Below are positions 1 through 64,000 of a stretch of DNA of 64,000 bases, in pieces. Source of the DNA: Armatimonadota bacterium (lineage in GTDB: Bacteria; Armatimonadota; Zipacnadia; Zipacnadales; JABUFB01). Where the stretch lies: NCBI GenBank assembly GCA_013314775.1, contig JABUFB010000016.1, forward strand, positions 1-64,000, written 5' to 3'. Each line of letters starts with the position of its first letter. Positions within the stretch are counted from its first letter, which is position 1. The position numbers and the translations under genes were made by a program. A model generated the notes under the pieces. The model saw only the letters and a list, made by a program, of their open reading frames with translations. It searched no databases and was not told the DNA's origin.

Positions 1-32
1 CGCGCGGCGAACTATCCGGGATGGAACTACTC

Positions 33-167
33 ATGAGCGTAAAAGAGCGTGACTGTCTGAAGATCGTTTCGCAGTTGGCAGGACCCGGCGGTGGTGCCGG
101 CAAGTTGACCCAGGCCCAGGCCGCGGTCAACTGCTGGCCAGCTCGCGCCTTAGTTGAACTGCTCTGA
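33..167 (+). pseudogene. Transposase N-terminal remnant (ISNCY/IS1202-like)
   Basis: A 44-codon frame begins MSVKERDCLKIVSQLAGPGG and continues with GKLTQAQAA. This matches the well-known N-terminus of helix-turn-helix integrase-type transposases (MSVKERDRLKIVSQ...GKLTQAQAAELLGLS), as I remember that family. After the AQAA motif the expected HTH sequence is lost and the frame stops at a TGA, so only about 35 recognisable residues remain. No catalytic DDE region is visible in the next few hundred bases. It is best read as a dead fragment of an insertion sequence. An ATG at 21 in the same frame could extend it by four codons. Confidence 0.6.
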
Positions 168-491
168 GCGCCAGGCATATTCCAGGCTCGCGGCCTATTG
201 GTGCCAAGCTCTGGCGGCACCGGCTCGTGGCAGTTCTCGGTTCCGAACGTAGCGATCCTTACCGAGCAGTTCAACGGGATGAACGCCCGGCACGCAGAAG
301 GCTAAATGAGGTTTCATTGGCGCCTCGCATTACCCACTCCTCGGCACTAATTGCGCCTGGGGCAGCAGGAGACTGGGGACCGGGAGCCGAATCTGTGTAC
401 CGTATGGGGGGCTGTACATGCTGGGTGGGGATGCTACCCGTTTCACACGGGAAACCCAGGTCGAGCCTGCTCGACCCACGAGGTGGTCGCC
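168..491. other. Intergenic, no gene recognised
   Basis: Between the transposase remnant and the secreted PDZ protein I see no conserved coding sequence. An open frame continues upstream of 492 but its residues look non-coding (Cys/Trp/His-rich, no secretion signal). A purine-rich GAGGTGG at 479-485 serves as ribosome binding site for the ATG at 492. The rest may be further decayed insertion-sequence DNA. Confidence 0.4.
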
Positions 492-2423
492 ATGAGACAC
501 AACCGCCCCCTCCTCATGCCCCCGCTTGCTCTGTTGGTTGCGCTCGGACTGGCGGCAGATGTCTGCCACGCGCAGCAGACCCCGTCGCAGGCCGCCGGTC
601 TCACCCTCCAGGCACTCACCGCCGAGGACCTTGACGCCATGGAGCGACATACGGGGTACCGCGTCGGGGTCCAGGTGGTCGCCGTGGCTCCGGGAAGCCC
701 GGCCTCTGTGGGGCTGCGGGCCAATGATGTGATTTTCCTCGTGGGCGAAAGCCCGGTGGCTTCTCCCGAGGCGGTAGACCAGGCGCTTGTCGGCAGAACC
801 GGCGAGATCATCATTGGCGGCATCCGCATGGGCGCGGACGGGAACGGAGAAGTGTTCGAAGCCCGTATCAACCTGTCTGTTCAGGCCGCTGTACCGCAGC
901 AAGCAGCGCCCGCGTCAGACCCTCAGACCCAGGAGAAGCTGCGGGCGCTGGATGCGGCAAGGGCTGCGGGGATACTGTCCGATGCTGAGTACGCCCAGAA
1001 GCGGGCGGCCCTCATGAATGAGGCCGGCCCAGCGCCCGGCACGGTTCTTGTGACAGCCCCGGCGGACGGCCTGCTGACATATGCAGACCCGCAGGGCCGC
1101 TTCTATCTCCGTTACCCCCCAAGCTTCCAGGCGAGACTACGTGAGGACAACAACGGGGTCGATCTTGTCCGAGGTCAGGCCACCGGCTCGGTCTTCGCCT
1201 TCGCCGGGCAGGGCACGCCGCAGGAACTGCTGGCGGCTTTTCACGGGTCCGTGCGGCAGCAGACGCGGGACTACAGGGAACTCACCCAGGGCGAAGTGCC
1301 GGTGGGGGCCTTGCAGGGAGTCATGGTGGAGTACACAGGAATCAGCCCCAACGGCGTTGCGAGCCATGCGACTATGACGGCAGCGGTTGGGCAGGGCTTT
1401 GGTTACCTGTTCATGCTCACAGGACCCGAGGCGGACTTCGCTGCGTGTCGCGCAGATTGGGACGCGGTCCTTCGGAACTTCAGCCAGCAGCCCCCCGCTC
1501 CACCCAACGCAACGCCGGCCACCGGACCGGGCGCCGCGCTCCCCCCCGTGCCCAGCGCCGATCCGCTCAACGCCTACCTGGACATGCTGGATTTCATGCG
1601 AACGCAGGCCTTCGGGCGCCCGGTGAATACGCCGCCGGCAGACAGGCAGCGGCTGGCCGCGCTCCTTGAACAGGCCGATGCCCAGGCCCGACAGAACGTC
1701 ATGCAGGCACTGCAGACGGTGCCCCAGGTCTGGGCAGAGCTCCAGCAGAAGTGGAATGCCGCGGATGAAGCAGCGCGCGCGGAACAGCGGCAGCACTGGG
1801 CGAGACAGATGCTCCTGCCCACCTTCGTCTACCCGCCACCCCTGGACGTGGAGACTTTCCGGGGGCGTAATGACCGCGTGGTCTTTGAGCATCCGAAGGG
1901 TTGGGTCGTGGCACAGACCGAGGCGGAAGACACCCAGTACCTGTATCTTGGTCCCGGGGGCACCGAGACCACCTGGAACCAGGTGCTGGACCCCGCCAGC
2001 AGCCCGCCGGGAGCGCTCTTTGTCGTGATGCCGACACCTGCCGAGGTCGCGGGCGTCAATTACATAGACGCCGCTCGCATGGCGGCCCAGCAGTACGTGG
2101 CGACCGCAGGCGCCAACATGACTGAGATCAACGCAGCCGATCTGACTGGAGGAGCCATCGTCACCCTGCGCGGACGCTACCCCGGCCAGGCCGAAGACAA
2201 GTTCTATTGGGTGGGGGTGGTCAAGTACGGACCCGACTACATTCTTGCGGGGCGCCTCGGCGGGCCTGTTTCTCAGGCAGAATCCCTGGTGCCGGCCTTT
2301 TCGCACATGGTGATGACCATGGAGCTGAACCCGCCCGAGGGAGACGCCGGCTATGGCGGCGCGATGGTGGACTACTACACATCAAGACTGGGGAACATCG
2401 TCGTGTCGTCTTCGTGGCATTGA
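492..2423 (+). CDS. Secreted PDZ-SHOCT protein with two DcrB/PsbP-like domains
   Basis: The 643-residue product has an N-terminal signal peptide (RPLLMPPLALLVALGLAA, likely cut after CHA), so it is exported. Residues about 45-115 form a PDZ domain with the GSPA.vGLRANDVI pattern. Residues about 146-176 (QEKLRALDAARAAGILSDAEY) are a SHOCT motif, a short helical oligomerisation element. Two related beta-rich modules follow, near 190-330 and 430-630, each opening with a 'y.hP.gW.v' type strand as in DcrB/PsbP-like proteins, separated by a proline-rich linker. The start at 492 is chosen because it gives the signal peptide and follows GAGGTGG; the frame is open further upstream. There is no protease catalytic domain, so the PDZ domain is probably a scaffold. 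Function unknown. The stop codon touches a dispersed repeat. Confidence 0.6.
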   Translation: MRHNRPLLMPPLALLVALGLAADVCHAQQTPSQAAGLTLQALTAEDLDAMERHTGYRVGVQVVAVAPGSPASVGLRANDVIFLVGESPVASPEAVDQALVGRTGEIIIGGIRMGADGNGEVFEARINLSVQAAVPQQAAPASDPQTQEKLRALDAARAAGILSDAEYAQKRAALMNEAGPAPGTVLVTAPADGLLTYADPQGRFYLRYPPSFQARLREDNNGVDLVRGQATGSVFAFAGQGTPQELLAAFHGSVRQQTRDYRELTQGEVPVGALQGVMVEYTGISPNGVASHATMTAAVGQGFGYLFMLTGPEADFAACRADWDAVLRNFSQQPPAPPNATPATGPGAALPPVPSADPLNAYLDMLDFMRTQAFGRPVNTPPADRQRLAALLEQADAQARQNVMQALQTVPQVWAELQQKWNAADEAARAEQRQHWARQMLLPTFVYPPPLDVETFRGRNDRVVFEHPKGWVVAQTEAEDTQYLYLGPGGTETTWNQVLDPASSPPGALFVVMPTPAEVAGVNYIDAARMAAQQYVATAGANMTEINAADLTGGAIVTLRGRYPGQAEDKFYWVGVVKYGPDYILAGRLGGPVSQAESLVPAFSHMVMTMELNPPEGDAGYGGAMVDYYTSRLGNIVVSSSWH

Positions 2424-2634
2424 GGCGGCCCGACCCGGCGCGAGGGGAACGGCCTGTCACCCCCGTTCGGGGGCTCAAGGTGCATCGTGGGGCGGCAATC
2501 CAGGGGCTTCAGCACCCGGCTACAGGCTGTCGCCCGATCCGCGGGATGCGAGGCAACGGCGCGGGGCCATAAGGGGACGTTGAACCTGAATTCGGCTCCA
2601 GCAGGCACGCATCCCACGAAACCGATGCTCCTGG
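2424..2634 (-). repeat. Dispersed MITE-like element, half copy A
   Basis: Read on the minus strand from 2634 the sequence aligns over about 210 bp with two other intergenic stretches (32163-32529 and 48544-48837). Shared landmarks are CCAGGAGCATCGG at the left end, TCGTGGGATGCGTGCC, CCGTTGCC, GGGCGACAGCC, TTGAGCCCCCGAACGGGGG and TGACAGGCCGTTCCC. This copy carries only the left part and ends at the stop codon of the upstream gene. It has no coding potential. Alignment by eye only. Confidence 0.75.
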
Positions 2635-2645
2635 GGCCCTTGCGC

Positions 2646-2675
2646 TTGACACCTGCAACGCGTTCCCACTACCAT
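2646..2675 (+). promoter_or_regulatory. Sigma70-type promoter for the membrane protein gene
   Basis: TTGACA at 2646-2651, an 18-bp spacer, then TACCAT at 2670-2675. The -35 is perfect; the -10 matches 4 of 6. Transcription would start near 2682, just before a GAGGGAG ribosome site at 2694-2700. It lies 11 bp outside the left end of repeat copy A and points away from it. Confidence 0.45.
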
Positions 2676-2709
2676 TCCTCAACCTGAATCTTCGAGGGAG
2701 TGTGGTCCC

Positions 2710-4248
2710 CTGTTCGTTCTGCTCGATGCCCACGATTACCGGCGGGCGCGCTGGATCTTCGCTGCCTTCCTTTGCCTGTATGTAACCACTGGGCACTTCT
2801 TGCTCGATATCACCGACTGGGAGATCACCTTCGAGAACATGGAGGGCATTCTCCGGGGGGAACTGCATCTGGACACGGAGATGATGCCGGACTTCGGGGG
2901 GATGAGCTACGGCGTTGACGGCAAGGTCTACTCCCCGTTCGGAATCGCGCAACCGATCCTGGCAATGCCCTTCTACCTCGCGGGTCTGGCTGCGGCGAAA
3001 GTCGTCCCTCAACTCCCTGAGCGGATCGTGACGCGCACCGCGGTGATGTTCTTCAATCTCGTGCTGGGAGCCCTGACGTGCGCGGTTCTCTACCTGATAC
3101 TCCGATCGCTGAGCCTGCGCCCTACGGCCGGGTACGCGGGTGCGCTGCTCTATGGTATCGCGAGCCCGGCGTGGCCTTACGCGCGAACCTTCTACGCCAA
3201 TCCTCTGGCCGGGTTCCTGCTGCTGATGATCGTCTGGTATCTTTACCGGGCGCGGTGGGAAGGTAACCTCAGGGCGGCGCTCTGGGCCGGGGCTTTCGCG
3301 GGACTGAGTCTGCTGGTGCGGCACCAGTTCACCATCGTGGCGGCCCTGGGCGGCCTGATACTCCTCATCCCCCGGGAAAACACTCGGGCTGCGTGGGTTG
3401 CGGCTCTTCGTCTTGTGGCTGCCTACGCGCCGTCGGTGTCCTTGGCGATGATACTCTGGGGATGGCATAACGACGTCCGCTATGGAAGCTGGATGCGGAT
3501 GGCAGGGTCGGACTGGCAGCGTATCGGGGATACCCCTATCTGGCGAGGTCTCGCCACGCTCTTCATTAGTCCAGGCAAAGGCCTCGTCTGGTATGCCCCC
3601 GTGGTGCTGCTGGCGCCCCTGGGGCTCAGCCTGCTGTGGCGCAGGCACCGGGGCTTCGCCGCCTGTTGTCTGGTGATGATCGGGGCGCTGGTCCTGCTCT
3701 ATTCCAGCATCACCGTTCCGGGCGGCCACTGGTGCTGGGGGCCGCGGTTCATGGTGGATATCCTTGCGCTCCTCGGTGTTGCGGTCGCTGTGGCCTTCGA
3801 TCGCTGGGCGAATTGGGCGCGTGGGACAAGAGTGGCGGTGGGTTTGCTCATCGGGGCAAGTGTCGCGGTGCAGCTTCTGGGCTGTTCAGTGAACGTGATG
3901 CATACCTATCGGCGCATCAATGATACCGGCGCTTCCCCGCAGCACCATGAGTTTGAGTGGCGCTATTCCCCGTTGGTGAACGCCGCCATCGCGCTGGCCA
4001 CTGAAATGCGGTGGACACCGTTGGATCTGTCTGTCTTGAGGTCCGGCAGCCCTCCGAAAGACTTCCGCCGCGACCTGCGTAGAACCCTGGATTACTGGCC
4101 CGCACTGGCCTGGCGCGTCGGAGTGCCGTGGCCGGTGCTCCTACTGTTCCCCATTCAGTTGCTGGTGACGGGCCTGGCCTTCAGACAAGCAGGACGGGTA
4201 GTACGCGCGGGACCGGTCACTCCTCCCGCTCAGGGAGCGGAGGGATAG
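2710..4248 (+). CDS. Polytopic membrane protein, GT39/ArnT-like
   Basis: About 512 residues with roughly ten hydrophobic segments and short loops. After the first membrane span comes a soluble stretch containing YGVDGKVYSPFGIAQPILAMP, the kind of first extracytoplasmic loop seen in GT-C glycosyltransferases of the ArnT/PMT (family 39) group, which transfer sugars from polyprenyl phosphates. No diagnostic acidic pair is secure, so transferase activity is a guess. Start: the frame is open well upstream of a TTG at 2800, and the residues from 2710 (FVLLDAHDYRRARWIFAAFL) look like a real first membrane segment. A GAGGGAG site lies nine bases before CTG 2710, and no ATG/GTG/TTG is available there. 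If CTG initiation is not accepted, TTG 2800 is the fallback. Confidence 0.5.
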   Translation: MFVLLDAHDYRRARWIFAAFLCLYVTTGHFLLDITDWEITFENMEGILRGELHLDTEMMPDFGGMSYGVDGKVYSPFGIAQPILAMPFYLAGLAAAKVVPQLPERIVTRTAVMFFNLVLGALTCAVLYLILRSLSLRPTAGYAGALLYGIASPAWPYARTFYANPLAGFLLLMIVWYLYRARWEGNLRAALWAGAFAGLSLLVRHQFTIVAALGGLILLIPRENTRAAWVAALRLVAAYAPSVSLAMILWGWHNDVRYGSWMRMAGSDWQRIGDTPIWRGLATLFISPGKGLVWYAPVVLLAPLGLSLLWRRHRGFAACCLVMIGALVLLYSSITVPGGHWCWGPRFMVDILALLGVAVAVAFDRWANWARGTRVAVGLLIGASVAVQLLGCSVNVMHTYRRINDTGASPQHHEFEWRYSPLVNAAIALATEMRWTPLDLSVLRSGSPPKDFRRDLRRTLDYWPALAWRVGVPWPVLLLFPIQLLVTGLAFRQAGRVVRAGPVTPPAQGAEG

Positions 4249-4439
4249 GCCCGGTGTGCCACGCGGGCTCAAGGAGCGGCAGCAGCCTCGACCGGGGAAC
4301 TGTGTCGGCCAGTGCAAGGCACCGCGCCGCGATCCGTTGCTCAAAACGGCCACCGGCCGTCTGCCACAGACCGATTTGGATTGCGCCGGTCAGTCGGTGG
4401 ACCGAATTGCCATAGATGGTGAATCTGAGAACCCATATT

Positions 4440-4554
4440 CGGTGAGCTGCCACCCGCCTGGGGCAGCTGGCACGGCACGACGAGGGCGACGGTATCCTCC
4501 GTCCACCCGGGGAGACCACCGCCCTGCCTGCCCACTGCAACCGGTGGGTTTTTT
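4440..4554 (+). ncRNA. Structured RNA region ending in an intrinsic terminator
   Basis: In the 490-bp gap 4249-4738 this part folds densely by eye: AGCTGCC pairs with GGGCAGCT around 4444-4469, GACGG pairs with CCGTC, and CCCAC (4531-4535) pairs with GTGGG (4544-4548) followed by six T (4549-4554). I tested it mentally against cobalamin, ZTP, guanidine and T-box consensus sequences and none fits. It could be the 3' end of the upstream transcript or a small RNA. Confidence 0.4.
4531..4554 (+). terminator. Intrinsic terminator
   Basis: CCCAC/GTGGG stem with an eight-base loop and six T directly after the stem. It ends transcription from the upstream membrane protein gene or from the structured RNA. 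Confidence 0.6.
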
Positions 4555-4581
4555 CTGCTCAATGGGTTGCCCTTGGAAGTC

Positions 4582-4610
4582 TTGTGTTGGACCTAGATGT
4601 GTGCTATTGT
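4582..4610 (+). promoter_or_regulatory. Possible promoter for zinc-ribbon gene operon
   Basis: TTGTGT (4582-4587), 17-bp spacer, TATTGT (4605-4610), downstream of the terminator at 4554 and about 120 bp before the next gene. Both hexamers match only 4 of 6, so this is tentative. Confidence 0.35.
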
Positions 4611-4738
4611 CTTGAAGGGAATCTTCGTAGTTAGCTGGCTCCAAACCGCTGCGGCCCCGATCAGTCGGTGGCCCGGCCAAAACAGCGTCCGCGGCTCTCA
4701 CATCCAGCGCGCCCGCAGGCTTCGGAGGTCTGTTGACC

Positions 4739-5734
4739 GTGGCAGAGAACTCCAGCGAATTTGAGACCTTGTCCCAGGCCGGCACCGCATCTGCAACTGA
4801 ATCCGGCATTTACTGCACGCGCTGCGGATATCACAACCCTCCGGGCCGCGGCGCTTGCGTCATGTGCCTCAACTTCCTCCTCGACCACTCCGCGGGGGCC
4901 AACTGCCCGTCTTGCGGCGCCAGGAACCCGTCGGGCTCCCGCTTCTGCTCGCGGTGCGGGGCCCTGATCGATGCGACTGCGATTGCCGTTTTCAGCCGGC
5001 CCGAACTCGCCGCCAAGGTCCTCGATGCGGTCGGAGACCTGGGCATCGCGGAAGGTGTCGGTGAAGAGGCCTACGGTGACGAAGAGGCTTACATCGGCGA
5101 AGCCGTCGACCAGTATGACGAAGAGCCCGGCGTCTTCGAGGAGCTCGAAGAATATGCCGAGCCGATGACAGTTGAGGGTGCTAAGCCGGAAGCGGTGGTC
5201 GTGCCCGACGAGAGTGTTCCCGGGCCGATGATCGAGACCCCGGAGCCGGCGGACGAGATCGCGCCGGACGAGGACTTTTTCGCATCCGCTCCTGCCATCG
5301 TGGACACGAGTGAGGATGATTTCGCTCCGCCGCCTCCGCCGGGAGTCGTGGCTGAAGAGGACGAGTTTGCTCCGCCGCCTCCGCCGGGAGTCGTGGCTGA
5401 AGAGGACGAGTTTGCTCCGCCGCCTCCGCCGGGAGTCGTGGCTGAAGAAGACGACTTTGCTCCTCCACCGCCACCGGGCGTGGTGGAAGCGGAGGAAGAC
5501 GAATTCGCCCCGCCGCCTGCTCCCGGTCTGATCGAGGAAGAGGACGAGTTTGCGCCGCCGCCGCCACCGACTTTCGACGAGATCAGTGACGAGCTTCCTC
5601 CACCGCCTCCGCCGGCGATCGACGAGGAGTTGCCGCCCCTGGAGCCTCCCGCCGCCGCACAAGAAGCCGACTTCGGAGGCTGGGAGCTTGAGAGCGAAGA
5701 AGACGAGGAAGAGGACGATCAGTCGTCTTCATAG
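4739..5734 (+). CDS. Double zinc-ribbon protein with acidic-proline repeats
   Basis: 331 residues. Two rubredoxin-like knuckle pairs lie near residues 25-45 (CTRCGY..., CVMC) and 58-78 (CPSCGARNPSGSRFCSRCG), which should bind two zinc ions. Residues about 95-180 are strongly acidic. From about 193 to the end the protein is low complexity: repeats of EEDEFAPPPPPGVVA, then a final acidic tail. No enzyme domain and no membrane segment are seen, so it is probably a cytoplasmic adaptor. GTG 4739 lies ten bases after GGAGG (4724-4728); TTG 4733 in the same frame is only four bases away and less likely. It precedes yggS by 39 bp and may be co-transcribed with yggS-sepF-proC. Role unknown. Confidence 0.6.
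   Translation: MAENSSEFETLSQAGTASATESGIYCTRCGYHNPPGRGACVMCLNFLLDHSAGANCPSCGARNPSGSRFCSRCGALIDATAIAVFSRPELAAKVLDAVGDLGIAEGVGEEAYGDEEAYIGEAVDQYDEEPGVFEELEEYAEPMTVEGAKPEAVVVPDESVPGPMIETPEPADEIAPDEDFFASAPAIVDTSEDDFAPPPPPGVVAEEDEFAPPPPPGVVAEEDEFAPPPPPGVVAEEDDFAPPPPPGVVEAEEDEFAPPPAPGLIEEEDEFAPPPPPTFDEISDELPPPPPPAIDEELPPLEPPAAAQEADFGGWELESEEDEEEDDQSSS
5315..5580 (+). repeat. 45-bp in-frame tandem repeats
   Basis: Three near-identical 45-bp units at 5315-5359, 5360-5404 and 5405-5449, followed by two to three diverged ones to about 5580. Each encodes 15 residues of the pattern D-E/D-F-A-P5-G-V-V-A-E-E. Units two and three differ from the first at only a few bases, which implies recent duplication or ongoing homogenisation. 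Copy number probably varies between strains. Confidence 0.85.
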
Positions 5735-5773
5735 ATTTTGCACTTAGCGGACCGATCGCGCGCAGGCATTGCG

Positions 5774-6472
5774 ATGAACCAGATCGAGACGGCCTTTCGC
5801 CAGGTGAGAGAGCAGATCGACGAAGCAGCCCGGCGCGCGGGTCGTCTGCCCGAACAGGTGACGCTGGTAGCGGTCACGAAGACCCGGTCGATTGATGAAA
5901 TCCGCGAGGTCGTTGCAGCGGGAGCAGCCGATCTAGGCGAGAACTATGTGCAGGAGATGGTTGCTAAGCACGAGGCTCTCGCGGACTTGTCCGGTGTCCG
6001 GTGGCATGCGATCGGCCATCTTCAGCGCAACAAGATACGACAGATCGCAAGCTTCTGCAGCCTGATCCACTCAGTGGACAGTACGCGGCTTGCCGACGAG
6101 ATACAAGCCAGGGCAGCAGGGGCCGGGCGCACTCAGCCGGTCCTGCTTGAAGTGAACATAGCAGGAGAAGACACTAAGTTCGGTCTCGCGCCCGGCGACG
6201 TGGAAGCCGTGGCGCAGCATGTCAGTTCGCTCAATCATCTTGAGCTGCGCGGCCTCATGGGCATGACGCCATATGCAGCAGATCCGGAGGAATCCAGGCG
6301 GTATTTCCAGGCCCTGCGGGAGCTGTCGGAAAAGCTGGCGGCGAACCTGCCCCCCGGCAGCATGACGGACCTGTCCATGGGCATGACGCAGGACTTCCAG
6401 ATCGCCGTGGAAGAGGGCGCTACCCTCGTTCGAGTGGGGACGGCGATCTTCGGCAAGCGCCAGGAGGCCTGA
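5774..6472 (+). CDS. yggS: YggS/PROSC-family PLP homeostasis protein
   Basis: 232 residues, the normal size for the family. It keeps the PLP-binding lysine in LVAVTKTRS (K36), the GENYVQE motif, WHAIGHLQRNK, the EVNIAGEDTKFG strand and the C-terminal LSMGMTQDFQIAVEEGATLVR phosphate-binding segment. YggS is a monomeric single-domain PLP protein that buffers free pyridoxal phosphate and keeps vitamin B6 and amino-acid pools in balance; it has no known catalytic reaction. Start ATG 5774 is chosen because the homologous region begins there; a TTG at 5738 is in frame. In Gram-positive bacteria and cyanobacteria this gene sits next to sepF, as here. Confidence 0.93.
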   Translation: MNQIETAFRQVREQIDEAARRAGRLPEQVTLVAVTKTRSIDEIREVVAAGAADLGENYVQEMVAKHEALADLSGVRWHAIGHLQRNKIRQIASFCSLIHSVDSTRLADEIQARAAGAGRTQPVLLEVNIAGEDTKFGLAPGDVEAVAQHVSSLNHLELRGLMGMTPYAADPEESRRYFQALRELSEKLAANLPPGSMTDLSMGMTQDFQIAVEEGATLVRVGTAIFGKRQEA

Positions 6473-6610
6473 GGGCTGACTGGCCTTACAACCGGGGCAC
6501 TCTTGGTCGCATGCAAGTCATCACAGTATGCCGGCTTCGGCCGGCGCTCGAAGCAAACATCACATACTATTTCGCTGCAGCACTCTGGTTTCGCCAGGAG
6601 GGACCCCACT

Positions 6611-7078
6611 GTGAGTCAGACCGTCTGGGAGCGCGCGCTCGATTTCTTCGGCCTTGGTCTGGACGATGGATACCACCGTCACTCCGCGATGCGGTCGGAG
6701 ACCGTACACGAAGAGGAGCGAGACGAAGGCGTCTACCACCTCAATCCACCGCGCCAGTCAACCGTCGCGGCGACCGTGCCCCTGGTACGGGCCGAACCCC
6801 GCAATATTGATGAGGCCACTATCGTCGCCGACGAGATCAAGCGACAAATCCCCGTGATCCTGAACCTCGAGGGCACCAATCCCGAAGAGGCGCGGCGGAT
6901 CCGAGATTTTCTCGCAGGCGTCACCTATGGCCTCAACGGTTTCATGAAGAAACTCGGGAACTGGGTCTATGCCTGCTCTCCTTTCGATATGCCCATCGAG
7001 CGCCTGATCCTGGACGGCTCGCGCATAGGCGAATCCAGGTACGAGGATGACGAGTACGAGGACGAAGACACGTACTGA
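6611..7078 (+). CDS. sepF: Cell division protein SepF
   Basis: 155 residues. The C-terminal half (about 55-145) is the DUF552/SepF fold: EPRNIDEATIVADEIKRQIPVILNLEGTNP..., then RIRDFLAGVTYGLNGFMKKLGNWVYACSP. The N-terminus SQTVWERALDFFGLGLD can form the amphipathic helix with which SepF attaches to the membrane. SepF polymerises and tethers FtsZ filaments; it replaces FtsA/ZipA functions in Firmicutes, actinobacteria, cyanobacteria and relatives. The tail is acidic (EDDEYEDEDTY). GTG 6611 is preceded by AGGAGG at 6596-6601, an excellent site; upstream codons in frame look non-coding. Found in a diderm context here, because outer-membrane proteins are encoded at 47-48 kb. Confidence 0.92.
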   Translation: MSQTVWERALDFFGLGLDDGYHRHSAMRSETVHEEERDEGVYHLNPPRQSTVAATVPLVRAEPRNIDEATIVADEIKRQIPVILNLEGTNPEEARRIRDFLAGVTYGLNGFMKKLGNWVYACSPFDMPIERLILDGSRIGESRYEDDEYEDEDTY

Positions 7079-7119
7079 GCGCCCGGAATTGGGGCGATGG
7101 GCTTGCATGAGGTGTGATT

Positions 7120-7935
7120 GTGGCTGATTTCGCTTTTCAGCTCGGCGTTGTGGGTGCGGGGAAAATGGGGGGCGCACTCATTCGGGCTCTGGTGGCGCGT
7201 GAACAGATCGATCCAGCCCGGATCATCGCTGTGGACGCCGCCCCGGCCGCCCTCGAGCAACTGGCGGCTGACTGCCCGGACGTGGTCACAACATCGGACC
7301 TCGCGCGGGTTGCCGCGGAAAGCGAAGTCTTCCTGATCGCTCTCAAGCCTCAGGTCTTCGCTGATGCTCTTCAGCCCGTGAAATTCGCCCGGCCGGCGGG
7401 GCAGACGGTCCTGTCCATCATGGCAGGCGTCTCCATGAGCCGGATCGTGGAGTACTTCGGGCCAGAGACGCCGGTCATTCGGTGCATGCCCAACGTGTGC
7501 TGCGAGGTGGCACAGGGCGCCTTCGGCTACTCGGCCAATGAATACGTGCCGGACGATCACCGGGCGCTGGTGGGCAGCTGGTTCAATGCAATCGGCGCCG
7601 CGGAAGAGCTTCCTGAGAATCTCCTGGATGCTGTGACCGGGCTTTCCGGCAGCGGCCCGGCTTTCGTCGCCACTTTCATCGAGGCTCTCGCGGACGGGGG
7701 CGTTGCAGCCGGTCTCCCACGCGCCGTTGCCCAGAGACTGGCGGCGCAGACGGTGCTCGGCGCGGCCTCATGGGTTATGGAAAAGGGCGGCCCCGCACAG
7801 CTCAAGGACACGGTCTGCTCACCTGCCGGGACAACCATCACCGGATTGCGCGCGCTGGAGGCCCGGGGACTGCGCTCGGCAACCATCGAGGCCGTCGTCG
7901 CCGCCGCCGAGCGCTCGCGCCAACTTGGAGGATGA
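7120..7935 (+). CDS. proC: Pyrroline-5-carboxylate reductase
   Basis: 271 residues. Catalyses the NAD(P)H-dependent reduction of 1-pyrroline-5-carboxylate to proline, the last step of proline synthesis, in the cytoplasm. The dinucleotide-binding motif GVVGAGKMGGAL is at the N-terminus, followed by the family patterns VFLIALKPQVF, SIMAGVS, VIRCMPN, AVTGLSGSGPAFV and KDTVCSPAGTTITGLRALE. Two GTG starts compete: GAGG at 7109-7112 is only one base from GTG 7114 but seven from GTG 7120, so I prefer 7120. The gene follows sepF by 41 bp, the usual yggS-sepF-proC order. Confidence 0.93.
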   Translation: MADFAFQLGVVGAGKMGGALIRALVAREQIDPARIIAVDAAPAALEQLAADCPDVVTTSDLARVAAESEVFLIALKPQVFADALQPVKFARPAGQTVLSIMAGVSMSRIVEYFGPETPVIRCMPNVCCEVAQGAFGYSANEYVPDDHRALVGSWFNAIGAAEELPENLLDAVTGLSGSGPAFVATFIEALADGGVAAGLPRAVAQRLAAQTVLGAASWVMEKGGPAQLKDTVCSPAGTTITGLRALEARGLRSATIEAVVAAAERSRQLGG

Positions 7936-8007
7936 GCCGCCGGCCGACGCGGCGTCGCGAGGCTTGAGTTCTGCTCGCCACACCAGCCTCTGCGTCTGGC
8001 GCACTTC

Positions 8008-9456
8008 ATGCTCCCCAGCAGCCCCCTGCAGAATCGCCCCCTCCGTGCATTGGCGCGGCCGGACTTGCTGCGTCTGGCGCTGGTCGTGGGTTTCGTCGCC
8101 GCGATCTTCGGCGTGGTTCACGGCCTGTCCGGAGCGCGTCGCTGGTACGTTCCCACCGCTTCCGTTCCCCTCCAGGGCGATGTGCTCTATCGTGCTGGGA
8201 TGCTTCTCAAGTCGGTGCCGCTCGGAACCCTTCGCAAGCTGGCGCTGGATCCCGAAGACATCCTTCATTCCGGCATCGGCGCGTATGAGCGCCTCGCTCT
8301 GCGGGAGGACTCCCCGAACGCCTCGGCCATGTACCGGCTTGCGATCATCTACTCAAAGCGCGGTTTCCCTGAGCACGGCAGCTCGCTGTTCGACCGGCTC
8401 GTTACGCTGGACGGACAGAATGCAGACCTGTACTTCGCGGTCTCCAGTGTCTATGAGACGCGCGCGGTCGGGCGGGGTGAGCTGCTCAAGGCTCGCGATG
8501 TCATCGCTCCGCGGCGCGACTGGATTACACGTCTGGCACTGGTCGACTGCCTGCGCCGCGCAGGGGATGACAAGGCTGCGCAAGAAGTGATGCAGGAGAT
8601 TGACCGGCGCACCCGCAGTTTCGCCTGGATTCTGGGGGCTGTGGCCCTGACCTACGTCGCTGTGCTCGTTGCGGGCGTCGGCTTCCTTGCGGTGGTGGCA
8701 TACCGCAAGCTCTTCACAATCCAACCCGAACATGAGTTGCCTACGCCCCAGGTCTACTGGACGGTTCTTGAGGCCGTCGAGGCGACCGCTGTGCTCATCG
8801 CGGGCATGGTTCTGGCCGGGCTGCTCTCCGGGATACTCCTGGAGAAGCTGGACCTCGACAATCGCGCGACTTGGGCGGTGCCGGTGGCCGCGATTCTAAC
8901 TTACCTACTCTTCGCCGCACCCGCACTGATCCTGATATTCCGCCGCACCGCCCGGCACACTATCCGCCCTCTGCGTGCGCTGGGCTTCCGCGGCCGGTTC
9001 CAGCTGACGCTGGCAACCACGGGTCTGCGCGCTTACTGCATGTTCGTGGCCGGCGCGGCGCTGGCCGCACTCGCCGCACGATGGCTGGGTGTCAGTCCCC
9101 TCGCGGCGAGGTCGCCCATCGAACTGCTCCAGTCCGCCCGAGGCCTGCCGGACATCGTCGCCTACTTCATCCTTATCTGCGTGCTTGCTCCGCTGGTGGA
9201 GGAGACGATCTTCCGCGGATACGTGTACGCCGGGCTGCGCACGCGTTTCGCCACGCCGGCGGCGGCTGTCCTGAGCGCGGGAATGTTCGCTCTCGCGCAC
9301 CTGAACATGGCCCCTTCCGGGATGGCGGCGGTCGCTCTCGTCGGCGTCCTGCTGGCGTATCTTTACGAAAACACCCGGTCGCTGTGGCCCGGTGTGATTG
9401 TCCACGCATTCCACAACATGCTGGCGTTCCTACTGATTCTTGGGGCGGGGATCTGA
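8008..9456 (+). CDS. CPBP/CAAX-type intramembrane metalloprotease with TPR-like region
   Basis: 482 residues. One membrane span near 22-42, then a soluble helical segment (about 65-195) with TPR-like spacing (AMYRLAIIYSKRGFPEHGSSLFDRLV...), then several membrane spans. The C-terminal CPBP domain (about 385-480) has the EExxxR motif in PLVEETIFRGYVYAGL, a following FALAHLN and a terminal HAFHNML, which supply the metal-binding residues of this Rce1-like family. Such proteases cleave or bind prenylated or membrane-bound substrates; bacterial targets are mostly unknown. The fusion of a TPR-like module in front is unusual and may recruit substrates. It lies 72 bp after proC and 34 bp before the DUF167 gene. 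I see no clear ribosome site at ATG 8008. Confidence 0.8.
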   Translation: MLPSSPLQNRPLRALARPDLLRLALVVGFVAAIFGVVHGLSGARRWYVPTASVPLQGDVLYRAGMLLKSVPLGTLRKLALDPEDILHSGIGAYERLALREDSPNASAMYRLAIIYSKRGFPEHGSSLFDRLVTLDGQNADLYFAVSSVYETRAVGRGELLKARDVIAPRRDWITRLALVDCLRRAGDDKAAQEVMQEIDRRTRSFAWILGAVALTYVAVLVAGVGFLAVVAYRKLFTIQPEHELPTPQVYWTVLEAVEATAVLIAGMVLAGLLSGILLEKLDLDNRATWAVPVAAILTYLLFAAPALILIFRRTARHTIRPLRALGFRGRFQLTLATTGLRAYCMFVAGAALAALAARWLGVSPLAARSPIELLQSARGLPDIVAYFILICVLAPLVEETIFRGYVYAGLRTRFATPAAAVLSAGMFALAHLNMAPSGMAAVALVGVLLAYLYENTRSLWPGVIVHAFHNMLAFLLILGAGI

Positions 9457-9490
9457 CCCCCTGCCCGGCCGCCGTTCTGCGAGCAGAACA

Positions 9491-9754
9491 ATGCCCACCG
9501 CAACCCTGAGACTGCGCGTGATTCCCCGGGCCCGCAAGGATGAGATCGCCGGCGAGCGCGATGGCGCCTTGGTGGTTCGCCTGAAGGCCCCGCCTGTGGA
9601 GGGTGCGGCCAACAAGGCGCTGCTGAAGTTCCTCGCTTCCAGGATCGGGGTCAGGCCCGGCGATCTGGAGATCGTTTCCGGGCACCAGTCGCGGGACAAG
9701 GTTGTCCGGGTTGAAGGGCTCAGCCAGAGCCAGGTCGACGCCGCCGTGCGCTGA
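9491..9754 (+). CDS. DUF167 / YggU family protein
   Basis: 87 residues covering the whole DUF167 domain: LRLRVIPRARKDEIAG, LVVRLKAPPVEGAANKALLKFLA, then SGHQSRDKVVRVEGLS. This small alpha/beta protein is widespread and is often found near yggS, sepF and the YggT membrane protein; its biochemical role is unknown. ATG 9491 fits the family start; the frame is open to 9440 but the extra residues are not conserved. Its TGA stop overlaps the palindrome TGATCA (9752-9757), whose other half is the stop codon of the convergent gene, so the two genes meet with no spacer. Confidence 0.85.
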   Translation: MPTATLRLRVIPRARKDEIAGERDGALVVRLKAPPVEGAANKALLKFLASRIGVRPGDLEIVSGHQSRDKVVRVEGLSQSQVDAAVR

Positions 9755-12700
9755 TCAGCCGCGGGGCTGCATGCACCGCACCGTCCCCGACCGGTCCACG
9801 AGATATAGCCGCCCCGGAGTTGCCGCGATCCCGTTGAAAACCGGCGGCGAGGACAGCCTGTATTCCGCCCGCTTCTCTCCTGTATTGGCCTGCAGTGCCC
9901 AGAGGACCCCGCCAAGCCGTCCCTCGAAGGCAGCCAGAGGGTCGTCAGCAGGGACAACATCCGGCGGGCCGGCGGCAAACAGGGTGTCGCCAGCTTTGGC
10001 CAGGGCTTGCACCCGGACAGGTGCCCGTAGCTGCCAGCGGCCGCCCGACGTCCCTGCGAACCTGAACGCGCGCCCAACTTTCCCGGTTACAGGCTCCGCA
10101 GCGACGGAAGTACCGTGGTTCTGGTGGCCCGAGACGTCTTTCGCGTCGCCCTCGAATGGGAAGTGGAGAACAAGGGTCGGGTCTTTCGGGCGCTCCCTGC
10201 CCGGGTCAGCGTACTCGGCTGCGATCTCCTCCGGCGACAGCGCCCGATGGTAGACGCGTACCTCGTCAATCAGGCCTCGAAATGCGAAAGGCGATTCGTA
10301 CTCACCCACGCCGCTGCCCGCGTCCGCGCCGACTTCGCTCGCCTGACCGGGGGCGTTGCTGAGCAGCTTGCCCTGTGGCAGCGTGGCCGCGCATTGACCG
10401 TTCACCCAGACCTCAAGCTGTCCGCCTTCTCGCGCAACTCCCGCCAGGTGCGTCCAGCCGCTTCCGACTGGCTCCGGGGCGGTGACAGTGTATGCTATGT
10501 CAGCAACCCGGGTAACGAAACACGGCTTCCCGTCACGCAAGTAGAGGGCATATCCCCAGTTGAGCCCGCCGCGCGCGAAGACCGCACCGTCGGGGCCCTC
10601 GGCCTTCACCCAGGCCTCGACTGTGAGAGGCTTATTGGCCGGAGACAGGCTCGGCGAGTTCGCTACCGACACCTGCGAGTGAGAGTGCTTCGATGCAGCT
10701 TGCAGCAAGTAGCCTTCTTTTCCGGGGGTGAAATACACCTCGGGGTCCAGCATCTTCAGGGAGTCAAACATGCGCACCAGGTACAGCGTGTTCTGGTCGT
10801 GCACCATGATGCGGCCCCAGACCCCGGGCCCGAAGGACCAGAACGCCCGCTTGAAGTACGTGTCGTCCAGCATTCCACTGTGGGTGCGGATACGTTGCAC
10901 GCCTCCGGTGGTGGGCTGCAGGTCCGGGCCGAAGGTCATGCCCCGCATGTACACCCGCACACCGTCGCCCTGCATGATGTCGGTGAGCGCGCCCTGCGCC
11001 GGGTTCAGATTGTCCTTGAACTCTTCGAAGGGCGTCTCAGGGCCGTCAAGGCGCCGCTCATGCACGGGCTGCCCGGTTCGAATGTCAACAGCCAGCACCC
11101 GGATGCCCCCATCAAGATGAGACGACCGGCCAGCGGCGACATACGCCAGTTCCCGTCCCTCCGGGTCCTGCTGTACCAGTACGCTCCCGTGCAGAGGCCA
11201 TACCGATTCCAGTTGGCCGAAGACTCCGATGCGCCGATCCTCAGGGGCAAGTCGCAGCTTCCAGGCGAGCGCCCCGTCATCGGCGCGCAGGCAATACAGG
11301 TAACCGTCCGCGGACCCGAACAGGAGCAGGCCGTCGTGCCATGTCGGCGGCGAGTCAATGCGCGCGCCGGCCGCGAAAACCCACGCGCGCGAGCCATCGC
11401 GGGCATTCAGGGCGACCACATGGTGCTGATCTACCTGGGCGACGAATACCTTATCCGCAGCCACGACTGGCGCAGTGAGCTTCCCCCCAATCTCCGCCGT
11501 CCAGGCATCCACCAGGTCAGGCGGAACCTTCGCCTCGGTGGTCCCGGAGCGCATATTGTCGCCCCGGAAAGTAGGCCAGTCAGTCTCGTGGGCGGGTTGT
11601 TGCGCCGTCTGTGCCCAGTCATACGCCGGGCCGCGCTCGAGCCAGGGGCCCGGTTGTCCTGCGGGGGGGCGCAACGCCTGGGGTATCTCGGGAGCCAGGG
11701 CGTTGAAGCCGTTGAGCTTCTCTTCGATGTAACAGACACAAGGGTGCGGTGGGGCATAGTAGATGCCATTCGCCGGCATCATACCCAGGTGACAGGTCCC
11801 GCGCACCCAGTTGTTCACCGAGTGCCGGCCATTCTCCAGGTCCAGGAACTCCGAGCCGCGCCGGCTGGTGATGACGTACCGCGTCGTGGCTTTGTTGCGG
11901 TAGCAGCGGTGGTGATGCGGGGCCGAATACACGTTACCAGTGGCCACCTGCTTTTCGATCTTTCCCGTCCGGAGGTTATAGCCGTTCAGCATGAGCGGCC
12001 AATTATTGCGGGCGGTCTTGCCCTGGCTGAGGAAGGATACCTGCCCGAAATCAGTCCCCCACGTCCAGACCAGGCCGTCGATAACGAATACATCCTCCCA
12101 CTGGAACCAGAGCCAGCCGATGTCGCGCTTCGGCGTTGACCAAAGTCGCTCCCCCGTATCCGCCGAGAGCGCGATCAACTGGTCCCGTCGTCCGTGGAGC
12201 ACTACTTCGTCCTTGATAATTACCGTCCCCACGGTCGTTGCAGTGCTCTTGTCTTCCACCTGCGCTCGCCAGAGTTCCGTCCCGGTCGCGAAGTCCAGGC
12301 AGACCAGCTCTCGCCCGTCAATCAGACAGATGCGCCTGCCGTCCGTAGCCGGGTTGAGGGCCGGGTCAACAGGGGTCTCGGGCTCCTGGCGCCACGTGGG
12401 GAAGTATTCCATGCTCGAGCCACGGTAAGTCACCGCCGACTGCCACAAATGCTTGCCCGATTTCGCCTCAATCGCCACCAGTCTCAGCCGCCCGTCCTCG
12501 AACACCGACAGCAGCAGCACGCCGTCCTGATAGAGAATCTCCCGTGTGTCTTCAGTACCCGGGTATGTCTGAATGACTTGGCCCGTAACCGCATCCAGCT
12601 GGCTCACCGCCGCGTGGTAGCCGAGGGTCACATAGACACAGTCGTCCGCTGCCACAAGGCGCCAGGGCAGGTTCACCGGGAGATTATCCGGGCGGTCGGT

Positions 12701-13486
12701 GAACCAGGAGTCCTTCCACTCGCGCCACCCCCAGCCCTCGATTCGCACTCGCCATAGAAACATGCCGTTGAAGGCATCCAACGCCACTAGCGACCACTTG
12801 TCAGGCAGGTCGTGCTGGCCGGTGAGGCTGATCGGCGCCTCGTCCACGATGTAGAACAGGCGGCCTTTGGCCGTGACGACGGAACTCACGCTGGAGTCAG
12901 TGTCATGTGACCGAAGCCACAGGGGCCCGTTGAGCCACTGGTAGTGTTTCGGAGGGCCCACGACCGTATCTTCCGCGACCGGGTTGCCGTCTGCTCCGTG
13001 CAGGAAATGGGTCCACTCGTCGATCTCGGCGGGCCAGGGCTTCACCAGCTTCCGCCAGGTAGGGCCCTCGCGGATATATGCGACCCCATTGGGGGCCAGC
13101 ACGCGCAGCATCTCGGCGTCCTCAGGGGGCTGAGTGGCTTCCACCACGATCAGGTTCACCAGATTCTCGGCGTAAGGCAGTCTGCCGCCCGACCATTCAT
13201 CCACCGACACAGGCCCGTATAACCCGAGGTCTCGGATGTGCTCACGCGCGGCCCGGACCTTGGCAGCATCACGCTCGAGCCCCTGAACGATGTAGCTCTC
13301 CTTAGCTCTGAGGGCTGCGGTCAGCTCGCCGGTGCCACAGCCTACATGCACGATGACCCCGCCACGAATACCGGTCTCATTGAGGATTCGGACCGCCAGT
13401 TCTTCCGGCTGCGCAGCAGCGGTGCAGGCAAGCAGGAGGAGGTTCAGGCTCCAGGCCTTTCGCAAATCACACGCTAGCCGGGCCAT
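9755..13486 (-). CDS. Exported methyltransferase-PQQ propeller-LamG fusion
   Basis: 1243 residues. A signal peptide (about 1-25, LNLLLLACTAAAQ) is followed by a Rossmann methyltransferase-like domain (about 30-170) with the SAM motif IVHVGCGTGELTAAL. Next come PQQ-type beta-propeller blades (roughly 180-600: LVALDAFNGMFLWRV, VVCLDFATGTELWRA-like repeats), a second set introduced by DWPTFRGDNMRSG, and a LamG/concanavalin-like lectin module near 940-1110 (LTVEAWVKAEGPDGAVFARGG). Such fusions are known from Planctomycetes-type genomes; a SAM enzyme outside the cytoplasm is hard to explain, so the N-terminal domain may only bind a ligand. AGGAG lies seven bases before ATG 13486. It is 33 bp downstream of the GH10-like gene and likely in its operon. 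Confidence 0.75.
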   Translation of the reverse strand: MARLACDLRKAWSLNLLLLACTAAAQPEELAVRILNETGIRGGVIVHVGCGTGELTAALRAKESYIVQGLERDAAKVRAAREHIRDLGLYGPVSVDEWSGGRLPYAENLVNLIVVEATQPPEDAEMLRVLAPNGVAYIREGPTWRKLVKPWPAEIDEWTHFLHGADGNPVAEDTVVGPPKHYQWLNGPLWLRSHDTDSSVSSVVTAKGRLFYIVDEAPISLTGQHDLPDKWSLVALDAFNGMFLWRVRIEGWGWREWKDSWFTDRPDNLPVNLPWRLVAADDCVYVTLGYHAAVSQLDAVTGQVIQTYPGTEDTREILYQDGVLLLSVFEDGRLRLVAIEAKSGKHLWQSAVTYRGSSMEYFPTWRQEPETPVDPALNPATDGRRICLIDGRELVCLDFATGTELWRAQVEDKSTATTVGTVIIKDEVVLHGRRDQLIALSADTGERLWSTPKRDIGWLWFQWEDVFVIDGLVWTWGTDFGQVSFLSQGKTARNNWPLMLNGYNLRTGKIEKQVATGNVYSAPHHHRCYRNKATTRYVITSRRGSEFLDLENGRHSVNNWVRGTCHLGMMPANGIYYAPPHPCVCYIEEKLNGFNALAPEIPQALRPPAGQPGPWLERGPAYDWAQTAQQPAHETDWPTFRGDNMRSGTTEAKVPPDLVDAWTAEIGGKLTAPVVAADKVFVAQVDQHHVVALNARDGSRAWVFAAGARIDSPPTWHDGLLLFGSADGYLYCLRADDGALAWKLRLAPEDRRIGVFGQLESVWPLHGSVLVQQDPEGRELAYVAAGRSSHLDGGIRVLAVDIRTGQPVHERRLDGPETPFEEFKDNLNPAQGALTDIMQGDGVRVYMRGMTFGPDLQPTTGGVQRIRTHSGMLDDTYFKRAFWSFGPGVWGRIMVHDQNTLYLVRMFDSLKMLDPEVYFTPGKEGYLLQAASKHSHSQVSVANSPSLSPANKPLTVEAWVKAEGPDGAVFARGGLNWGYALYLRDGKPCFVTRVADIAYTVTAPEPVGSGWTHLAGVAREGGQLEVWVNGQCAATLPQGKLLSNAPGQASEVGADAGSGVGEYESPFAFRGLIDEVRVYHRALSPEEIAAEYADPGRERPKDPTLVLHFPFEGDAKDVSGHQNHGTSVAAEPVTGKVGRAFRFAGTSGGRWQLRAPVRVQALAKAGDTLFAAGPPDVVPADDPLAAFEGRLGGVLWALQANTGEKRAEYRLSSPPVFNGIAATPGRLYLVDRSGTVRCMQPRG

Positions 13487-13519
13487 GCGGTGCTCCTTCC
13501 GGGACGTCCCGCCTCGCCC

Positions 13520-15115
13520 CTATCTGTATTTGAGGTGGATTTCCAGCTTCTCCAGCGCGATATTCTGTGCGCAATAGGGTATCCGATGAATGATGTACAC
13601 GTCGGCCCGATTCTGCCCCAGGTTGCAGGCGCCCGGCGGGATCCGGAAATCCACTCGCAGCAGTTTCTGGTCCGGGTCCACCGGATAGCGCCCGGTGCCG
13701 CCCGATGCAGGCTGGGGAGCGGGGGAGAAGATCTGCGGGTCCTTCCAGTCGTGGTCCACCGTCACCGTCTCCAGTTCCACCCCATTGAATCTTGCGCCAA
13801 ACTGGTCGCCCTCGCGTGCGCCGAAGATTATCGTGCGCAGGATTAGCTCCTCGACTGAATCCGCAACGTCGCGCACCGGGTCGCAGATATGCACATCCAG
13901 CGGGGCGGCGGCCCCGTCGTTCCTCAGCTGCAGGGGCAGCGGCGAGAAGGCATTGCGGTTGAAGTACCCCTCGGCCCAGGGATACCCGCCGCGCCGCTCC
14001 ACCGCGAACACCTTGTCCTCGCTTGCGAGGGTATGCGGGCTGCCGACCTCGCAATACGCCTGTCCCTGGGCGTGGTGTTGGCCCTCGTTGAACTCAGCGC
14101 GTCCCCAGCGGTTGGCGATGTACTCGTGGCACATTTCCGGAGACGCATTGGCCCAGTTGAAGGTGGCTACACTGTGGGCGCCGCGGGCCCACCAGTTCCC
14201 GAACACGCCGCGCAGGAACTCGATGCTCTGAAAACGGTATCCGTCGGTGGCGTGGTGGTCGTCAAAACACGGCTGCAGCTTCACATTGCAGCCCGCTGTG
14301 GCTCGTGAGAAGCCCTCGATGTCCACGTTCATCGACCGAGAACCCAGGGTGAGAATATCCACCAGTCCCTCCTGCGCCCAGGTCTCGACGTCAAACCCGT
14401 CCGCGCGGCAGCCGTCCAGCGTCTCCGGGATGCGCGTGGCCAGCAGGTATGGCCTGCCACGCTGGAGCGCGGCGTCCTGCAGCATCTGACGCACCATGCG
14501 GACGAACTCGGTCACCTCGCCGCGCAGCTCCCACTGGCGCCCAGGCGGCAGGCAGGGGATATGCCGCGCAAAGTCGAGCTGGAAGCCGTCAAAGTCGTAC
14601 TTCCCCGCAAGCTCGCGCAGGATGGCCAACTGGTACTCGCGCAACTCGGGGCACGCGTAGTTCCACAGGCCCTGCCACCACCAGGTCTTGATGACCCAGT
14701 CGGGGTGCTCTCGCTTCACCGGGTTCACTTGATCCATCATCAGGCCCATGCCGGGCTCGAGTTCTTCGGTGGGTGCGAGATCGACTTCGCTCACCCGGTG
14801 GTTCCAGAAAGCCTCCAGACCGCGCGAGTGAGTAGCCCTCAGCAACTCTGCGACCCAGTCGATTCCTTGGTCCCACCAGAGCCTGATTCCAGGGTGCTCC
14901 ATCCGCGGGAGCACTTCGCTGGGGTACATCGCCCAGCTTCCGGCGCCGATGTCCCAGCAGAGGGTGTCCACCTGCGAACCGGGCTGGTCGAAGTAAGCGA
15001 AGCGGAACTCCAGCCACTCTTCGAAGGGGGCTCCCAGTTGCCCGTGGGCGTCATACTGGACGAAGATACGCCGTCGGCGATTGACGGCATCGGAATGAGC
15101 GGCTGACAGGTTCAC
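13520..15115 (-). CDS. Glycoside hydrolase-like TIM-barrel protein (GHL10 type)
   Basis: 531 residues, no signal peptide. The N-terminal two thirds look like a family-10-like glycosyl hydrolase barrel: VDTLCWDIGAGSW, GLEAFWNHRVSEVD, WWWQGLWNYACPELREYQL, then the strand YDFDGFQLDFARHIP with a probable catalytic aspartate, and later DVETWAQEGLVDILTLGS. The C-terminal 130 residues are beta-rich. Substrate unknown; the neighbours suggest plant or algal polysaccharide. The GTG start at 15115 is nine bases after GGAGG. The frame ends 33 bp before the PQQ-LamG gene. Confidence 0.7.
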   Translation of the reverse strand: MNLSAAHSDAVNRRRRIFVQYDAHGQLGAPFEEWLEFRFAYFDQPGSQVDTLCWDIGAGSWAMYPSEVLPRMEHPGIRLWWDQGIDWVAELLRATHSRGLEAFWNHRVSEVDLAPTEELEPGMGLMMDQVNPVKREHPDWVIKTWWWQGLWNYACPELREYQLAILRELAGKYDFDGFQLDFARHIPCLPPGRQWELRGEVTEFVRMVRQMLQDAALQRGRPYLLATRIPETLDGCRADGFDVETWAQEGLVDILTLGSRSMNVDIEGFSRATAGCNVKLQPCFDDHHATDGYRFQSIEFLRGVFGNWWARGAHSVATFNWANASPEMCHEYIANRWGRAEFNEGQHHAQGQAYCEVGSPHTLASEDKVFAVERRGGYPWAEGYFNRNAFSPLPLQLRNDGAAAPLDVHICDPVRDVADSVEELILRTIIFGAREGDQFGARFNGVELETVTVDHDWKDPQIFSPAPQPASGGTGRYPVDPDQKLLRVDFRIPPGACNLGQNRADVYIIHRIPYCAQNIALEKLEIHLKYR

Positions 15116-15156
15116 CGGTACCGCCTCCCCGGGGATGGGTGATGGCGTGCGAATCC

Positions 15157-15191
15157 ACCACTCAATGGTGGATCTTCCACCACTGAGTGGT
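15157..15191. promoter_or_regulatory. Long inverted repeat upstream of GH10-like gene
   Basis: Two 16-base arms (15157-15172 and 15176-15191) are inverted copies with one mismatch around a three-base centre; each arm is itself nearly palindromic (CCACCA...TGGTGG). No T-run follows on either strand, so it is not a standard terminator. It sits in the 99-bp gap between the alkD stop and the hydrolase start, and could be an operator or an mRNA-processing hairpin. Confidence 0.5.
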
Positions 15192-15214
15192 TGATTTGCA
15201 CAGATCGGCTCTCA

Positions 15215-15904
15215 CTACAGCCCCAACCGGCGGCGGACTGCCTCCGACTCAAGCTCGCGAATGGCGTCCCGCGCGATCCAGCGGGCACTGCGCGTGCCTT
15301 GGTCCAGGATGCGCCGGGCGCACTCAATAGCGGCCGCGTTGAGCGCCGCATTGCGCTTGCCCGTGTTGCGCAGGGCCCAGTTGACTGCCTTCCACACGAA
15401 GTTCCGCTCATCCCAGGCCTCGCGCTCCATGATGTCCAACCAGCCGACAAAGACCTCATCCCCGGCCGTCTTGTCATGCACCGTCAGTCCCGCGATGAGT
15501 GCGAAAGCGGAGCGCTTCACGAACTCCTCCGGCCTGCCCGACCACTCCACCACTTTGCCATACGCATGCGGGGTGCGGTCGAACAGGTTACCGCAGCACT
15601 GGTCGCAGATATCCCAGGAATCGAAGTCCTCAGCCCAGCGATCCATTTGCGCAGGGGTTACCTGGGCGGGGTCATCCACCATCGAGGCCATCATGCGCGC
15701 TTCGTGGATCTCCGTGTCCCACAGGGCGAGCGCCAGTTCGTGGTCGTTGCGGTATGCCCGGGCGATCTTGCGCTGGACCGGGACCCTCACGCCCAGCGCC
15801 CGGTCAGTCCTGATGCCGAACCGCGCCATGCCCTCCAGGTCCTTCGGGTTCGCATTTGCCCGCAGTTCGCCGAGGGCCGCTTCCAGCCGTTCCGCACAGG
15901 TCAT
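15215..15904 (-). CDS. AlkD-like DNA alkylation repair protein
   Basis: 229 residues, all HEAT-like helices. It matches the AlkD family: GIRTDRALGVRVPVQRKIAR near the N-terminus, then LALALWDTEIHEARMMASMVDDP, WAEDFDSWDICDQCCGNLF, and FVKRSAFALIAGLTVHDK. The SWDICDQ segment carries the aspartate that AlkD places near the glycosidic bond. AlkD removes bulky or positively charged alkylated bases (N3/N7) without base flipping. The ATG overlaps the stop of the upstream FAD oxidoreductase (ATGA at 15901-15904), so the two are translationally coupled although their functions look unrelated. Confidence 0.88.
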   Translation of the reverse strand: MTCAERLEAALGELRANANPKDLEGMARFGIRTDRALGVRVPVQRKIARAYRNDHELALALWDTEIHEARMMASMVDDPAQVTPAQMDRWAEDFDSWDICDQCCGNLFDRTPHAYGKVVEWSGRPEEFVKRSAFALIAGLTVHDKTAGDEVFVGWLDIMEREAWDERNFVWKAVNWALRNTGKRNAALNAAAIECARRILDQGTRSARWIARDAIRELESEAVRRRLGL

Positions 15905-18285
15905 GGCGTGTCACCCCCTGGGCCGAGCACTACGATTTCCCGCAGGCGCACGATGTTGTCGGTCATGTTGGGTCGGGTAAAGAGGACCCGCATCGTCTTT
16001 GTGGTCACCGGCTCGAACTCCAGGCGAGGATTGACCTGGAGGACCCCCGGACTTGTCGCCACCGTCCGCCAGCCATCGCCTTCAGGAACCTGGATTTCGA
16101 AGCCCTGGGGGACATACTGGAGCTGGTCGCCGGAACCTTCGTGGCTGTAGAAGTACAGGCCCACTTTGGATATCGTGCGCGGTTCGGGGAAGTCCAGTTG
16201 AAGCCAGTGCTGTTCCGGTCCATCACCTGACAGCCAACGGCTCAGCTGGTCGCGGGTGATGAGGCCGTCGATGGCCCCGTGTGGAGCATAGCCACCCTTG
16301 CCGAAGTTCGAATCCGCGGATGCGATGGTTCCACTCTCCGCAGAGGCCAGGTTCGGCGGCACAAAGGTGCCATAGTCTGGAAGGCCGCCCAGTTGTTCCA
16401 GCATGGCCCGCACCCGTTCCCCGGCAAGCCGGCGTGGGGGCACTCCCTCCAGGAGGCACAGGGCCGCAGCACACCCGGCGGCTTCCCCAAGGGACATGGT
16501 GGTGCCCATGACTCGGACCGATCCGTGGGCGACGTGATCCACGCTGACTGGACGCCCGGCGACAAGCAGGTTCTCCACCTGCAACGGCACCAGGCATCCG
16601 TAAGGGATGTCATAGGGCCTGCCCGGGCGCGCGCCCGAAGCGTCGCCCGTTCCGTCGGGGGAGTGAATGTCAATGGGGTAGAAGCCTCGCGCGATGGCGT
16701 CCGGAAAAACCGCGCCGGACAAAGCCTCCTCACCCGTGAGTGTGTACTCGCCGATGATTCGTCGGCTCTCTCTCACACCGATGAACTCGGCGGTGCTGGC
16801 GAGATAGCACTCTTCACACCCGGGCACGTATTCGCGGAAGAAGGGCACGAGGTCCAGCGCCTCCCGCAGGGCCTCCACGTGGGAATAGGTGAGGTCTTCC
16901 ACCTTGAGCCCGTCCACTTCCGGCACGTTGATCATGTTCACATTCACCGCACCGTGGGCGCCTATGACTATGGGCTGGATCGCGGCTCCCCCGGCGAAAG
17001 TGGCCTTATAGTTGCCTTCGCTTCGGGCCTTGCGGATCATCTCGGGGATGTCCTTTACCACCGGCATCAGACGCGCGGTGTCCACATTGGCCAGCAGGAA
17101 GACCAGGGTCTGGGTCTGGGTCTCGTCATCGCGGCCGCGGCCAATCTCGAAATGGGCGCCCGACCATGCCGCGACATCCCCGTCGCCAGTGCAATCGATC
17201 ACCATCTTCGCACGGATCGCCTGGGGCCCGGACTTGTTCTCCACGATGATGCCACGGCAAGCCCCATTTTCCACGATCGCGCCCACGGCGAGGCTGTAAA
17301 GCATGAGTTTCGCGCCGGATTGTCGCATCATGTCCAGGAGCACATACTTGATGACCTCGGGGTTCCAGGTTTGATCCGGGCCACCGGTTGCCTTCAGCCG
17401 GTCCACGAACTCTTTCGTGATGCCTTGGGTCAGCCCCAGGTTCATTGCGGGTGGAACCAGCCCGAGAGTGGCCATGCCGCCGAGAGAGCCGGATCGTTCC
17501 ACCAGGAGGACATCGGCGCCCATTCTCGCAGCCGTCACCGCCGCCGCGACGCCGGCCAACCCGCCGCCCACCACCAGGACTTCAGGCGTGGCAATCACGG
17601 GCGCGTCCACACAGCGCCGGATGGTTTCACCCGTGGGCTCAGGCCGCACGACCTGCAGCGCTGCCTCCGTGCGCACCCGCGGGCGTTCCGGGGCAGTGCG
17701 GTTGCGCTCGTCTCCTGCCTCCCGGGCCGTTCTGATGGCCTCTGAATCGGTGCCGATCAGTCTCGGGTTGTCCACGATCACCTCCGCCGGCCGGGGGCGC
17801 GTGAGTACCGGGATTTGCAGGCCCATGCGCCGCACGTCAGACAGGTCCACCCCCGCAGCCGCTGCATTGGCCAGGGCAACCTCAACCGTGGTCCACTTTC
17901 CCGGCTCCAGTGTGGCTGGTCGGAGGTACTCCGTATCCCGGTTGCCCACCACGAGATTGATCTCCACCGCGTCAGCGCCGGGGTTGAGCAGGTCCACGGC
18001 GAGGGTCTGGTAAGGGGTCCAGTTCCGGTAGCGCAAGCCATTGCGGGCATCGCGGGCCTCCACCATGCCCACGCCGTCCGCGGAAGGGTGGAGCATAAAC
18101 CGGACGCGCATGGCCCCGTCGCCTTCAGTGCGGGGCTCGCGGACCGGCTCCACCAGGGCAAGGCGTACCCGGGAGGCGAACTGGTCAGCGTCCGCCCGGG
18201 TGTCCAGGGGAGACAGGAGGGTGACCTCCTGCGCGTGTGAGATGCAGAGACAAAGCAGGGCCAGCAGTGCGAGGGAGTGCTTCAC
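15901..18285 (-). CDS. Exported FAD-dependent oxidoreductase with discoidin-like C-terminus
   Basis: 794 residues. Signal peptide KHSLALLALLCLCISHAQ. Residues about 25-175 form a beta-sandwich that looks like a carbohydrate-binding module. The FAD domain (PF12831 type) starts near 238 with EVLVVGGGLAGVAAAVTAAR and has MVIDCTGDGDVAAWSGA and IHSPDGTGDASGARP further on. The last 150 residues resemble an F5/8 type C (discoidin) sugar-binding domain (GLYFYSHEGSGDQ). Members of this group are abundant in polysaccharide-degrading Planctomycetes, Lentisphaerae and Armatimonadota; the substrate is unknown but probably a sugar. GTG 18285 is preceded by GAGGAGG at good spacing. It is 52 bp after the alpha/beta hydrolase gene on the same strand. 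Confidence 0.82.
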   Translation of the reverse strand: MKHSLALLALLCLCISHAQEVTLLSPLDTRADADQFASRVRLALVEPVREPRTEGDGAMRVRFMLHPSADGVGMVEARDARNGLRYRNWTPYQTLAVDLLNPGADAVEINLVVGNRDTEYLRPATLEPGKWTTVEVALANAAAAGVDLSDVRRMGLQIPVLTRPRPAEVIVDNPRLIGTDSEAIRTAREAGDERNRTAPERPRVRTEAALQVVRPEPTGETIRRCVDAPVIATPEVLVVGGGLAGVAAAVTAARMGADVLLVERSGSLGGMATLGLVPPAMNLGLTQGITKEFVDRLKATGGPDQTWNPEVIKYVLLDMMRQSGAKLMLYSLAVGAIVENGACRGIIVENKSGPQAIRAKMVIDCTGDGDVAAWSGAHFEIGRGRDDETQTQTLVFLLANVDTARLMPVVKDIPEMIRKARSEGNYKATFAGGAAIQPIVIGAHGAVNVNMINVPEVDGLKVEDLTYSHVEALREALDLVPFFREYVPGCEECYLASTAEFIGVRESRRIIGEYTLTGEEALSGAVFPDAIARGFYPIDIHSPDGTGDASGARPGRPYDIPYGCLVPLQVENLLVAGRPVSVDHVAHGSVRVMGTTMSLGEAAGCAAALCLLEGVPPRRLAGERVRAMLEQLGGLPDYGTFVPPNLASAESGTIASADSNFGKGGYAPHGAIDGLITRDQLSRWLSGDGPEQHWLQLDFPEPRTISKVGLYFYSHEGSGDQLQYVPQGFEIQVPEGDGWRTVATSPGVLQVNPRLEFEPVTTKTMRVLFTRPNMTDNIVRLREIVVLGPGGDTP

Positions 18286-18336
18286 GGCGACCTCCTCAGA
18301 TGGCGCAGATGCGCGGGAGGAGGTTTCGCCGCGGGG

Positions 18337-19344
18337 TCACGGATTGCCTTCCGGCGGAGCCGTCGGGTGCTTCATCTCGAAGGTGCCCTCATCACCGAGA
18401 ACGCCGGCAAACCCTTCGCCGGTCAGCCAGTCAAGCGCCCGCTGGTCGCCCTTGAGATAGGCGTCCCAGAAAGCCACCGAGCTCTGCAGAATGATGTCGT
18501 GGTGCACGGTATCCTTTGTCCCATCGCCGCGCCTGCGGGCACCGGAGAAGACCATGTGGTCGCCATCCTGCAGGATCAGAAGGTACTGATCGGCCCGGGT
18601 GATGTTGTCATACGGCACGCGACGGGCTTCGGGCTGGGTGTCGGTGACGATGGACGAGTCTGCGGTGCCGGTCATGTGAAAACAGGGGGTGGCGATTGCG
18701 CCGTACGCTTTGGCCGGATCGCTCTTCCCCATGGGAGCGGGGCTCATGGCAATGGCGGCCTTCACTCGCGCATCGCCGAAGCTGAACTCTCGGTTGCCAG
18801 GCAGTGGGAATACCTGACCGATGGCCATGAGGGTGGTGTGCGCACCGAAGGAATGCCCGGCGAAGCCGATGCGTTCCAGATCAAGCCTCCCGTGAAGCAC
18901 GGGGTCAGCGGCCTGTAGTGCCTCGAGCTGGTCCAGCGCGAACTTGATGTCGAAGCCGCGTTGTATGGTGTTCTGCCCATTCGCAGCGGCTTTCATGCTC
19001 GCCATCGGGTCTGCCTGTCCACGCCACGCGGCGTCGTCACTGCCCGGATGCTGAATGTGGACGCACAGGTAACCCCAGCTCGCCCAGTGTCGGCCCAGGT
19101 ACTCGTAGCCGCTGCGAGTTCCCCCGAGACCGTGGGAGAAGACGATCAGCGGAAGCGGGCCGGGCGCGCCTTCGGGGACATACAGGCGCACCGGCATGAC
19201 GCGGTCGCGCGCGGTGTCGGTCCAGTCTTGCTCCATGACGCTGACGATGTACGGCCCTGGCTTCGAAGCGCAGGGAGTGGGTTCCGCGCAGGCGCAGCCG
19301 AGGCAGAATGTGAGGGCGATGAGGCCAGGCATCCAGCGGTGCAT
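18337..19344 (-). CDS. Secreted alpha/beta hydrolase (dienelactone/PAF-AH-like)
   Basis: 335 residues. N-terminal signal RWMPGLIALTFCLGCACA (possibly a lipoprotein, though the lipobox is imperfect). The hydrolase core has LPLIVFSHGLGGTRSGYEYLGRHWAS with an oxyanion-hole strand, the nucleophile elbow IGFAGHSFGAHTT (GHSFG) and a C-terminal histidine in DGDHMVFSG. The HGLGGTR...GYE pattern resembles platelet-activating-factor acetylhydrolase and related esterases. It probably hydrolyses esters on sugars or lipids outside the cytoplasm. ATG 19344 lies eight bases after GAGGGG; 15 further codons upstream in frame look non-coding. Confidence 0.82.
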   Translation of the reverse strand: MHRWMPGLIALTFCLGCACAEPTPCASKPGPYIVSVMEQDWTDTARDRVMPVRLYVPEGAPGPLPLIVFSHGLGGTRSGYEYLGRHWASWGYLCVHIQHPGSDDAAWRGQADPMASMKAAANGQNTIQRGFDIKFALDQLEALQAADPVLHGRLDLERIGFAGHSFGAHTTLMAIGQVFPLPGNREFSFGDARVKAAIAMSPAPMGKSDPAKAYGAIATPCFHMTGTADSSIVTDTQPEARRVPYDNITRADQYLLILQDGDHMVFSGARRRGDGTKDTVHHDIILQSSVAFWDAYLKGDQRALDWLTGEGFAGVLGDEGTFEMKHPTAPPEGNP

Positions 19345-19542
19345 GGGTGAATACCCCTCAAAATCAAAGGCAGTTCCGGAGGATCTCACGCATACATGGA
19401 CGGATCAAAGAAGATGAAGTTCAGGGCGACTGTACTCGGTGATGAGAGGGACGGCGGGTTGCGGGCCGCCTTCACGGTCCGCAGCACTCTTGGCTGGAGG
19501 CCTTCAACCGCGTGCTGCAGCGCGGGGCGACGTGTCTGGCGG

Positions 19543-20391
19543 TCATCTGCCCACGGGGCTTCCCAGCTTCCAGCCACCGTCCGCGTGCTCGATCTCCACG
19601 ATCCAGACCCGCTCATTGGGCGTGGAGTTCGGCCTGTGGAAGCTGGTATACAGCTTGCCGTCGAATCCCCGAAATACGCAGTTGTGGCCACCGTCCTGGG
19701 CGATGACCGGCTCCGCCGACTGCTGGTAGGGTCCGGTGATGGTCGGCGCAGTGGCGAACCCGGTGCAGTAGCCGTCTCTGGCATTGAAGCTGGACCAGAA
19801 CAGGTTGTACACCCCGTCGCGAAGAATCATCATCGGGCCGTCGATCACGTGATTGCACCAGGTGGCGGACTTGCCCCGGAACAGGAAGTGGGGCGTGCCA
19901 GTGAGTTCCGAGTAATCCGGGGCGATACGCTGGGCCCACATCTCGCCGATCTCGCACTGCACCCACTCGTGGACGTAGATGAACCACTCGGTTCCGTCGG
20001 CATCAGTGAACAGATGGCCGTCGAGGCACTCCCATTCCGGCGGGGTCAGGGGCCGGTCGGAGAGATTCACGAACGGGCCCAGTGGTGAGTCACTCACCGC
20101 CACGCCGGTGCCACGGCAGGTGGTGTCGGAGTTGCCGGAGTAGAAGAGCCAGAATCGCCCCTTGCGGTGTACCATCTCGGGGGCCCAGAACTGGTACGCG
20201 GCCCAGGCAGGGTTCTCCTGGCGCTGCAGGATGAACCCGTGGTCGGTCCAGTCGATGAGGTCCTGCGAGCTGTAGCAGCGGAACCCGCCGGTCTCCTTGC
20301 CCCAGAAGTCACCCGTGGAGCCGGTGAGGTAATAGGTGCCCTCGTGGGGCATGATCCACGGGTCGCGCATGTGAATTTCGCTGGCGAGCAT
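19543..20391 (-). CDS. GH43-like five-bladed propeller glycosidase
   Basis: 282 residues without a signal peptide. It has the GH43/GH32-type pattern: an N-terminal MRDPWIMPHEGTYYLTGST with the nucleophile-type aspartate D10, SSQDLIDWTDHGF, QFWAPEMVHRKGRFWLFYSG, then VSDSPLGPF and FTDADGTEWFIYVHEW, and later HVIDGPMMILRDGVYNLFWS. The glutamate usually placed in the xEGP motif is an aspartate here (VIDGP), so activity cannot be assumed. Likely substrates of the family are arabinans or xylans. ATG 20391 follows GGGAGGG at ten bases. It is 24 bp from lepA; the 198 bp to the next gene downstream hold nothing I recognise. Confidence 0.75.
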   Translation of the reverse strand: MLASEIHMRDPWIMPHEGTYYLTGSTGDFWGKETGGFRCYSSQDLIDWTDHGFILQRQENPAWAAYQFWAPEMVHRKGRFWLFYSGNSDTTCRGTGVAVSDSPLGPFVNLSDRPLTPPEWECLDGHLFTDADGTEWFIYVHEWVQCEIGEMWAQRIAPDYSELTGTPHFLFRGKSATWCNHVIDGPMMILRDGVYNLFWSSFNARDGYCTGFATAPTITGPYQQSAEPVIAQDGGHNCVFRGFDGKLYTSFHRPNSTPNERVWIVEIEHADGGWKLGSPVGR

Positions 20392-20415
20392 CGGCGAAGC
20401 CCTCCCGTATGTCTC

Positions 20416-22215
20416 TCAGTCCAGCTGCAGCACCGCCATGAAGGCCTCCTGCGGAACCTCCACATGCCCCACTTGCTTCATCCGCTTCTTGCCTTCTTTC
20501 TGCTTCTCAAGAAGTTTGCGCTTGCGCGTGATGTCGCCGCCGTAGCATTTTTCCAAGACGTCCTTGCGTAGCGGCTGGACCCGGGTGGAGGAGATCACCC
20601 GCCCGCCAATAGAGGCCTGGATTCGCACCTCGAAGAGCTGCCGCGGGATGGTCTCTTTGAGCTTGCTGCAGATGCTCCGGCCGCGCCTGTCCGCGAACTG
20701 ACGGTGGGTGATGACCGCAAGTGCGTCCACCGGGTCGCCGTTGATAGATATCTCCACTTTCACCAGGTCGGACTCCTGGTACCCCGCGAGCTCATAGTCC
20801 AGCGTTGCATAGCCCCGGGTCGCGGACTTTAGGGCGTCGTAATAGTCCACAATGATCTCGCCCAGGGGTAGTCGGTAATGGAGGGCCACACGGTCCCCGT
20901 ACAGGTAGTCCATCCTGTCGAAGACACCCCGCCGGTCCTCGGAAAGCTGCATGCAGGCTCCGACATACTTCTGGGGGGACATAATGGTCGCGTTCACAAC
21001 AGGTTCTTCAAACACCTCGATCTCGCCGGCGTCCGGAATCTGCGCAGGGTTCTCCACCTCCAAGACCTCTCCCCGCTTGTTCATGATCCGGTACACGACG
21101 CTGGGCGCGGTGGCCACGAGGTCCAGGTCGTACTCGCGTTCGAGACGCTCCTGCACGATCTCCATATGCAAGAGACCCAGGAATCCACAACGGAAACCGA
21201 AGCCCAGGGCCGCGGATGTCTCCGGCTCATACTTGAGCGAGGCGTCGTTCAAAGAGAGCTTGTCCAGCGCATCCTGCAGGTTCCGGTAGTCCGCATTGTC
21301 CGTCGGGTACAGCCCGCAGAAGACCATAGGCTTCGCGGGGCGGTACCCCGGAAAAGGCTCGGTCGCGGGGTTTTTCGCGTGGGTGATGGTATCGCCCACC
21401 CGGGCATCCTTGACTCCTTTGATGTTGGCCATGAGATATCCAACATGCCCGGCAGGCAGGGATTCCGTGCGGCTCATGGCGGGGCTGAATACCCCGACCT
21501 CGGTGACGTCGAACTCCTTACCCCCGGCCATCATGCGGATGCGGTCGCCGGGCTTCACGAGCCCGTCCTCTACCCGAATATAGGCGACCACGCCTCGGTG
21601 CTGGTCGAATTCAGAGTCAAAGATCAGTGCCCGCAGCGGGTCGTCATCCTTCCCCGATGGTGGCGGCACGCGGTCCACGATGGCCTGCAGGAGTTCCTCG
21701 ACACCTTCCCCCGTCTTTCCGGAGGTGAAGACGATCTCATCGGCATCCAGGCCGAAGGTCTGCTCGATCTCCTCGCAGGCATGATCGCGGTCGAACAGCG
21801 GCAGATCGATCTTGTTCACGACCGGGATGATCTCGAGGCCCTCTTCCAGCGCGAGATAGGCGTTTGAAACCGTCTGCGCCTCCACGCCCTGGCTGACATC
21901 CACGAGGAGCACTGCGCCCTCGCACGCGCGCAGTGCCCGGGAGACCTCATACTGAAAGTCCACGTGGCCGGGTGTGTCGATGAGGTTGAGCAGGTATGTC
22001 TCGCCATCGGCGGCCTGCCAGCTCATACGAACCGCACTGGCCTTGATGGTAATGCCACGCTCGCGCTCGAGGTCCATGGAATCAAGAACCTGGTCCATCA
22101 TTTCGCGCTGGCTGATAGCCCCGGTGCGCTCCAGCATGCGGTCGGCGAGAGTGCTCTTGCCGTGGTCGATGTGAGCGATGATGCAGAAGTTACGGATGCG
22201 TTCCTTGGGTGTCAT
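20416..22215 (-). CDS. lepA: Translation elongation factor 4 (LepA)
   Basis: 599 residues, full length. GTPase G1 motif [16 protein letters not shown], switch region [27 protein letters not shown] and the LepA-specific C-terminal domain ([67 protein letters not shown]). LepA is a ribosome-binding GTPase that acts on initiation and back-translocation, especially under stress. A housekeeping gene inside an otherwise catabolic minus-strand block. No strong ribosome site is visible before ATG 22215. Confidence 0.98.
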
Positions 22216-22532
22216 CGAGTGCGTTGATCGTCTCCAGCCCTGCAGCCAGTTACGGAGGGGGACTTCACAGGGAATGATTGGTGGTGAGATTGTAGCCGAA
22301 TCTGCGGATTCACGCCAGTGGGGGAAGGCGCGAGAATGGCAGGCATTGCATCAAATGCGGGGTCTGGGGCCAATTGCCCCAGCGGGGTGCAGGGGCAGCG
22401 CGCCTGCGAAGTGTCCCTCAGGTCCTTCCCGCCGTTCGCCGCATCTAGTGCGGGCGACGATTACCGACGATCTGCCGGCTCTCGTCGCCCGTTTGGATGC
22501 GATGCTGTCGCAGAAAGAATAACCCCCTCGCC
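22216..22532. other. Intergenic, one perfect inverted repeat
   Basis: 317 bp between lepA and the aminotransferase gene. CGGGCGACGA at 22451-22460 is perfectly repeated in inverse at 22482-22491 (21-base loop), without a T-run. A plus-strand frame to 22522 ends ITDDLPALVARLDAMLSQKE, which looks helical but has no credible start or upstream sequence. Otherwise I see nothing. Confidence 0.4.
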
Positions 22533-23849
22533 CTACCCCTCCAGTTCCCCAATCACTTCCTCGAAGGCGTCTATGCTCTCGTCGGCCTGCTCCTTCGTGA
22601 TCACAAGCGGCGGGGCGACCCGCAGCACATTGCCGTGGATGCCCACCTTGCCGCAGACAACGCCCTTCTCTGCCATCCTGCGGATCACCTGGTTGGTGAT
22701 CTCCGGCGCGGGCTCCTTCGTCTGGCTGTCCTTCACGAACTCCAGGCCGATGACAAGGCCCTTGCCGCGCACGTCGCCCAGGATATTGCTGCGTTCCTTG
22801 ATGTCCTCGAAGCGCTCGATCATGGACGCGCCGACCGTTGCCGCGTTCTCCGCCAGGTTCTCGGTCTCCATGATGTCCAGAACCGCGTGGCAGGCGGCGC
22901 AGGCGATGGGGTTGCCGCCGCTGGTACTGCTCATCTCGCCGGATTCGAGGATGTCGAACAGCCGCGCTTCAGCCATGAGCGCCGCGGTGGGCATACCGCT
23001 GCCGATTCCTTTGCCCAGGCAGAGCATGTTCGGTGTAAGGCCCTCATGTTCGATGCACAGGTACTTGCCGGTGCGTCCGAAGGACGCCTGGACTTCGTCC
23101 ACGATGAACAGCGCACCCTGGTCCGCGGCCCACTGCTGCACTCTCGTCAGCCACCCCTCGGGTGGGAAAATGAAGCCCGCGCCGCCTTGGTACGGTTCCA
23201 CAATGACCGCGGCGAGGTCCCCGGTGGAGGCGGTCTGCATGGCATGGTCCAGGAAGCTCAGGCAGTGGAACCCGCAGCTTTCGGGCTTCATAGCGAAGGG
23301 GCAGCGGTAGCAGTAGGCATAGGGCGCATAGATGTGCCCTGGCATCAGCGGGCCCCACTGCTTCTTGGTGCCGATGCTCCCGGCGGCGCTCATCGCGGTC
23401 CCAGTGCGGCCGTGGAACCCGCCCCAGAAGGAGAGGATCTCATGCCTGCCGGTGAAGCGTCTCGCGAGGCGCATGGCCGCCTCAGTGGCTTCGGAACCGG
23501 TGGTGAGCATGAAGCAGCGATCCAGGTTCTTCGCGCAGGCGGGCATTGACTCCACCAGGCGCTTCGAGACGGTGATGCGCTCGGGTGTGGGGTAGGCATA
23601 GGGGCACATGAGCTTCGCCACGGCGTCCTGGATCATCTGGACGTGGTGGGGGTGGCAATGGCCCACATTGGTCACGAGAACGCCGCTGGTCCAGTCGATG
23701 TAGGTGTTCCCATCGACGTCTGTGACGATGCAGCCGGAGGCGCTTTCCCAAACCAGCGGGGCATGCCCGGCGTAGCCTTTGCACTCATACTGCTCGCCGA
23801 TCTTGAGCAGTTCGGCGGATCTGGGTCCGGGGAGGTTGTAGTTGGGCAT
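22533..23849 (-). CDS. Class III PLP aminotransferase (GabT/ArgD superfamily)
   Basis: 438 residues. PLP lysine in NMLCLGKGIGSGMP, cofactor motifs MLTTGSEATEAAMRLAR, FWGGFHGRT and VIVEPYQGGAGFIFPP, IVDEVQASFGRTGK. It transfers an amino group from an omega-amino or amino acid to 2-oxoglutarate; the exact substrate (4-aminobutyrate, beta-alanine or similar) cannot be told. An insertion YAPYAYCYRCPFAMKPES...C...C holds a C-x2-C and two further cysteines, a feature of one subgroup that may bind metal. ATG 23849 is ten bases after AGGAG. With the D-2-hydroxyacid dehydrogenase (223 bp upstream) and the sulfatase it may form a catabolic unit. It is clearly a different paralogue from argD at 45.7 kb. 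Confidence 0.85.
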   Translation of the reverse strand: MPNYNLPGPRSAELLKIGEQYECKGYAGHAPLVWESASGCIVTDVDGNTYIDWTSGVLVTNVGHCHPHHVQMIQDAVAKLMCPYAYPTPERITVSKRLVESMPACAKNLDRCFMLTTGSEATEAAMRLARRFTGRHEILSFWGGFHGRTGTAMSAAGSIGTKKQWGPLMPGHIYAPYAYCYRCPFAMKPESCGFHCLSFLDHAMQTASTGDLAAVIVEPYQGGAGFIFPPEGWLTRVQQWAADQGALFIVDEVQASFGRTGKYLCIEHEGLTPNMLCLGKGIGSGMPTAALMAEARLFDILESGEMSSTSGGNPIACAACHAVLDIMETENLAENAATVGASMIERFEDIKERSNILGDVRGKGLVIGLEFVKDSQTKEPAPEITNQVIRRMAEKGVVCGKVGIHGNVLRVAPPLVITKEQADESIDAFEEVIGELEG

Positions 23850-23902
23850 GGGGGTCAACTCCTGCAGAATGCTGCTCTGAATCGTTGGAGGCGAAGGGTA
23901 GT

Positions 23903-23918
23903 CGCGGGCAAGCCCGCG
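23903..23918. repeat. Short perfect palindrome
   Basis: CGCGGGC-AA-GCCCGCG, a 7-bp perfect stem with a two-base loop in the 223-bp gap between the aminotransferase and dehydrogenase genes. No T-run. It resembles REP-type hairpins and may stabilise the mRNA 3' end of the upstream gene. The rest of the gap shows nothing recognisable. Confidence 0.4.
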
Positions 23919-24072
23919 CCCACAATGAGGCCGGATGGATGCGCAGATCTGAAGGTTGGAAGAGCACTCAGAGATGTTACCAGCGCCAACGACGACAGGC
24001 ATCGGCGTTGCAGGCGCAACCGCTTGCTGGAGAGCGCCTGCTCGCGGCTGCCCTTCGCCGTCCGCCTGCCCA

Positions 24073-25098
24073 TCACACCTCCCGATACACCTTTCCACCC
24101 AGCACCGCGTCGATCTCCGTGTTCACCGTATTGGCGGGCTCGCGGCCTTCCAGACACGCCTTGATGTCATTCACGATCTTGTAGCGGATATCCCAGCCGG
24201 CTTCCACCGAACACCAGCCCAGATGCGGTGCGAGGGTCGCGCCCGGCTGGCTGAACAGCTTCATATCCGCAGGAGGCGGCTCGACTTCGTACACGTCGAT
24301 GCCCGCTCCCGCGATCCAGCCCTCATCCAGGGCCTTCTCCAATGCCTCGGTGCGGATCACGCCGCCCCTGGACGTGTTGATGAGATACGCGGTGGGCTTC
24401 ATCATCTGAAGCTGAGGCTCGTCGATCATGTAACGCGTCTCGTCGTTCAGCGGCGTGTGCAGGGTGACGATGTCCGCCTCTTTCAGCACTGTCTCGAGAT
24501 CGTAGGTCTCCTCAATGCCCAGGGCGCCTTTCTGCCGTTCGTCGATGTACGGGTCGCAGACCATGATTTTCATGCCCACCGCTTTCATAATGCGGTAGAC
24601 CCGGCCGCCTATGCGCCCGCAGCCGATGATGCCCAGCGTCGAGCCGAAAAGGCGGTGGATGTCGCCCAAAGGCGAGAAGTCCCACATCTGCTTCGCGCTG
24701 GAGTCCTCCAGGATGCGCCGACCGGTGAACAGCTTCCGGGCGCAGGCGAAGATGAGCGCAACCGCCTGCTCGGCCACTTCGGTGCAGCAGTAGTCGGGCA
24801 TGTACGCGAAGCGAATGCCGTGCTTCGTGCAGGCCGCCACGTCCACGTTGTCATAGCCGATGCCATGGCGGATGAGCAACTTGCACTTCTCGCAAGCCGC
24901 GATGACCTCTTCGTCGAACTTCGCCATGTTCACGACGATGATGTCCGCGTCCCTGATCTTCTCAATCAGCTCGGACTTCGGCGCCAGCTTGAGTTGGTAG
25001 GTCTCGAATTCCACGTCGGGCATCTGTGCGAACAGGTCGGCCTCCCAGTTGAGGTCTACCTCGATGTAATCGGTAACCACGACCTTGGTCTTCGCCAC
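24073..25098 (-). CDS. D-isomer-specific 2-hydroxyacid dehydrogenase (CtBP-like)
   Basis: 341 residues. NAD-binding motif GIIGCGRIGGRVY in the middle, substrate/catalytic residues in LINTSRGGVIRTEAL (Arg), DVYEVEPPP (Glu) and LAPHLGW (His), the standard Arg-Glu-His triad. The N-terminal CtBP-like sequence RHGIGYDNVDVAAC supports the C-terminal-binding-protein/phosphoglycerate dehydrogenase group. It oxidises a D-2-hydroxyacid to the 2-oxoacid with NAD. GTG 25098 is chosen because GGAGAG precedes it at about seven bases and the upstream codons (KNPRRDN) are not conserved. It is 90 bp downstream of the sulfatase gene on the same strand. Confidence 0.88.
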   Translation of the reverse strand: MAKTKVVVTDYIEVDLNWEADLFAQMPDVEFETYQLKLAPKSELIEKIRDADIIVVNMAKFDEEVIAACEKCKLLIRHGIGYDNVDVAACTKHGIRFAYMPDYCCTEVAEQAVALIFACARKLFTGRRILEDSSAKQMWDFSPLGDIHRLFGSTLGIIGCGRIGGRVYRIMKAVGMKIMVCDPYIDERQKGALGIEETYDLETVLKEADIVTLHTPLNDETRYMIDEPQLQMMKPTAYLINTSRGGVIRTEALEKALDEGWIAGAGIDVYEVEPPPADMKLFSQPGATLAPHLGWCSVEAGWDIRYKIVNDIKACLEGREPANTVNTEIDAVLGGKVYREV

Positions 25099-25188
25099 GT
25101 TGTCTCTCCTCGGGTTTTTTCTCACGCGGGCAGCCGCGATTATCCGCGGAGGGCATGATAGCCTCGCGGGCGCCTGCGGGCAAGCACA

Positions 25189-26505
25189 TCAGGCGTAATA
25201 CTTCGCGTCCTCGATCACCGGCTCGGCTTCGCCCGCGGCCACCATCTGGGCAATGAGCCGTCGCTTCAGGTCCTGGCGGACCGCGTCGTAGTCCTTGCGC
25301 CCCACGAGATTGATCTGTTCGTGGGGATCGGCGTGCAGGTCATACAGGTAGCGCTCCACGTACCGGTCGCTGTCCGGCACCTGCCAGCCGCTCTTGTCCG
25401 GCGCGAAGACGCTGTACTTCCAGCGTTCGGTGCGGATCGCCCGGCCTACTTCGGACTCGCTGATCTGGATGAACACCTCGTTGGCCCAGTTCGCGTTGTC
25501 TCCCCGGGTGAGAGGCATGGCGTCGCGGCCCTGCATGGTTTCGGGTATCGGCAGTCCTGCCGCGGACAGCAGTGTGGGCGGCATGTCCACCAGACTCACC
25601 AGCTCAGGGGCCACGCGGCCTCTCTCGATGCCCGGGCCCGCCAGTACGCAAGGCGTCCGCACACAGCCCTCGTGGCAACTGCGCTTGTACTCGGCGTTAC
25701 GGGTGCGGAAATGGCAGCCGTGGTCGCTGGTGAAGAGGAGCACGGTATTGTCCAGTTGTCCTGTCTCTTCGAGGGCCTGCACGATGCGTCCGAGGGCGTC
25801 GTCCAGGGCCTTCACGCAGGCATAGTAACCCGGCAGGCTCTTGTACCAGTCGCCGGGGCGGTTCTGCAGGTCCGGCGGGACCCAGGGGTTGAGGTAAGAC
25901 TTCGCGTATCGTTCGGGCCCCACGAACTCGTCCATGTCGTTCTGGTGGTGGGGTTCGAGGTACGAGATGAAGAAGAAGAAGGGCCGGTGCCGCCTGGGAT
26001 TGCGGATGAACTCCACCGCACGGTCGGTCTGGGCATCGACCCGATAGCCCTCGTAATGCACTTCCTGATTGTTTTCGTCGAACCACCGGGCGTCCTCGGG
26101 ATGGGAGGTGAACTCCAGAACATCGGCCCCTTCCCAGTAACCGGTGTATCCTCCGCGACGCTCCACGGGCACCGGCTTGTCCACATCGCAGGAGAGATGC
26201 CACTTGCCCAGGTACCCCAGGTCATATCCGGCATCTCCGAAACAGTGGGCGAGGGTACGCTCGGACGCAGGCAGTGCCAGGCCATTGCGCCAGACAGAAT
26301 GTGCGGTGCCATGTTTCCCGGTCTGCAGGCTGCCGCGAGCGGGCGCGCAGACGGGCTGGCAGGTGAAGGAGTGCTCGAATCGCACGCCACGCGCCGCCAG
26401 GGCATCCAGATTCGGCGTGAGGTTCATGGGTCCGCCATAGCAGCCGCATGTGTCCCAGCGCTGCTGATCGGTGAAGAATACGAGCACGTTTGGGGTGTCG
26501 CTCAC
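25189..26505 (-). CDS. Type I (FGly) sulfatase
   Basis: 438 residues without a signal peptide. N-terminal metal site NVLVFFTDQQRWDTCGCYGG, then the maturation motif C53-A-P-A-R57 in QPVCAPARGSLQTGKHG; the cysteine is converted to formylglycine by a separate enzyme not in this window. Later motifs LFTSDHGCHFRTRN and KWHLSCDVDKP match the alkaline phosphatase fold. It hydrolyses sulfate esters, probably on sugars from sulfated polysaccharides or host glycans. GTG 26505 follows GGAGGT at about 11 bases. It is divergent from the giant glycosidase gene, with 142 bp between them. Confidence 0.92.
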   Translation of the reverse strand: MSDTPNVLVFFTDQQRWDTCGCYGGPMNLTPNLDALAARGVRFEHSFTCQPVCAPARGSLQTGKHGTAHSVWRNGLALPASERTLAHCFGDAGYDLGYLGKWHLSCDVDKPVPVERRGGYTGYWEGADVLEFTSHPEDARWFDENNQEVHYEGYRVDAQTDRAVEFIRNPRRHRPFFFFISYLEPHHQNDMDEFVGPERYAKSYLNPWVPPDLQNRPGDWYKSLPGYYACVKALDDALGRIVQALEETGQLDNTVLLFTSDHGCHFRTRNAEYKRSCHEGCVRTPCVLAGPGIERGRVAPELVSLVDMPPTLLSAAGLPIPETMQGRDAMPLTRGDNANWANEVFIQISESEVGRAIRTERWKYSVFAPDKSGWQVPDSDRYVERYLYDLHADPHEQINLVGRKDYDAVRQDLKRRLIAQMVAAGEAEPVIEDAKYYA

Positions 26506-26647
26506 AGGCCGTGCACCTCCAGCGGTTCGCGCGGGCAGAGTCGCTTGTCAACCCGGTTTCATCGCACCACGGTAGGATAACAGGCCCCGATGGTGAATTC
26601 AACCACGTGCGCCGCATTCCGCCACTCTTGGATCGGAGCCTTTCAGC

Positions 26648-29600
26648 ATGAAGACCCTCGCCCTCTTGCTTCTGTCCGTCACTACTGCAGCCATCGCCGC
26701 GCTCTCGCCCATCTGGCAGGACGATTTCGACGCCCCGCTGCGCTATGAAGTCCACGGGCCGCGCTGCTGGACCCTGGGTGACGGCGTCGCCCTTTTCCGG
26801 CTGGGCGATGCCGAGGCCCGCCTTGTGGCCCTCACGCCTGCGGTCAGCGACTGTGTGGTGGAAAGTGAGCTCAATCTCGCCGAACGCACCGCCGGCGGGT
26901 GGTCCTATGCCGGGATCGGTCTGCTGAAAGACCCGGTCAATCACTGGCAGCTTTTGCTGGTGGAAGGCCCAGACGGCCGGCGCTACCCGGAACTGGTTGA
27001 GAAACTGAATGGAGAGCACCAGGCCCAATTGGGCGTCGGGTCGATCCGCGCCCGTCTGGAATCCACAACCACCGGCGAACTCGCGACCTGGCAGTACGGG
27101 CGTCGATACTTGCTCAGACTGGCGCTGGATTCCGAAGGCATTGAGGGGACCATCACCGACGTTGAGAGCGGGCAACTCTGGCAGCGCAGGTACTCCTTCG
27201 CCCGGGGGATTGCCGTGAAGTCGGGCAGGCCCTGTTTGATCGCCCACGGAAAGCGGGGCAGTTACGCGTATCTGCGCGCGCAGGCAGACCTGACCGCCCA
27301 GCCCGATGCGCTGGCGATCAAGGCGGGTGAGCGCACCGCCGCAGTGGTCGAGGACAGCGCGGGCACCGTTTCCGGGCCTCTCGCTGCCGCCCTGGAACGT
27401 GCGGGGTTCACGGTGACCCTGGTGGACTGGCCCACCATCGAGACCCACACCCTCCCCGCGAAGGGCCTGGACCTTCTGGTGCTCGCGGATGCCCGGAGAG
27501 TGCCCGTGGGTGCGAAAACAGCGGTGATGACGGCGCTGCACACATCGGGCAAAGTCCTGGCCGTGGGAGCGCCGGCGTTCAGAGAACTGACGTTCCTCAC
27601 GCCCGAGGGCTGGCGCGGACAGCGGGACTGGACCCAGGCGTTCGCCGCACGGCTCCAACGCATCCCCATGCGGACAGAACCGGGGGACTGGAGCCGCTCG
27701 GCAATGAATCCGGCGCGGGAAGCATCTTTCGCGCCGGACCCGTCCTCGGGGGAGGGTGCGTGGAAGTTCCAGACCGACCTGCAGGGCTGGGACACGTTCT
27801 ACACCGAAGTTGGCGACGCTTTCGCAGAGGACCGCGAACTGCTGGTCTTCGACGCGAAGAGTGAGGGTGCGGCGGGGCAGATGGTGGTGGAGCTGGTGGA
27901 GGACGACAAGTCGCGCTGGATCACTTCGGTGGACATCACGGGGGACTGGCGGACCTACGTCCTGCGCCCGGCGGATTTCCCGTACTGGGAGGATTCGGCC
28001 GCCCGCGGGAGGGGTTTCGCGGGCGATAAGGTGCGGCCGGGTCACGTCCTGCGCATCAGTCTGGGCATCGCCAGCAGCCACAACAGCAAGGTAGAGCCCG
28101 GGCATAACGCCTTCTGGATCAGGAACCTGTCCACCGCGCAGGACCCGGGCCTCCCTGCCCCCGATTTCAGCCTTTCCGACGTCCAGGCGCTGTGCCCCTC
28201 TTATATGCTGTACCCGGTGAAAGACGCAGCGTTTCTGGCTCCAGCGGGCGATGCCGGCGCCGCGCGCACTGCTTGGACGGGGGCGTGTTTCTCTCCGGTC
28301 TGGCGGGAGAGCGGCCGGGGCCTGAACCGTGGACGATCCTGGCGCTGGGTGCCGGTCCTGGAGGCTTACGATGCATCGGGCAGGAAGCTGGGCGCGCCGC
28401 TGTCGTGTATGGTCGGAGACGGAACCTGCCCGAACGCGGTGTGGGCGAACGTGGCCGTCGCTGACCCCGCGCAGGCTCTGGACCCACGGATTCTCAAGCC
28501 AGTCACTGACCTCGCTGTGCGCATGGCCGACGGTCACTTCCTGCTGGAGGGTGGCGCGGAGCTCTTCTCATACCTGCCGGGCGAGACTGTTGAGCTCGGG
28601 GCACAGGCCCTCAATGTCGGCCGCGATCCTGCGGACCTGGATGTCGCTATTGCGGTCGTGGATGCCTCGGGAGCCCGGGTCTTCGAAGCCCGAGAGACGC
28701 TGGCAGTCGATGCCGGAACCGCGCGCAAGCTACAGCGCTCCTGGAAGCCGGATACCCTCGACCGGGCGGGGTATGAGGTCACGGTCCGCCTGCTGGACGG
28801 CGACCGCGAAGTGGACCGCATCAGCCATCGCATCGAAGCCCTGCGCTCCGAACCCGCCAGGCCGGAAGAGTTCGTGCGGGTGGAGGGCAGTCGGTTCATG
28901 CTGGGCGATAAGCCCTGGTACTTCAAGGGCATCAACTACCGCCCCGGTTTCATGGCCGGGTATCCTCACCTGAACCTGATCGCCCGTGAATGCTATGACC
29001 CGGAGATCATCGAGCGCGAACTGGACTGGATGCAGGAGGCGGGCATGAATGCCATCAGCGCCATTCACGCGCTGATCCCGCCCGACCCGGAGTCGCCTCT
29101 GGCTTACCGCGACCAGCTTGATTTCCTGGAGCGCTGCGACCGCCACGGGATGAAGCTCTTTTTCATCGTCCCTCACGGCCGCCCGTATCAGGGCGAGAAC
29201 GTCAAGGCGCTTATGGATTACATTGAGAAGGCGGGCATCAAGGATCACCCGGCGATCATGTGCTGGGAGCTCGCCTGGGAGCCGATCGAGAGCCCCTGGC
29301 AGGGCAAGCTCGATTTCATCCTGGAGGACTGGAACCGCTGGATCGTGCAGCGTTACGGGAGCATCGCCGCCGCCGTCGCCGACTGGGGATTCGACCCGCG
29401 TGATGATAGAGCCGAGAAGGTACCCGTGCCCACCGTCGAACAGTGCCGCGCTCATGGAGATTGGGACGTCTACGTCGCCGCATTCCGCCGAGCCTTCAGC
29501 GATCTGATCAGCGCGCGGTACCGGGACATCGTGCGGCCCCTGCGGGAATGGGATCCAAAACACCTGATTTCCTTCCGCGGGGGAGCCTGTGGGATTCCCC

Positions 29601-30652
29601 ACGCTGAGCGGTTCGCACACATCCACAGCGCCGGCGCATCAAAACACATGGATTTCCTGAATCCCGAGGGCTACAACCTGCAGACCGGCGGCTGGGCCAA
29701 GCCCACGCCACCCGACGACATTCGCAAGGGCGGTCTTGTTACGCTCTATTACCGGTACGTGTCCCGGGAGAAGCCCGTCGTCTGGATGGAGTTCGGCTTC
29801 ACGGTCAACGGTTTCCACCGGGAGTGGCAGCCGGACGACCTGTTCATCGACCCGGAGAAGCTCCGGCTGCAGGAGCAGGAGTACGAGGCCTTCTACTCCA
29901 TGTTCATTGAGTCCGGCGCGCGGGGGGCCGCTCCGTGGTGGCTCCCCGGGGGCTTCCGTCTCGGGGAAAACAGCGACTTCGGCATCCTCGAACCAGACGG
30001 CTCTGAGCGCCCGGCAGCCAAGGTGGTGCGCAAGTACCTGCCGCTGTTCGACACCGTGCAGCACCCGGCTGCAAATCGCATCCTCGAGATGGACCTGGAC
30101 GGCACTTATCCGGATTCCTGGCCACTGCTATCCAGTGCCTATCTGACCGCGGTGAAGGCGGGGCAAGTTCCGGGGCTGACCACCGCAGGAAACGGGACCA
30201 CATCCGCTGACTGTCCATTGGTCGCGGTGGGCAATGTTCCGTGCAATGGGCACAATCCGCCGATCCACCTGAACGCTGAGTTCAACGCGATCGAACTGAA
30301 GATCGGGGACGGAGACTGGCAGCGGGTGCGAGACGGCCAGGCCCTCGAAGCCCCGCGCGGCGCGAGTGTGATGTGCCGAGCCAGTGTGGGCAATCTCGGC
30401 GAAGCGAAGTGGCTATCGCCCGCGAATGCTCCCGATGTGGGTGGAGTGTACCTTGCCGGCCGGGAGGAGTACGGCATGCCTTTCGCGGCGCCGATTGTCT
30501 CGGACACGCCCTATCTGGCGGATGCGGGGGTGGCGCCCTTCCAGTTGATCCGGCAGGTGACAGGGGATCGGATGGTGTCTTTCGAGATGCTATCAGCGGG
30601 GAGGGTGTTCTTCGGCGAGCGCCTCACAGTGACGATCAAGCCGGGGGGATAG
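26648..30652 (+). CDS. Giant secreted glycosidase with GH5/GH42-like domain
   Basis: 1334 residues. Signal peptide KTLALLLLSVTTAAIAALSP. The first 740 residues are beta-rich modules: an N-terminal LamG-like piece (DDFDAPLRYEVHGPRCW), a Rossmann-like stretch near 220-320, and a galactose-binding-like domain near 355-490 (GEGAWKFQTDLQGWDTFYTE). A TIM barrel at about 745-1130 opens with FVRVEGSRFMLGDKPWYFKGINYRPG; the acid/base glutamate is likely in MCWELAWEPIE and the nucleophile in PVVWMEFGFTV, the spacing of clan GH-A enzymes. A final beta domain follows. Substrate unknown, possibly beta-mannan or beta-galactan. It converges with a GH26-like gene. Confidence 0.8.
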   Translation: MKTLALLLLSVTTAAIAALSPIWQDDFDAPLRYEVHGPRCWTLGDGVALFRLGDAEARLVALTPAVSDCVVESELNLAERTAGGWSYAGIGLLKDPVNHWQLLLVEGPDGRRYPELVEKLNGEHQAQLGVGSIRARLESTTTGELATWQYGRRYLLRLALDSEGIEGTITDVESGQLWQRRYSFARGIAVKSGRPCLIAHGKRGSYAYLRAQADLTAQPDALAIKAGERTAAVVEDSAGTVSGPLAAALERAGFTVTLVDWPTIETHTLPAKGLDLLVLADARRVPVGAKTAVMTALHTSGKVLAVGAPAFRELTFLTPEGWRGQRDWTQAFAARLQRIPMRTEPGDWSRSAMNPAREASFAPDPSSGEGAWKFQTDLQGWDTFYTEVGDAFAEDRELLVFDAKSEGAAGQMVVELVEDDKSRWITSVDITGDWRTYVLRPADFPYWEDSAARGRGFAGDKVRPGHVLRISLGIASSHNSKVEPGHNAFWIRNLSTAQDPGLPAPDFSLSDVQALCPSYMLYPVKDAAFLAPAGDAGAARTAWTGACFSPVWRESGRGLNRGRSWRWVPVLEAYDASGRKLGAPLSCMVGDGTCPNAVWANVAVADPAQALDPRILKPVTDLAVRMADGHFLLEGGAELFSYLPGETVELGAQALNVGRDPADLDVAIAVVDASGARVFEARETLAVDAGTARKLQRSWKPDTLDRAGYEVTVRLLDGDREVDRISHRIEALRSEPARPEEFVRVEGSRFMLGDKPWYFKGINYRPGFMAGYPHLNLIARECYDPEIIERELDWMQEAGMNAISAIHALIPPDPESPLAYRDQLDFLERCDRHGMKLFFIVPHGRPYQGENVKALMDYIEKAGIKDHPAIMCWELAWEPIESPWQGKLDFILEDWNRWIVQRYGSIAAAVADWGFDPRDDRAEKVPVPTVEQCRAHGDWDVYVAAFRRAFSDLISARYRDIVRPLREWDPKHLISFRGGACGIPHAERFAHIHSAGASKHMDFLNPEGYNLQTGGWAKPTPPDDIRKGGLVTLYYRYVSREKPVVWMEFGFTVNGFHREWQPDDLFIDPEKLRLQEQEYEAFYSMFIESGARGAAPWWLPGGFRLGENSDFGILEPDGSERPAAKVVRKYLPLFDTVQHPAANRILEMDLDGTYPDSWPLLSSAYLTAVKAGQVPGLTTAGNGTTSADCPLVAVGNVPCNGHNPPIHLNAEFNAIELKIGDGDWQRVRDGQALEAPRGASVMCRASVGNLGEAKWLSPANAPDVGGVYLAGREEYGMPFAAPIVSDTPYLADAGVAPFQLIRQVTGDRMVSFEMLSAGRVFFGERLTVTIKPGG

Positions 30653-30672
30653 CGCAGGCGTGGTCGCCCGGC

Positions 30673-32085
30673 TCACTTTTCCGGCACGATCACTGCCGCT
30701 TCGGTCTGTGCGATGACCCCGCCCGACATGTCGCGCACGGTTACCCGGATCACGTGCTCGCCGGGTGACAGCGCGTCAGCGTTGAGCGGGAAGAACCAGG
30801 CGGGAGTCGTCGATGTCGCCCGGAAGCGGCCGTCCATCTCGAAGGTCACCCGGTCCGGCTGGAGATTCGGGTCGAGAATCGCTTCAACCGTCACTCGTCC
30901 TCTGAGCGCCCCCGGCTCGCCGCCTTTGACCACAATCGCCGCTCCGTTTCTGGGCGGGTTCGCGCCGCCCGAAAATGCCAGCGGCACGGATGTGGGCTTC
31001 GCGGGCATTGAGGCTCCCGGCGTCGGTGGGCCTCCGGGGAGAGGTTCCGAGGGACCAATCAGCGGCGGGAAAGGTTGCGAGGGCGCAAATGCCACCGGCG
31101 CCTCGGCGGTTCCGGGCAGCACCACTGATGGGCCGGGCGCGATGCCCCCGTCCACCTTGCTCAGGAAATGCGGGGACGACACCAGCGCGCGGTATGCCGC
31201 GAGTACCTGTTCATCCGTTGTCAGGGAGTAGTCGTTGTGTGCAAGTTCCTCGCGCACTGCGTCCACCGAGAACCAGTTGATCATTCGCACCCGGGGGAAC
31301 CGGGTCTGAATGCTCTCGTACATGCGGCGCATTTCGCGGATCGCGAAATCCACGGTAGCGCTGGCCGCCGCCTGGCAGTAATGGGTAGCTGCATACTCGC
31401 CAATGGCGATGGGCTTGCGGTCGGCGTACAGGTTGTAGATGAACTCGAGATGCTGGACCGCGTTGTCCACCGCGCGCTTGGTCACATCCCCCGAGTGATA
31501 AACCACGCTGTAAACATTGACGCCCACCCAGTCCACGTATTCGTCGCCGGGATAATAGAGGGGGATGGTGCTTTTCGGGGTAGCGAAGGGGCACCAGATC
31601 AGGATCGCATTCGGCGCGCCCCGGTAGAAGGCCTCGTATACCATGCGCCACTTCTTCACGTACAGGTCGGGGTCGCCTGACCAGGCTTCCCAGTCCCCGT
31701 TCATCTCAGATGCGAACCGGATGAACACGGGCTCGCCGAAGTTCGCGCAGGCCTGCACCCAGCCGCGCAGGTATTCGTCGTCTTGCACCTTGTCCAGGCC
31801 TTCATTGGGCTCCCAGGCGATGTGCGGGGTGGCCCCGGCGCGCTTGAGCCTGTTCGCCCACTCGAAGGGGAAGGGCTGGCCATAGCCCACATATCGGAAG
31901 TAAGTGGCGTGCTTCTTGCCGGTGACGCGCTCGAAAGTCGCGATGTCATCCCGCGCCACGGGATCCATCTCGATGTAAGCACCGATGTAGCACCCGGTCA
32001 CCGGTTCGCACGGTCCGAGTGCCTGGGCCGTGACGCTGCCCGGGATCAGCAGGCTGATGATCGTGATTAGCAGAAGTGGGATCAT
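30673..32085 (-). CDS. Secreted GH26-like beta-mannanase
   Basis: 470 residues. Signal peptide IPLLLITIISLLIPGSVTAQ. The barrel has YIGAYIEMDP, HIAWEPNEG, the family's acid/base strand FIRFASEMNGDWEAW (Glu in SEMNG), WVGVNVYSVVYHSGD, and the nucleophile strand PIAIGEYAATHY. Family 26 members cleave beta-1,4-mannan or related glucans. After residue 330 comes a Pro/Gly-rich linker and a C-terminal Ig-like or bacterial SURF-like module (LNADALSPGEHVIRVTVRDMSG). ATG 32085 gives the signal peptide; a GTG at 32124 in frame adds 13 polar residues. A strong promoter lies 48-77 bp upstream. Confidence 0.8.
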   Translation of the reverse strand: MIPLLLITIISLLIPGSVTAQALGPCEPVTGCYIGAYIEMDPVARDDIATFERVTGKKHATYFRYVGYGQPFPFEWANRLKRAGATPHIAWEPNEGLDKVQDDEYLRGWVQACANFGEPVFIRFASEMNGDWEAWSGDPDLYVKKWRMVYEAFYRGAPNAILIWCPFATPKSTIPLYYPGDEYVDWVGVNVYSVVYHSGDVTKRAVDNAVQHLEFIYNLYADRKPIAIGEYAATHYCQAAASATVDFAIREMRRMYESIQTRFPRVRMINWFSVDAVREELAHNDYSLTTDEQVLAAYRALVSSPHFLSKVDGGIAPGPSVVLPGTAEAPVAFAPSQPFPPLIGPSEPLPGGPPTPGASMPAKPTSVPLAFSGGANPPRNGAAIVVKGGEPGALRGRVTVEAILDPNLQPDRVTFEMDGRFRATSTTPAWFFPLNADALSPGEHVIRVTVRDMSGGVIAQTEAAVIVPEK

Positions 32086-32132
32086 GTTCGGGTGTTGGGG
32101 CGTGTGAGCATTCGCCGCTCCCACAGGCAGGG

Positions 32133-32162
32133 ATTATAGGCGGCGGCTTCTTGGGCCGTCAA
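32133..32162 (-). promoter_or_regulatory. Strong sigma70-type promoter for GH26-like gene
   Basis: On the minus strand TTGACG (32162-32157), an 18-bp spacer, and a perfect TATAAT (32138-32133). Transcription would start near 32126. The outer edge of the -35 box touches the left end of repeat copy B at 32163. Confidence 0.7.
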
Positions 32163-32529
32163 CAGGACCATACGGCTTTGTGGGACGTGTCCCGGCTGGA
32201 GCCGGCTACGCGCTCAGCGTGCCGCTCGCCGTGAGCCGTTGCCCCATAGCCCGCAGAGCGGGCGGCAGCCCCCGGATTCGCGCCCCACGATGCGCATTGA
32301 GCCCCCGAACGGCGGAGACAGGCCGTTCTCCGTGCAACGGATCGGCCGCCTCTCAGGGGCTTGGAGCCCTTTCCCCAGGGCCGGAATCCCCCGGCTTCCG
32401 CTGGGGGCTACAGGCGGACGGCTCCTGCCGGAGCCTCACAGCACACGGCGCGGCCCCAACACCATGGGCATCGGACGTTGCTCACACACGAGACCGGCAC
32501 GCCTCTCACATAGCCGATGCCGCTGGGGT
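32163..32529 (+). mobile_element. MITE-like element, copy B
   Basis: About 367 bp with no coding content, aligned by eye to copy C (48544-48837) over both ends and to copy A over the left part. Left end CAGGACCATACGGCTTTGTG; right end, read inwards on the minus strand, CCAGCGGCATCGGCTATGTG: imperfect terminal inverted repeats of about 30 bp. The flanks GGCCGTCAA (32154-32162) and GGGTGTCAA (32526-32534) agree at 7 of 9 positions, compatible with a decayed target duplication. An extra CCCCGGCTTCCGCTGGGGG-type hairpin sits in the middle. Confidence 0.6.
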
Positions 32530-32542
32530 GTCAATCGCGGCC

Positions 32543-32571
32543 TTCCCCGGAGGTGGGCCGGGGAGTATGAT
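32543..32571 (+). promoter_or_regulatory. Possible promoter for ispH
   Basis: TTCCCC (32543-32548), 17-bp spacer, TATGAT (32566-32571). The -10 is 5 of 6, the -35 is poor. It would start transcription near 32578, 67 bases before ispH. Confidence 0.3.
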
Positions 32572-32644
32572 ACGTTGGTGAGTTTCAACCCGCCGGGTAG
32601 GTTGACGCATGCTCTGTGGGCGGGGTTCCGGGAGAGAGTATCCA

Positions 32645-33490
32645 ATGGAGATCATCCTTGCCGAACACGCCGGGTTCTGCTTCGGCGTCCGGCGTGCGAT
32701 TCACAGGGCTGTGGAAGAGACGCGCCAAAGGGGCCGCTTGTACTCGCAAGGGCCGCTGATCCACAACCGTCAGGTCGTCGACGGTCTGCGGGATGAGGGC
32801 CTCGAACCTGTGGAAAGCATCGAGGACGTGCCGCCGGGAGCCGCGGTGATGTTGCGCACTCACGGCGTGGGCCCAACGGTCTACCGGCGCGCTGAGGAGC
32901 GCGGGCTCGAAGTGATCGACGCCACGTGCCCCTTCGTCGCGCGTGCCCAGAAGGAGGCGTCGCGCCTGGATCAAGCCGGCTACCGGGTGCTGGTGCTGGG
33001 CGAGCCGGACCATCCCGAGGCCCAGGCAATCCGCGAGCATACCGGGGGGCGAGCGCACATCGTCCAGAGCCCGGGGGACGTGAACCCCTCCGCACTCACC
33101 AAACGGGTCGCCATCGTCTGCCAGACCACGCAACGGATCGAGGCCCTGCAGGAACTGGCCAGTGCCGTGCTGCCTCATGTGCAGGAGCTGGTGGTGGCGA
33201 ATACCATCTGCGACGCCACTGCCCACCGCCAGGATGCCGCTCGGGCCATGGCGCAGCAGGTGGACGTCGTTGTAGTCATCGGCGGGCGGCACAGCGCGAA
33301 CACCACGCGCCTCGCCCAGATCTGCGCGGACTCGGGCAAGCCTACCTACCATGTGGAGACTGCCGACGAGATCCAGTGCGCGTGGTTCGAGGGCGCCGGC
33401 AGGATAGGTATCACGGCCGGGGCGTCCACTCCCGACCAGGCGATTGAGGATGCGGTGCGGCGTATCCAACAGTGCGCGCCGGAATGCTGA
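32645..33490 (+). CDS. ispH: 4-hydroxy-3-methylbut-2-enyl diphosphate reductase
   Basis: 281 residues. Last enzyme of the MEP pathway: it reduces HMBPP to isopentenyl and dimethylallyl diphosphate using a [4Fe-4S] cluster. The three cluster cysteines are present: C12 (GFCFGV), C95 (DATCPFV) and C189 (ANTICDAT). Other family motifs: GPLIHN, RTHGVG, GEPDHPEA, QTTQ, IGGRHSANTTRL and ITAGASTPD. ATG 32645 is preceded by GGGAGAG at suitable spacing. It tells us that this organism makes isoprenoids by the non-mevalonate route. The downstream gene has its own strong promoter. Confidence 0.97.
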   Translation: MEIILAEHAGFCFGVRRAIHRAVEETRQRGRLYSQGPLIHNRQVVDGLRDEGLEPVESIEDVPPGAAVMLRTHGVGPTVYRRAEERGLEVIDATCPFVARAQKEASRLDQAGYRVLVLGEPDHPEAQAIREHTGGRAHIVQSPGDVNPSALTKRVAIVCQTTQRIEALQELASAVLPHVQELVVANTICDATAHRQDAARAMAQQVDVVVVIGGRHSANTTRLAQICADSGKPTYHVETADEIQCAWFEGAGRIGITAGASTPDQAIEDAVRRIQQCAPEC

Positions 33491-33521
33491 TCTCGGGGGA
33501 ATATGCGTTCGAAATGGTCGC

Positions 33522-33549
33522 TTGACTCCGGTGAGGCGTTAGCTATAAT
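33522..33549 (+). promoter_or_regulatory. Strong sigma70-type promoter
   Basis: TTGACT (33522-33527), 16-bp spacer, perfect TATAAT (33544-33549). Transcription should begin near 33556, giving a 160-base leader before ATG 33718. In the leader CTCACCGCATCCG and CGGTTGCGTGAG can pair imperfectly, so the 5' end is structured. Confidence 0.75.
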
Positions 33550-33717
33550 GGCCGCAACATAGTCCCATCTACGGGCCCCCTCACCGCATCCGAACTGGTT
33601 ATCACACTCCGCCGGGGCGCCCGTCGAGCGGTTGCGTGAGAGGCGGCTTCGAGGGATTCCCCAGGCGATGAATAAATGACCAGTGTGCAGCATGCGTGCG
33701 CCCGGAGTGTTCCAGCC

Positions 33718-34059
33718 ATGGGCAGGCTGATTAGTGGTCTGAGGACGGCGTTGCTCGGCAGAGACACGCACCACGAGACGGCCAGTTGCCCGGCAATGCG
33801 GGTCACCGTCAAGTGCGCGAAGTGCGGCGAGATCATCTCCGTGCGTGTGGACAAGGCAAACGATCTCCTTGCCGAGTACGACGATACCAGCGATGCGGAC
33901 GAACCCATTGCACCCAGCGGGTACGTGCTGCGCAAGGAAATGGTGGGACGCAAGTGCCAGAATCTCGTGCACTTCACCATGAGGTTTGACGGGCGCAGGC
34001 GCATCGTCGGCCATGAGATTCAGGGCGGGCAGTTCGTGGACTGGGAAGATACGGACTGA
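33718..34059 (+). CDS. Small conserved CxxC protein of unknown function
   Basis: 113 residues. After a short basic N-terminus (GRLISGLRTALLGRD) comes VTVKCAKCGEIISVRVDKANDLLAEYD, then GYVLRKEMVGRKCQNLVHFTMRFDGRRRIVGHEIQGGQFV. One CxxC and a later single cysteine could hold a metal with another ligand. From memory, similar 90-110 residue proteins occur in Chloroflexota and Firmicutes, always uncharacterised. CGGAGTG precedes ATG 33718 by about eight bases; ATG 33676 is in frame but lacks a ribosome site. It is ten bases before the GxGD membrane protein gene, and both share the strong promoter at 33522. Confidence 0.7.
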   Translation: MGRLISGLRTALLGRDTHHETASCPAMRVTVKCAKCGEIISVRVDKANDLLAEYDDTSDADEPIAPSGYVLRKEMVGRKCQNLVHFTMRFDGRRRIVGHEIQGGQFVDWEDTD

Positions 34060-34069
34060 TTTTTCGGCG

Positions 34070-34948
34070 ATGAACGAACCCGCCGGCAACGGGTCGATGG
34101 CAGCCAGCAAAGACAACCGGGCTCCAGTCCTGCGACTGGGGCTCGTGTGCGTTATCGTCTACCTGTTCTTGATTGGCCTGCCCCTGGTCAAAGGCATCCC
34201 GCCGCTCATCGGCATCTTCGCGGGAAGCCTGATCCTTGCGGGACTGTCCCTGCTCCTCGTGGGCCTCGGTGCTTGCATCCCCACTACCGCCTGGACCGAG
34301 GCACTTCTTGGGGCGGCGTTCCTCGCCGCCTGGTTGGGGCTCACCCAGATCCCAGGCAAGGATCCCGCCCTTCGCTTGTATGTCGGCCCGGTGGGTACCC
34401 TCGCCTTCATCCTGACGTGTCTTTTCGTGGGCAAACTGTTAGCACGAATCGTCCGCGAGCGCGCCCTTGCGTTCCCGGTGGTGCTTGTGGCTGCGCTGGC
34501 TGATATCTTCACGGTCTTCTGGGGGCCAACCGGGCAGGCGCTGGAGAAGGCCCCGGCGTTGGTTCAGAAGCTCTCTCTGGCGATCCCCGCAGCAGGTTCC
34601 GCAGCGGGCGCCGAGGGAGCGCGGGGGCTTGCTTTCGTGGCATCCATGGGCCTGGGAGACTTCATCTTCCTGGCCTTCTTCCTCACAATCGCCGTGCGCT
34701 TCGGATTCCCGCTGGTGCCCACGCTGGTTGCGGTGATTCTGGGGGCCTGCATCGGAATCACCCTGGCCCTGGCGAATCCGTTCGGCCTGCCGGGAATGCC
34801 TCTGCTACCTTGGATGAGCGTGGCATTTCTTCTGGTGAACGCCCGCAATTTCCGCCTGTCGCCCATCGAAAAGCGGGACACAGCCATCGCAATCGGCCTG
34901 CTGGCGGTGCTGTTCGTAGTGGCAGCCCTCGCCTTGCGCTCGCAATAG
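34070..34948 (+). CDS. Presenilin/SPP-like GxGD membrane protein (putative aspartyl protease)
   Basis: 292 residues with about eight to nine hydrophobic segments. Three signatures of GxGD intramembrane aspartyl proteases (family A22: presenilin, signal peptide peptidase) appear in the right order. LAADIF-type D145 sits in a membrane segment, followed by VFWGPTGQALEKAP, which matches the presenilin pattern D...V..P.GPL..L.E.A after the transmembrane-6 aspartate (the usual tyrosine before Asp is Ala here). G194-L-G-D197 starts MGLGDFIFLAFFL, almost identical to presenilin GLGDFIFYS. P244-L-L-P247 stands where PALP is expected. If active it would cut membrane-spanning helices. The ribosome site is weak; ATG 34097 is an alternative. 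It lies between a CxxC protein and leuS. Confidence 0.6.
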   Translation: MNEPAGNGSMAASKDNRAPVLRLGLVCVIVYLFLIGLPLVKGIPPLIGIFAGSLILAGLSLLLVGLGACIPTTAWTEALLGAAFLAAWLGLTQIPGKDPALRLYVGPVGTLAFILTCLFVGKLLARIVRERALAFPVVLVAALADIFTVFWGPTGQALEKAPALVQKLSLAIPAAGSAAGAEGARGLAFVASMGLGDFIFLAFFLTIAVRFGFPLVPTLVAVILGACIGITLALANPFGLPGMPLLPWMSVAFLLVNARNFRLSPIEKRDTAIAIGLLAVLFVVAALALRSQ

Positions 34949-35053
34949 CCCCGTGCTAATCTACACAGTCTGCGAATGACCGGCATCGGCGAGCTGCCGG
35001 TGCCATTGACTTACCCGAGGATGCGAAGGCGTCCCGCAAAGGAGCGGCGAACC

Positions 35054-37537
35054 GTGGCCGAACGCTACGAATTCTCCAGCATCGAGCCCCGTTGGCAGTC
35101 GTGGTGGGCTGAGAATGAGGTTTTCAAGTCCCACCGCGATCCCTCGCGCCCCAAGTACTACTGCCTGAACATGTACCCGTACCCCTCGGGCGACCTGCAC
35201 ATGGGGCATATGCGCAATTACATCATCGGTGACGTTTTGGCCCGTTTCCACATTCTGCAGGGCTACAGCGTCATGCACCCTATGGGCTGGGATGCTTTCG
35301 GTCTCCCTGCAGAGAATGCAGCTATCCTGCGGGGTATTCACCCGGCCGATTGGACCGCCGACTGCGTCGCAAAGATGAAGAAGCAGTTCGGCCAGCTCGG
35401 GATCAGCTACGACTGGGACCGCGAGGTAGACTGTTCTGCCCCGGACTATTACAAGTGGACCCAGTGGATATTCCTGAAGCTGTATGAGGCTGGGCTGGCA
35501 TATACCGGCAAGGCCACGGTGAACTGGTGTCCGTCGTGCCAGACGGTACTGGCCAACGAGGAACTGGACGGCGATACCTGCGAGCGCTGCGGCTCCCTGG
35601 TGAACCCCGAGCAGGTGGACAACCAATGGTTCTTCCGAATCACCGACTACTCCGACCGCCTGCTGGATGACATCGAGCGCCTGGAGAACTGGCCTGAGCG
35701 CGTCCGGGCTATGCAGGCCAACTGGATCGGTCGCTCCTACGGGGTCTCCTTCCGGTTCGAGATCGAAGGGGACTTCGAGGACCTGGAGGTTTTCACCACC
35801 CGTATTGACACGCTGTACGGGGTCACCTACGTGGTGCTGGCGCCCGAGCATCCCATGGTGGCGGCCCTGACCGCGGGCACCGAACGCGAAGAACAAGTGC
35901 GCGAATTCGCCCGCAGCGCCATGCGCGAGGGTGAGGTTGCCCGAACCGCCGCGGACACGAAGAAACGCGGAATCTTCACCGGCGCCTACGCGATCCATCC
36001 CCTGACCGGCGAGCGGGTGCCCATCTGGGTGGGCAATTACGTGATCATGGGCTACGGTTCGGGTGCGATCATGGCGGTGCCGGCCCATGACCAGCGGGAC
36101 CTGGAGTTCGCTCGCGAGTACGGTCTGCCCGTGCGCGTAGTCATACAGCCCGAGGGCGTCACGCTGGACCCGGACACCATGCCGGAAGCGTACGTCGAGC
36201 CGGGAATCCAGGTGAACAGCGCGCAGTTCGACGGCATGCCCTCGGAACAGGCCAAGGAAGCTATCGCCGACCATCTGGAAGCGCTGGGCAAGGGCAGACG
36301 TGTAGTGAACTACCGGCTGCGAGATTGGCTGATATCTCGCCAGCGCTACTGGGGCACGCCGATCCCAATTATCTGGTGCGATGACTGCGGCCCGGTGCCG
36401 GTACCCGAGGAAGATCTGCCGGTGCTGCTGCCGCCGGACGCGGACTTCCAGCCCACCGGCGACTCGCCGCTCAAGCGCCACCCGACTTTTTCCCAGACGA
36501 CCTGTCCACGCTGCAATAAGCCTGCGCGGCGCGAGACCGATACCATGACCACTTATGTGGACTCATCGTGGTACTACCTGCGCTATTGCAGCCCGAAGCG
36601 CGACGACGTAGTCTTTGACCGCGACGACGTGGATTACTGGATGCCGGTTGATCAGTACGTGGGAGGCGTGGAGCACGCGGTGCGCCACCTCCTGTACAGC
36701 CGGTTCATCACCAAGTTCCTGAAGGATCAGGGCTACCTGAGCTTTGACGAACCCTTCTCGCGACTCTTCACCCAGGGCATGATCTACAAAGATGGGATGA
36801 AGATGAGCAAGTCCAAGGGGAACGTGGTGGGCATCGACGAGATGGTGCAGCGCTACGGTGCGGATACGGCGCGCGCGTTCATCCTGTTCGTCGGCCCGCC
36901 CGAACAGGATGCGGAATGGAGCGACAAAGGCGTCGAAGGTGCCCACCGGTTCCTCCAGCGGGTCTGGCGCTGCGCAGTGGATGGACCGCAATTCAACCCC
37001 GACTGGGCGAACTCACTGCCTGCCGAGCCGGATGATTCCGACCGGGCCATGCGCCGCAAGACCCACCAGACCATACAGAAGGTCACAGACGACATCCGCC
37101 GGATGGGTCTGAACACCATGGTCAGTGCGCTGATGGAGTTGACCAACGAGCTTCTGCCCTACAGCCAGTCGGCATCGGCGAGTGCTGCGAAGACCGCGAT
37201 CTACTCCGAGGCGCTGGAGACCCTGGTGCTGCTTCTGTCGCCGGTCACTCCGCACCTGTGTGAGGAGCTCTGGGCGCGCATGGGCCGAGAGTCCAGTATC
37301 CTTCGCCAATCCTGGCCCGTCGCCGATCCCGCTCTGGCCGCGGCGGAGACAGTCACCGTGGTGGTTCAGGTGAACGGGAAGCTGCGGGACAAGTTCGAGG
37401 TGCCCGCAGGGTCGGACATGGAGGAGCTCAAGGCCCGAGCCCCCGAACTGGATGGGGTTCGCAAACACGTGGAAGGCAAGCAGGTCGTGAAGATCATCAC
37501 GGTGCCCGACAAGCTGATCAACATCGTGGTGAGGTAG
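35054..37537 (+). CDS. leuS: Leucyl-tRNA synthetase
   Basis: 827 residues, full length, bacterial type. Class I signatures are HMGH at 49-52 (PSGDLHMGHMRNY) and KMSKS in GMKMSKSKGNVV. The zinc-binding insert (NWCPSCQTVLANEE...CERCG) and the CP1 editing domain with TTRIDTLYGVTYVVLAPEHP are present. It charges tRNA-Leu with leucine and hydrolyses mischarged norvaline and isoleucine. GTG 35054 is ten bases after GGAG and opens the conserved N-terminus AERYEFSSIEPRWQ; codons upstream of it in frame are not conserved. I see no T-box in the 105-bp gap before it. Confidence 0.98.
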   Translation: MAERYEFSSIEPRWQSWWAENEVFKSHRDPSRPKYYCLNMYPYPSGDLHMGHMRNYIIGDVLARFHILQGYSVMHPMGWDAFGLPAENAAILRGIHPADWTADCVAKMKKQFGQLGISYDWDREVDCSAPDYYKWTQWIFLKLYEAGLAYTGKATVNWCPSCQTVLANEELDGDTCERCGSLVNPEQVDNQWFFRITDYSDRLLDDIERLENWPERVRAMQANWIGRSYGVSFRFEIEGDFEDLEVFTTRIDTLYGVTYVVLAPEHPMVAALTAGTEREEQVREFARSAMREGEVARTAADTKKRGIFTGAYAIHPLTGERVPIWVGNYVIMGYGSGAIMAVPAHDQRDLEFAREYGLPVRVVIQPEGVTLDPDTMPEAYVEPGIQVNSAQFDGMPSEQAKEAIADHLEALGKGRRVVNYRLRDWLISRQRYWGTPIPIIWCDDCGPVPVPEEDLPVLLPPDADFQPTGDSPLKRHPTFSQTTCPRCNKPARRETDTMTTYVDSSWYYLRYCSPKRDDVVFDRDDVDYWMPVDQYVGGVEHAVRHLLYSRFITKFLKDQGYLSFDEPFSRLFTQGMIYKDGMKMSKSKGNVVGIDEMVQRYGADTARAFILFVGPPEQDAEWSDKGVEGAHRFLQRVWRCAVDGPQFNPDWANSLPAEPDDSDRAMRRKTHQTIQKVTDDIRRMGLNTMVSALMELTNELLPYSQSASASAAKTAIYSEALETLVLLLSPVTPHLCEELWARMGRESSILRQSWPVADPALAAAETVTVVVQVNGKLRDKFEVPAGSDMEELKARAPELDGVRKHVEGKQVVKIITVPDKLINIVVR

Positions 37538-37551
37538 CCGGAGTATGCATT

Positions 37552-37601
37552 GGGGACTGGCGTCCGGCTCCGGGTTTCTCCCGGAGGCGAGGCCGGTCCC
37601 C
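37552..37601. repeat. Strong 50-nt hairpin after leuS
   Basis: GGGGACTGGC (37552-37561) pairs with GCCGGTCCCC (37592-37601) with one G-U, and inside it CTCCGGG pairs perfectly with CCCGGAG around TTTCT. No T-run follows, so it is either a Rho-independent terminator without U-tract or a REP-like 3' stabiliser. The rest of the 198-bp gap to the next gene shows nothing I recognise. Confidence 0.5.
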
Positions 37602-37735
37602 CGTCCAGCCGTCCCCGGCGGGAATGCCACGGCTTCTGCATGCGGTGCTTGCAGCGGAGCACACCGCGCGTGGCTTAGGATGGCCCCCATCAGACGTGAT
37701 GCGAGTTAGCCCGTCTCGGATTGTCTGCGCTCCGA

Positions 37736-39667
37736 TCAGTTCCCCACGAACTCGTACGCCCCGATGTCCGGCGCTTTTCCCTGCGGCCGGGGGATGCCTG
37801 CGAAGTCCGCGTCCGTGTCTGTGTCACAGGCCGCATCGATGCAGACCGAGTCGGGCCTAAGGCGCAGGTCCAGGTTGGCCGCATCCAGTAGCCCCGGGTC
37901 TGCCGCGAGACTCCCCGGTTCCTTGCCGAACTCTTGCTGGTAGGCCCCGAACTGCTCCATGGTGTAGCTCTTTCCGGCGACGTTGATCATGACCCCCTGC
38001 GCCTGATACCACACGTTGCAGTCCATGATCAGGGCATCCACTTGCGGCCGGGTCCAGCTGGGCGCGTAGAAGGCGTTCTTCGTGGCTTCCAGGAATACGT
38101 TGTTGCTGACCACGATTCCGGTCGCGGGCGCAGGGCTGCCGTAGAAGCAGAGGTGCCGACCACTGGGATCAGGCCGCTGGGTATGTCCCCATCCGTGCCC
38201 GGCATTGATGCAGGTATTGTGAATGAACTGCACGTTCTCAGTGCGGGATGTCTCGGGCGCGTTCCAGTACTCGAAGGAGTACTCGCAGTTCCAGATGAGA
38301 TTGTTGCGGTAGATGATGTTGGCATGCACCACGTTCGGTCCGTGGCTCTGGTTGGTGAGGGCCGCGTCGTATATCTCCCACAGCCGGCAGCGTTCTACAA
38401 GACAATCGTGGGCGTTGCCCCAGAACTCGATGCCGTTGCCGAAGCGCACGGTCCTTTCGCCACCCATCTGGTCCCCGCCGCCGATCCACCCGAAGTCGCA
38501 GTCGCGCACGACGATGTGGTGGGTGCTTCCTCCGCCGATCCCATGGGCTCCCCCGTACTTGAGTGCGAGATTCTCGTAGCACACGTACGACTTTCCACTC
38601 TGGTTGATCTGGTGGATTCTCAGGGCGCACTCGATCTTCGAATAATGAAGCCCTGGGTTCTCGGGGCAAACCATGAACACCCGGTGGGTACTTTCGTCGA
38701 ACCAGTACTGGCCCTCCTGTCGCAGTTGGTCTCGCTCCCAGACCTTCACACCGCACAGTTGCTCGCCATTGAGGATGATGTTGCCCACATCGGCAGCAAA
38801 CGTTGTTCCCTCGGCCTCGAGCAGGCTAAAGTCATCCAGGTGTAGGATGCTTCCGGCGGGCATCCGAGCGCCGAGGTATACGGTCAGCCTCGCGTGGTCG
38901 GTGGTCTCGGTGGCCGTGTAGAACTGCTCCACGGTGGTCCATTCGGTGCCGACGGCTTTGTCTCCCGGCATCTCGCGAGTGTATCGCGACCACGGCGGTC
39001 CCGGGCTCATGACCACGGGAGCCTGGACCTGGAAGGGAGCGCTGGCGCGGGCCTTGAAGGCCAGCCGATAGATCTTGCCCTGCTGGATGCTGAATGGCGA
39101 GAAAATGAGCTGGATGTGGTTTGCCGCTTCGCCCGGCGCCATGCACTCAATGCGCAGCGACTGCGGCGCGGATGCGAACTCCTCGCGGTCCAGAGAAGTG
39201 CGCACCTGGGCGCCCTGTTCGGTATGCACGCCCCAGCCGTCCATGCCCTCGGTGAAGCTTCCGTTGGGGAAGATGTCTTCCGCTGCGGTGGTCACCCGGG
39301 GTGGCCGGGTACCCCAGATTCCGCCGCCCTCATCCACCCAGTCTTCGGGACTGCTCTTGTCCACCGAGCCGATGAGCAGCGGCTTGTCACCCTCGCCATA
39401 GGCCGAGTAGGTGACGAAGCCGTCTTCGCTCCCGCTACAGGGGATGAGGGCCTCGCGCCAGGAGTCTCCCCGCTTCAACCGGATGATGTCGCCGGGCGCG
39501 AAGGCGTGGCCGTTCACCTTTGCAATGGTCTTCCAGGCTGTCCCAGGTGACAGGCCGTCGTTTTCATCGGACCCGGAGTTGGCCACGAAGTACTCGGTTC
39601 CCCAGGTCGCCGAGCCCAGCGCGAGCAGGGCCACAAAAGCCCCGATTGCAGAGAGTGATTGCTGCAT
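37736..39667 (-). CDS. Secreted right-handed beta-helix protein (pectate lyase-like)
   Basis: 643 residues. Signal peptide SAIGAFVALLALGSATWGTE. The N-terminal WGTEYFVANSGSDENDGLSPGTAWKTIAKVN is the typical entry of DUF1565/parallel beta-helix proteins. A galactose-binding-like module interrupts at about 125-275 (NGSFTEGMDGWGVHTEQGAQV...). The helix resumes with repeated rungs (YVCYENLALKYGGAHGIGGGSTHHIVVRDCDF, HDCLVERCRLWEIYDAALTNQ). Such proteins bind or cleave acidic polysaccharides; no lyase active site is certain. A LEPSCIG-free C-terminus ends in DFAGIPRPQGKAPDIGAYEF, a hallmark of this group. ATG 39667 follows GGAGGG at six bases. Confidence 0.8.
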   Translation of the reverse strand: MQQSLSAIGAFVALLALGSATWGTEYFVANSGSDENDGLSPGTAWKTIAKVNGHAFAPGDIIRLKRGDSWREALIPCSGSEDGFVTYSAYGEGDKPLLIGSVDKSSPEDWVDEGGGIWGTRPPRVTTAAEDIFPNGSFTEGMDGWGVHTEQGAQVRTSLDREEFASAPQSLRIECMAPGEAANHIQLIFSPFSIQQGKIYRLAFKARASAPFQVQAPVVMSPGPPWSRYTREMPGDKAVGTEWTTVEQFYTATETTDHARLTVYLGARMPAGSILHLDDFSLLEAEGTTFAADVGNIILNGEQLCGVKVWERDQLRQEGQYWFDESTHRVFMVCPENPGLHYSKIECALRIHQINQSGKSYVCYENLALKYGGAHGIGGGSTHHIVVRDCDFGWIGGGDQMGGERTVRFGNGIEFWGNAHDCLVERCRLWEIYDAALTNQSHGPNVVHANIIYRNNLIWNCEYSFEYWNAPETSRTENVQFIHNTCINAGHGWGHTQRPDPSGRHLCFYGSPAPATGIVVSNNVFLEATKNAFYAPSWTRPQVDALIMDCNVWYQAQGVMINVAGKSYTMEQFGAYQQEFGKEPGSLAADPGLLDAANLDLRLRPDSVCIDAACDTDTDADFAGIPRPQGKAPDIGAYEFVGN

Positions 39668-39901
39668 GGAAGCCCTCCAGTCAGAAATAAGCGCTCACGG
39701 CGTGCAGAATAAGCAGGTCCTGAAGCGGGCGTGGCCAAATGCGTGTGCCACACTATGCCCCGCATGATGTTGTCTGTAGGGCCCATCGGGAGACTAGTAC
39801 TCGGCTCCGAGCTCCATCAGGAGACGGTGCCTGTACCCAATGCACTCAGTGCTGCTTTGGTTTCGCCGAAAGCAGCGGCACCCGCTGCGCGGGGTCCTGG
39901 G

Positions 39902-40816
39902 TTACAGCAGGCTTTCCACGTGTGCCGCCAGACCATCCGCAATCGGCGTCGCGGGGACCTTCAGCCCCGCAAGACGCAGGGGCGAAAGGTCATAGATGCG
40001 GTGGCACAGGAAGGGCGCGAGTTCCGGCTGCTCCTGGAGGCTGCGGTCCACGGGCAGCTCCTCCACACTGATACGGCACCCCAGCACCTCGCCGATGATC
40101 TCATAGTAGCGCACCGACTCCAGGATGTCCGGGCCTGCGCTGCAGAAGATGCGGTTGCGGGCGAGGTCGCAGCCGCAGGCGCTCAGGATCAGTTCCGCAA
40201 GGTCGCGCGCGAAAACGGGCTGCTGCAAGAAATGCCCGCCACCGATGAGCCTGAGCGTTTCGCCTGCTCGGATGCGCTGGATCAGATCTGCCTTGCGGCC
40301 CTCCTGGGGCAGGCAACCCAGTTGCGAACCCGGACCGTAGATGTGGCAGGGGCGGAACACCGTCCAGGGCAGATCATCCCCGGCGTGTGCCAGCAGCTCC
40401 AGTTCGCACTGGCGCTTCAGGCCACCGTACCCGTCGGCCAGGAAATGCCCGTTATCGAAAGGTTGGGGGAAAGCCCGCTTCGCCGGGTCGAAAACGAAGT
40501 CGGTGGAAATAAACACGAAATGCCCCGCGCGTCCTGAGAAGGCCCGTATGTCCTGGCGCGCATCCTCGGGCTGGTACCCGATGCAGTCCACCACCAGGTC
40601 CCAGTCCTGCCTGCATCCGGCGATAGCGTCCTGGAATGCCGCGTCATTCTTGCGGTCCACGGTCACGGGCCGCACGCCCTGTGGCAGGGGCTTCTCGCCG
40701 CGGGTGACTATCCAGACGTTGTGCCCGCATTCCAGCGCTGTCCGCGCCAGAGTCCCGCTCACGAACCCACTCCCCCCAACAATCAGGGTGTCCAGCTTCC
40801 GGCTGAGCCCGCTCAT
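39902..40816 (-). CDS. NAD-dependent epimerase/dehydratase (extended SDR)
   Basis: 304 residues. N-terminal Rossmann motif TLIVGGSGFVSGTLA, then VVDCIGYQP, FVFISTDFVFD (catalytic Ser/Thr) and the active-site Y-x3-K in DGYGGLKRQCE, followed by FRPCHIYGPGS. This is the nucleotide-sugar epimerase fold; homologues act on UDP- or dTDP-sugars, and this divergent branch also includes mRNA-binding chloroplast-type proteins. Substrate unknown. The ATG overlaps the stop of the upstream Fe-S protein by four bases (ATGA), so the pair is translationally coupled. Confidence 0.85.
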   Translation of the reverse strand: MSGLSRKLDTLIVGGSGFVSGTLARTALECGHNVWIVTRGEKPLPQGVRPVTVDRKNDAAFQDAIAGCRQDWDLVVDCIGYQPEDARQDIRAFSGRAGHFVFISTDFVFDPAKRAFPQPFDNGHFLADGYGGLKRQCELELLAHAGDDLPWTVFRPCHIYGPGSQLGCLPQEGRKADLIQRIRAGETLRLIGGGHFLQQPVFARDLAELILSACGCDLARNRIFCSAGPDILESVRYYEIIGEVLGCRISVEELPVDRSLQEQPELAPFLCHRIYDLSPLRLAGLKVPATPIADGLAAHVESLL

Positions 40817-41742
40817 GAGTTGGTACCGTCCTTCTTCTTTTGGGGTGGCTCATTGAGTTTCCACCGCGGGCGTTCGATGAAAGGATTGCGGAATCTCGCC
40901 TCGATGCGCCCGGTCTTCTCCAGGTGATCCAGACAGGCCCGGATGCACCCGCGCCCTACACAGACCGCCAGATGCCTGAACCGGTCCTTGCAGAATCTGT
41001 TATAGCTCGGCTCAGCGCCTTCGGCCTCGGAGCCGTTCCAGAAAGGCGAGAAGCGCGGGTCCATGCCTTGGTGGACTTTCGCGCAGGCTCCTGCATCGAA
41101 GCTCGCGTGACCGAAGGAGCGGCCCTCGATGGTGAAGCACTCATCGCGCGACCTGCCGATGGCGCAGGCCTCGCACTCCCGAGCACATGCGCCGCATTCG
41201 TCACAGACGCTGCCCGTGAACAGGGGCGTGGGCTCGAGTTCAGCGTCTGTGAACACCGCGAAGACCCTCTGGCGCGGTCCGAACTGGGGCGTGAGCAGGA
41301 GCTTGGACAGCCCGAGTTCCCCGAGACCCGCCGCGCAGCCGATCACCCGCAGCGAGACCATGCCGTCCGGCCCGTGTGGCTGATCCTCCCGCACCTGCCG
41401 CCCGGAATGTGAGTGGAAGGGGTTATGCACCGGGACGCTGGTATATCCCTCCCCCTCCAGTGTCATCACGATCCTGCGCAGCACCTGGGGCGCGAGTACC
41501 TCGTTGAGATACCAGTATGAGTCGCAGTTGTACGCCTGCCAGTATGCGCCCTCCTCGACCGCTTTGAGGGCTCCGCGCGGCTGGCGCAGGGCAATTGCGA
41601 TGACTGTCTGCACCGGCGGGAAAACCGTGCGCGGGTGCAGCGATTCGGGGGCCTCGTCAAAGCGGCTGATGGGCGCGAAGCCCACCAGGTCCGCACCGGC
41701 TTCCAGGGCGGTGCGGCGGATGCTTTCGGTGAGACTGTCCAC
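40813..41742 (-). CDS. QueG-like iron-sulfur protein
   Basis: 309 residues. The N-terminal half (LTESIRRTALEAGADLVGFAPIS, TVIAIALRQPR) has the cobalamin-binding fold of epoxyqueuosine reductase and reductive dehalogenases. The cluster region reads CDECGACARECEACAIG, a C-x2-C-x2-C-x3-C ferredoxin-like motif, followed by further cysteines (CFTIEG, CAKVH, CKDR, CVGRGCIRAC) that could ligate a second cluster. It lacks the HEAT-repeat tail of true QueG, so the tRNA queuosine reaction is unlikely; it is probably a member of the wider DUF1730 redox group. GTG 41742 follows GGAG by five bases. It is divergent from the arginine operon with 549 bp between. Confidence 0.7.
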   Translation of the reverse strand: MDSLTESIRRTALEAGADLVGFAPISRFDEAPESLHPRTVFPPVQTVIAIALRQPRGALKAVEEGAYWQAYNCDSYWYLNEVLAPQVLRRIVMTLEGEGYTSVPVHNPFHSHSGRQVREDQPHGPDGMVSLRVIGCAAGLGELGLSKLLLTPQFGPRQRVFAVFTDAELEPTPLFTGSVCDECGACARECEACAIGRSRDECFTIEGRSFGHASFDAGACAKVHQGMDPRFSPFWNGSEAEGAEPSYNRFCKDRFRHLAVCVGRGCIRACLDHLEKTGRIEARFRNPFIERPRWKLNEPPQKKKDGTNS

Positions 41743-42080
41743 AGCTGCTCCTTCTTTGCTCTGCGGCGCGTTTCGCACACTACCGGGTCCGCGCGGTGCT
41801 CGGCGTCGCGGAGAGTATTCCCCGGGGGCAACCAGATTCCCTTGATGTCGCGGGTACGCGGAACGGATGGCTGTCCGTGGGCGGCTTCCCTGAGGTGGGC
41901 TTGCTGCCCTCACCGCCACTCGTGCGGTGTCGGCATCGTCCGGGCGACGGGGCCCCGAAGCCCCCGGCAGGCGTCACAGGGCCCCTCATGGCTACCGCAG
42001 ACGTTCGCTTCTCGATGACACCCTTGACCCGATGTCTTACCTGCTTTCGCGGAATGCAGCCGCGCACTGCGTCTTGCATA
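41743..42080. other. Intergenic upstream of the arg promoter
   Basis: No gene recognised. The stretch contains GC-rich inverted repeats, for example GGGGCCCC near 41953 with a matching GGGCCCC about 30 bases later. I could not find a convincing arginine-repressor (ARG) box or a promoter for the divergent Fe-S gene. Confidence 0.4.
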
Positions 42081-42109
42081 TTGACCCCGAAACGCCCCTG
42101 TGATATAGT
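42081..42109 (+). promoter_or_regulatory. Promoter of the argCJBD operon
   Basis: TTGACC (42081-42086), 17-bp spacer, TATAGT (42104-42109), with an extended -10 TG at 42101-42102. Both hexamers match 5 of 6. Transcription should start at about 42116, i.e. zero to four bases before the leader-peptide ATG at 42119. Confidence 0.8.
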
Positions 42110-42118
42110 CCGCGTATC

Positions 42119-42166
42119 ATGACGATTGTTTTCCTCATCGCCAAGACCCGCGTCAGGCGCAGATAG
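42119..42166 (+). CDS. Arginine leader peptide (15 aa, near-leaderless)
   Basis: The frame reads MTIVFLIAKTRVRRR and stops at TAG 42164. Four of the last five residues are arginine (codons CGC 42149, AGG 42155, CGC 42158, AGA 42161). Two of them, AGG and AGA, are rarely used in this GC-rich neighbourhood. There is no Shine-Dalgarno sequence because the predicted transcription start lies at or within a few bases of the ATG, so translation would be leaderless. The last codons lie in the first arm of a hairpin followed by a terminator hairpin, the arrangement of ribosome-stalling leader peptides of amino-acid operons. Stalling at Arg codons when charged tRNA-Arg is short would let the arg genes be transcribed. 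Confidence 0.75.
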   Translation: MTIVFLIAKTRVRRR

Positions 42167-42234
42167 CACAATCTGCGCGCGGTTTTTCAGGCATGATGGT
42201 TTTGATGCCGCCCGACGTTGGGGTGGCTTTTTTT
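42157..42234 (+). terminator. Arginine attenuator: pause hairpin, antiterminator, terminator
   Basis: Arm 1 (42157-42164, GCGCAGAT) pairs perfectly with arm 2 (42171-42178, ATCTGCGC), followed by four bases and T5. Arm 3 (42207-42213, GCCGCCC) pairs with arm 4 (42221-42227, GGGTGGC, one G-U) followed at once by T7 (42228-42234): a canonical intrinsic terminator. Arm 2 region 42176-42182 can instead pair with 42208-42214 (6 of 7 pairs), giving an antiterminator that excludes the terminator. Arg codons cover arm 1 and the stop codon ends it, so a ribosome stalled on Arg frees arm 2, while one reaching the stop covers arm 2. Confidence 0.7.
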
Positions 42235-42291
42235 ATACCACCGAGCTTTGGAGTCTGCCGGGCCGGCCCGGCTTTGGGAGAGTGATGAGCA

Positions 42292-43329
42292 GTGACACGC
42301 GTGGGCATTTTCGGAGCCGCCGGCTACGGCGGGATCGATCTCATCCGTATGCTCCTCAACCACCCGGGCGTGGAAGTCACTTATCTCGGCGGGGCAAGCA
42401 CCGTCGGCCAGACCATCGCCGACATCTACCCATTCCTCACGGGCACCTTCGAAATGCCCATCGAGGACAGCACCGTGGATGTCGCGGCGGAGAAGGCTGA
42501 CGTGCTTTTCTTCGCTTTGCCCCATGCAACCGCGACCTCAATGGTCGCCCAAGCCCTTGAAATGGGGAAGAAGGTCATCGACTTTTCCGCCGACTACCGC
42601 CTCAAGGATGTCACCACCTATGAGTCGTATTACGAACCCCACCCCTGCCCCGAACTGATTGGCCGCGCGGTATACGGCCTGCCCGAGTTGCACCGGGCCG
42701 AGATACTCCAGACCGACCTGGTGGCTGTGCCCGGGTGCTATCCGACCAGCGCGATACTCGCTCTCGCACCCGCCGTGAAGAGCGGGATCATCGAAACTCA
42801 GGGCATCATCGTGGACAGCAAATCCGGGGTCAGTGGCGCGGGCCGCAGCAAGCTCACTCTCGGCACCCATTTCGCCGAGGTGAACGAGTCCGTACATGCA
42901 TACTCGGTGGCCGCGCACCGGCACACGCCGGAGATTGAGCAGGAACTTGGGAGCCTGGGCGCCGATGTGTGCGTCACTTTCTCCCCGCACCTGATCCCCA
43001 TGAACCGTGGAATCTTGAGCACCTGCTATGCCACTTTGAAGCAGCCGATGACCGCTGCCGAGGTCCTCGATCTTTACAATGAGTTCTACTCCGGCGAGCC
43101 CTTTATCCGCGTTCTGGCTGAAGGCAAGCTGCCGCGCACCAAGGACACTACGGGCTCCAACCGTTGCCATATTGGGATCGTGGTGGATGAGCGCAACCAG
43201 CGCCTGGTGGCGGTCTCCGCCATTGACAACCTCACCAAAGGCCTTGCCGGCGCGGCCCTGCAGTGCTTGAACCTGATCACGGGTCAGCCTGAGACCACCG
43301 GGCTGGAGTTCCCGGGTCTGTGGCCGTGA
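42292..43329 (+). CDS. argC: N-acetyl-gamma-glutamyl-phosphate reductase
   Basis: 345 residues. Third step of arginine synthesis: NADPH-dependent reduction of N-acetyl-glutamyl phosphate to the semialdehyde. N-terminal VGIFGAAGYGGIDLIRML is the NADP-binding loop; the catalytic cysteine is C149 in VAVPGCYPTSAILAL, and the conserved KSGVSGAGR and HRHTPEIEQELG (catalytic His) motifs follow. GTG 42292 has GGGAG about eleven bases upstream. First structural gene after the Arg leader peptide and attenuator, 57 bases from the terminator's last T; 39 bases before argJ. Confidence 0.97.
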   Translation: MTRVGIFGAAGYGGIDLIRMLLNHPGVEVTYLGGASTVGQTIADIYPFLTGTFEMPIEDSTVDVAAEKADVLFFALPHATATSMVAQALEMGKKVIDFSADYRLKDVTTYESYYEPHPCPELIGRAVYGLPELHRAEILQTDLVAVPGCYPTSAILALAPAVKSGIIETQGIIVDSKSGVSGAGRSKLTLGTHFAEVNESVHAYSVAAHRHTPEIEQELGSLGADVCVTFSPHLIPMNRGILSTCYATLKQPMTAAEVLDLYNEFYSGEPFIRVLAEGKLPRTKDTTGSNRCHIGIVVDERNQRLVAVSAIDNLTKGLAGAALQCLNLITGQPETTGLEFPGLWP

Positions 43330-43368
43330 TAGCTCACGTGGACAACAACGCGATTTCGGAGGCGCGCA

Positions 43369-44574
43369 ATGTCTGATCTGAAGATTATCGACGGTGGCGT
43401 ACTGGCAGCGAAGGATTTCGTCGCGGCGGCTATGAACTGCGGCATCAAGGAAGAGGGTGTTTTGGACCTGGTCCTGATCCACTCCCTGCGACCTGCCGCA
43501 GCCGCAGCGACACTCACCCAGAACCGCTTCCGCGCGGCGTCCACATACGTCACAGAAGAAGCCGTCGCAGACGGCAATGCGCAGACCATCGTGGCCAATT
43601 CGGGAAATGCGAACTGCGCTACCGGGCAGCAGGGCATGCTGGACGCCCGACGCATGGCTCAGCTGGCGGGTGAGGCAACCGGCGTGGAAGCCTCCGAGGT
43701 CATCGTCTGCTCTACCGGCTCCATCGGCAAACCACTGCCCATGGATAAGCTTGAAGCAGGGATCCCGGCTCTCGGCGCGCGACTCGGCCGCGAGGATCCC
43801 GAGACCATTGCGCGGGCGATCATGACCACCGACACCCGCCCGAAAATGTCCGCCGTGGAGTTCAGTGTGGGCGGCGTCCTCTGTCGCCTTGGAGGCATTG
43901 CCAAGGGTGCGGGAATGATCTGTCCAAACATGGCGACGATGCTCTGTTTCATCACCACCGACCTGGCCATCGACGCCAGCCTGCTCAAGGACACCCTCAA
44001 GTGGTGTGTGGAGCGCAGCTTCAACTGTATCAGCGTGGATGGCGACATGAGCACCAATGACACGGTGGCGATCCTGGCCAATGGCGTCGCTGAGAACCCC
44101 ACTCTGGTGTACACTGAGGACCCCGGGTACGAGCATTTCAGGGCCGCCCTGGCCCACGTGACCCAGGACCTCGCGCGCCAGATCGCTTTCGACGGCGAGG
44201 GCGCATCCAAGTGGCTGACCATCCACGTCCAGGACGCCGAGAGTTTCGAACAAGCCCGCGAGATGGGCAAGGCCATCGCGAACTACAATCTGCTGAAGAC
44301 CATGCTGTACGGCGAGAACTTCAACTGGGGCCGCATCGCCGCCGCAATGGGGGCAACATTGATAGACTTCGATCCGGCGAAGGCCTTCATTGAGATGCAG
44401 GGCATCACCGCGTGGCGCAATGGAGAGCGGATGCCCATTGACCGGGCCGCAGCGGATCAGACGCTGAAGGACCGCGAGATCGAGATCCGCGTGGGACTGG
44501 GCACTGGCGACAAGGAAGCAACGGTGTGGAGCTGCGATTTCACACCGGACTATGTTGAGCTCAACAAACACTAG
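43369..44574 (+). CDS. argJ: Glutamate N-acetyltransferase / amino-acid acetyltransferase
   Basis: 401 residues. ArgJ transfers the acetyl group from N-acetylornithine to glutamate (recycling) and in many bacteria can also use acetyl-CoA. The autocleavage/nucleophile site is in KGAGMICPNMATMLCF, with T190 as the nucleophilic threonine that becomes the N-terminus of the beta subunit. Other motifs are CSTGSIGKPLPMD, SVDGDMSTNDTV, GEGASKW and the C-terminal YGENFNWGRIAAAMG. ATG 43369 is eight bases after GGAGG. Its presence means the cyclic, acetyl-saving pathway operates, so no separate ArgE is needed. Confidence 0.97.
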   Translation: MSDLKIIDGGVLAAKDFVAAAMNCGIKEEGVLDLVLIHSLRPAAAAATLTQNRFRAASTYVTEEAVADGNAQTIVANSGNANCATGQQGMLDARRMAQLAGEATGVEASEVIVCSTGSIGKPLPMDKLEAGIPALGARLGREDPETIARAIMTTDTRPKMSAVEFSVGGVLCRLGGIAKGAGMICPNMATMLCFITTDLAIDASLLKDTLKWCVERSFNCISVDGDMSTNDTVAILANGVAENPTLVYTEDPGYEHFRAALAHVTQDLARQIAFDGEGASKWLTIHVQDAESFEQAREMGKAIANYNLLKTMLYGENFNWGRIAAAMGATLIDFDPAKAFIEMQGITAWRNGERMPIDRAAADQTLKDREIEIRVGLGTGDKEATVWSCDFTPDYVELNKH

Positions 44575-44598
44575 GGCGGGATAGGAGCCCGTATTGCG

Positions 44599-45495
44599 AT
44601 GGAGCGAACCATGGACGAGCTTCAGCACACAGCGAACACGCTGATCGAGGCGCTGCCGTACATCCGCAAGTGGTCCGGGAAGACCGTTGTCATAAAGTAT
44701 GGCGGACACGCCATGACCGACGATGCCCTGAAGCGCAGCGTGGCTGAAGACATCGTTCTCTTGCACTATGTGGGCATCAATGTGGTGGTAGTGCATGGCG
44801 GCGGCCCCATGATCACCAGCATGATGGACCGCCTTGGCTGCGAGGCCAAGTTCGTGTGTGGCCTGCGCGTCACCGATGCCGAGACCATGGACGTGGCCCA
44901 GATGGTGCTGGTGGGTCTCATCAATCAGGAACTCGTGTCGCTCATCAATACCTGCGGCGGCAAAGCGGTGGGGCTGTCGGGCAAGGACGCCAATCTCCTG
45001 CGGGCCGAGAAGCTGATTCACCCCGAAGGCGACCTGGGGTTCGTGGGGAGGGTCGTCGCCATAGACCAGTCGGTGATCAATTCCCTCACACGCGATGGGC
45101 ACGTAGTCGTGGTATCGTCAGTAGGTGTTGGAGCCGAGGGCGAGAGCTACAATATCAACGCCGACACAGTTGCGGGGGAACTCGCGGGTGCACTCCAGGC
45201 CGAGAAGCTCATTACCCTGAGCGATGTCAAGGGCATCTTGCGCGACGTGAACGATGAAAGCTCTCTCATCAGCCGCCTGGAACTGGACGAAGCGCGTGAC
45301 CTGATGAAATCGGACATCATCAGCAAGGGCATGATCCCGAAAGTGGAAAGCTGCATCCTGGCCCTGGAGCGCGGGGTGAAACGTGCGCATATGATCGACG
45401 GGCGCATCCCGCACTCGATCCTGATGGAGCTTTTCACCGACCAGGGGATCGGAACCATGATCGAGGGCGACCCCTCGCTCTGGTGCAGGGAATAG
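44599..45495 (+). CDS. argB: Acetylglutamate kinase
   Basis: 298 residues. Phosphorylates N-acetylglutamate, usually the arginine-inhibited committed step of the cyclic pathway. Motifs: VVIKYGGHAMTDD (ATP-binding lysine/glycine loop), VVVVHGGGPMITSMMDRLG (substrate site), FVCGLRVTDAETMDV, NTCGGKAVGLSGKDANL, SSVGVGAEGESYNINAD and LSDVKGIL. The N-terminal extension ERTMDELQHTANTLIEALPYIRKWSG is the helix that mediates hexamer formation and arginine feedback in sensitive enzymes, so allosteric inhibition is likely in addition to attenuation. ATG 44599 or ATG 44611 could be the start; each has a purine-rich stretch upstream. 24 bases after argJ. Confidence 0.97.
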   Translation: MERTMDELQHTANTLIEALPYIRKWSGKTVVIKYGGHAMTDDALKRSVAEDIVLLHYVGINVVVVHGGGPMITSMMDRLGCEAKFVCGLRVTDAETMDVAQMVLVGLINQELVSLINTCGGKAVGLSGKDANLLRAEKLIHPEGDLGFVGRVVAIDQSVINSLTRDGHVVVVSSVGVGAEGESYNINADTVAGELAGALQAEKLITLSDVKGILRDVNDESSLISRLELDEARDLMKSDIISKGMIPKVESCILALERGVKRAHMIDGRIPHSILMELFTDQGIGTMIEGDPSLWCRE

Positions 45496-45504
45496 CGCCT
45501 GCGG

Positions 45505-45551
45505 GCCGTCTTGGGTCGGCGCGAAAGGCAAGACTGGCCGTCCGGCCTTTT
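45505..45551 (+). terminator. Terminator- or attenuator-like structure between argB and argD
   Basis: GCCGTCTTG (45505-45513) pairs with CAAGACTGGC (45529-45538, one bulge). GGCC-GTCC-GGCC (45536-45547) followed by T4 is a second, overlapping hairpin, and AAAGG (45524-45528) could pair with CCTTT (45546-45550). These are mutually exclusive. It may dampen transcription into argD. Confidence 0.45.
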
Positions 45552-45574
45552 GCATTGGGCCACCGGCATCCGAG

Positions 45575-45650
45575 TTTGCGTCGTTGCGAAGTCAGTGCCT
45601 GTACCATGCGCCCTTTCCTTCATCGGTCCCCGAACCGGGCACAGGCACCC
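45575..45650 (+). repeat. Dispersed palindromic repeat, copy 1
   Basis: GTGCCTGTACC (45595-45605) and GGGCACAGGCAC (45637-45648) form an imperfect inverted pair with CCCCGAACCGGG inside. A second copy lies at 52980-53050 and a single arm (GTGCCTGTACCCA) at 39827-39839. Upstream sequence GTCGTTGCGAA...AGTGCCTG is also shared with the second copy. Confidence 0.6.
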
Positions 45651-45692
45651 GGTCTCTTGCCGTTCCAGCCATCATGCCGTGGGGAGCAGACT

Positions 45693-46889
45693 ATGGACAC
45701 CCAGCAGATCATTGACCTGACCGACCGGTACATCATGCACACCTACGGCCGCCAGCCCGTGGCTTTCGTGAGGGGCCTCGGGGCGAAGCTCTGGGACGCC
45801 GAGGGCCGCGAATACCTGGATTTTGTGGCGGGAATTGCGGTGCTGGCCGTTGGGCATAGCCACCCAAAGATCGTTCAGGCTATCTGCGACCAGGCCGGGC
45901 AGATCATGCACACGTCCAACCTGTACCACGTGCCCCAGCAAGCCCTGCTTGCACGCCGACTGTCGGAGCTGTCCTTCGGTGGCAAGTGTTTCTTCTGCAA
46001 TAGCGGCGCTGAGGCCAATGAGGCGGCTATCAAGCTCGCCCGCAAATGGGCCGGCATCAACCGCCCGGACATTGAGCCGGACCGTCGCACCATTCTCACA
46101 ACACTCAAGTCCTTCCACGGCCGCAGCGTCACCACCGTCACCGCCACCGGACAGGAAAAGTATCAGAAGGGCTTCGAGCCGCTCGCGCCGGGCTTCGATT
46201 ATTTCGAGTTCGGCAACCTGGCTGATCTGCGTGCCAAGCTCACGCCTCACGTCTGTGCCGTGATGATGGAGCCGATCCAGGCCGAAGGCGGCATGAACGT
46301 TCCGCCCGAGGGGTTCCTGGCAGCCGTGCGTGAGCTCTGCGACGAGACGGGCCGCCTGCTGATCTTCGACGAAGTGCAGACCGGGACCGGGCGCACCGGC
46401 AAGTGGTTCGCGTACCAGCACGAGGGTGTCGTCCCCGACATCATGACGGTCGCGAAGGCGCTTGGAAGCGGGTATCCCATCGGCTGCTGCATCGCCAAGC
46501 CCGACGTCGCCGACTGCTTCGAGCCCGGTAACCATGCATCCACTTTCGGCGGCAGCCACATGGCCTGCGCGGTGGCTCTCGCGACGCTGGACACCATGGA
46601 ATCCGAGGGAATGCTGGAGAACGCCACTCAGATGGGGCAGTTGCTGGCGGAACTTCTCGCCCCCGGAACGCATCCGGCCATCGAGGAAGTGCGAGGCCGC
46701 GGATTGCTTCGGGCGGTGCGTTTCAAGGCCGGAACCGTGGATGCCCGGGATGTCCAGCGCACCTGCTTCGACAGGGGCTTGATCGTGAACGCACTGGGTG
46801 AGGACCGCCTGCGCCTTGCACCGCCTCTGAACGTGACCGCGGACGAAGTGCGCCAGGCTGCGAGCACTATCCGCGAGAGCCTGGGGTAG
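45693..46889 (+). CDS. argD: Acetylornithine aminotransferase
   Basis: 398 residues. Converts N-acetylglutamate semialdehyde to N2-acetylornithine with glutamate as donor (PLP enzyme; may double as succinyldiaminopimelate aminotransferase in lysine synthesis). Motifs: YLDFVAGIAVLAVGHSHP, FFCNSGAEANEAAIKLAR, LKSFHGRSVTTVTATGQ, MMEPIQAEGGMNVPP, IFDEVQTGTGRTGK, and PLP lysine in IMTVAKALGSGYPIG. ATG 45693 has GGGGAG seven bases upstream; the frame is open further upstream but the residues are not conserved. It follows argB after 197 bp that hold a hairpin cluster and a palindromic repeat, so it may be only partly co-transcribed. Confidence 0.95.
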   Translation: MDTQQIIDLTDRYIMHTYGRQPVAFVRGLGAKLWDAEGREYLDFVAGIAVLAVGHSHPKIVQAICDQAGQIMHTSNLYHVPQQALLARRLSELSFGGKCFFCNSGAEANEAAIKLARKWAGINRPDIEPDRRTILTTLKSFHGRSVTTVTATGQEKYQKGFEPLAPGFDYFEFGNLADLRAKLTPHVCAVMMEPIQAEGGMNVPPEGFLAAVRELCDETGRLLIFDEVQTGTGRTGKWFAYQHEGVVPDIMTVAKALGSGYPIGCCIAKPDVADCFEPGNHASTFGGSHMACAVALATLDTMESEGMLENATQMGQLLAELLAPGTHPAIEEVRGRGLLRAVRFKAGTVDARDVQRTCFDRGLIVNALGEDRLRLAPPLNVTADEVRQAASTIRESLG

Positions 46890-46970
46890 GAATAGGAATG
46901 GGCAGTTCCAAGGTCGACCGAGACGGTCGACCCGCGCGTGGGGTTCGTCATGCTCTCCGCACACAACAAA

Positions 46971-47000
46971 ACGGCCCTCGGATAACCTTCCGAGGGCCGT
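46971..47000 (-). terminator. Intrinsic terminator of the outer-membrane protein genes
   Basis: Perfect 12-bp stem (46971-46982 with 46989-47000; ACGGCCCTCGGA arm), six-base loop. On the minus strand it is followed by TTTTGTTG. It lies 24 bases after the stop of the 47025-47552 gene, and also faces argD, whose side lacks a T-run. Confidence 0.85.
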
Positions 47001-47024
47001 GTGCGTATGCTCATCCCGGCTTCG

Positions 47025-47552
47025 CTACTTGATCCGCTTGTTGATCCCCAGCATAAACACGTCATCGCTCACGCTGTTGCTCTCAGTGTACATCCACTCG
47101 GCGAAGATGGACATGTCATTCTTGAGGAACAGCTTCGCGCCGAGGCCGCCGGCCCAGAGGAAGTCGTCATCCGCACCGCGAGCGCGCTCGGAGGCGCTGT
47201 CAATGAACCGGTAGCCAACACCCGCGGAAACATACGGGAAGGCCTCCCCCAGGGGGTCACCCAGGTGGTAGGCACCGTACGCGAAGAAATCCTGGGTATC
47301 CTCATCGCCGCGCCAGCGCAGGCCGAGTTCGGTCTCGTTAGTGATGAAGGTGCCATACCCCAGCATGAGCTGGAAGTCTTCCTGGATGGCGCCGTCATCG
47401 GGAAGATAGGCACCGGCGACGGTGATCATGCGTGCGCCTTTCTCGATCTTCGGCGCATCCTTGGCTGGGTCCATGTACCACTTTTCGGCGCAGGCGACAC
47501 CGGCGAGAGACATCAGAAGGCCCAGAAGCATCACAGACAGCAGTACGCGCAT
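47025..47552 (-). CDS. Small outer-membrane beta-barrel protein
   Basis: 175 residues. Signal peptide RVLLSVMLLGLLMSLAGVACA. The mature part consists of alternating beta strands with the pattern of an eight-stranded OmpW/OmpA-like barrel (MITVAGAYLPD, FQLMLGYGTFITNETELGLRWRG, DFFAYGAYHLGD, FPYVSAGVGYRFID, DDDFLWAGGLGAKLFLKNDMSIFAEWMYTES) and ends with an aromatic-free INKRIK. It probably resides in the outer membrane; function unknown. AGGAGG lies nine bases before ATG 47552. It is the second gene of a two-gene unit and is closed by the terminator at 46971. Confidence 0.75.
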   Translation of the reverse strand: MRVLLSVMLLGLLMSLAGVACAEKWYMDPAKDAPKIEKGARMITVAGAYLPDDGAIQEDFQLMLGYGTFITNETELGLRWRGDEDTQDFFAYGAYHLGDPLGEAFPYVSAGVGYRFIDSASERARGADDDFLWAGGLGAKLFLKNDMSIFAEWMYTESNSVSDDVFMLGINKRIK

Positions 47553-47676
47553 GTGTCATGTCCTCCTTCGGGGTGGGGCGGCGTGGGTCGTCGCCCCGCC
47601 GCCGTCCTGGCTGCGATTCGGAACCGGCAGCCCGGTCCCGGCCGGTCTGCGCCGATCAGACGGCGCCCTATGTGCC

Positions 47677-48429
47677 CTAGAGCGGCGTCCGGGCCGATGC
47701 GCCGAAGCCCAGTTCGCCGTCGATCAGGCCGACCTCAAGCGCCACAAGCGGAGTCGGGAAATACCGCAGTGCGGCGTTGAAATCCTCAGTGTCGTACTCC
47801 ACCTGCAGCAGGGCATTGCGGACCGGCACGAACTCGATGCCCGCGAAGAGGCCGTCCATGCCGCCGAGCTTGAGATCACCGTTCTTCGTGGCCCGCTCGC
47901 TCTCGGCAAAGCCGACGTGCGCCTTCAGCCCGGAGATCCCCGCGATCTTGGCCACGTCGAGGTCCATGCTGGCAACCAGATAGAAGGAGCGATTCACGGA
48001 ATCCGCTACGTCCCAGACCCCCACCGCGATATCTGGCGCGGCCTTGATGCCACCCAGCCAGCGGGACAGATCCAGCGCGTACTTCCCGTTCACGATGGTC
48101 TCATTGGTGTAGACCTGATTGGTCGCACCAAAGGCGGGGGCCACGTCCTGGATGCGCGCCACACCAAGCTCGAGGTTGCTGGCCAGCGCTACATTGGCAT
48201 TGTAGACGGTCTGGGTTTCGTCGAAGTCGATCCGGTGCACGCCCCCGTTGATCTTGAGCGGCGGAGTGATCATTGCCGACGGGGTGTACACGAGGCCGGT
48301 AGAACCATACCACGAGGGCTGCGACAGGGTCTCGGGACTGCTGACGCCCCAGTCCGCCAGGGGGATAGTCTGTGCGCCGGCTGCGGTTGCGAGTGCGAGT
48401 AAGATCAGGCAGCTGACATGCAAGCGCAT
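47677..48429 (-). CDS. Outer-membrane protein, YjbH-like
   Basis: 250 residues. Signal peptide RLHVSCLILLALATAAGAQT. The mature N-terminus SPETLSQPSWYGSTGLVYTPSAMI resembles the start of YjbH/MtrB-like barrels ('G..GlinmPTA'), followed by repeated amphipathic strands (VYNANVALASNLELGVARI, SFYLVASMDLDVAKI, AHVGFAESE, LFAGIEFVPVRNALLQVEYDTEDFNAALRYF, ALEVGLIDGELGFGAS). YjbH proteins are linked to exopolysaccharide export. ATG 48429 is nine bases after AAAGGAG. A strong promoter lies at 48498-48526. The 124-bp gap to the next gene holds a GGCGGCG/CGCCGCC hairpin. Confidence 0.65.
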   Translation of the reverse strand: MRLHVSCLILLALATAAGAQTIPLADWGVSSPETLSQPSWYGSTGLVYTPSAMITPPLKINGGVHRIDFDETQTVYNANVALASNLELGVARIQDVAPAFGATNQVYTNETIVNGKYALDLSRWLGGIKAAPDIAVGVWDVADSVNRSFYLVASMDLDVAKIAGISGLKAHVGFAESERATKNGDLKLGGMDGLFAGIEFVPVRNALLQVEYDTEDFNAALRYFPTPLVALEVGLIDGELGFGASARTPL

Positions 48430-48497
48430 CGAGTCCAACTCCTTTATTGCACCGAGGCGTCTCGAACTGTTGAGGGGCCATCAGACCCACGGCGAAA

Positions 48498-48526
48498 AGT
48501 ATACCGCCGGGCAAGGACAGCGTCAA
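48498..48526 (-). promoter_or_regulatory. Strong sigma70-type promoter for the outer-membrane protein genes
   Basis: On the minus strand TTGACG (48526-48521), 17-bp spacer, TATACT (48503-48498); both 5 of 6. Start near 48491, giving a leader of about 60 bases. It lies 17 bp outside the left end of repeat copy C and points away from it. Confidence 0.75.
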
Positions 48527-48543
48527 GCGCGCCCGGCACCGCA

Positions 48544-48837
48544 CCAGGACCATCGATCTCGTGGGGTGCGTGCCGGCTAAGGCCGAATTCGCGTTCAGTG
48601 TGCCCTCCGCCCTGATCCGTTGCCCCACAGCCGGCGGAAAGGGCGACAGCCTGCAGCGGGGAGCGGAAGCCTTCAAATTGCGGCCCCCCCTTGGGCCTTG
48701 CGCCCCCGAAGGGTGGCGACAGGCCGTTCCCCGTGCACCGCGGCCTGTAGCACCACCGCACTGCCCCAAGATCGCGGGCATCCGTCGCCGGCCACACACG
48801 ACGCAGGCATGCCTCTGACAAAGCCGAAGCTCCTGGC
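48544..48837 (+). mobile_element. MITE-like element, copy C, with flanking direct repeat
   Basis: About 294 bp without coding content. Left end CCAGGACCATCGATCTCGTG; right end read inwards CCAGGAGCTTCGGCTTTGTC: imperfect inverted ends of about 30 bp. The 9-mer CACCGCACC occurs at 48537-48545 and again at 48838-48846, bracketing the element like a target-site duplication (two bases overlap the left end as I drew it). It is the best preserved of the three copies. No transposase with matching ends is in the window. Confidence 0.65.
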
Positions 48838-48907
48838 CACCGCACCTGATTAGACAGGCTGGCGGCCCGACTGTTGCCGCCTTCACCACGTCGTCCCAAA
48901 CCTTCGC

Positions 48908-48936
48908 TTGCCTGCCCCCGCTTCATAATCTATACT
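48908..48936 (+). promoter_or_regulatory. Sigma70-type promoter for the R3H-ATPase/tmk operon
   Basis: TTGCCT (48908-48913), 17-bp spacer, TATACT (48931-48936). It would give a leader of about 147 bases before ATG 49090. The leader contains a perfect 10-bp inverted repeat CATGAGGCCC/GGGCCTCATG (49016-49025, 49051-49060). Confidence 0.65.
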
Positions 48937-49089
48937 TCAGTTCGGAAAGTGGCGAGCGCGCCAAACGGCCTTCCCGCAGGGAGACATGCCCTGGGTGCGC
49001 CGCCTGTCACGGAGGCATGAGGCCCCTCGCGGCCCCCAAGCAGCACCGGCGGGCCTCATGGGTGGGATAAGTCGCTGGTTGGGAGACCC

Positions 49090-50682
49090 ATGAGCGAAGT
49101 TCACGAATCGATCACTGACGACATACAGCAGTTCCTCGAGATAGTTCCACCTCGCGCCCTGGACCGTCTCAAGGCCCATCCCCGTCTGCACGACCTCGTG
49201 GAGATCGTCGTCGACCTGGGCAGGCCGATTGAGGCCAGATTCTCGCAAGGGTTCGAGTACATCACCGACGACGCGGCCACGCTGGAAGACATCCGCTTTG
49301 TGGTGGACCGCGTGGGTGAGTTCGACCGCGACAATCGCGCCGGGATCGAGCGAACCCTTCATCGCATCGCCGCCATCCGCAATCGTCTGGGCCATGTAGT
49401 CGGGCTCACGTGCCGCGTGGGGCGCGCGGTGTTCGGCACAATCGACATTATCCGCGATATCGTGGATACGGGCCGCAACATTCTCCTGCTGGGCAAGCCC
49501 GGCGTGGGGAAGACTACGCGACTGCGCGAAGTCGCCCGGGTCCTTGCGGATGAAGCCCAGAAGCGGGTCATCGTGGTGGACACGAACAATGAGATTGCCG
49601 GCGACGGGGACATTCCTCACCCCGCCATCGGCCATGCGCGGCGCATGCAAGTGCCGAACAATCGCCAGCAGCACGATGTGATGATCGAGGCCGTGGAGAA
49701 CCACATGCCCGAGGTCATCGTGATCGACGAAATCGGCACCGATGCCGACGCTGCCGCCGCCCGGACCATCGCCGAGCGCGGGGTCCAGCTTATCGGCACC
49801 GCACACGGGACTAGCATCACCAACCTCATGTCCAACCCGACCTTATGCGACCTGGTGGGCGGCATCCAGGCGGTGACCCTGGGAGACGAGGAAGCCCGGA
49901 AGCGCGGGACTCAGAAAACCGTACTTGAGCGCAAAGCGCCGCCGACCTTTGACACGGTCATTGAGATCGAGGACCTGAACAAGCTCGCGGTGCATTACGA
50001 CGTGGCCACCGACGTGGACCGCTTACTCCTGTCCCAGCCGGTGAGTGTGGAGGTGCGGGAACGCGGGGCTAATGGGGAGACGCAGAAGAGCCGCCGCACG
50101 TCGGAATCAGCTATCCAGACCGAAGGCCCTTTCACCGATACGGACTTCATGGGCGCTATCTTCCCCGACCAGGAGTTCCGCATAACCGAGCGCGAGACGC
50201 CCGCGCGGGTGCTGGAGCGCAACCAGCCGCTGCGCCACGTGTACGCGGTGGGACTCGGTCGTCGCAAACTGCAGCGGGCCATTCACGAATGCAAGGCGCT
50301 CGCGGTGCTGGTCACGGAGCCCGCCGAAGCGGATATTATCTTCGCGCTGGAGGGCGACCGCGACACCCGGCATATCGTGGCGATGGCCGAAGACGCCGAG
50401 ATCGTCATGGTGCGCAGTGACACGTACACCCAGATCTTCGAGGCCGTGCGGCAGGCTCTCGGCGAGCAGCAGGTCGGGCGCGAGGAATTGGCGATTCGCG
50501 AGGCCGAAGATGGCGCACGGCAAGCTCTTGTGCAGCAGCGCGTGGTGGAGTTGCTCCCGCAGAATCCTTACTTGCGCCGTCTGCAGCACGAGATAGCCAG
50601 CCGCCACCAGCTTGATTCGCGCTCTGTCGGCAAAGAACCCCGGCGCCGCGTGCGCATCTTCCCGCGACAGGTGGCCCAATGA
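49090..50682 (+). CDS. R3H-domain AAA ATPase (Ycf45/SpoIIIAA-like)
   Basis: 530 residues. An N-terminal domain (1-120) is followed by a P-loop ATPase: Walker A GKPGVGKTT at about 135-143, Walker B VIVIDEIG at 209-216, then LIGTAHGTSITNLMSNPTL. The centre (about 275-345) is polar and variable. The C-terminus has a module with GLGRRKLQRAIHECKALAVLVTEPAEADIIFALEGDRDT and ends in an R3H single-stranded nucleic acid binding domain (NPYLRRLQHEIASRHQLDS, with R-x3-H). The same architecture occurs in cyanobacteria and plastids as Ycf45 and in Chloroflexi. Probably a nucleic-acid-handling ATPase of the FtsK/SpoIIIAA-like secretion ATPase group; precise role unknown. Stop overlaps the tmk start (ATGA). 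Confidence 0.88.
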   Translation: MSEVHESITDDIQQFLEIVPPRALDRLKAHPRLHDLVEIVVDLGRPIEARFSQGFEYITDDAATLEDIRFVVDRVGEFDRDNRAGIERTLHRIAAIRNRLGHVVGLTCRVGRAVFGTIDIIRDIVDTGRNILLLGKPGVGKTTRLREVARVLADEAQKRVIVVDTNNEIAGDGDIPHPAIGHARRMQVPNNRQQHDVMIEAVENHMPEVIVIDEIGTDADAAAARTIAERGVQLIGTAHGTSITNLMSNPTLCDLVGGIQAVTLGDEEARKRGTQKTVLERKAPPTFDTVIEIEDLNKLAVHYDVATDVDRLLLSQPVSVEVRERGANGETQKSRRTSESAIQTEGPFTDTDFMGAIFPDQEFRITERETPARVLERNQPLRHVYAVGLGRRKLQRAIHECKALAVLVTEPAEADIIFALEGDRDTRHIVAMAEDAEIVMVRSDTYTQIFEAVRQALGEQQVGREELAIREAEDGARQALVQQRVVELLPQNPYLRRLQHEIASRHQLDSRSVGKEPRRRVRIFPRQVAQ

Positions 50683-51308
50683 CCGGGCGCTTTGTCGTGA
50701 TCGACGGGGGAGAGGGCTGCGGCAAGTCCACTCAGATCCAGCTTCTCGCCGAGCACCTGCGGGCTCTCGGCCATGTGGTCAGGGTTACTCGCGAGCCGGG
50801 GGGAACCCCGGTGGGCGAGCGCATCCGCGCCCTGCTCCTGGACCCAGCGCACCCGGAGATGGACCCGATTACCGAGGTCCTGCTGTTCTGTGCTTCGCGG
50901 GCCCAGCATTGCCGCGAACTGATCCTGCCGGCTCTGGAACGCGGCGAGATCGTGCTCTGTGACCGATTCTCCGAGTCTACCGCCGCATATCAGGGATTTG
51001 CGGGCGGGTTGGGCTTCGACATCGTGAGCCAGGTGAACGATGTTGCCACCGGCGGACTGGAGCCTGACCTGCTGGTGATCCTGGACCTCGACCCGATAGT
51101 CGGCCTGCGACGGAAGGCCGGCGAACATGCCCACAACGCCGACCGCATTGAGCAGCTGTCGCTGGACTTCCACCAGCGGGTCCGCGAGGGCTTCCTGGAA
51201 TACGCGCGGATGTACCCCGGCTTCACACGTATTGTGGATGCCTCGGCGCCGGCGGACGTAGTACATGAGGTGCTACGGGGGTTGGTGGCTGAACTGCTGC
51301 AAAGTTGA
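50679..51308 (+). CDS. tmk: Thymidylate kinase
   Basis: 209 residues. Phosphorylates dTMP to dTDP with ATP. P-loop VIDGGEGCGKSTQIQLL, DR(F/Y) motif in LCDRFSESTAAYQG, TREPGGTPVGERIR (dTMP-binding R) and the lid region DLDPIVGLRRKAGEHAHNADRIEQ. Size is normal. It overlaps the R3H-ATPase gene by four bases, so it is translationally coupled to it, and lies upstream of holB, a common arrangement (tmk-holB). Confidence 0.96.
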   Translation: MTGRFVVIDGGEGCGKSTQIQLLAEHLRALGHVVRVTREPGGTPVGERIRALLLDPAHPEMDPITEVLLFCASRAQHCRELILPALERGEIVLCDRFSESTAAYQGFAGGLGFDIVSQVNDVATGGLEPDLLVILDLDPIVGLRRKAGEHAHNADRIEQLSLDFHQRVREGFLEYARMYPGFTRIVDASAPADVVHEVLRGLVAELLQS

Positions 51309-51473
51309 TTCGCCGTGAGTGAGCCGGGCAATCGGGCCTGGCAACCCTTTGTCCCTGCGCTTGCGTCGCTTCCAGCCGCGACCAAGGACAGGGCCTGGTC
51401 GCCCCCTATGGCGAGGCGGGGTGAAGCTCCCGCCCGTCATCACTACGCAATTGCCAGGCACCAACTGAGAGCC

Positions 51474-52601
51474 ATGTCCTTCTCGAGCATCATCGGTCTC
51501 GAACAACCCATCGCCGTGCTGAGCCGGGCGATCCAGTCCGGGCGGGTCTCCCATGCCTACTTGTTCCACGGGCCGCCCAGCATCGGCAAGACTCTCCTGG
51601 CGCGGGAGTTCGCAAAGACCCTCAACTGTGAGGCCACGCTGGACGGTAGTGTGGATTGCTGCGACGTGTGCTCCAGCTGCACGCGCATCGACCGCGACGC
51701 CCATCCTGATGTGCATCTCGTCCGGCCCCTGGCGAAAGTGCAGGCCGATGAGGAGGACGGGGGTGCGGATGTGGTCATTGAGGGCGCGCTCATCACCACC
51801 GACCAGATCAAGGACGTCGTGGTGGACGCGAACCTCAAGGCGACCCAGGCGCGGCGCAAGGTGTTTATCATCAGTTGCGCCGAAGCAATGAACCCGCAAG
51901 CCGCCAACCGCCTGCTGAAGACCCTGGAGGAGCCGCCGCCGGGTACCACGTTGGTTCTGACCACCCAGAATCTGTCCACGCTTCTGCCCACGATTCTGTC
52001 GCGCTGCCAGATGATCAAATGCCAGCCTCCGGCGCTGTCCGAAGCCGGGATGGCGCTGATTGCGCGTTACCCGGAGCGCGATCCGGGGCTGATCCGTTCG
52101 GTGGTCGCCCTGTCCGGCGGGCGCATAGGTTGGGCGCTGAACCTGCTGCAGCACCCGGCGGCGCTGGAGTTACGGAATAACCTGCTGGACACCGCCGCTT
52201 CATTGCCCAAACGGGACTGGTTCGAAGGCATGGCGTTGGGAGAGAAATTGATCCAGGCCGCCGAAGAGTGGTGGCTTGCCACCGAAGAGTCGGAGTTCGC
52301 CGAGAAGGCCCTCAAAGCCAGCCGCGATCGGGTCTGCCGCACGCGCATGAACGAAGTGCTGAACATCCTGCTCACGTGGTTCCGCGACCTTGCCCTGCTC
52401 ACGTCCGGCGGGCCCAACGACCTGCTCATCAACGCCGACCGGTCCGAACAGCTGGCCGCAGTTGCCTCCCGCAGCAGCCTGAGCCGGGTGAGCGAGGCCT
52501 GCCGGGACATTGAGCAGGCGCGCAGGGAGTTCCGGGGCAACGCGAACCTGCGCCTTACCGCCGAGGTACTCGCATTCAAGCTTATCCGCGCCTCCCGCTG
52601 A
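51474..52601 (+). CDS. holB: DNA polymerase III subunit delta'
   Basis: 375 residues. Clamp-loader AAA+ subunit. Motifs: SSIIGLEQPIAVLSRAIQSGRVSHAYLFHGPPSIGKTLLAREFAK (P-loop), a zinc knuckle with NCEATLDGSVDCCDVCSSCTRI, DVHLVRP, KVFIISCAEAMNPQAANRLLKTLEEPPPGTTLVLTT (sensor 1 and the SRC motif in ILSRCQMIK). Unlike the E. coli protein the P-loop is intact, as in many other phyla. ATG 51474 is where homology begins; the frame is open to 51315 but the extra 53 residues are not conserved. It is 165 bp after tmk. Confidence 0.93.
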   Translation: MSFSSIIGLEQPIAVLSRAIQSGRVSHAYLFHGPPSIGKTLLAREFAKTLNCEATLDGSVDCCDVCSSCTRIDRDAHPDVHLVRPLAKVQADEEDGGADVVIEGALITTDQIKDVVVDANLKATQARRKVFIISCAEAMNPQAANRLLKTLEEPPPGTTLVLTTQNLSTLLPTILSRCQMIKCQPPALSEAGMALIARYPERDPGLIRSVVALSGGRIGWALNLLQHPAALELRNNLLDTAASLPKRDWFEGMALGEKLIQAAEEWWLATEESEFAEKALKASRDRVCRTRMNEVLNILLTWFRDLALLTSGGPNDLLINADRSEQLAAVASRSSLSRVSEACRDIEQARREFRGNANLRLTAEVLAFKLIRASR

Positions 52602-52628
52602 TAGTGGAGGCGGTCAGGGGACAGTACC

Positions 52629-52946
52629 GTGACTTCGCGCAACCATGAACGCGGACTTACCGCGAGCCAGAAACGCACCTTGCTTTGGATGCCCGCCGTT
52701 GGCCTGTGGCTTGTGCTTTTTCTGGTCGCCAAGAACCCCGAAGGCGGGCGTGACTGGTCCAGCCTTCTGCTTCTTGGAGCATTCGGCACCGTTGCCTACG
52801 TGATCGTATGGGCCGGTCTGATGCGTCTTACAGATGCAAAGAAGAGAGCGGCGGAGAAAGGGACCGCACCGAAATCCCGCGCGGAAGCGATTTACGGCCC
52901 GAAGCACGCGGACGAGGCGGATGACTCGGGGGCATCGGACGAGTAG
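52629..52946 (+). CDS. Small two-span membrane protein
   Basis: 105 residues. Two predicted membrane helices (LLWMPAVGLWLVLFLVAKN and WSSLLLLGAFGTVAYVIVWAGLM) separated by a short polar loop, then a basic and acidic tail (DAKKRAAEKGTAPKSRAEAIYGPKHADEADDSGASDE). No family recognised. GTG 52629 is preceded by AGGGGA at about nine bases. It follows holB by 27 bp and probably belongs to the same operon. The 207 bp after it hold a palindromic repeat and no gene. Confidence 0.6.
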   Translation: MTSRNHERGLTASQKRTLLWMPAVGLWLVLFLVAKNPEGGRDWSSLLLLGAFGTVAYVIVWAGLMRLTDAKKRAAEKGTAPKSRAEAIYGPKHADEADDSGASDE

Positions 52947-52979
52947 TCGTGGGCGTTGCTGGACTGACTGGCGACTGCG

Positions 52980-53050
52980 GGTGGTCGCGAAAGAGTGCCT
53001 GTACCCAGGCGCCGCCGGCGTGCCGATGCCCCGAACCGGGTACTGGCACG
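52980..53050 (+). repeat. Dispersed palindromic repeat, copy 2
   Basis: GTGCCTGTACCC (52995-53006) and GGGTACTGGCAC (53038-53049) are inverted copies with one mismatch; CCCCGAACCGGG lies inside as in copy 1 (45575-45650). It is located between the small membrane protein gene and mutS2. No T-run. Confidence 0.6.
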
Positions 53051-53153
53051 CATGTCGCAGACGGCAGCGAAGCGCCATGCCAGTCCCCGGGTTTATCCGC
53101 CTTCAGGCTTCGCACTCCCCAAGACCAATTCCGCCCCATGATGGGCATGTAAA

Positions 53154-55562
53154 ATGGACGAACGAACCCTACGCGTACTGGAATACGACAAGATCAAGGC
53201 GATGCTGGCCGCCTGTGCGGCATCGTCCCTGGGCAAGCGCCGCGCCGAAGCCCTCCAGCCCCGCACTGACCTGCGCTGGATTGAAGACCGCCTCGCTGAA
53301 ACCACCGAGATGCGCCGCCTCATGGAGCGCTTCGGACAGCCGCCTTTCGGCGGTCTGACTGACGTCAGCGAATTCATCGCCCGCGCCCGGGTTCAAGGGA
53401 TCCTCGACCCCGAGGAACTCCTGCGAGTCAGCGACTTTCTGCGCTGCTCCCGCCGCATGCGCGAGTACCTGGAACGCGGAGCCGATCTTGCCCCACGCCT
53501 GGCACTGCTGGGCGACAGCTTGATCGCGCGCCCCGAGATTGAGGACGAGATTACCCGTTGCGTCGACGATAACGCCAACGTCCGCACCAGCGCTTCGCCC
53601 GAGCTTCAGCGCCTCAGCGCCCAGGCGGAGATACTCGAGCGCCGGGTGCGTGATCGCATCGAGAGCATCTTGCGCCGGGAGACCGACCGAGGCACGCTGC
53701 AGGAGCCGGTGATCGTCCAGCGCGAGGGCCGTTTCTGCCTGCCTGTCCAGTCCGGCGCGCAAGGGCGCTTCAAGGGCATCATCCACGACCGTTCCGACAG
53801 TGGCGCCACTGTGTTCATGGAGCCGCTGGAGGTCGTCGAGGTCGGCAACGAACTGCGCGAGACGTACCTGCGTATTGAGGACGAAGTCGAGCGCATACTG
53901 CGAGACATCACCGCGCGCATCGGGTCATTCGCGTCGGAGCTCGATGAGAACCTCCGGGCGCTGGGGGTCGTGGACTTCATCGGCGCACGGGCGTCCCTTG
54001 CCGCGAAGATGATGGCCAATCCCGCGAAGATCATCCCCACGGCACGGATGAACCTGCGCGGCGCGCGGCATCCCCTGATCCAGGGCAACGTGGTCCCGCT
54101 AGACATCTGGCTGGGCGACGAGTTCACGACCCTCATCATCACCGGCCCCAATACCGGCGGAAAGACCGTCACACTCAAGACCGTGGGCCTGTGCGCATTG
54201 ATGACCCAAAGCGGCCTGCACATTCCTGCCGATCCGGGCTCGGTCATGCCGGTGTGGGAGTATGTCTATGCGGACATCGGCGATGAGCAGAGCATTGAGC
54301 AGTCCCTCTCCACTTTCAGCAGCCACATGACCCAGATCGTGAAGATCATCAACCGCATCCAGGCCCACAAACGCCGGACTAGTCGCGCACGCGCCGAGGA
54401 AAACGACGTGCGCGCCCTGGTGCTTCTCGATGAATTGGGAGCGGGCACCGACCCCACCGAAGGCGCTGCTTTGGCCAAAGCGATCCTCACGGAACTACAC
54501 GAATCCGGCTGCCGCACCCTCGCAACCACGCACTACAATGAGCTGAAGGCCTTCGCCTACTCCACGGAGGGGATGCAGAACGCTTCCGTGGAGTTCGACG
54601 TGAAGACCCTGCGGCCCACGTATCGCCTGCGAATCGGTCACGCGGGCTCCAGCAATGCATTCGAGATCGCTCAGCGGCTTGGGCTTGCGCGGAGCATCGT
54701 CCGCCGGGGTCGCGCGTTTCTCACCGACGAGCAGTACCGGTTCGACCAGGCGGTCTCCGAAGTGGAGCGCCAGCGCCGGGCCCTCATGGACCAGACCCGC
54801 GAAGCGGCATCCACCCAGCGTGACCTGGAGCGATTGCGCGAACAGTACGAGAAGGACCTGGCGAAGCTTGAGGGCAGGCGGAGACAGGCACTCGAGGAGG
54901 GGTTCGCTGAAGCCGAGGCCATCATCCGCCGGGCCGAAGAGGACGCACGCCGGATCATCGCCGAACTCCAGAGGCAGACGCGGCAATCCAAGCTCACCCA
55001 GCAGGGGCGGGAGGAACTGGCCGAACTGCGCCGGGCTACCCAGCGCAAAGCAGCGGAGGCCCTGGAGCGCATGGCCCCTCAGAAGCCTGCGGAGGAAGAA
55101 GAACCGGGGCTGACGGAGGTCCTCATGGGGGATACGGTGCACGTGGCATCCCTGGGCAAGGACGGCGTGGTCACCGAGATCCCGAAGGACGGAGTGGCGC
55201 GGGTTCAGGTGGGCAATCTCAATATCGAGACGCCCTTCGCGAACCTGCGGCCTGCCCATCAGCCCCCGGATCGCGCAGCCGAGGAGCTTGCCCAGCGCAT
55301 GCAGACCCGCAAGGTATTCTCGGTGCCCCGCGAGATCGACATCCGAGGAGCAACGGTAGACGAGGCGATCCTCGACCTGGAGCGGTATATTGACGACGCG
55401 GTGCTGGCGCGCTTCCCGATGGTGCGGATCGTGCACGGTAAAGGCACAGGAGCGTTGAGGCAGGGAGTTCACGAGTTTCTGAAGAAACACAAACAGGTGC
55501 GCAGCTTTCAGCTTGCGGACCACGAGTCAGGCGGCGAAGGCGCGACGGAAGTGTATTTTTGA
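53154..55562 (+). CDS. mutS2: Endonuclease MutS2
   Basis: 802 residues, full length. N-terminal MutS-like core and levers, ATPase with Walker A TGPNTGGKTVTLKTVGL near 335-350, Walker B LVLLDELGAGTDPTEGAALAKAIL and ATTHYNELKAFAY, a coiled coil at about 520-640 rich in Arg/Glu/Gln, a KOW-like segment (GDTVHVASLGKDGVV), and a C-terminal Smr endonuclease domain (IDIRGATVDEAILDLERYIDDAV, RIVHGKGTGALRQGVHEFL). MutS2 suppresses recombination and, in Bacillus, rescues collided ribosomes. ATG 53154 has no strong ribosome site. Its stop codon is the first base triplet of the REP array that follows. Confidence 0.97.
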   Translation: MDERTLRVLEYDKIKAMLAACAASSLGKRRAEALQPRTDLRWIEDRLAETTEMRRLMERFGQPPFGGLTDVSEFIARARVQGILDPEELLRVSDFLRCSRRMREYLERGADLAPRLALLGDSLIARPEIEDEITRCVDDNANVRTSASPELQRLSAQAEILERRVRDRIESILRRETDRGTLQEPVIVQREGRFCLPVQSGAQGRFKGIIHDRSDSGATVFMEPLEVVEVGNELRETYLRIEDEVERILRDITARIGSFASELDENLRALGVVDFIGARASLAAKMMANPAKIIPTARMNLRGARHPLIQGNVVPLDIWLGDEFTTLIITGPNTGGKTVTLKTVGLCALMTQSGLHIPADPGSVMPVWEYVYADIGDEQSIEQSLSTFSSHMTQIVKIINRIQAHKRRTSRARAEENDVRALVLLDELGAGTDPTEGAALAKAILTELHESGCRTLATTHYNELKAFAYSTEGMQNASVEFDVKTLRPTYRLRIGHAGSSNAFEIAQRLGLARSIVRRGRAFLTDEQYRFDQAVSEVERQRRALMDQTREAASTQRDLERLREQYEKDLAKLEGRRRQALEEGFAEAEAIIRRAEEDARRIIAELQRQTRQSKLTQQGREELAELRRATQRKAAEALERMAPQKPAEEEEPGLTEVLMGDTVHVASLGKDGVVTEIPKDGVARVQVGNLNIETPFANLRPAHQPPDRAAEELAQRMQTRKVFSVPREIDIRGATVDEAILDLERYIDDAVLARFPMVRIVHGKGTGALRQGVHEFLKKHKQVRSFQLADHESGGEGATEVYF

Positions 55563-55907
55563 GGCGCCCTGAATCCACCAGCTGACGCTGGTGGCAATCC
55601 GCTTCCGCCCCCTGCGGGGGCTGTACGGCGGAGACGGATGCCGCGACGAGTCGGCGGACGCTGGCAAAACGCGCCGGGCTTGTGTCGTTGACCGTGTCCT
55701 TCGAGCCCCGACAGGGGCGCGAGCCCTTTGCCACCAGCGTGAGCTGGTGGACACTGGTGAGTTGCGGCGCGGCTGCGGCCTGATCGTCGCCTTGCGCCTT
55801 CGAGCCCCGACAGGGGCGCGAGCCCTTTGCCACCAGCGTGAGCTGGTGGGTTCTGGCGTGATCAACTATCCTGACTAAGCCCCGACAGGGGCGACAGAGG
55901 GGCGAGT
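55563..55907. repeat. Left REP array of the RAYT locus
   Basis: Contains CCACCAGC-TGAC-GCTGGTGG (55575-55594) and two inverted forms CCACCAGC-GTGA-GCTGGTGG (55731-55750 and 55830-55849), the latter two exactly 99 bp apart. CCCCGACAGGGG occurs near 55706, 55804 and 55880. About 290 bp of this array are repeated in direct orientation at 56382-56672 with few differences apart from a central variable piece (55648-55698). Confidence 0.85.
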
Positions 55908-56393
55908 ATGCCGGGGGCCTACTCCAGCCTCCACTACCATATCGTGTTCAGTACGAAGGACCGCCGTCCCTGGCTCGCAGACGCAGGCGCGCGGTCCCGT
56001 CTCTGGGACTACATTGGCGGCATCCTGAAGAACATCGGTTGCATTCCACTCCGCGTTGGCGGCACCGCAGATCACGTGCATGTTCTGTGCAGCATCCCGA
56101 GGACGAGAGCCGTCGCAGATGCAGTTCGCGACATCAAGGCAAACTCATCCCGATGGCTGCGAGAGGCGTCCCCCGAGCTATCCGGGTTTGGGTGGCAGGA
56201 AGCGTACGCGATCTTCACGGTAGGGATCAGCGGGCTTGAACGCAATGCCAGCTATATTGACCGCCAGGAGGAACATCACCGCGTGCGCAGCTTTGATGAT
56301 GAACTGGCGGCATTTCTCCGGCGTCACGGGATCGAGATGGAGAGGTGGTCTGCCGCCCCTGACGGGGCTCATGAGGGTGATGAGGCGCCCTGA
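55908..56393 (+). CDS. REP-associated tyrosine transposase (RAYT, IS200-like)
   Basis: 161 residues, a complete Y1 transposase domain. N-terminus SSLHYHIVFSTKDRRPWL, the HUH metal motif H56-V-H58 in GGTADHVHVLCSIP, and the catalytic tyrosine Y116 in NASYIDRQEEHHRVRSFDDEL, where the HH after the tyrosine is typical of RAYTs. The enzyme nicks single-stranded DNA at palindromic REP sequences. The last four residues are encoded inside the right repeat array, so the gene ends within the repeat. Ribosome site GAGGGG before ATG 55908. Flanked by two long direct repeats rich in palindromes; the frame is intact, so it may be active. Confidence 0.9.
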   Translation: MPGAYSSLHYHIVFSTKDRRPWLADAGARSRLWDYIGGILKNIGCIPLRVGGTADHVHVLCSIPRTRAVADAVRDIKANSSRWLREASPELSGFGWQEAYAIFTVGISGLERNASYIDRQEEHHRVRSFDDELAAFLRRHGIEMERWSAAPDGAHEGDEAP

Positions 56394-56672
56394 ATCCACC
56401 AGCTGACGCTGGTGGCAATTCGCTTCCGCCCCCTGCGGGGGCTGTACGGCGGAGACGGATGCCGCGGTGCGTCTTGCGAATGCTGACAGGGAGGCACGGG
56501 GCCGTGCCCTTCGCCGTGGCCTTCGAGCCCCGACAGGGGCGCCAGCCCTTTGCCACCAGCGTGAGCTGGTGGACACTGGTGAGTTGCGGCGCGGCTGCGG
56601 CCTGATCGTCGCCTTGCGCCTTCGAGCCCCGACAGGGGCGCCAGCCCTTTGCCACCAGCGTGAGCTGGTGGA
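56382..56672. repeat. Right REP array of the RAYT locus
   Basis: Direct repeat of 55561-55849, offset about 821 bp. Palindromes at 56396-56415, 56553-56572 and 56652-56671, and CCCCGACAGGGG near 56529 and 56629. The two arrays differ by a handful of bases (for instance GGGGCGCG versus GGGGCGCC) and by an unrelated 50-bp stretch in the middle. Confidence 0.85.
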
Positions 56673-56711
56673 TTGCGGCCCCTACCTCCAAACAAGGAGA
56701 TGATGTCTTCT

Positions 56712-57245
56712 ATGCTCACCATCGACCGGGACCACGAAGTCGACGCTGTACTCGAGGTCGCCCGCCGTATGTGCGCCGCTGCGCGAACCGCGCCCAAGGC
56801 ACGCGGCGCTGACAACATCGTCACCGCGATCCTCACCGATGGGCCTGAGAAAGACCGCCTCATGGCCGAGATGAGACGCTATGGAGAGCAGATCGAAGCC
56901 CCGTTCTTCGCCAGGGACGCCGAAAACCTGGGCAATGCCGAGGCCTGCGTCATCATCGGCACACGCCTGCAGCGCCTGGGTATTCCGGGCTGCAATCTCT
57001 GCGGGTTCAATGGCTGCGAGGAGTGCGCAAAGGCCGAAGCACGGTGTTCGTACAATGCCGGGGACCTGGGCATCGCCCTGGGAAGCGCCGCCAGTGTTGC
57101 TGCGGACTGTCGCATTGATTGCAGAATCATGTACACTATCGGCATCAGCGCCGTGAACATCGGGCTGCTTGGGCCGGATGTGAAGATCGCCCACGGCATC
57201 CCGCTGTCTGTGAAGGGGAAGAACATTTTCTTCGACCGCAAGTAG
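56712..57245 (+). CDS. DUF2148 ferredoxin-like protein
   Basis: 177 residues. It matches the DUF2148 pattern: a helical N-terminus (EVDAVLEVARRMCAAARTAPKARGADNI), then FARDAENLGNAEACVIIGTR, a cysteine cluster NLCGFNGCEECAKAEARC that could bind an iron-sulfur centre, and VAADCRIDCRIMYTIGISA. In other genomes such genes accompany Fe-S and methyl-transfer enzymes. AAGGAG at 56694-56699 lies 12 bases before ATG 56712; ATG 56700 and 56703 are too close to it. It precedes a URO-D-fold gene by 31 bp, probably in one operon. Confidence 0.82.
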   Translation: MLTIDRDHEVDAVLEVARRMCAAARTAPKARGADNIVTAILTDGPEKDRLMAEMRRYGEQIEAPFFARDAENLGNAEACVIIGTRLQRLGIPGCNLCGFNGCEECAKAEARCSYNAGDLGIALGSAASVAADCRIDCRIMYTIGISAVNIGLLGPDVKIAHGIPLSVKGKNIFFDRK

Positions 57246-57276
57246 GTCTCGCGAAAACCGGTCCGGCAGGTGCCAA

Positions 57277-58266
57277 ATGACATCCAGGGAGATCGTCACT
57301 CGCGCCATCGAGTTCGGCCGACCCGAACGCATCCCCATCCGGTTCGGAACCCTCGGGTTGGATGACACCTTCGGTGTGGGCCTTCAGCCGGCTGCGGGCT
57401 GGGAACCCATTTGTCCGCGCGCCGACGAATGGGGCGTGGTCTGGACCCCGGCACCCGAGGGCATCACGAACATGGGCCAGCCCCACGGGCACAACCTCAC
57501 CTCCTGGGACCTGCTGGACGAGGTCCCCTTCCCCGACCCCCACGACGACAACCGCTATGCCGCCATCGAACCGCGTCTCGCCGAGGCCGGGGACAAGTAC
57601 GTCATGGTCGGCTGCGGGTTCACCTTCTTCGAGCGCATGCACTATATGCGGGGAATGTCCGAGCTTCTGGTGGACCTCTACGAAAACCCCACCAAAGTCC
57701 ATGAACTGGCCGAACGCGTGATCGCTTTCCCTATCGGCGTGGCGCGGGAGATCGGCAGGCGGTTCCGGGGGCGCATCCACGGCTTCGCGATGACCGACGA
57801 CTGGGGCACACAGCAGGCGGCCTTCACCAGCCTGCCCATGTTCCGCGAGTTCTTCAAACCCTACTACAAGCGGCTGTTCGCCGCGATCCACGATGCCGGG
57901 ATGCACGCCTGGATGCACTCGTGTGGCCACGTGAACGACATCGTGGGCGAGTGGATCGACTGCGATCTGGACGTGGTAAACCTGCAGCAGCCCACGAACC
58001 TGGGAATCGAGGAGATGGGCCGGCGCTACCGGGGTAAGATCTGCTTCGAGAGTCTGTGCGATATCCAGATGACCCTCCCGCACAAGGGTCCAGACGAAAT
58101 CCGCGAGGAGGCCCGGATGCTCATCGAGCACTGGGCCACGCCCGAAGGCGGGTTCGTGCTGAGCGACTACGGTGACGGCGCGGCTATCGGAGTGCCCATC
58201 GAGAAGAAGCGCATCATGCTGGAGGCATTCATCGAACTCGCGGCGCCGGGGGTCGACGTACCCTGA
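57277..58266 (+). CDS. URO-D-fold methyltransferase-like protein (first copy)
   Basis: 329 residues. Sequence features of the uroporphyrinogen decarboxylase/MtaA-MtbA superfamily: FGRPERIPIRFG at the start, YVMVGCGFTFFERMHYMRG, FKPYYKRLFAAIHDAGMHAWMHSCGHVNDIV (the H-x-C-G zinc motif of the corrinoid:CoM-type methyltransferases) and VVNLQQPTNLGIEEMGRR. True HemE lacks this H-x-C-G, so a methyl transfer or demethylation role is more likely. These proteins are strongly expanded in Armatimonadota and Planctomycetes. It sits 31 bp after the DUF2148 gene; a second paralogue is at 62016. No strong ribosome site. Confidence 0.8.
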   Translation: MTSREIVTRAIEFGRPERIPIRFGTLGLDDTFGVGLQPAAGWEPICPRADEWGVVWTPAPEGITNMGQPHGHNLTSWDLLDEVPFPDPHDDNRYAAIEPRLAEAGDKYVMVGCGFTFFERMHYMRGMSELLVDLYENPTKVHELAERVIAFPIGVAREIGRRFRGRIHGFAMTDDWGTQQAAFTSLPMFREFFKPYYKRLFAAIHDAGMHAWMHSCGHVNDIVGEWIDCDLDVVNLQQPTNLGIEEMGRRYRGKICFESLCDIQMTLPHKGPDEIREEARMLIEHWATPEGGFVLSDYGDGAAIGVPIEKKRIMLEAFIELAAPGVDVP

Positions 58267-58342
58267 GGCCGCCGGAAGCCTTTGCTGTCAGTCCACGCGG
58301 GTGACACACCGATCGCCGGGGGGCAAGAGGGGTGTGATCTCG

Positions 58343-59782
58343 GTGTCCGAAGAACTGCCGGGACGCGGTGATGAACTCCGGCAATACCGTCTGGAAGAGC
58401 CGGCCGCGGAGGACCCACTGGGGCAACTCTGGCGCGCTCGCCACGTTGTTACCGGCCGAACAGCGTGGGTGAGGGTATTCCGCCCCGGGGTCCTGCGGCC
58501 CGATGCCGCCCAGCGCATCAGCCGTTACATGGGCGTCATTGGCAACCCCGCGATTGTCCGTCCGGTGGAAGCTCACCTGGATGTGGGGTGGCCGCACATC
58601 ATCTTTGATGGTGCGGAAGGCGAGCCGGTCAGCGGGTACCTTGCTGAGGGCCCGGTCCCATGGCCGAACGCGACCGAAATCGCGGCGCAGCTTCTCGAAG
58701 GTCTAGCTGATCTGCATGCCCACGGACAGTCTTACGGAGTCGTTCTCCCCGAAGCAGTGGTGGTTACAGCCGACGCAGTCTGCCTGGTGGACACCGGTAC
58801 GCAGGCCGTCGTGACTGCAGAAGCCCTGGCGCGCCTGCCTTTCGCGGACCAGGTGCTTGGCCCAGATGGCGTATCCTCTCCCGCAGGCGATGTAGCAGCA
58901 GTCCGGCATCTTCTTGCCTGGCTGATCGCCGGAAAGCCCGCAGCGTCCCCTGATGAGTCCGTGGCCGCGGAGACCCCCGAGAGCATCCTCAATCTTGGCC
59001 AACTGCCTGACTCCGCCGAAGAGGCCGCGGAAGTCTTGCGCAGGATTCTGGCCGAGGAAATGGCTCCACCAGAGGAACCCGAAATGCCCGACGAGGCGGG
59101 AGAGCCGCAACAGGCAGGCGAGGCCCCTGCCGACAGTGCGGCACCCATGGCCGACCTGGAGAACCTGACGGGAACGGACATCAGCGTCCTCGAAGTCCGG
59201 GTGCTAGAACTTGAGGGGCACCTGAGGGCCCACCCAGAGGATCGGGCGCTGGAGGAAACCATCCTCCGCGTCAAGCGTCACATCGGGCAGACCTGGCTCG
59301 AAGCAATAGCCGGCCTGCGCGGGAAGGCCATCCTCACGCTGCCCTATCACCGCGGCGGCGGGTCGTGGATCGCCCCGGCGGTAGGCTCGGCACTGCTCTT
59401 CGTGGGCCTGTGGTGGGTGGCCGACACCGTCCTGCGTGGGACGCAACTTGACCCGGGAGTGCGCCGAATCGTGAGCATCGCCGTCCCACTTGCATTCCTG
59501 ATCGCCGGCGGCTGGGTTGCGCTGGCACTCGGGGTGACCCGCTCCCAGCTTCGTTGTTATGCGCTGGTCAACGAGAACGAGATCATCTGCCACGACGCGC
59601 AGAGCATGCGCACCATCGCGCAGATAGCGGCACGCGAGATCCGCGAACTGGCGACGGTGGGTGATCTGCAATCGGGATCGGCGGCAGGACTGGGCGTGAA
59701 CATCACTCACTGGGATGGCGGCGTCACCCGCCTGCGATTCCTCGAGGGCGCATCTTTCGACAGCCGGGGACCAGCAGCATGA
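58343..59782 (+). CDS. Membrane-anchored pseudokinase
   Basis: 479 residues. Residues 12-150 follow the course of a Ser/Thr kinase domain: RQYRLEEPAAEDPLGQLWRARHVVTGRTAWVRVFRPG is the glycine-loop/beta-3 region, but the lysine is R44. LADLHAHGQSYGVVLPEAVVV corresponds to the HRD catalytic loop without its aspartate, and LVDTG replaces DFG. It therefore cannot be a standard kinase. An acidic-proline linker (about 235-290) leads to a helical segment and two membrane spans (about 345-400), then a cytoplasmic beta-rich tail (VNENEIICHDAQSMRT...ITHWDGGVTRLRFLEGA). GTG 58343 is ten bases after AGAGGGG; GTG 58334 is too close. Confidence 0.65.
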   Translation: MSEELPGRGDELRQYRLEEPAAEDPLGQLWRARHVVTGRTAWVRVFRPGVLRPDAAQRISRYMGVIGNPAIVRPVEAHLDVGWPHIIFDGAEGEPVSGYLAEGPVPWPNATEIAAQLLEGLADLHAHGQSYGVVLPEAVVVTADAVCLVDTGTQAVVTAEALARLPFADQVLGPDGVSSPAGDVAAVRHLLAWLIAGKPAASPDESVAAETPESILNLGQLPDSAEEAAEVLRRILAEEMAPPEEPEMPDEAGEPQQAGEAPADSAAPMADLENLTGTDISVLEVRVLELEGHLRAHPEDRALEETILRVKRHIGQTWLEAIAGLRGKAILTLPYHRGGGSWIAPAVGSALLFVGLWWVADTVLRGTQLDPGVRRIVSIAVPLAFLIAGGWVALALGVTRSQLRCYALVNENEIICHDAQSMRTIAQIAAREIRELATVGDLQSGSAAGLGVNITHWDGGVTRLRFLEGASFDSRGPAA

Positions 59783-59844
59783 TGTGGGTGGGTCGGCTCT
59801 CGCAACTCAGGTGATTCCCCGCACGTTTCCCCGAAGGAGGCATC

Positions 59845-60873
59845 ATGATGCGCACACTCCGCATTGGGCTTGTTGGCTGCGGGGTCATGGGCGCCCACTA
59901 CGCCCGGGTGCTGTCAGCCTGCGAGACTGCGGTTCTGCAGGCTGTCTGCGATCTCGACCCGTCCCGCCTGGAACCCTTCGCCGACCAGTGGTCGGTCCCC
60001 GCTCATTTCCCCGACCACGCTGCGATGCTTGCCGGGGGAGACCTGGATGCCGTGATCGTGGCGACGCCAGACTTCGCCCACTGCGCACCGGTCTGCGACA
60101 GTCTGGCAGCCGGATGCGCGGTTCTGTGTGAGAAGCCCCTTGCCACGACGATTGCGGAGGCTGACCAGATCGTGGCTGCCGCTGCAGCTGCCGGAGTGCC
60201 TTTCATGGTCAACTTCGGCAACCGGCACCGATCCAATGTGCGACAGATTCGGCAGGCTTTGGAGGATGGCGAACTGGGCCGAGTCCAGCACGTGGACGTG
60301 CGACTGAATGAACGCATCGGGAAGACTTTCACGCTGCCCTGGCTTGAGCAGACGTCCCCGGTCTGGTTCCTGCTTTCTCATTGCGTGGATCTGGTGACGT
60401 GGTTGCTGGGGGAGAATCTGGCGGTCGTGCATGCCCGGGCGGCACTGGGAAGGGTCGCCGAACACGCTCCGGGCGTGCCGGACCTCGTCACATGCCTCGC
60501 ATGGACGGAGTCGGGCACAGGGGTCTTTCTCGAAAGCTCCTGGGCGCTGCCCGACAACTATCCGGGCAATATCGATTTCGCCCTGCAGGTTCTCGGTACC
60601 CGGGGCATGCTTCAGGCCGACTTGCTGCCGCACGACCTGCACATCACCACCCCTGAGGGCAGCATGGCGCGGGATTATTCCATGGACGTGGCCTTGCCTG
60701 GGGGACGGGTAGTCGGCTGGTGGGAGGAGTCGGTGCGCACCTTCGTGCGCGGGGTCGCGACGAATGAACCACTTGAGCCCGATGCCGCGCAGGGCCGCGA
60801 GGTGACCCGGACGTTGATTGCGATGGATCGCTCGCTGGAGACCGGTGCGCCGGTGGTGGTTTCAGAGGTCTGA
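59845..60873 (+). CDS. Gfo/Idh/MocA family oxidoreductase
   Basis: 342 residues. NAD(P)-binding fold LRIGLVGCGVMGAHYARVLS, AVIVATPDFAHCAPVCDSL, and the family motif GCAVLCEKPLATT (EKP). The C-terminal substrate domain has VNFGNRHRSNVRQIRQALEDGELG. It probably oxidises or reduces a sugar or inositol. ATG 59845 follows GAAGGAGG at about five bases. It overlaps the convergent hydrolase gene by 12 bp at the 3' end. Confidence 0.88.
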   Translation: MMRTLRIGLVGCGVMGAHYARVLSACETAVLQAVCDLDPSRLEPFADQWSVPAHFPDHAAMLAGGDLDAVIVATPDFAHCAPVCDSLAAGCAVLCEKPLATTIAEADQIVAAAAAAGVPFMVNFGNRHRSNVRQIRQALEDGELGRVQHVDVRLNERIGKTFTLPWLEQTSPVWFLLSHCVDLVTWLLGENLAVVHARAALGRVAEHAPGVPDLVTCLAWTESGTGVFLESSWALPDNYPGNIDFALQVLGTRGMLQADLLPHDLHITTPEGSMARDYSMDVALPGGRVVGWWEESVRTFVRGVATNEPLEPDAAQGREVTRTLIAMDRSLETGAPVVVSEV

Positions 60874-61851
60874 TTCTGGGCCGGGCCCGGTGAACACACT
60901 GAGTTCACGCACCGGCGTGCCATCGCTCCAGGTCCCCATGAACCGCTGTTCAGGTGTGTTCCCCAGGGCAAACTCCGCGTTCTGTCCCCGGAACGCACTG
61001 TCGGCCAGCCCGTCGAGGAGTTTCCAGCACGCGAAGTAGTCGAGAGCGTTCACTTGGAGGCCGCTGCCCAGTTGCCCGGTGGCGAAACGCCGGTCGGCCA
61101 CCAGCTCCGGGCGGCCGTGGTCGTCGCTGTTCGCCGTGACCAGGTTCTTGTTGGCCCAGGGCACCGCGAGGGCTTCGTCCAGCAGCTGTCGCGCGAGCCG
61201 TCTCTCGTCACTCGTTGCGCTTTCACCAATCAGGCAGACGAGGAGGGTCTCGGCGGGAATGGCTCCCGGGTCCCACAGCGGTACTCCCCGCCGAGGGTCT
61301 GCGTGCTCGGGCCAGACGCACAGGACGGCCCCCGGCTGCGGTATGCCCAGTTCGGACCATCCGGCCGCCAGGTTCGCCGCGATTACCGCGCCCTCCCCGT
61401 GTCCGGCCAGTGCAAATTGTCCGTCGAGAGGCTTCACGGCTTCCGCGGCGCGGAGCCTGGTTAGCGCCAGCGCGATGCCTTTGGCGGCATTGCGGGTGAA
61501 ATCGCCCGGCGGTGTGCGCGGGCCAGACTGGTACGCCGGGAATACCACCGCATTCCCGCGCCGCGCCAGGTGGTTGATCCACGCGCCATATATGTTCGGG
61601 TCCAATTCCATTGCGTCATGGATGAGCGCGATCACCGGGCACTCCGACGGGCGTGGTTCGGATGGGATGAATAGCCAGAATGCATCCTCGCCCCGACCGA
61701 AGAGGTCGCTGGTGTATGCGGCGTGGGCATAGTCCCTCCCTCCCGGTCCGCCGGCAGGCTGACTCGGCGGTTCGGGCGGCTCTTGAGCCCACGACCCCGG
61801 GGCGGCTGACAGCAGGAGAACGGCGCAAGCGAGCCTGGCGGTCAGAACCAT
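60862..61851 (-). CDS. Secreted alpha/beta-hydrolase-like protein without nucleophile
   Basis: 329 residues. Signal peptide TARLACAVLLLSAAPGSWAQ. Fold features of an alpha/beta hydrolase: CPVIALIHDAMELDPNIYGAWINHLARRGNAVVFPAYQSG, then the nucleophile elbow FALAGHGEGAVIAANLAAG. In active enzymes this reads GHSxG; here residue 152 is glycine (codon GGG), so the serine nucleophile is absent. It may bind rather than cleave its ligand. GTG/ATG choices: ATG 61851 is eight bases after GAGGTG; ATG 61857 is closer. The 3' end overlaps the Gfo/Idh gene. Confidence 0.65.
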   Translation of the reverse strand: MVLTARLACAVLLLSAAPGSWAQEPPEPPSQPAGGPGGRDYAHAAYTSDLFGRGEDAFWLFIPSEPRPSECPVIALIHDAMELDPNIYGAWINHLARRGNAVVFPAYQSGPRTPPGDFTRNAAKGIALALTRLRAAEAVKPLDGQFALAGHGEGAVIAANLAAGWSELGIPQPGAVLCVWPEHADPRRGVPLWDPGAIPAETLLVCLIGESATSDERRLARQLLDEALAVPWANKNLVTANSDDHGRPELVADRRFATGQLGSGLQVNALDYFACWKLLDGLADSAFRGQNAEFALGNTPEQRFMGTWSDGTPVRELSVFTGPGPESDL

Positions 61852-62015
61852 CGACATCACCTCGCACCATGTTTGACGTCGGGGCGCCGACTCCTGCTTG
61901 CCCACTGCGACCGGTCATCCGCGGCAGGTGATCGCCGCCCCCCTCGGGAATAGTGCTGCCAAACAAACCGGCGTGCGCCGGTACGTGTGCATGCCCCGCA
62001 AGGAGAAACCCGCCC

Positions 62016-63080
62016 ATGCCCCGCAGTCTCTGGGAGCCCGACTTCGACCGGATGATGACCGTCATCGACCGCAAGGGCGAGCCGGATCGCGTCCCGTTCT
62101 TCGAGCTCTTCCACGATGCCCAGATCCTTGCCGGCGTCATGGAAGCACCGATCCCGGCGGAACCGGCACAGTGGCGCCAGTACCGCATCGATTTCATGAC
62201 CCGGCTGGGATATGACTATGTAAACGGTTACCACACGTTCAGCTTCCGGGGCGCCGATGCGCTCATCGCCGACGACACCGCCGAGCAAAGCCGGGGCAAG
62301 CGCGGCTGGCAGGACGAGCACCGTGGGCCCATTCAGGACTGGGAGAGCTTCGAGAAGTATCCCTGGCCGCGCATCGAAGACGCCGACTTCTCCGACATCG
62401 AGGCCCTCGCGCCCATGCTCCCCGGGAATATGAAGGTCACCACCACACTCCCCGGCGGCGTGCTGGAGAACCTTTCACGCCTGTTCGGTTACGAGCCCCT
62501 CTGCTACAAGCTCATCGACGAGCCCGACCTGGTGCAGGCGGTGGTGGACAAGATCGGAGAGGGTGAGCTATCGGTCTACCGGGTGCTGTGCGATATGGAC
62601 TGGGTGGGGGCGGTCTGGCTCAATGATGATCTGGGCTTCAAGACCCAGACCATGATCTCCCCCGCGGACCTGCGCAAGTTCGTCTTCCCCTGGCACAAGC
62701 GCCTGGTGGAGTACGCTCACTCCAAGGGCAAGCGCGTCATCCTGCATGCCTGCGGAAACCTGCGTGAGGTCATGGAAGACCTCATCGAGGACGTAGGCAT
62801 CGATGCGAAGCACTCGTTTGAAGACGCGATCATCCCGGTGGCCGACTTCAAGCGGCAGTATGGCGACCGGATCGCGGTCATCGGCGGCATTGATGTCCAT
62901 ATTCTCGCCAGTGGCACGGTGGATGACGTGAAGACGTACACGCGCAAGGTGATCGAAGACGCCGCTCCGGGTGGCGGCTGGGCATTGGGTTCAGGCAATA
63001 GCGTTGCGAACTACATCCCGGTGCCGAACTTCCTGGCGATGCTCGAGGCCGGCAGGGAAGTGGGGGTCTACGGAGGCTAG
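62016..63080 (+). CDS. URO-D-fold methyltransferase-like protein (second copy)
   Basis: 354 residues, a different subgroup from the copy at 57277: the N-terminus PRSLWEPDFDRMMTVIDRKGEPDRVPFFELFHD is typical of DUF-type URO-D relatives. It has VTTTLPGGVLENLSRLFGYEPLCYKL, DDLGFKTQTMISPADLRKFVFPWHKRLVEYAHSKGKRVILHACGNL (H-x-C-G, zinc site) and ALGSGNSVANYIPV at the end. Corrinoid-dependent or other methyl transfer is possible. AAGGAG at 62000-62005 is ten bases before ATG 62016; the in-frame codons from 61953 do not look conserved. Confidence 0.8.
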   Translation: MPRSLWEPDFDRMMTVIDRKGEPDRVPFFELFHDAQILAGVMEAPIPAEPAQWRQYRIDFMTRLGYDYVNGYHTFSFRGADALIADDTAEQSRGKRGWQDEHRGPIQDWESFEKYPWPRIEDADFSDIEALAPMLPGNMKVTTTLPGGVLENLSRLFGYEPLCYKLIDEPDLVQAVVDKIGEGELSVYRVLCDMDWVGAVWLNDDLGFKTQTMISPADLRKFVFPWHKRLVEYAHSKGKRVILHACGNLREVMEDLIEDVGIDAKHSFEDAIIPVADFKRQYGDRIAVIGGIDVHILASGTVDDVKTYTRKVIEDAAPGGGWALGSGNSVANYIPVPNFLAMLEAGREVGVYGG

Positions 63081-63317
63081 GCTTGGCTCACGCCGAGAGC
63101 ACTGCTTCGGCCTCGCCGCAGACCGGCGCACCCGGTGCGCTGTCTCCTTGCCGCCTCAGGACGGGTGCGTTTCAGTTCTGCAGGCATCGGAGCGCCATTT
63201 GATCGCTGTCCCCAGCGTGTGCGGACCTAACGAAATCCGCCGCTCCCCCTGTCTGTTATGAGCTCAGCTGGCGGAGCGTGTTGACGGCGTGTTGGCATCT
63301 CACGGGTGGGCCTTTTT

Positions 63318-63680
63318 CCTCACAGCCCGCGACGCGGGCTGCAGCTTATAGCCACGGGTGGAGTGGAGCGAAGCGGACCGGAACCCGTGGACTCGGCCCA
63401 CCTCGAATAACTTGAGCCCCCGAAGGCGGCGACAGAAATGATGAGCAGGCCGGGCGGTAACGCCGCTCCCTTCAGGGGGTGCGGTCCGCTGCGCGGGCGG
63501 TGAGGCAACCGGAGGGTTCCTCTTCGGTGCCGGGCAGAGCGGAGGAAAGAGGTGAAGCCCCGCTTCGACGAATCCACCTCCTTTCGGGGACGGCACCTCT
63601 CGGGCCCGTTGACCCGAAGCCGCATTTCTGCATAATTGGAGTGCCGGGGGGCACGAGTTGCGCGTCGTTCCCCGACAGGG
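63318..63680. repeat. REP-like palindromes in the 670-bp gap before yjbQ
   Basis: AGCCCGC-GAC-GCGGGCT at 63326-63342, CCACGGGT...ACCCGTGG near 63352-63390, and GAGCCCCCGAAGGCGGCGAC near 63413, which shares the GAGCCCC...GGGG..GACAG motif with the MITE-like and RAYT repeats. Before this (63081-63317) I see no gene. Confidence 0.5.
63609..63636 (+). promoter_or_regulatory. Sigma70-type promoter for yjbQ
   Basis: TTGACC (63609-63614), 16-bp spacer, CATAAT (63631-63636); both 5 of 6. Transcription from about 63643 gives a leader of about 110 bases. Confidence 0.6.
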
Positions 63681-63751
63681 CATGGGTGAGCTTGCGGGTG
63701 GTGGCGGTCTTGCGGGAAGCGATCGCCGGCATCCGGGAGATGCATCGCCCA

Positions 63752-64000
63752 ATGGTGTCCAGACTAGCCGTCTCCACACAGGCCCACGAGCAACTGGTTG
63801 ATGTCACCGCGCGGGTTCAGGCCGCTGTATCCGAAGCCGGCCTGCAGAGCGGCGTGGTGACTCTTTTCGTGCCCCACACCACCGCTGCCGTCACCATCAA
63901 CGAGAACGCCGATCCTAGCGTTGCCCAGGATATTCTGAAGGGGCTCATGGAACTGGTTCCGCGGGCTGCGGAGTACTACCGGCATCTCGAAGGCAACTCG
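63752..64000 (+). CDS. YjbQ (UPF0047) family protein, 5' part
   Basis: Cut off by the window end after 83 codons, in frame. Residues VSRLAVSTQAHEQLVDVTARVQAAVSEAGLQSGVVTLFVPHTTAAVTINENADP carry the YjbQ signature VPHTTAA.TINEN; the histidine and acidic residues form a small-molecule or metal site. YjbQ has weak thiamine-phosphate synthase activity in vitro; its physiological role is open. ATG 63752 is 12 bases after GGGAG; ATG 63740 in frame directly touches it, and a GTG at 63686 is also open. Full-length homologues have about 135 residues. Confidence 0.88.
   Translation, partial: MVSRLAVSTQAHEQLVDVTARVQAAVSEAGLQSGVVTLFVPHTTAAVTINENADPSVAQDILKGLMELVPRAAEYYRHLEGNS

Follow-up and report, generated by a model that had tools for sequence, protein, structure and literature searches.

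A leader with a conserved Arg-X-Arg-Arg core upstream of argCJBD, a probable ribosome-mediated attenuator of arginine biosynthesis in Armatimonadota

The window, a 64,000-nt stretch of a contig from an Armatimonadota bacterium, carries an argCJBD operon in which argC, argJ, argB and argD all match their NCBIfam families above cut-off, and the gene upstream of it runs in the opposite direction. Ahead of argC lie a sigma-70-type promoter, a 15-codon leader ORF and a set of pairing arms that ends in an intrinsic terminator (Table 1). The promoter scored 10 of 12 matches, with one found against 0.2 expected in shuffled sequences, and a transcript start was predicted at approximately 42116. The leader ATG is located 9 nt past the −10 hexamer, and the ORF therefore probably has a leaderless or nearly leaderless start. 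Folding of 42116–42240 gave a z of −2.5, with 1 of 200 shuffles being as stable. A sequence-only reading of this locus had described the promoter, the 15-codon frame, an 8-bp hairpin, a terminator with T7 and argCJBD, and all of these were found in the sequence.

Table 1. Features of the argCJBD leader and operon in the window, and the related argG leader of another genome.
Feature	Position	Strand	Evidence
Sigma-70-type promoter: −35 TTGACC 42081–42086, 17-nt spacer, −10 TATAGT 42104–42109, TG ahead of −10	42081–42109	+	Promoter scan of sequence
Leader peptide ORF, MTIVFLIAKTRVRRR-stop, 15 codons, end Arg-Val-Arg-Arg-Arg	42119–42166	+	In-frame ORF; Arg core common to 23 leaders
Control-codon core, CGC-GTC-AGG-CGC (Arg-Val-Arg-Arg)	42149–42160	+	AG at codon 3 in 23/23 leaders
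Hairpin 1:2, apical part: GCGCAGAT 42157–42164 with ATCTGCGC 42171–42178, perfect 8 bp	42157–42178	+	Fold; by inspection, L003 and L004 retain 5/8 pairs
Hairpin 1:2, extended: basal GCC 42140–42142 with GGC 42190–42192	42140–42192	+	Predicted fold; arm 1–arm 2 swap tests
Arm 2 end, antiterminator 5′ arm, GGCAU	42190–42194	+	Conservation across leaders
Arm 3, AUGCCGCCC: AUGCC with 42190–42194 (2:3), GCCGCCC with arm 4 (3:4)	42205–42213	+	Pair conservation
Intrinsic terminator 3:4: stem 42207–42213 with 42221–42227, T7 42228–42234	42207–42234	+	Terminator scan
argC, first gene of argCJBD	42292–43329	+	TIGR01850 above cut-off
argJ	43369–44574	+	TIGR00120/NF003802 above cut-offs
argB	44599–45495	+	TIGR00761 above cut-off
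argD	within 45483–46889	+	TIGR00707 above cut-off
argG leader L189	G036:C367:230–316	−	Contig ends inside argG

Leaders of this kind precede argC in 23 cases distributed over seven families of the class: f1, f2, f3 (genus 19 only), f4, f5, f6 and f8. Among named relatives, a Candidatus Zipacnadia MAG (L031) is the nearest. Compared with the genome of the same genus (G001), the segment spanning the −35 hexamer through the T-run shows 96% identity, while the 220 nt upstream of it are 41% identical, which equals background; for G003 the corresponding values are 68% for the leader and 34% upstream, and conservation between the window and its relatives starts abruptly at −35. Since the closest relative keeps the promoter-to-T-run segment nearly unchanged while the upstream region has diverged to background, this sequence comparison indicates that the leader is real and not a chance arrangement. 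The sequence-only reading had proposed an arginine leader attenuator and named the lack of a conserved Arg-rich frame or of paired arms in relatives as grounds for abandoning it; the 23 leaders, which retain the Arg core, the stop, the arms and the terminator but vary freely in the remaining peptide, support its interpretation.

Most of the 23 leaders show the same promoter layout. In f1 and in L004 the ATG follows the −10 hexamer by 9 (or 12) nt, and these leader ORFs, too, are probably translated from leaderless or nearly leaderless mRNA. In most leaders of f6 the ATG lies 41–46 nt after the −10, and GGAG-like sites are seen in several; L008 is one f6 leader with a Shine-Dalgarno-like site. 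A motif right after the terminator stem, TTCGTAYCTG, is conserved in the same family (L008, L007, L021, L022, L111). In one genome (G031), both argC and the leader are present twice, as L004/L031 (G031:C28) and L111 (G031:C25), one copy being f1-like, which could reflect either transfer or bin contamination. In several f3 genera (L009, L014, L016, L019, L024, L112, L119), argC lacks a leader and follows a gene that resembles asd, as judged from its C-terminal sequence alone; these loci are apparently under another control mode.

The leader ORFs, which measure 39–72 nt from start to stop, share an in-frame core of Arg-[Ala/Val/Pro]-Arg(AGG)-Arg in all 23 argC leaders, the exceptions within it being one f2 leader with Gly in the first position and the f8 leader with Cys in the last. 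The stop codon follows 0–3 codons past the core, and the rest of the peptide, including the N-terminus, is unrelated among leaders (e.g., MHPTSDQLWPALSAPRARR-stop, MKYVTNNTRRPRRV-stop and MPSTTCLVSAGYVLTTRARRG-stop). The fourth Arg codon in the window, AGA at 42161–42163, is not conserved. Within the core, codons 1 and 4 show the most variation at the third position, while codon 3 (42155–42157 in the window) reads AGG in 22 leaders and AGA in the remaining one. Given that AGG makes up only 5 of the 75 Arg codons in argCJBD, its near-fixation in the leaders is not drift among Arg codons. Together with a second codon that is mostly Ala, the near-invariant AGG suggests an extra constraint beyond tRNA charging alone. 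It is conceivable, if rather less than probable, that the leader senses arginine through this one dedicated rare codon, so that the arginine state of the cell would be read from the charging of just one minor arginine tRNA, possibly with the nascent Arg-Ala-Arg-Arg chain aiding the stall and, in the lineage of the window, on a leaderless mRNA.

The same core could also act as a finished peptide: its Arg-Ala-Arg-Arg end would stall in the exit tunnel on a small molecule (arginine, ornithine or a drug) and drive the same RNA switch. SpeFL, TnaC and macrolide leaders with Arg-X-Arg are precedents for such nascent-peptide arrest. The short, C-terminal and near-invariant R-A-R-R, with its mostly Ala second residue and its AGG third codon, fits this possibility, as does the precedent of Arg-Leu-Arg leaders that are known to stall with antibiotics (PMC8632094). 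Nevertheless, the core tolerates Val or Pro at position 2, Gly at 1 and Cys at 4, as well as 0–3 extra residues before the stop. No nascent-chain residues are conserved beyond R-X-R-R and the N-termini are unrelated, whereas arrest peptides usually keep more residues. Moreover, the downstream genes are those of arginine biosynthesis in every case, and induction by excess arginine would have the wrong sign for a biosynthetic operon. Peptide arrest is thus considered unlikely.

Downstream of the ORF, the distance from the stop codon to the terminator stem is 38–46 nt across all 23 leaders (mean 43.3, SD 1.6), and the 3:4 pairs of the terminator are kept in 96.9% of cells. A conserved antiterminator, GGCAU:AUGCC, joins 42190–42194 to 42205–42209 in the window; it is kept in 93.9% of cells, against 24–60% for slid controls, and two of its five pairs have changed on both sides (GGCAA:UUGCC in L027 and L116, GGCGU:GCGCC in L113). 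This 2:3 pairing comprises 5 base pairs only and overlaps the GCC of the terminator, which makes 2:3 and 3:4 mutually exclusive. Wherever the GGCAU arm was found, it starts 26–32 nt after the stop codon, except in f2. The 2:3 pairing suggested earlier, 42176–42182 with 42208–42214, is possible in the lineage of the window, but was rejected as the general one, because comparable pairing occurs only in L001–L004, despite a stalled-state energy of −9.4 kcal/mol against −9.8 kcal/mol for the conserved pairing. The first hairpin together with GCGGTTTTT was also considered as a second, terminator-like element and was rejected, the U-run being absent in L004 and other families.

Hairpin 1:2 had been described as 8 bp and perfect; that helix stands as its apical part, but the hairpin is longer and extends to the basal GCC:GGC pairs (Table 1), so that in the predicted fold of the window the base of the extended helix hides the antiterminator arm. 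In predicted ribosome-free folds of the leaders, the ORF pairs with the region past the stop, and the GGCAU arm is included in about half of them. Arms 1 and 2 pair far better with each other than with the arms of other families: for matched leaders the arm 1–arm 2 energies summed to −548 kcal/mol, compared with a permutation mean of −448 kcal/mol (SD 18; 0 of 20,000 permutations). When arm 1 was extended to the stop and one leader was drawn per family, the median z was −5.9 and every draw was significant. As judged from these pairing energies, arms 1 and 2 co-vary, with support that comes from across families; in f6 alone, pair-by-pair covariation was weak. The earlier comparison with the trp leader, in which the Arg codons would lie in arm 1 exactly as in trp, does not extend to most relatives, where these codons are located in the loop of the 1:2 helix.

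We consider it very probable, from the organization of the leader, that it is a ribosome-mediated transcription attenuator through which argCJBD would be controlled by the supply of charged arginine tRNA. The arrangement comprises an ORF before the operon, codons for the end product, an intrinsic terminator, an exclusive antiterminator and a 1:2 helix spanning the ORF. The control run is short, with three to four Arg codons and a conserved X between them, which speaks against an attenuator. Both the direction of the response, in which low charged Arg-tRNA would give read-through, and its timing are inferred. With plentiful Arg-tRNA, the ribosome would complete the short ORF and leave, arm 1 would re-pair with arm 2, including GGCAU, and arm 3 would be free to pair with arm 4, so that transcription stops before argC. 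When Arg-tRNA is scarce, the ribosome would stall within the 1:2 helix, at the Arg-X-Arg-Arg codons, and release arm 2; GGCAU would then capture AUGCC in arm 3 ahead of the synthesis of arm 4, so that the terminator is blocked and the operon transcribed. If no translation occurs at all, 1:2 would form and transcription would stop. A ribosome resting at the stop codon would not cover the antiterminator arm, given the spacing between the two, and here the exact likeness to trp does not hold; the release and re-pairing of 1:2 would therefore have to do the covering work.

Equilibrium folding favoured the terminator at nearly every ribosome position; the switch would therefore have to be kinetic, with 2:3 forming first and blocking the lower stem. 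The same folds would be expected of a plain terminator of an upstream transcript or of a constitutive leader in which the small ORF is incidental, and the orientation of the upstream gene, which leaves little else that needs terminating, is counted on the same side. However, a conserved promoter and ORF precede the terminator at a fixed stop-to-terminator distance, conservation begins abruptly at −35, and arms 1 and 2 co-vary, all of which make a plain terminator very unlikely.

To assess specificity, a covariance model (R1) covering the core-to-terminator span of the leaders was used. It recovered the argC leaders with E values of 1e-14 to 7e-5 and essentially nothing else in the class. One extra match (E 2e-5) precedes argG in G036, with the ORF MEHIDHIISRARRV-stop, and argC of this genome also has a leader; the element is therefore tied to arginine. 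The argG upstream regions of 30 relatives showed no Arg leader except in G036. Apart from the main argG, most genomes of the class contain another member of the argininosuccinate synthase family (PF00764) that scores lower, at approximately 150 bits. Among 291 genomes of the phylum, R1 gave no match outside the class better than E 0.0016, and, for 80 argC loci of other phyla, the upstream regions yielded only the Zipacnadia relative and one chance-level match. A loose DNA pattern, AGGCG...GCCGCCCGA, matched at control level everywhere in the class and was uninformative.

The attenuator reading is further supported by the occurrence of the same leader before argG and by the lack of a competing ArgR or Rfam element. 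An arginine-responsive metabolite riboswitch or T-box before argC would likewise present a structured leader and a terminator ahead of an amino-acid operon, but the Rfam covariance models gave no match at gathering scores in the window or in the loci of ten relatives. What is conserved is the in-frame codon run and the switch arms, with variable sequence between them and no aptamer-like core kept, and such an element is highly improbable here. Another candidate weighed was an arginine repressor that acts at the promoter, with the leader secondary, as ArgR/AhrC is the common regulator of arginine genes. PF01316 was absent from 46 of 46 class genomes, while the control search was positive in 9 of 14 control genomes, and we give repressor control almost no credence.

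Leader-peptide attenuators are known for the trp, his, leu, ilv, thr and phe operons of Proteobacteria. For trp they have also been described in Actinobacteria, in a survey that saw no conserved RNA structure at arginine operons (PMC1262725). The leaders found here resemble these attenuators in their short ORF with end-product codons, arms 1:2, 2:3 and 3:4, intrinsic terminator and downstream biosynthetic operon, and differ in that they would sense arginine, belong to a different phylum, usually carry the Arg codons in the 1:2 loop and place the antiterminator arm 26–32 nt beyond the stop. The orf34 leader of Salmonella speF also has consecutive Arg codons, AGG-CGG, including the rare AGG, in a short ORF, and ribosome pausing at low arginine favours expression (PMC6386406). 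Unlike the present leaders, it acts through Rho-dependent termination, speF translation and RNase G decay, not through an intrinsic terminator, and serves polyamine synthesis (PMC6386406). Similarly, Arg codons including the rare AGG sense arginine supply in the Staphylococcus aureus rbfL leader, but there the ribosome-binding site is blocked, low arginine represses, which is the opposite sign, and the target is a biofilm regulator (PMC13009471). A search limited to a library of open-access papers turned up no account of arginine biosynthesis being under a leader-peptide attenuator, and this absence is no proof. The best reading is a new amino-acid specificity, arginine, for a known mechanism. 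Leader-peptide attenuation would then also apply to arginine biosynthesis and to the phylum Armatimonadota, few members of which have been cultured, and a class without ArgR would have a candidate regulator of arginine synthesis. The 23 natural leaders, with their near-fixed geometry and near-invariant AGG, could serve as a test set for the tRNA isoacceptor that is read by a ribosome attenuator.

The ilvB and hisG upstream regions of relatives showed no leader. In the genome of the window, ilvB is immediately preceded by a second, short match to the ilvB N-terminus (G000:C1:117822–117926), and G003 has two adjacent ilvB genes. The window's own genome also contains a trp leader (L228, G000:C8) before trpE, with the ORF MQTRELRTGLGYWWWRWNP-stop and a terminator downstream, and ribosome-mediated attenuation is therefore probably used more than once in this genome. 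The trp leader resembles the Arg leader in having a codon run (WWW.W), a downstream terminator and a start codon that follows the −10 hexamer by 9 nt, and differs in its tryptophan codons and unrelated sequence. W-rich leaders were also seen in G001, G005, G008 and G012.
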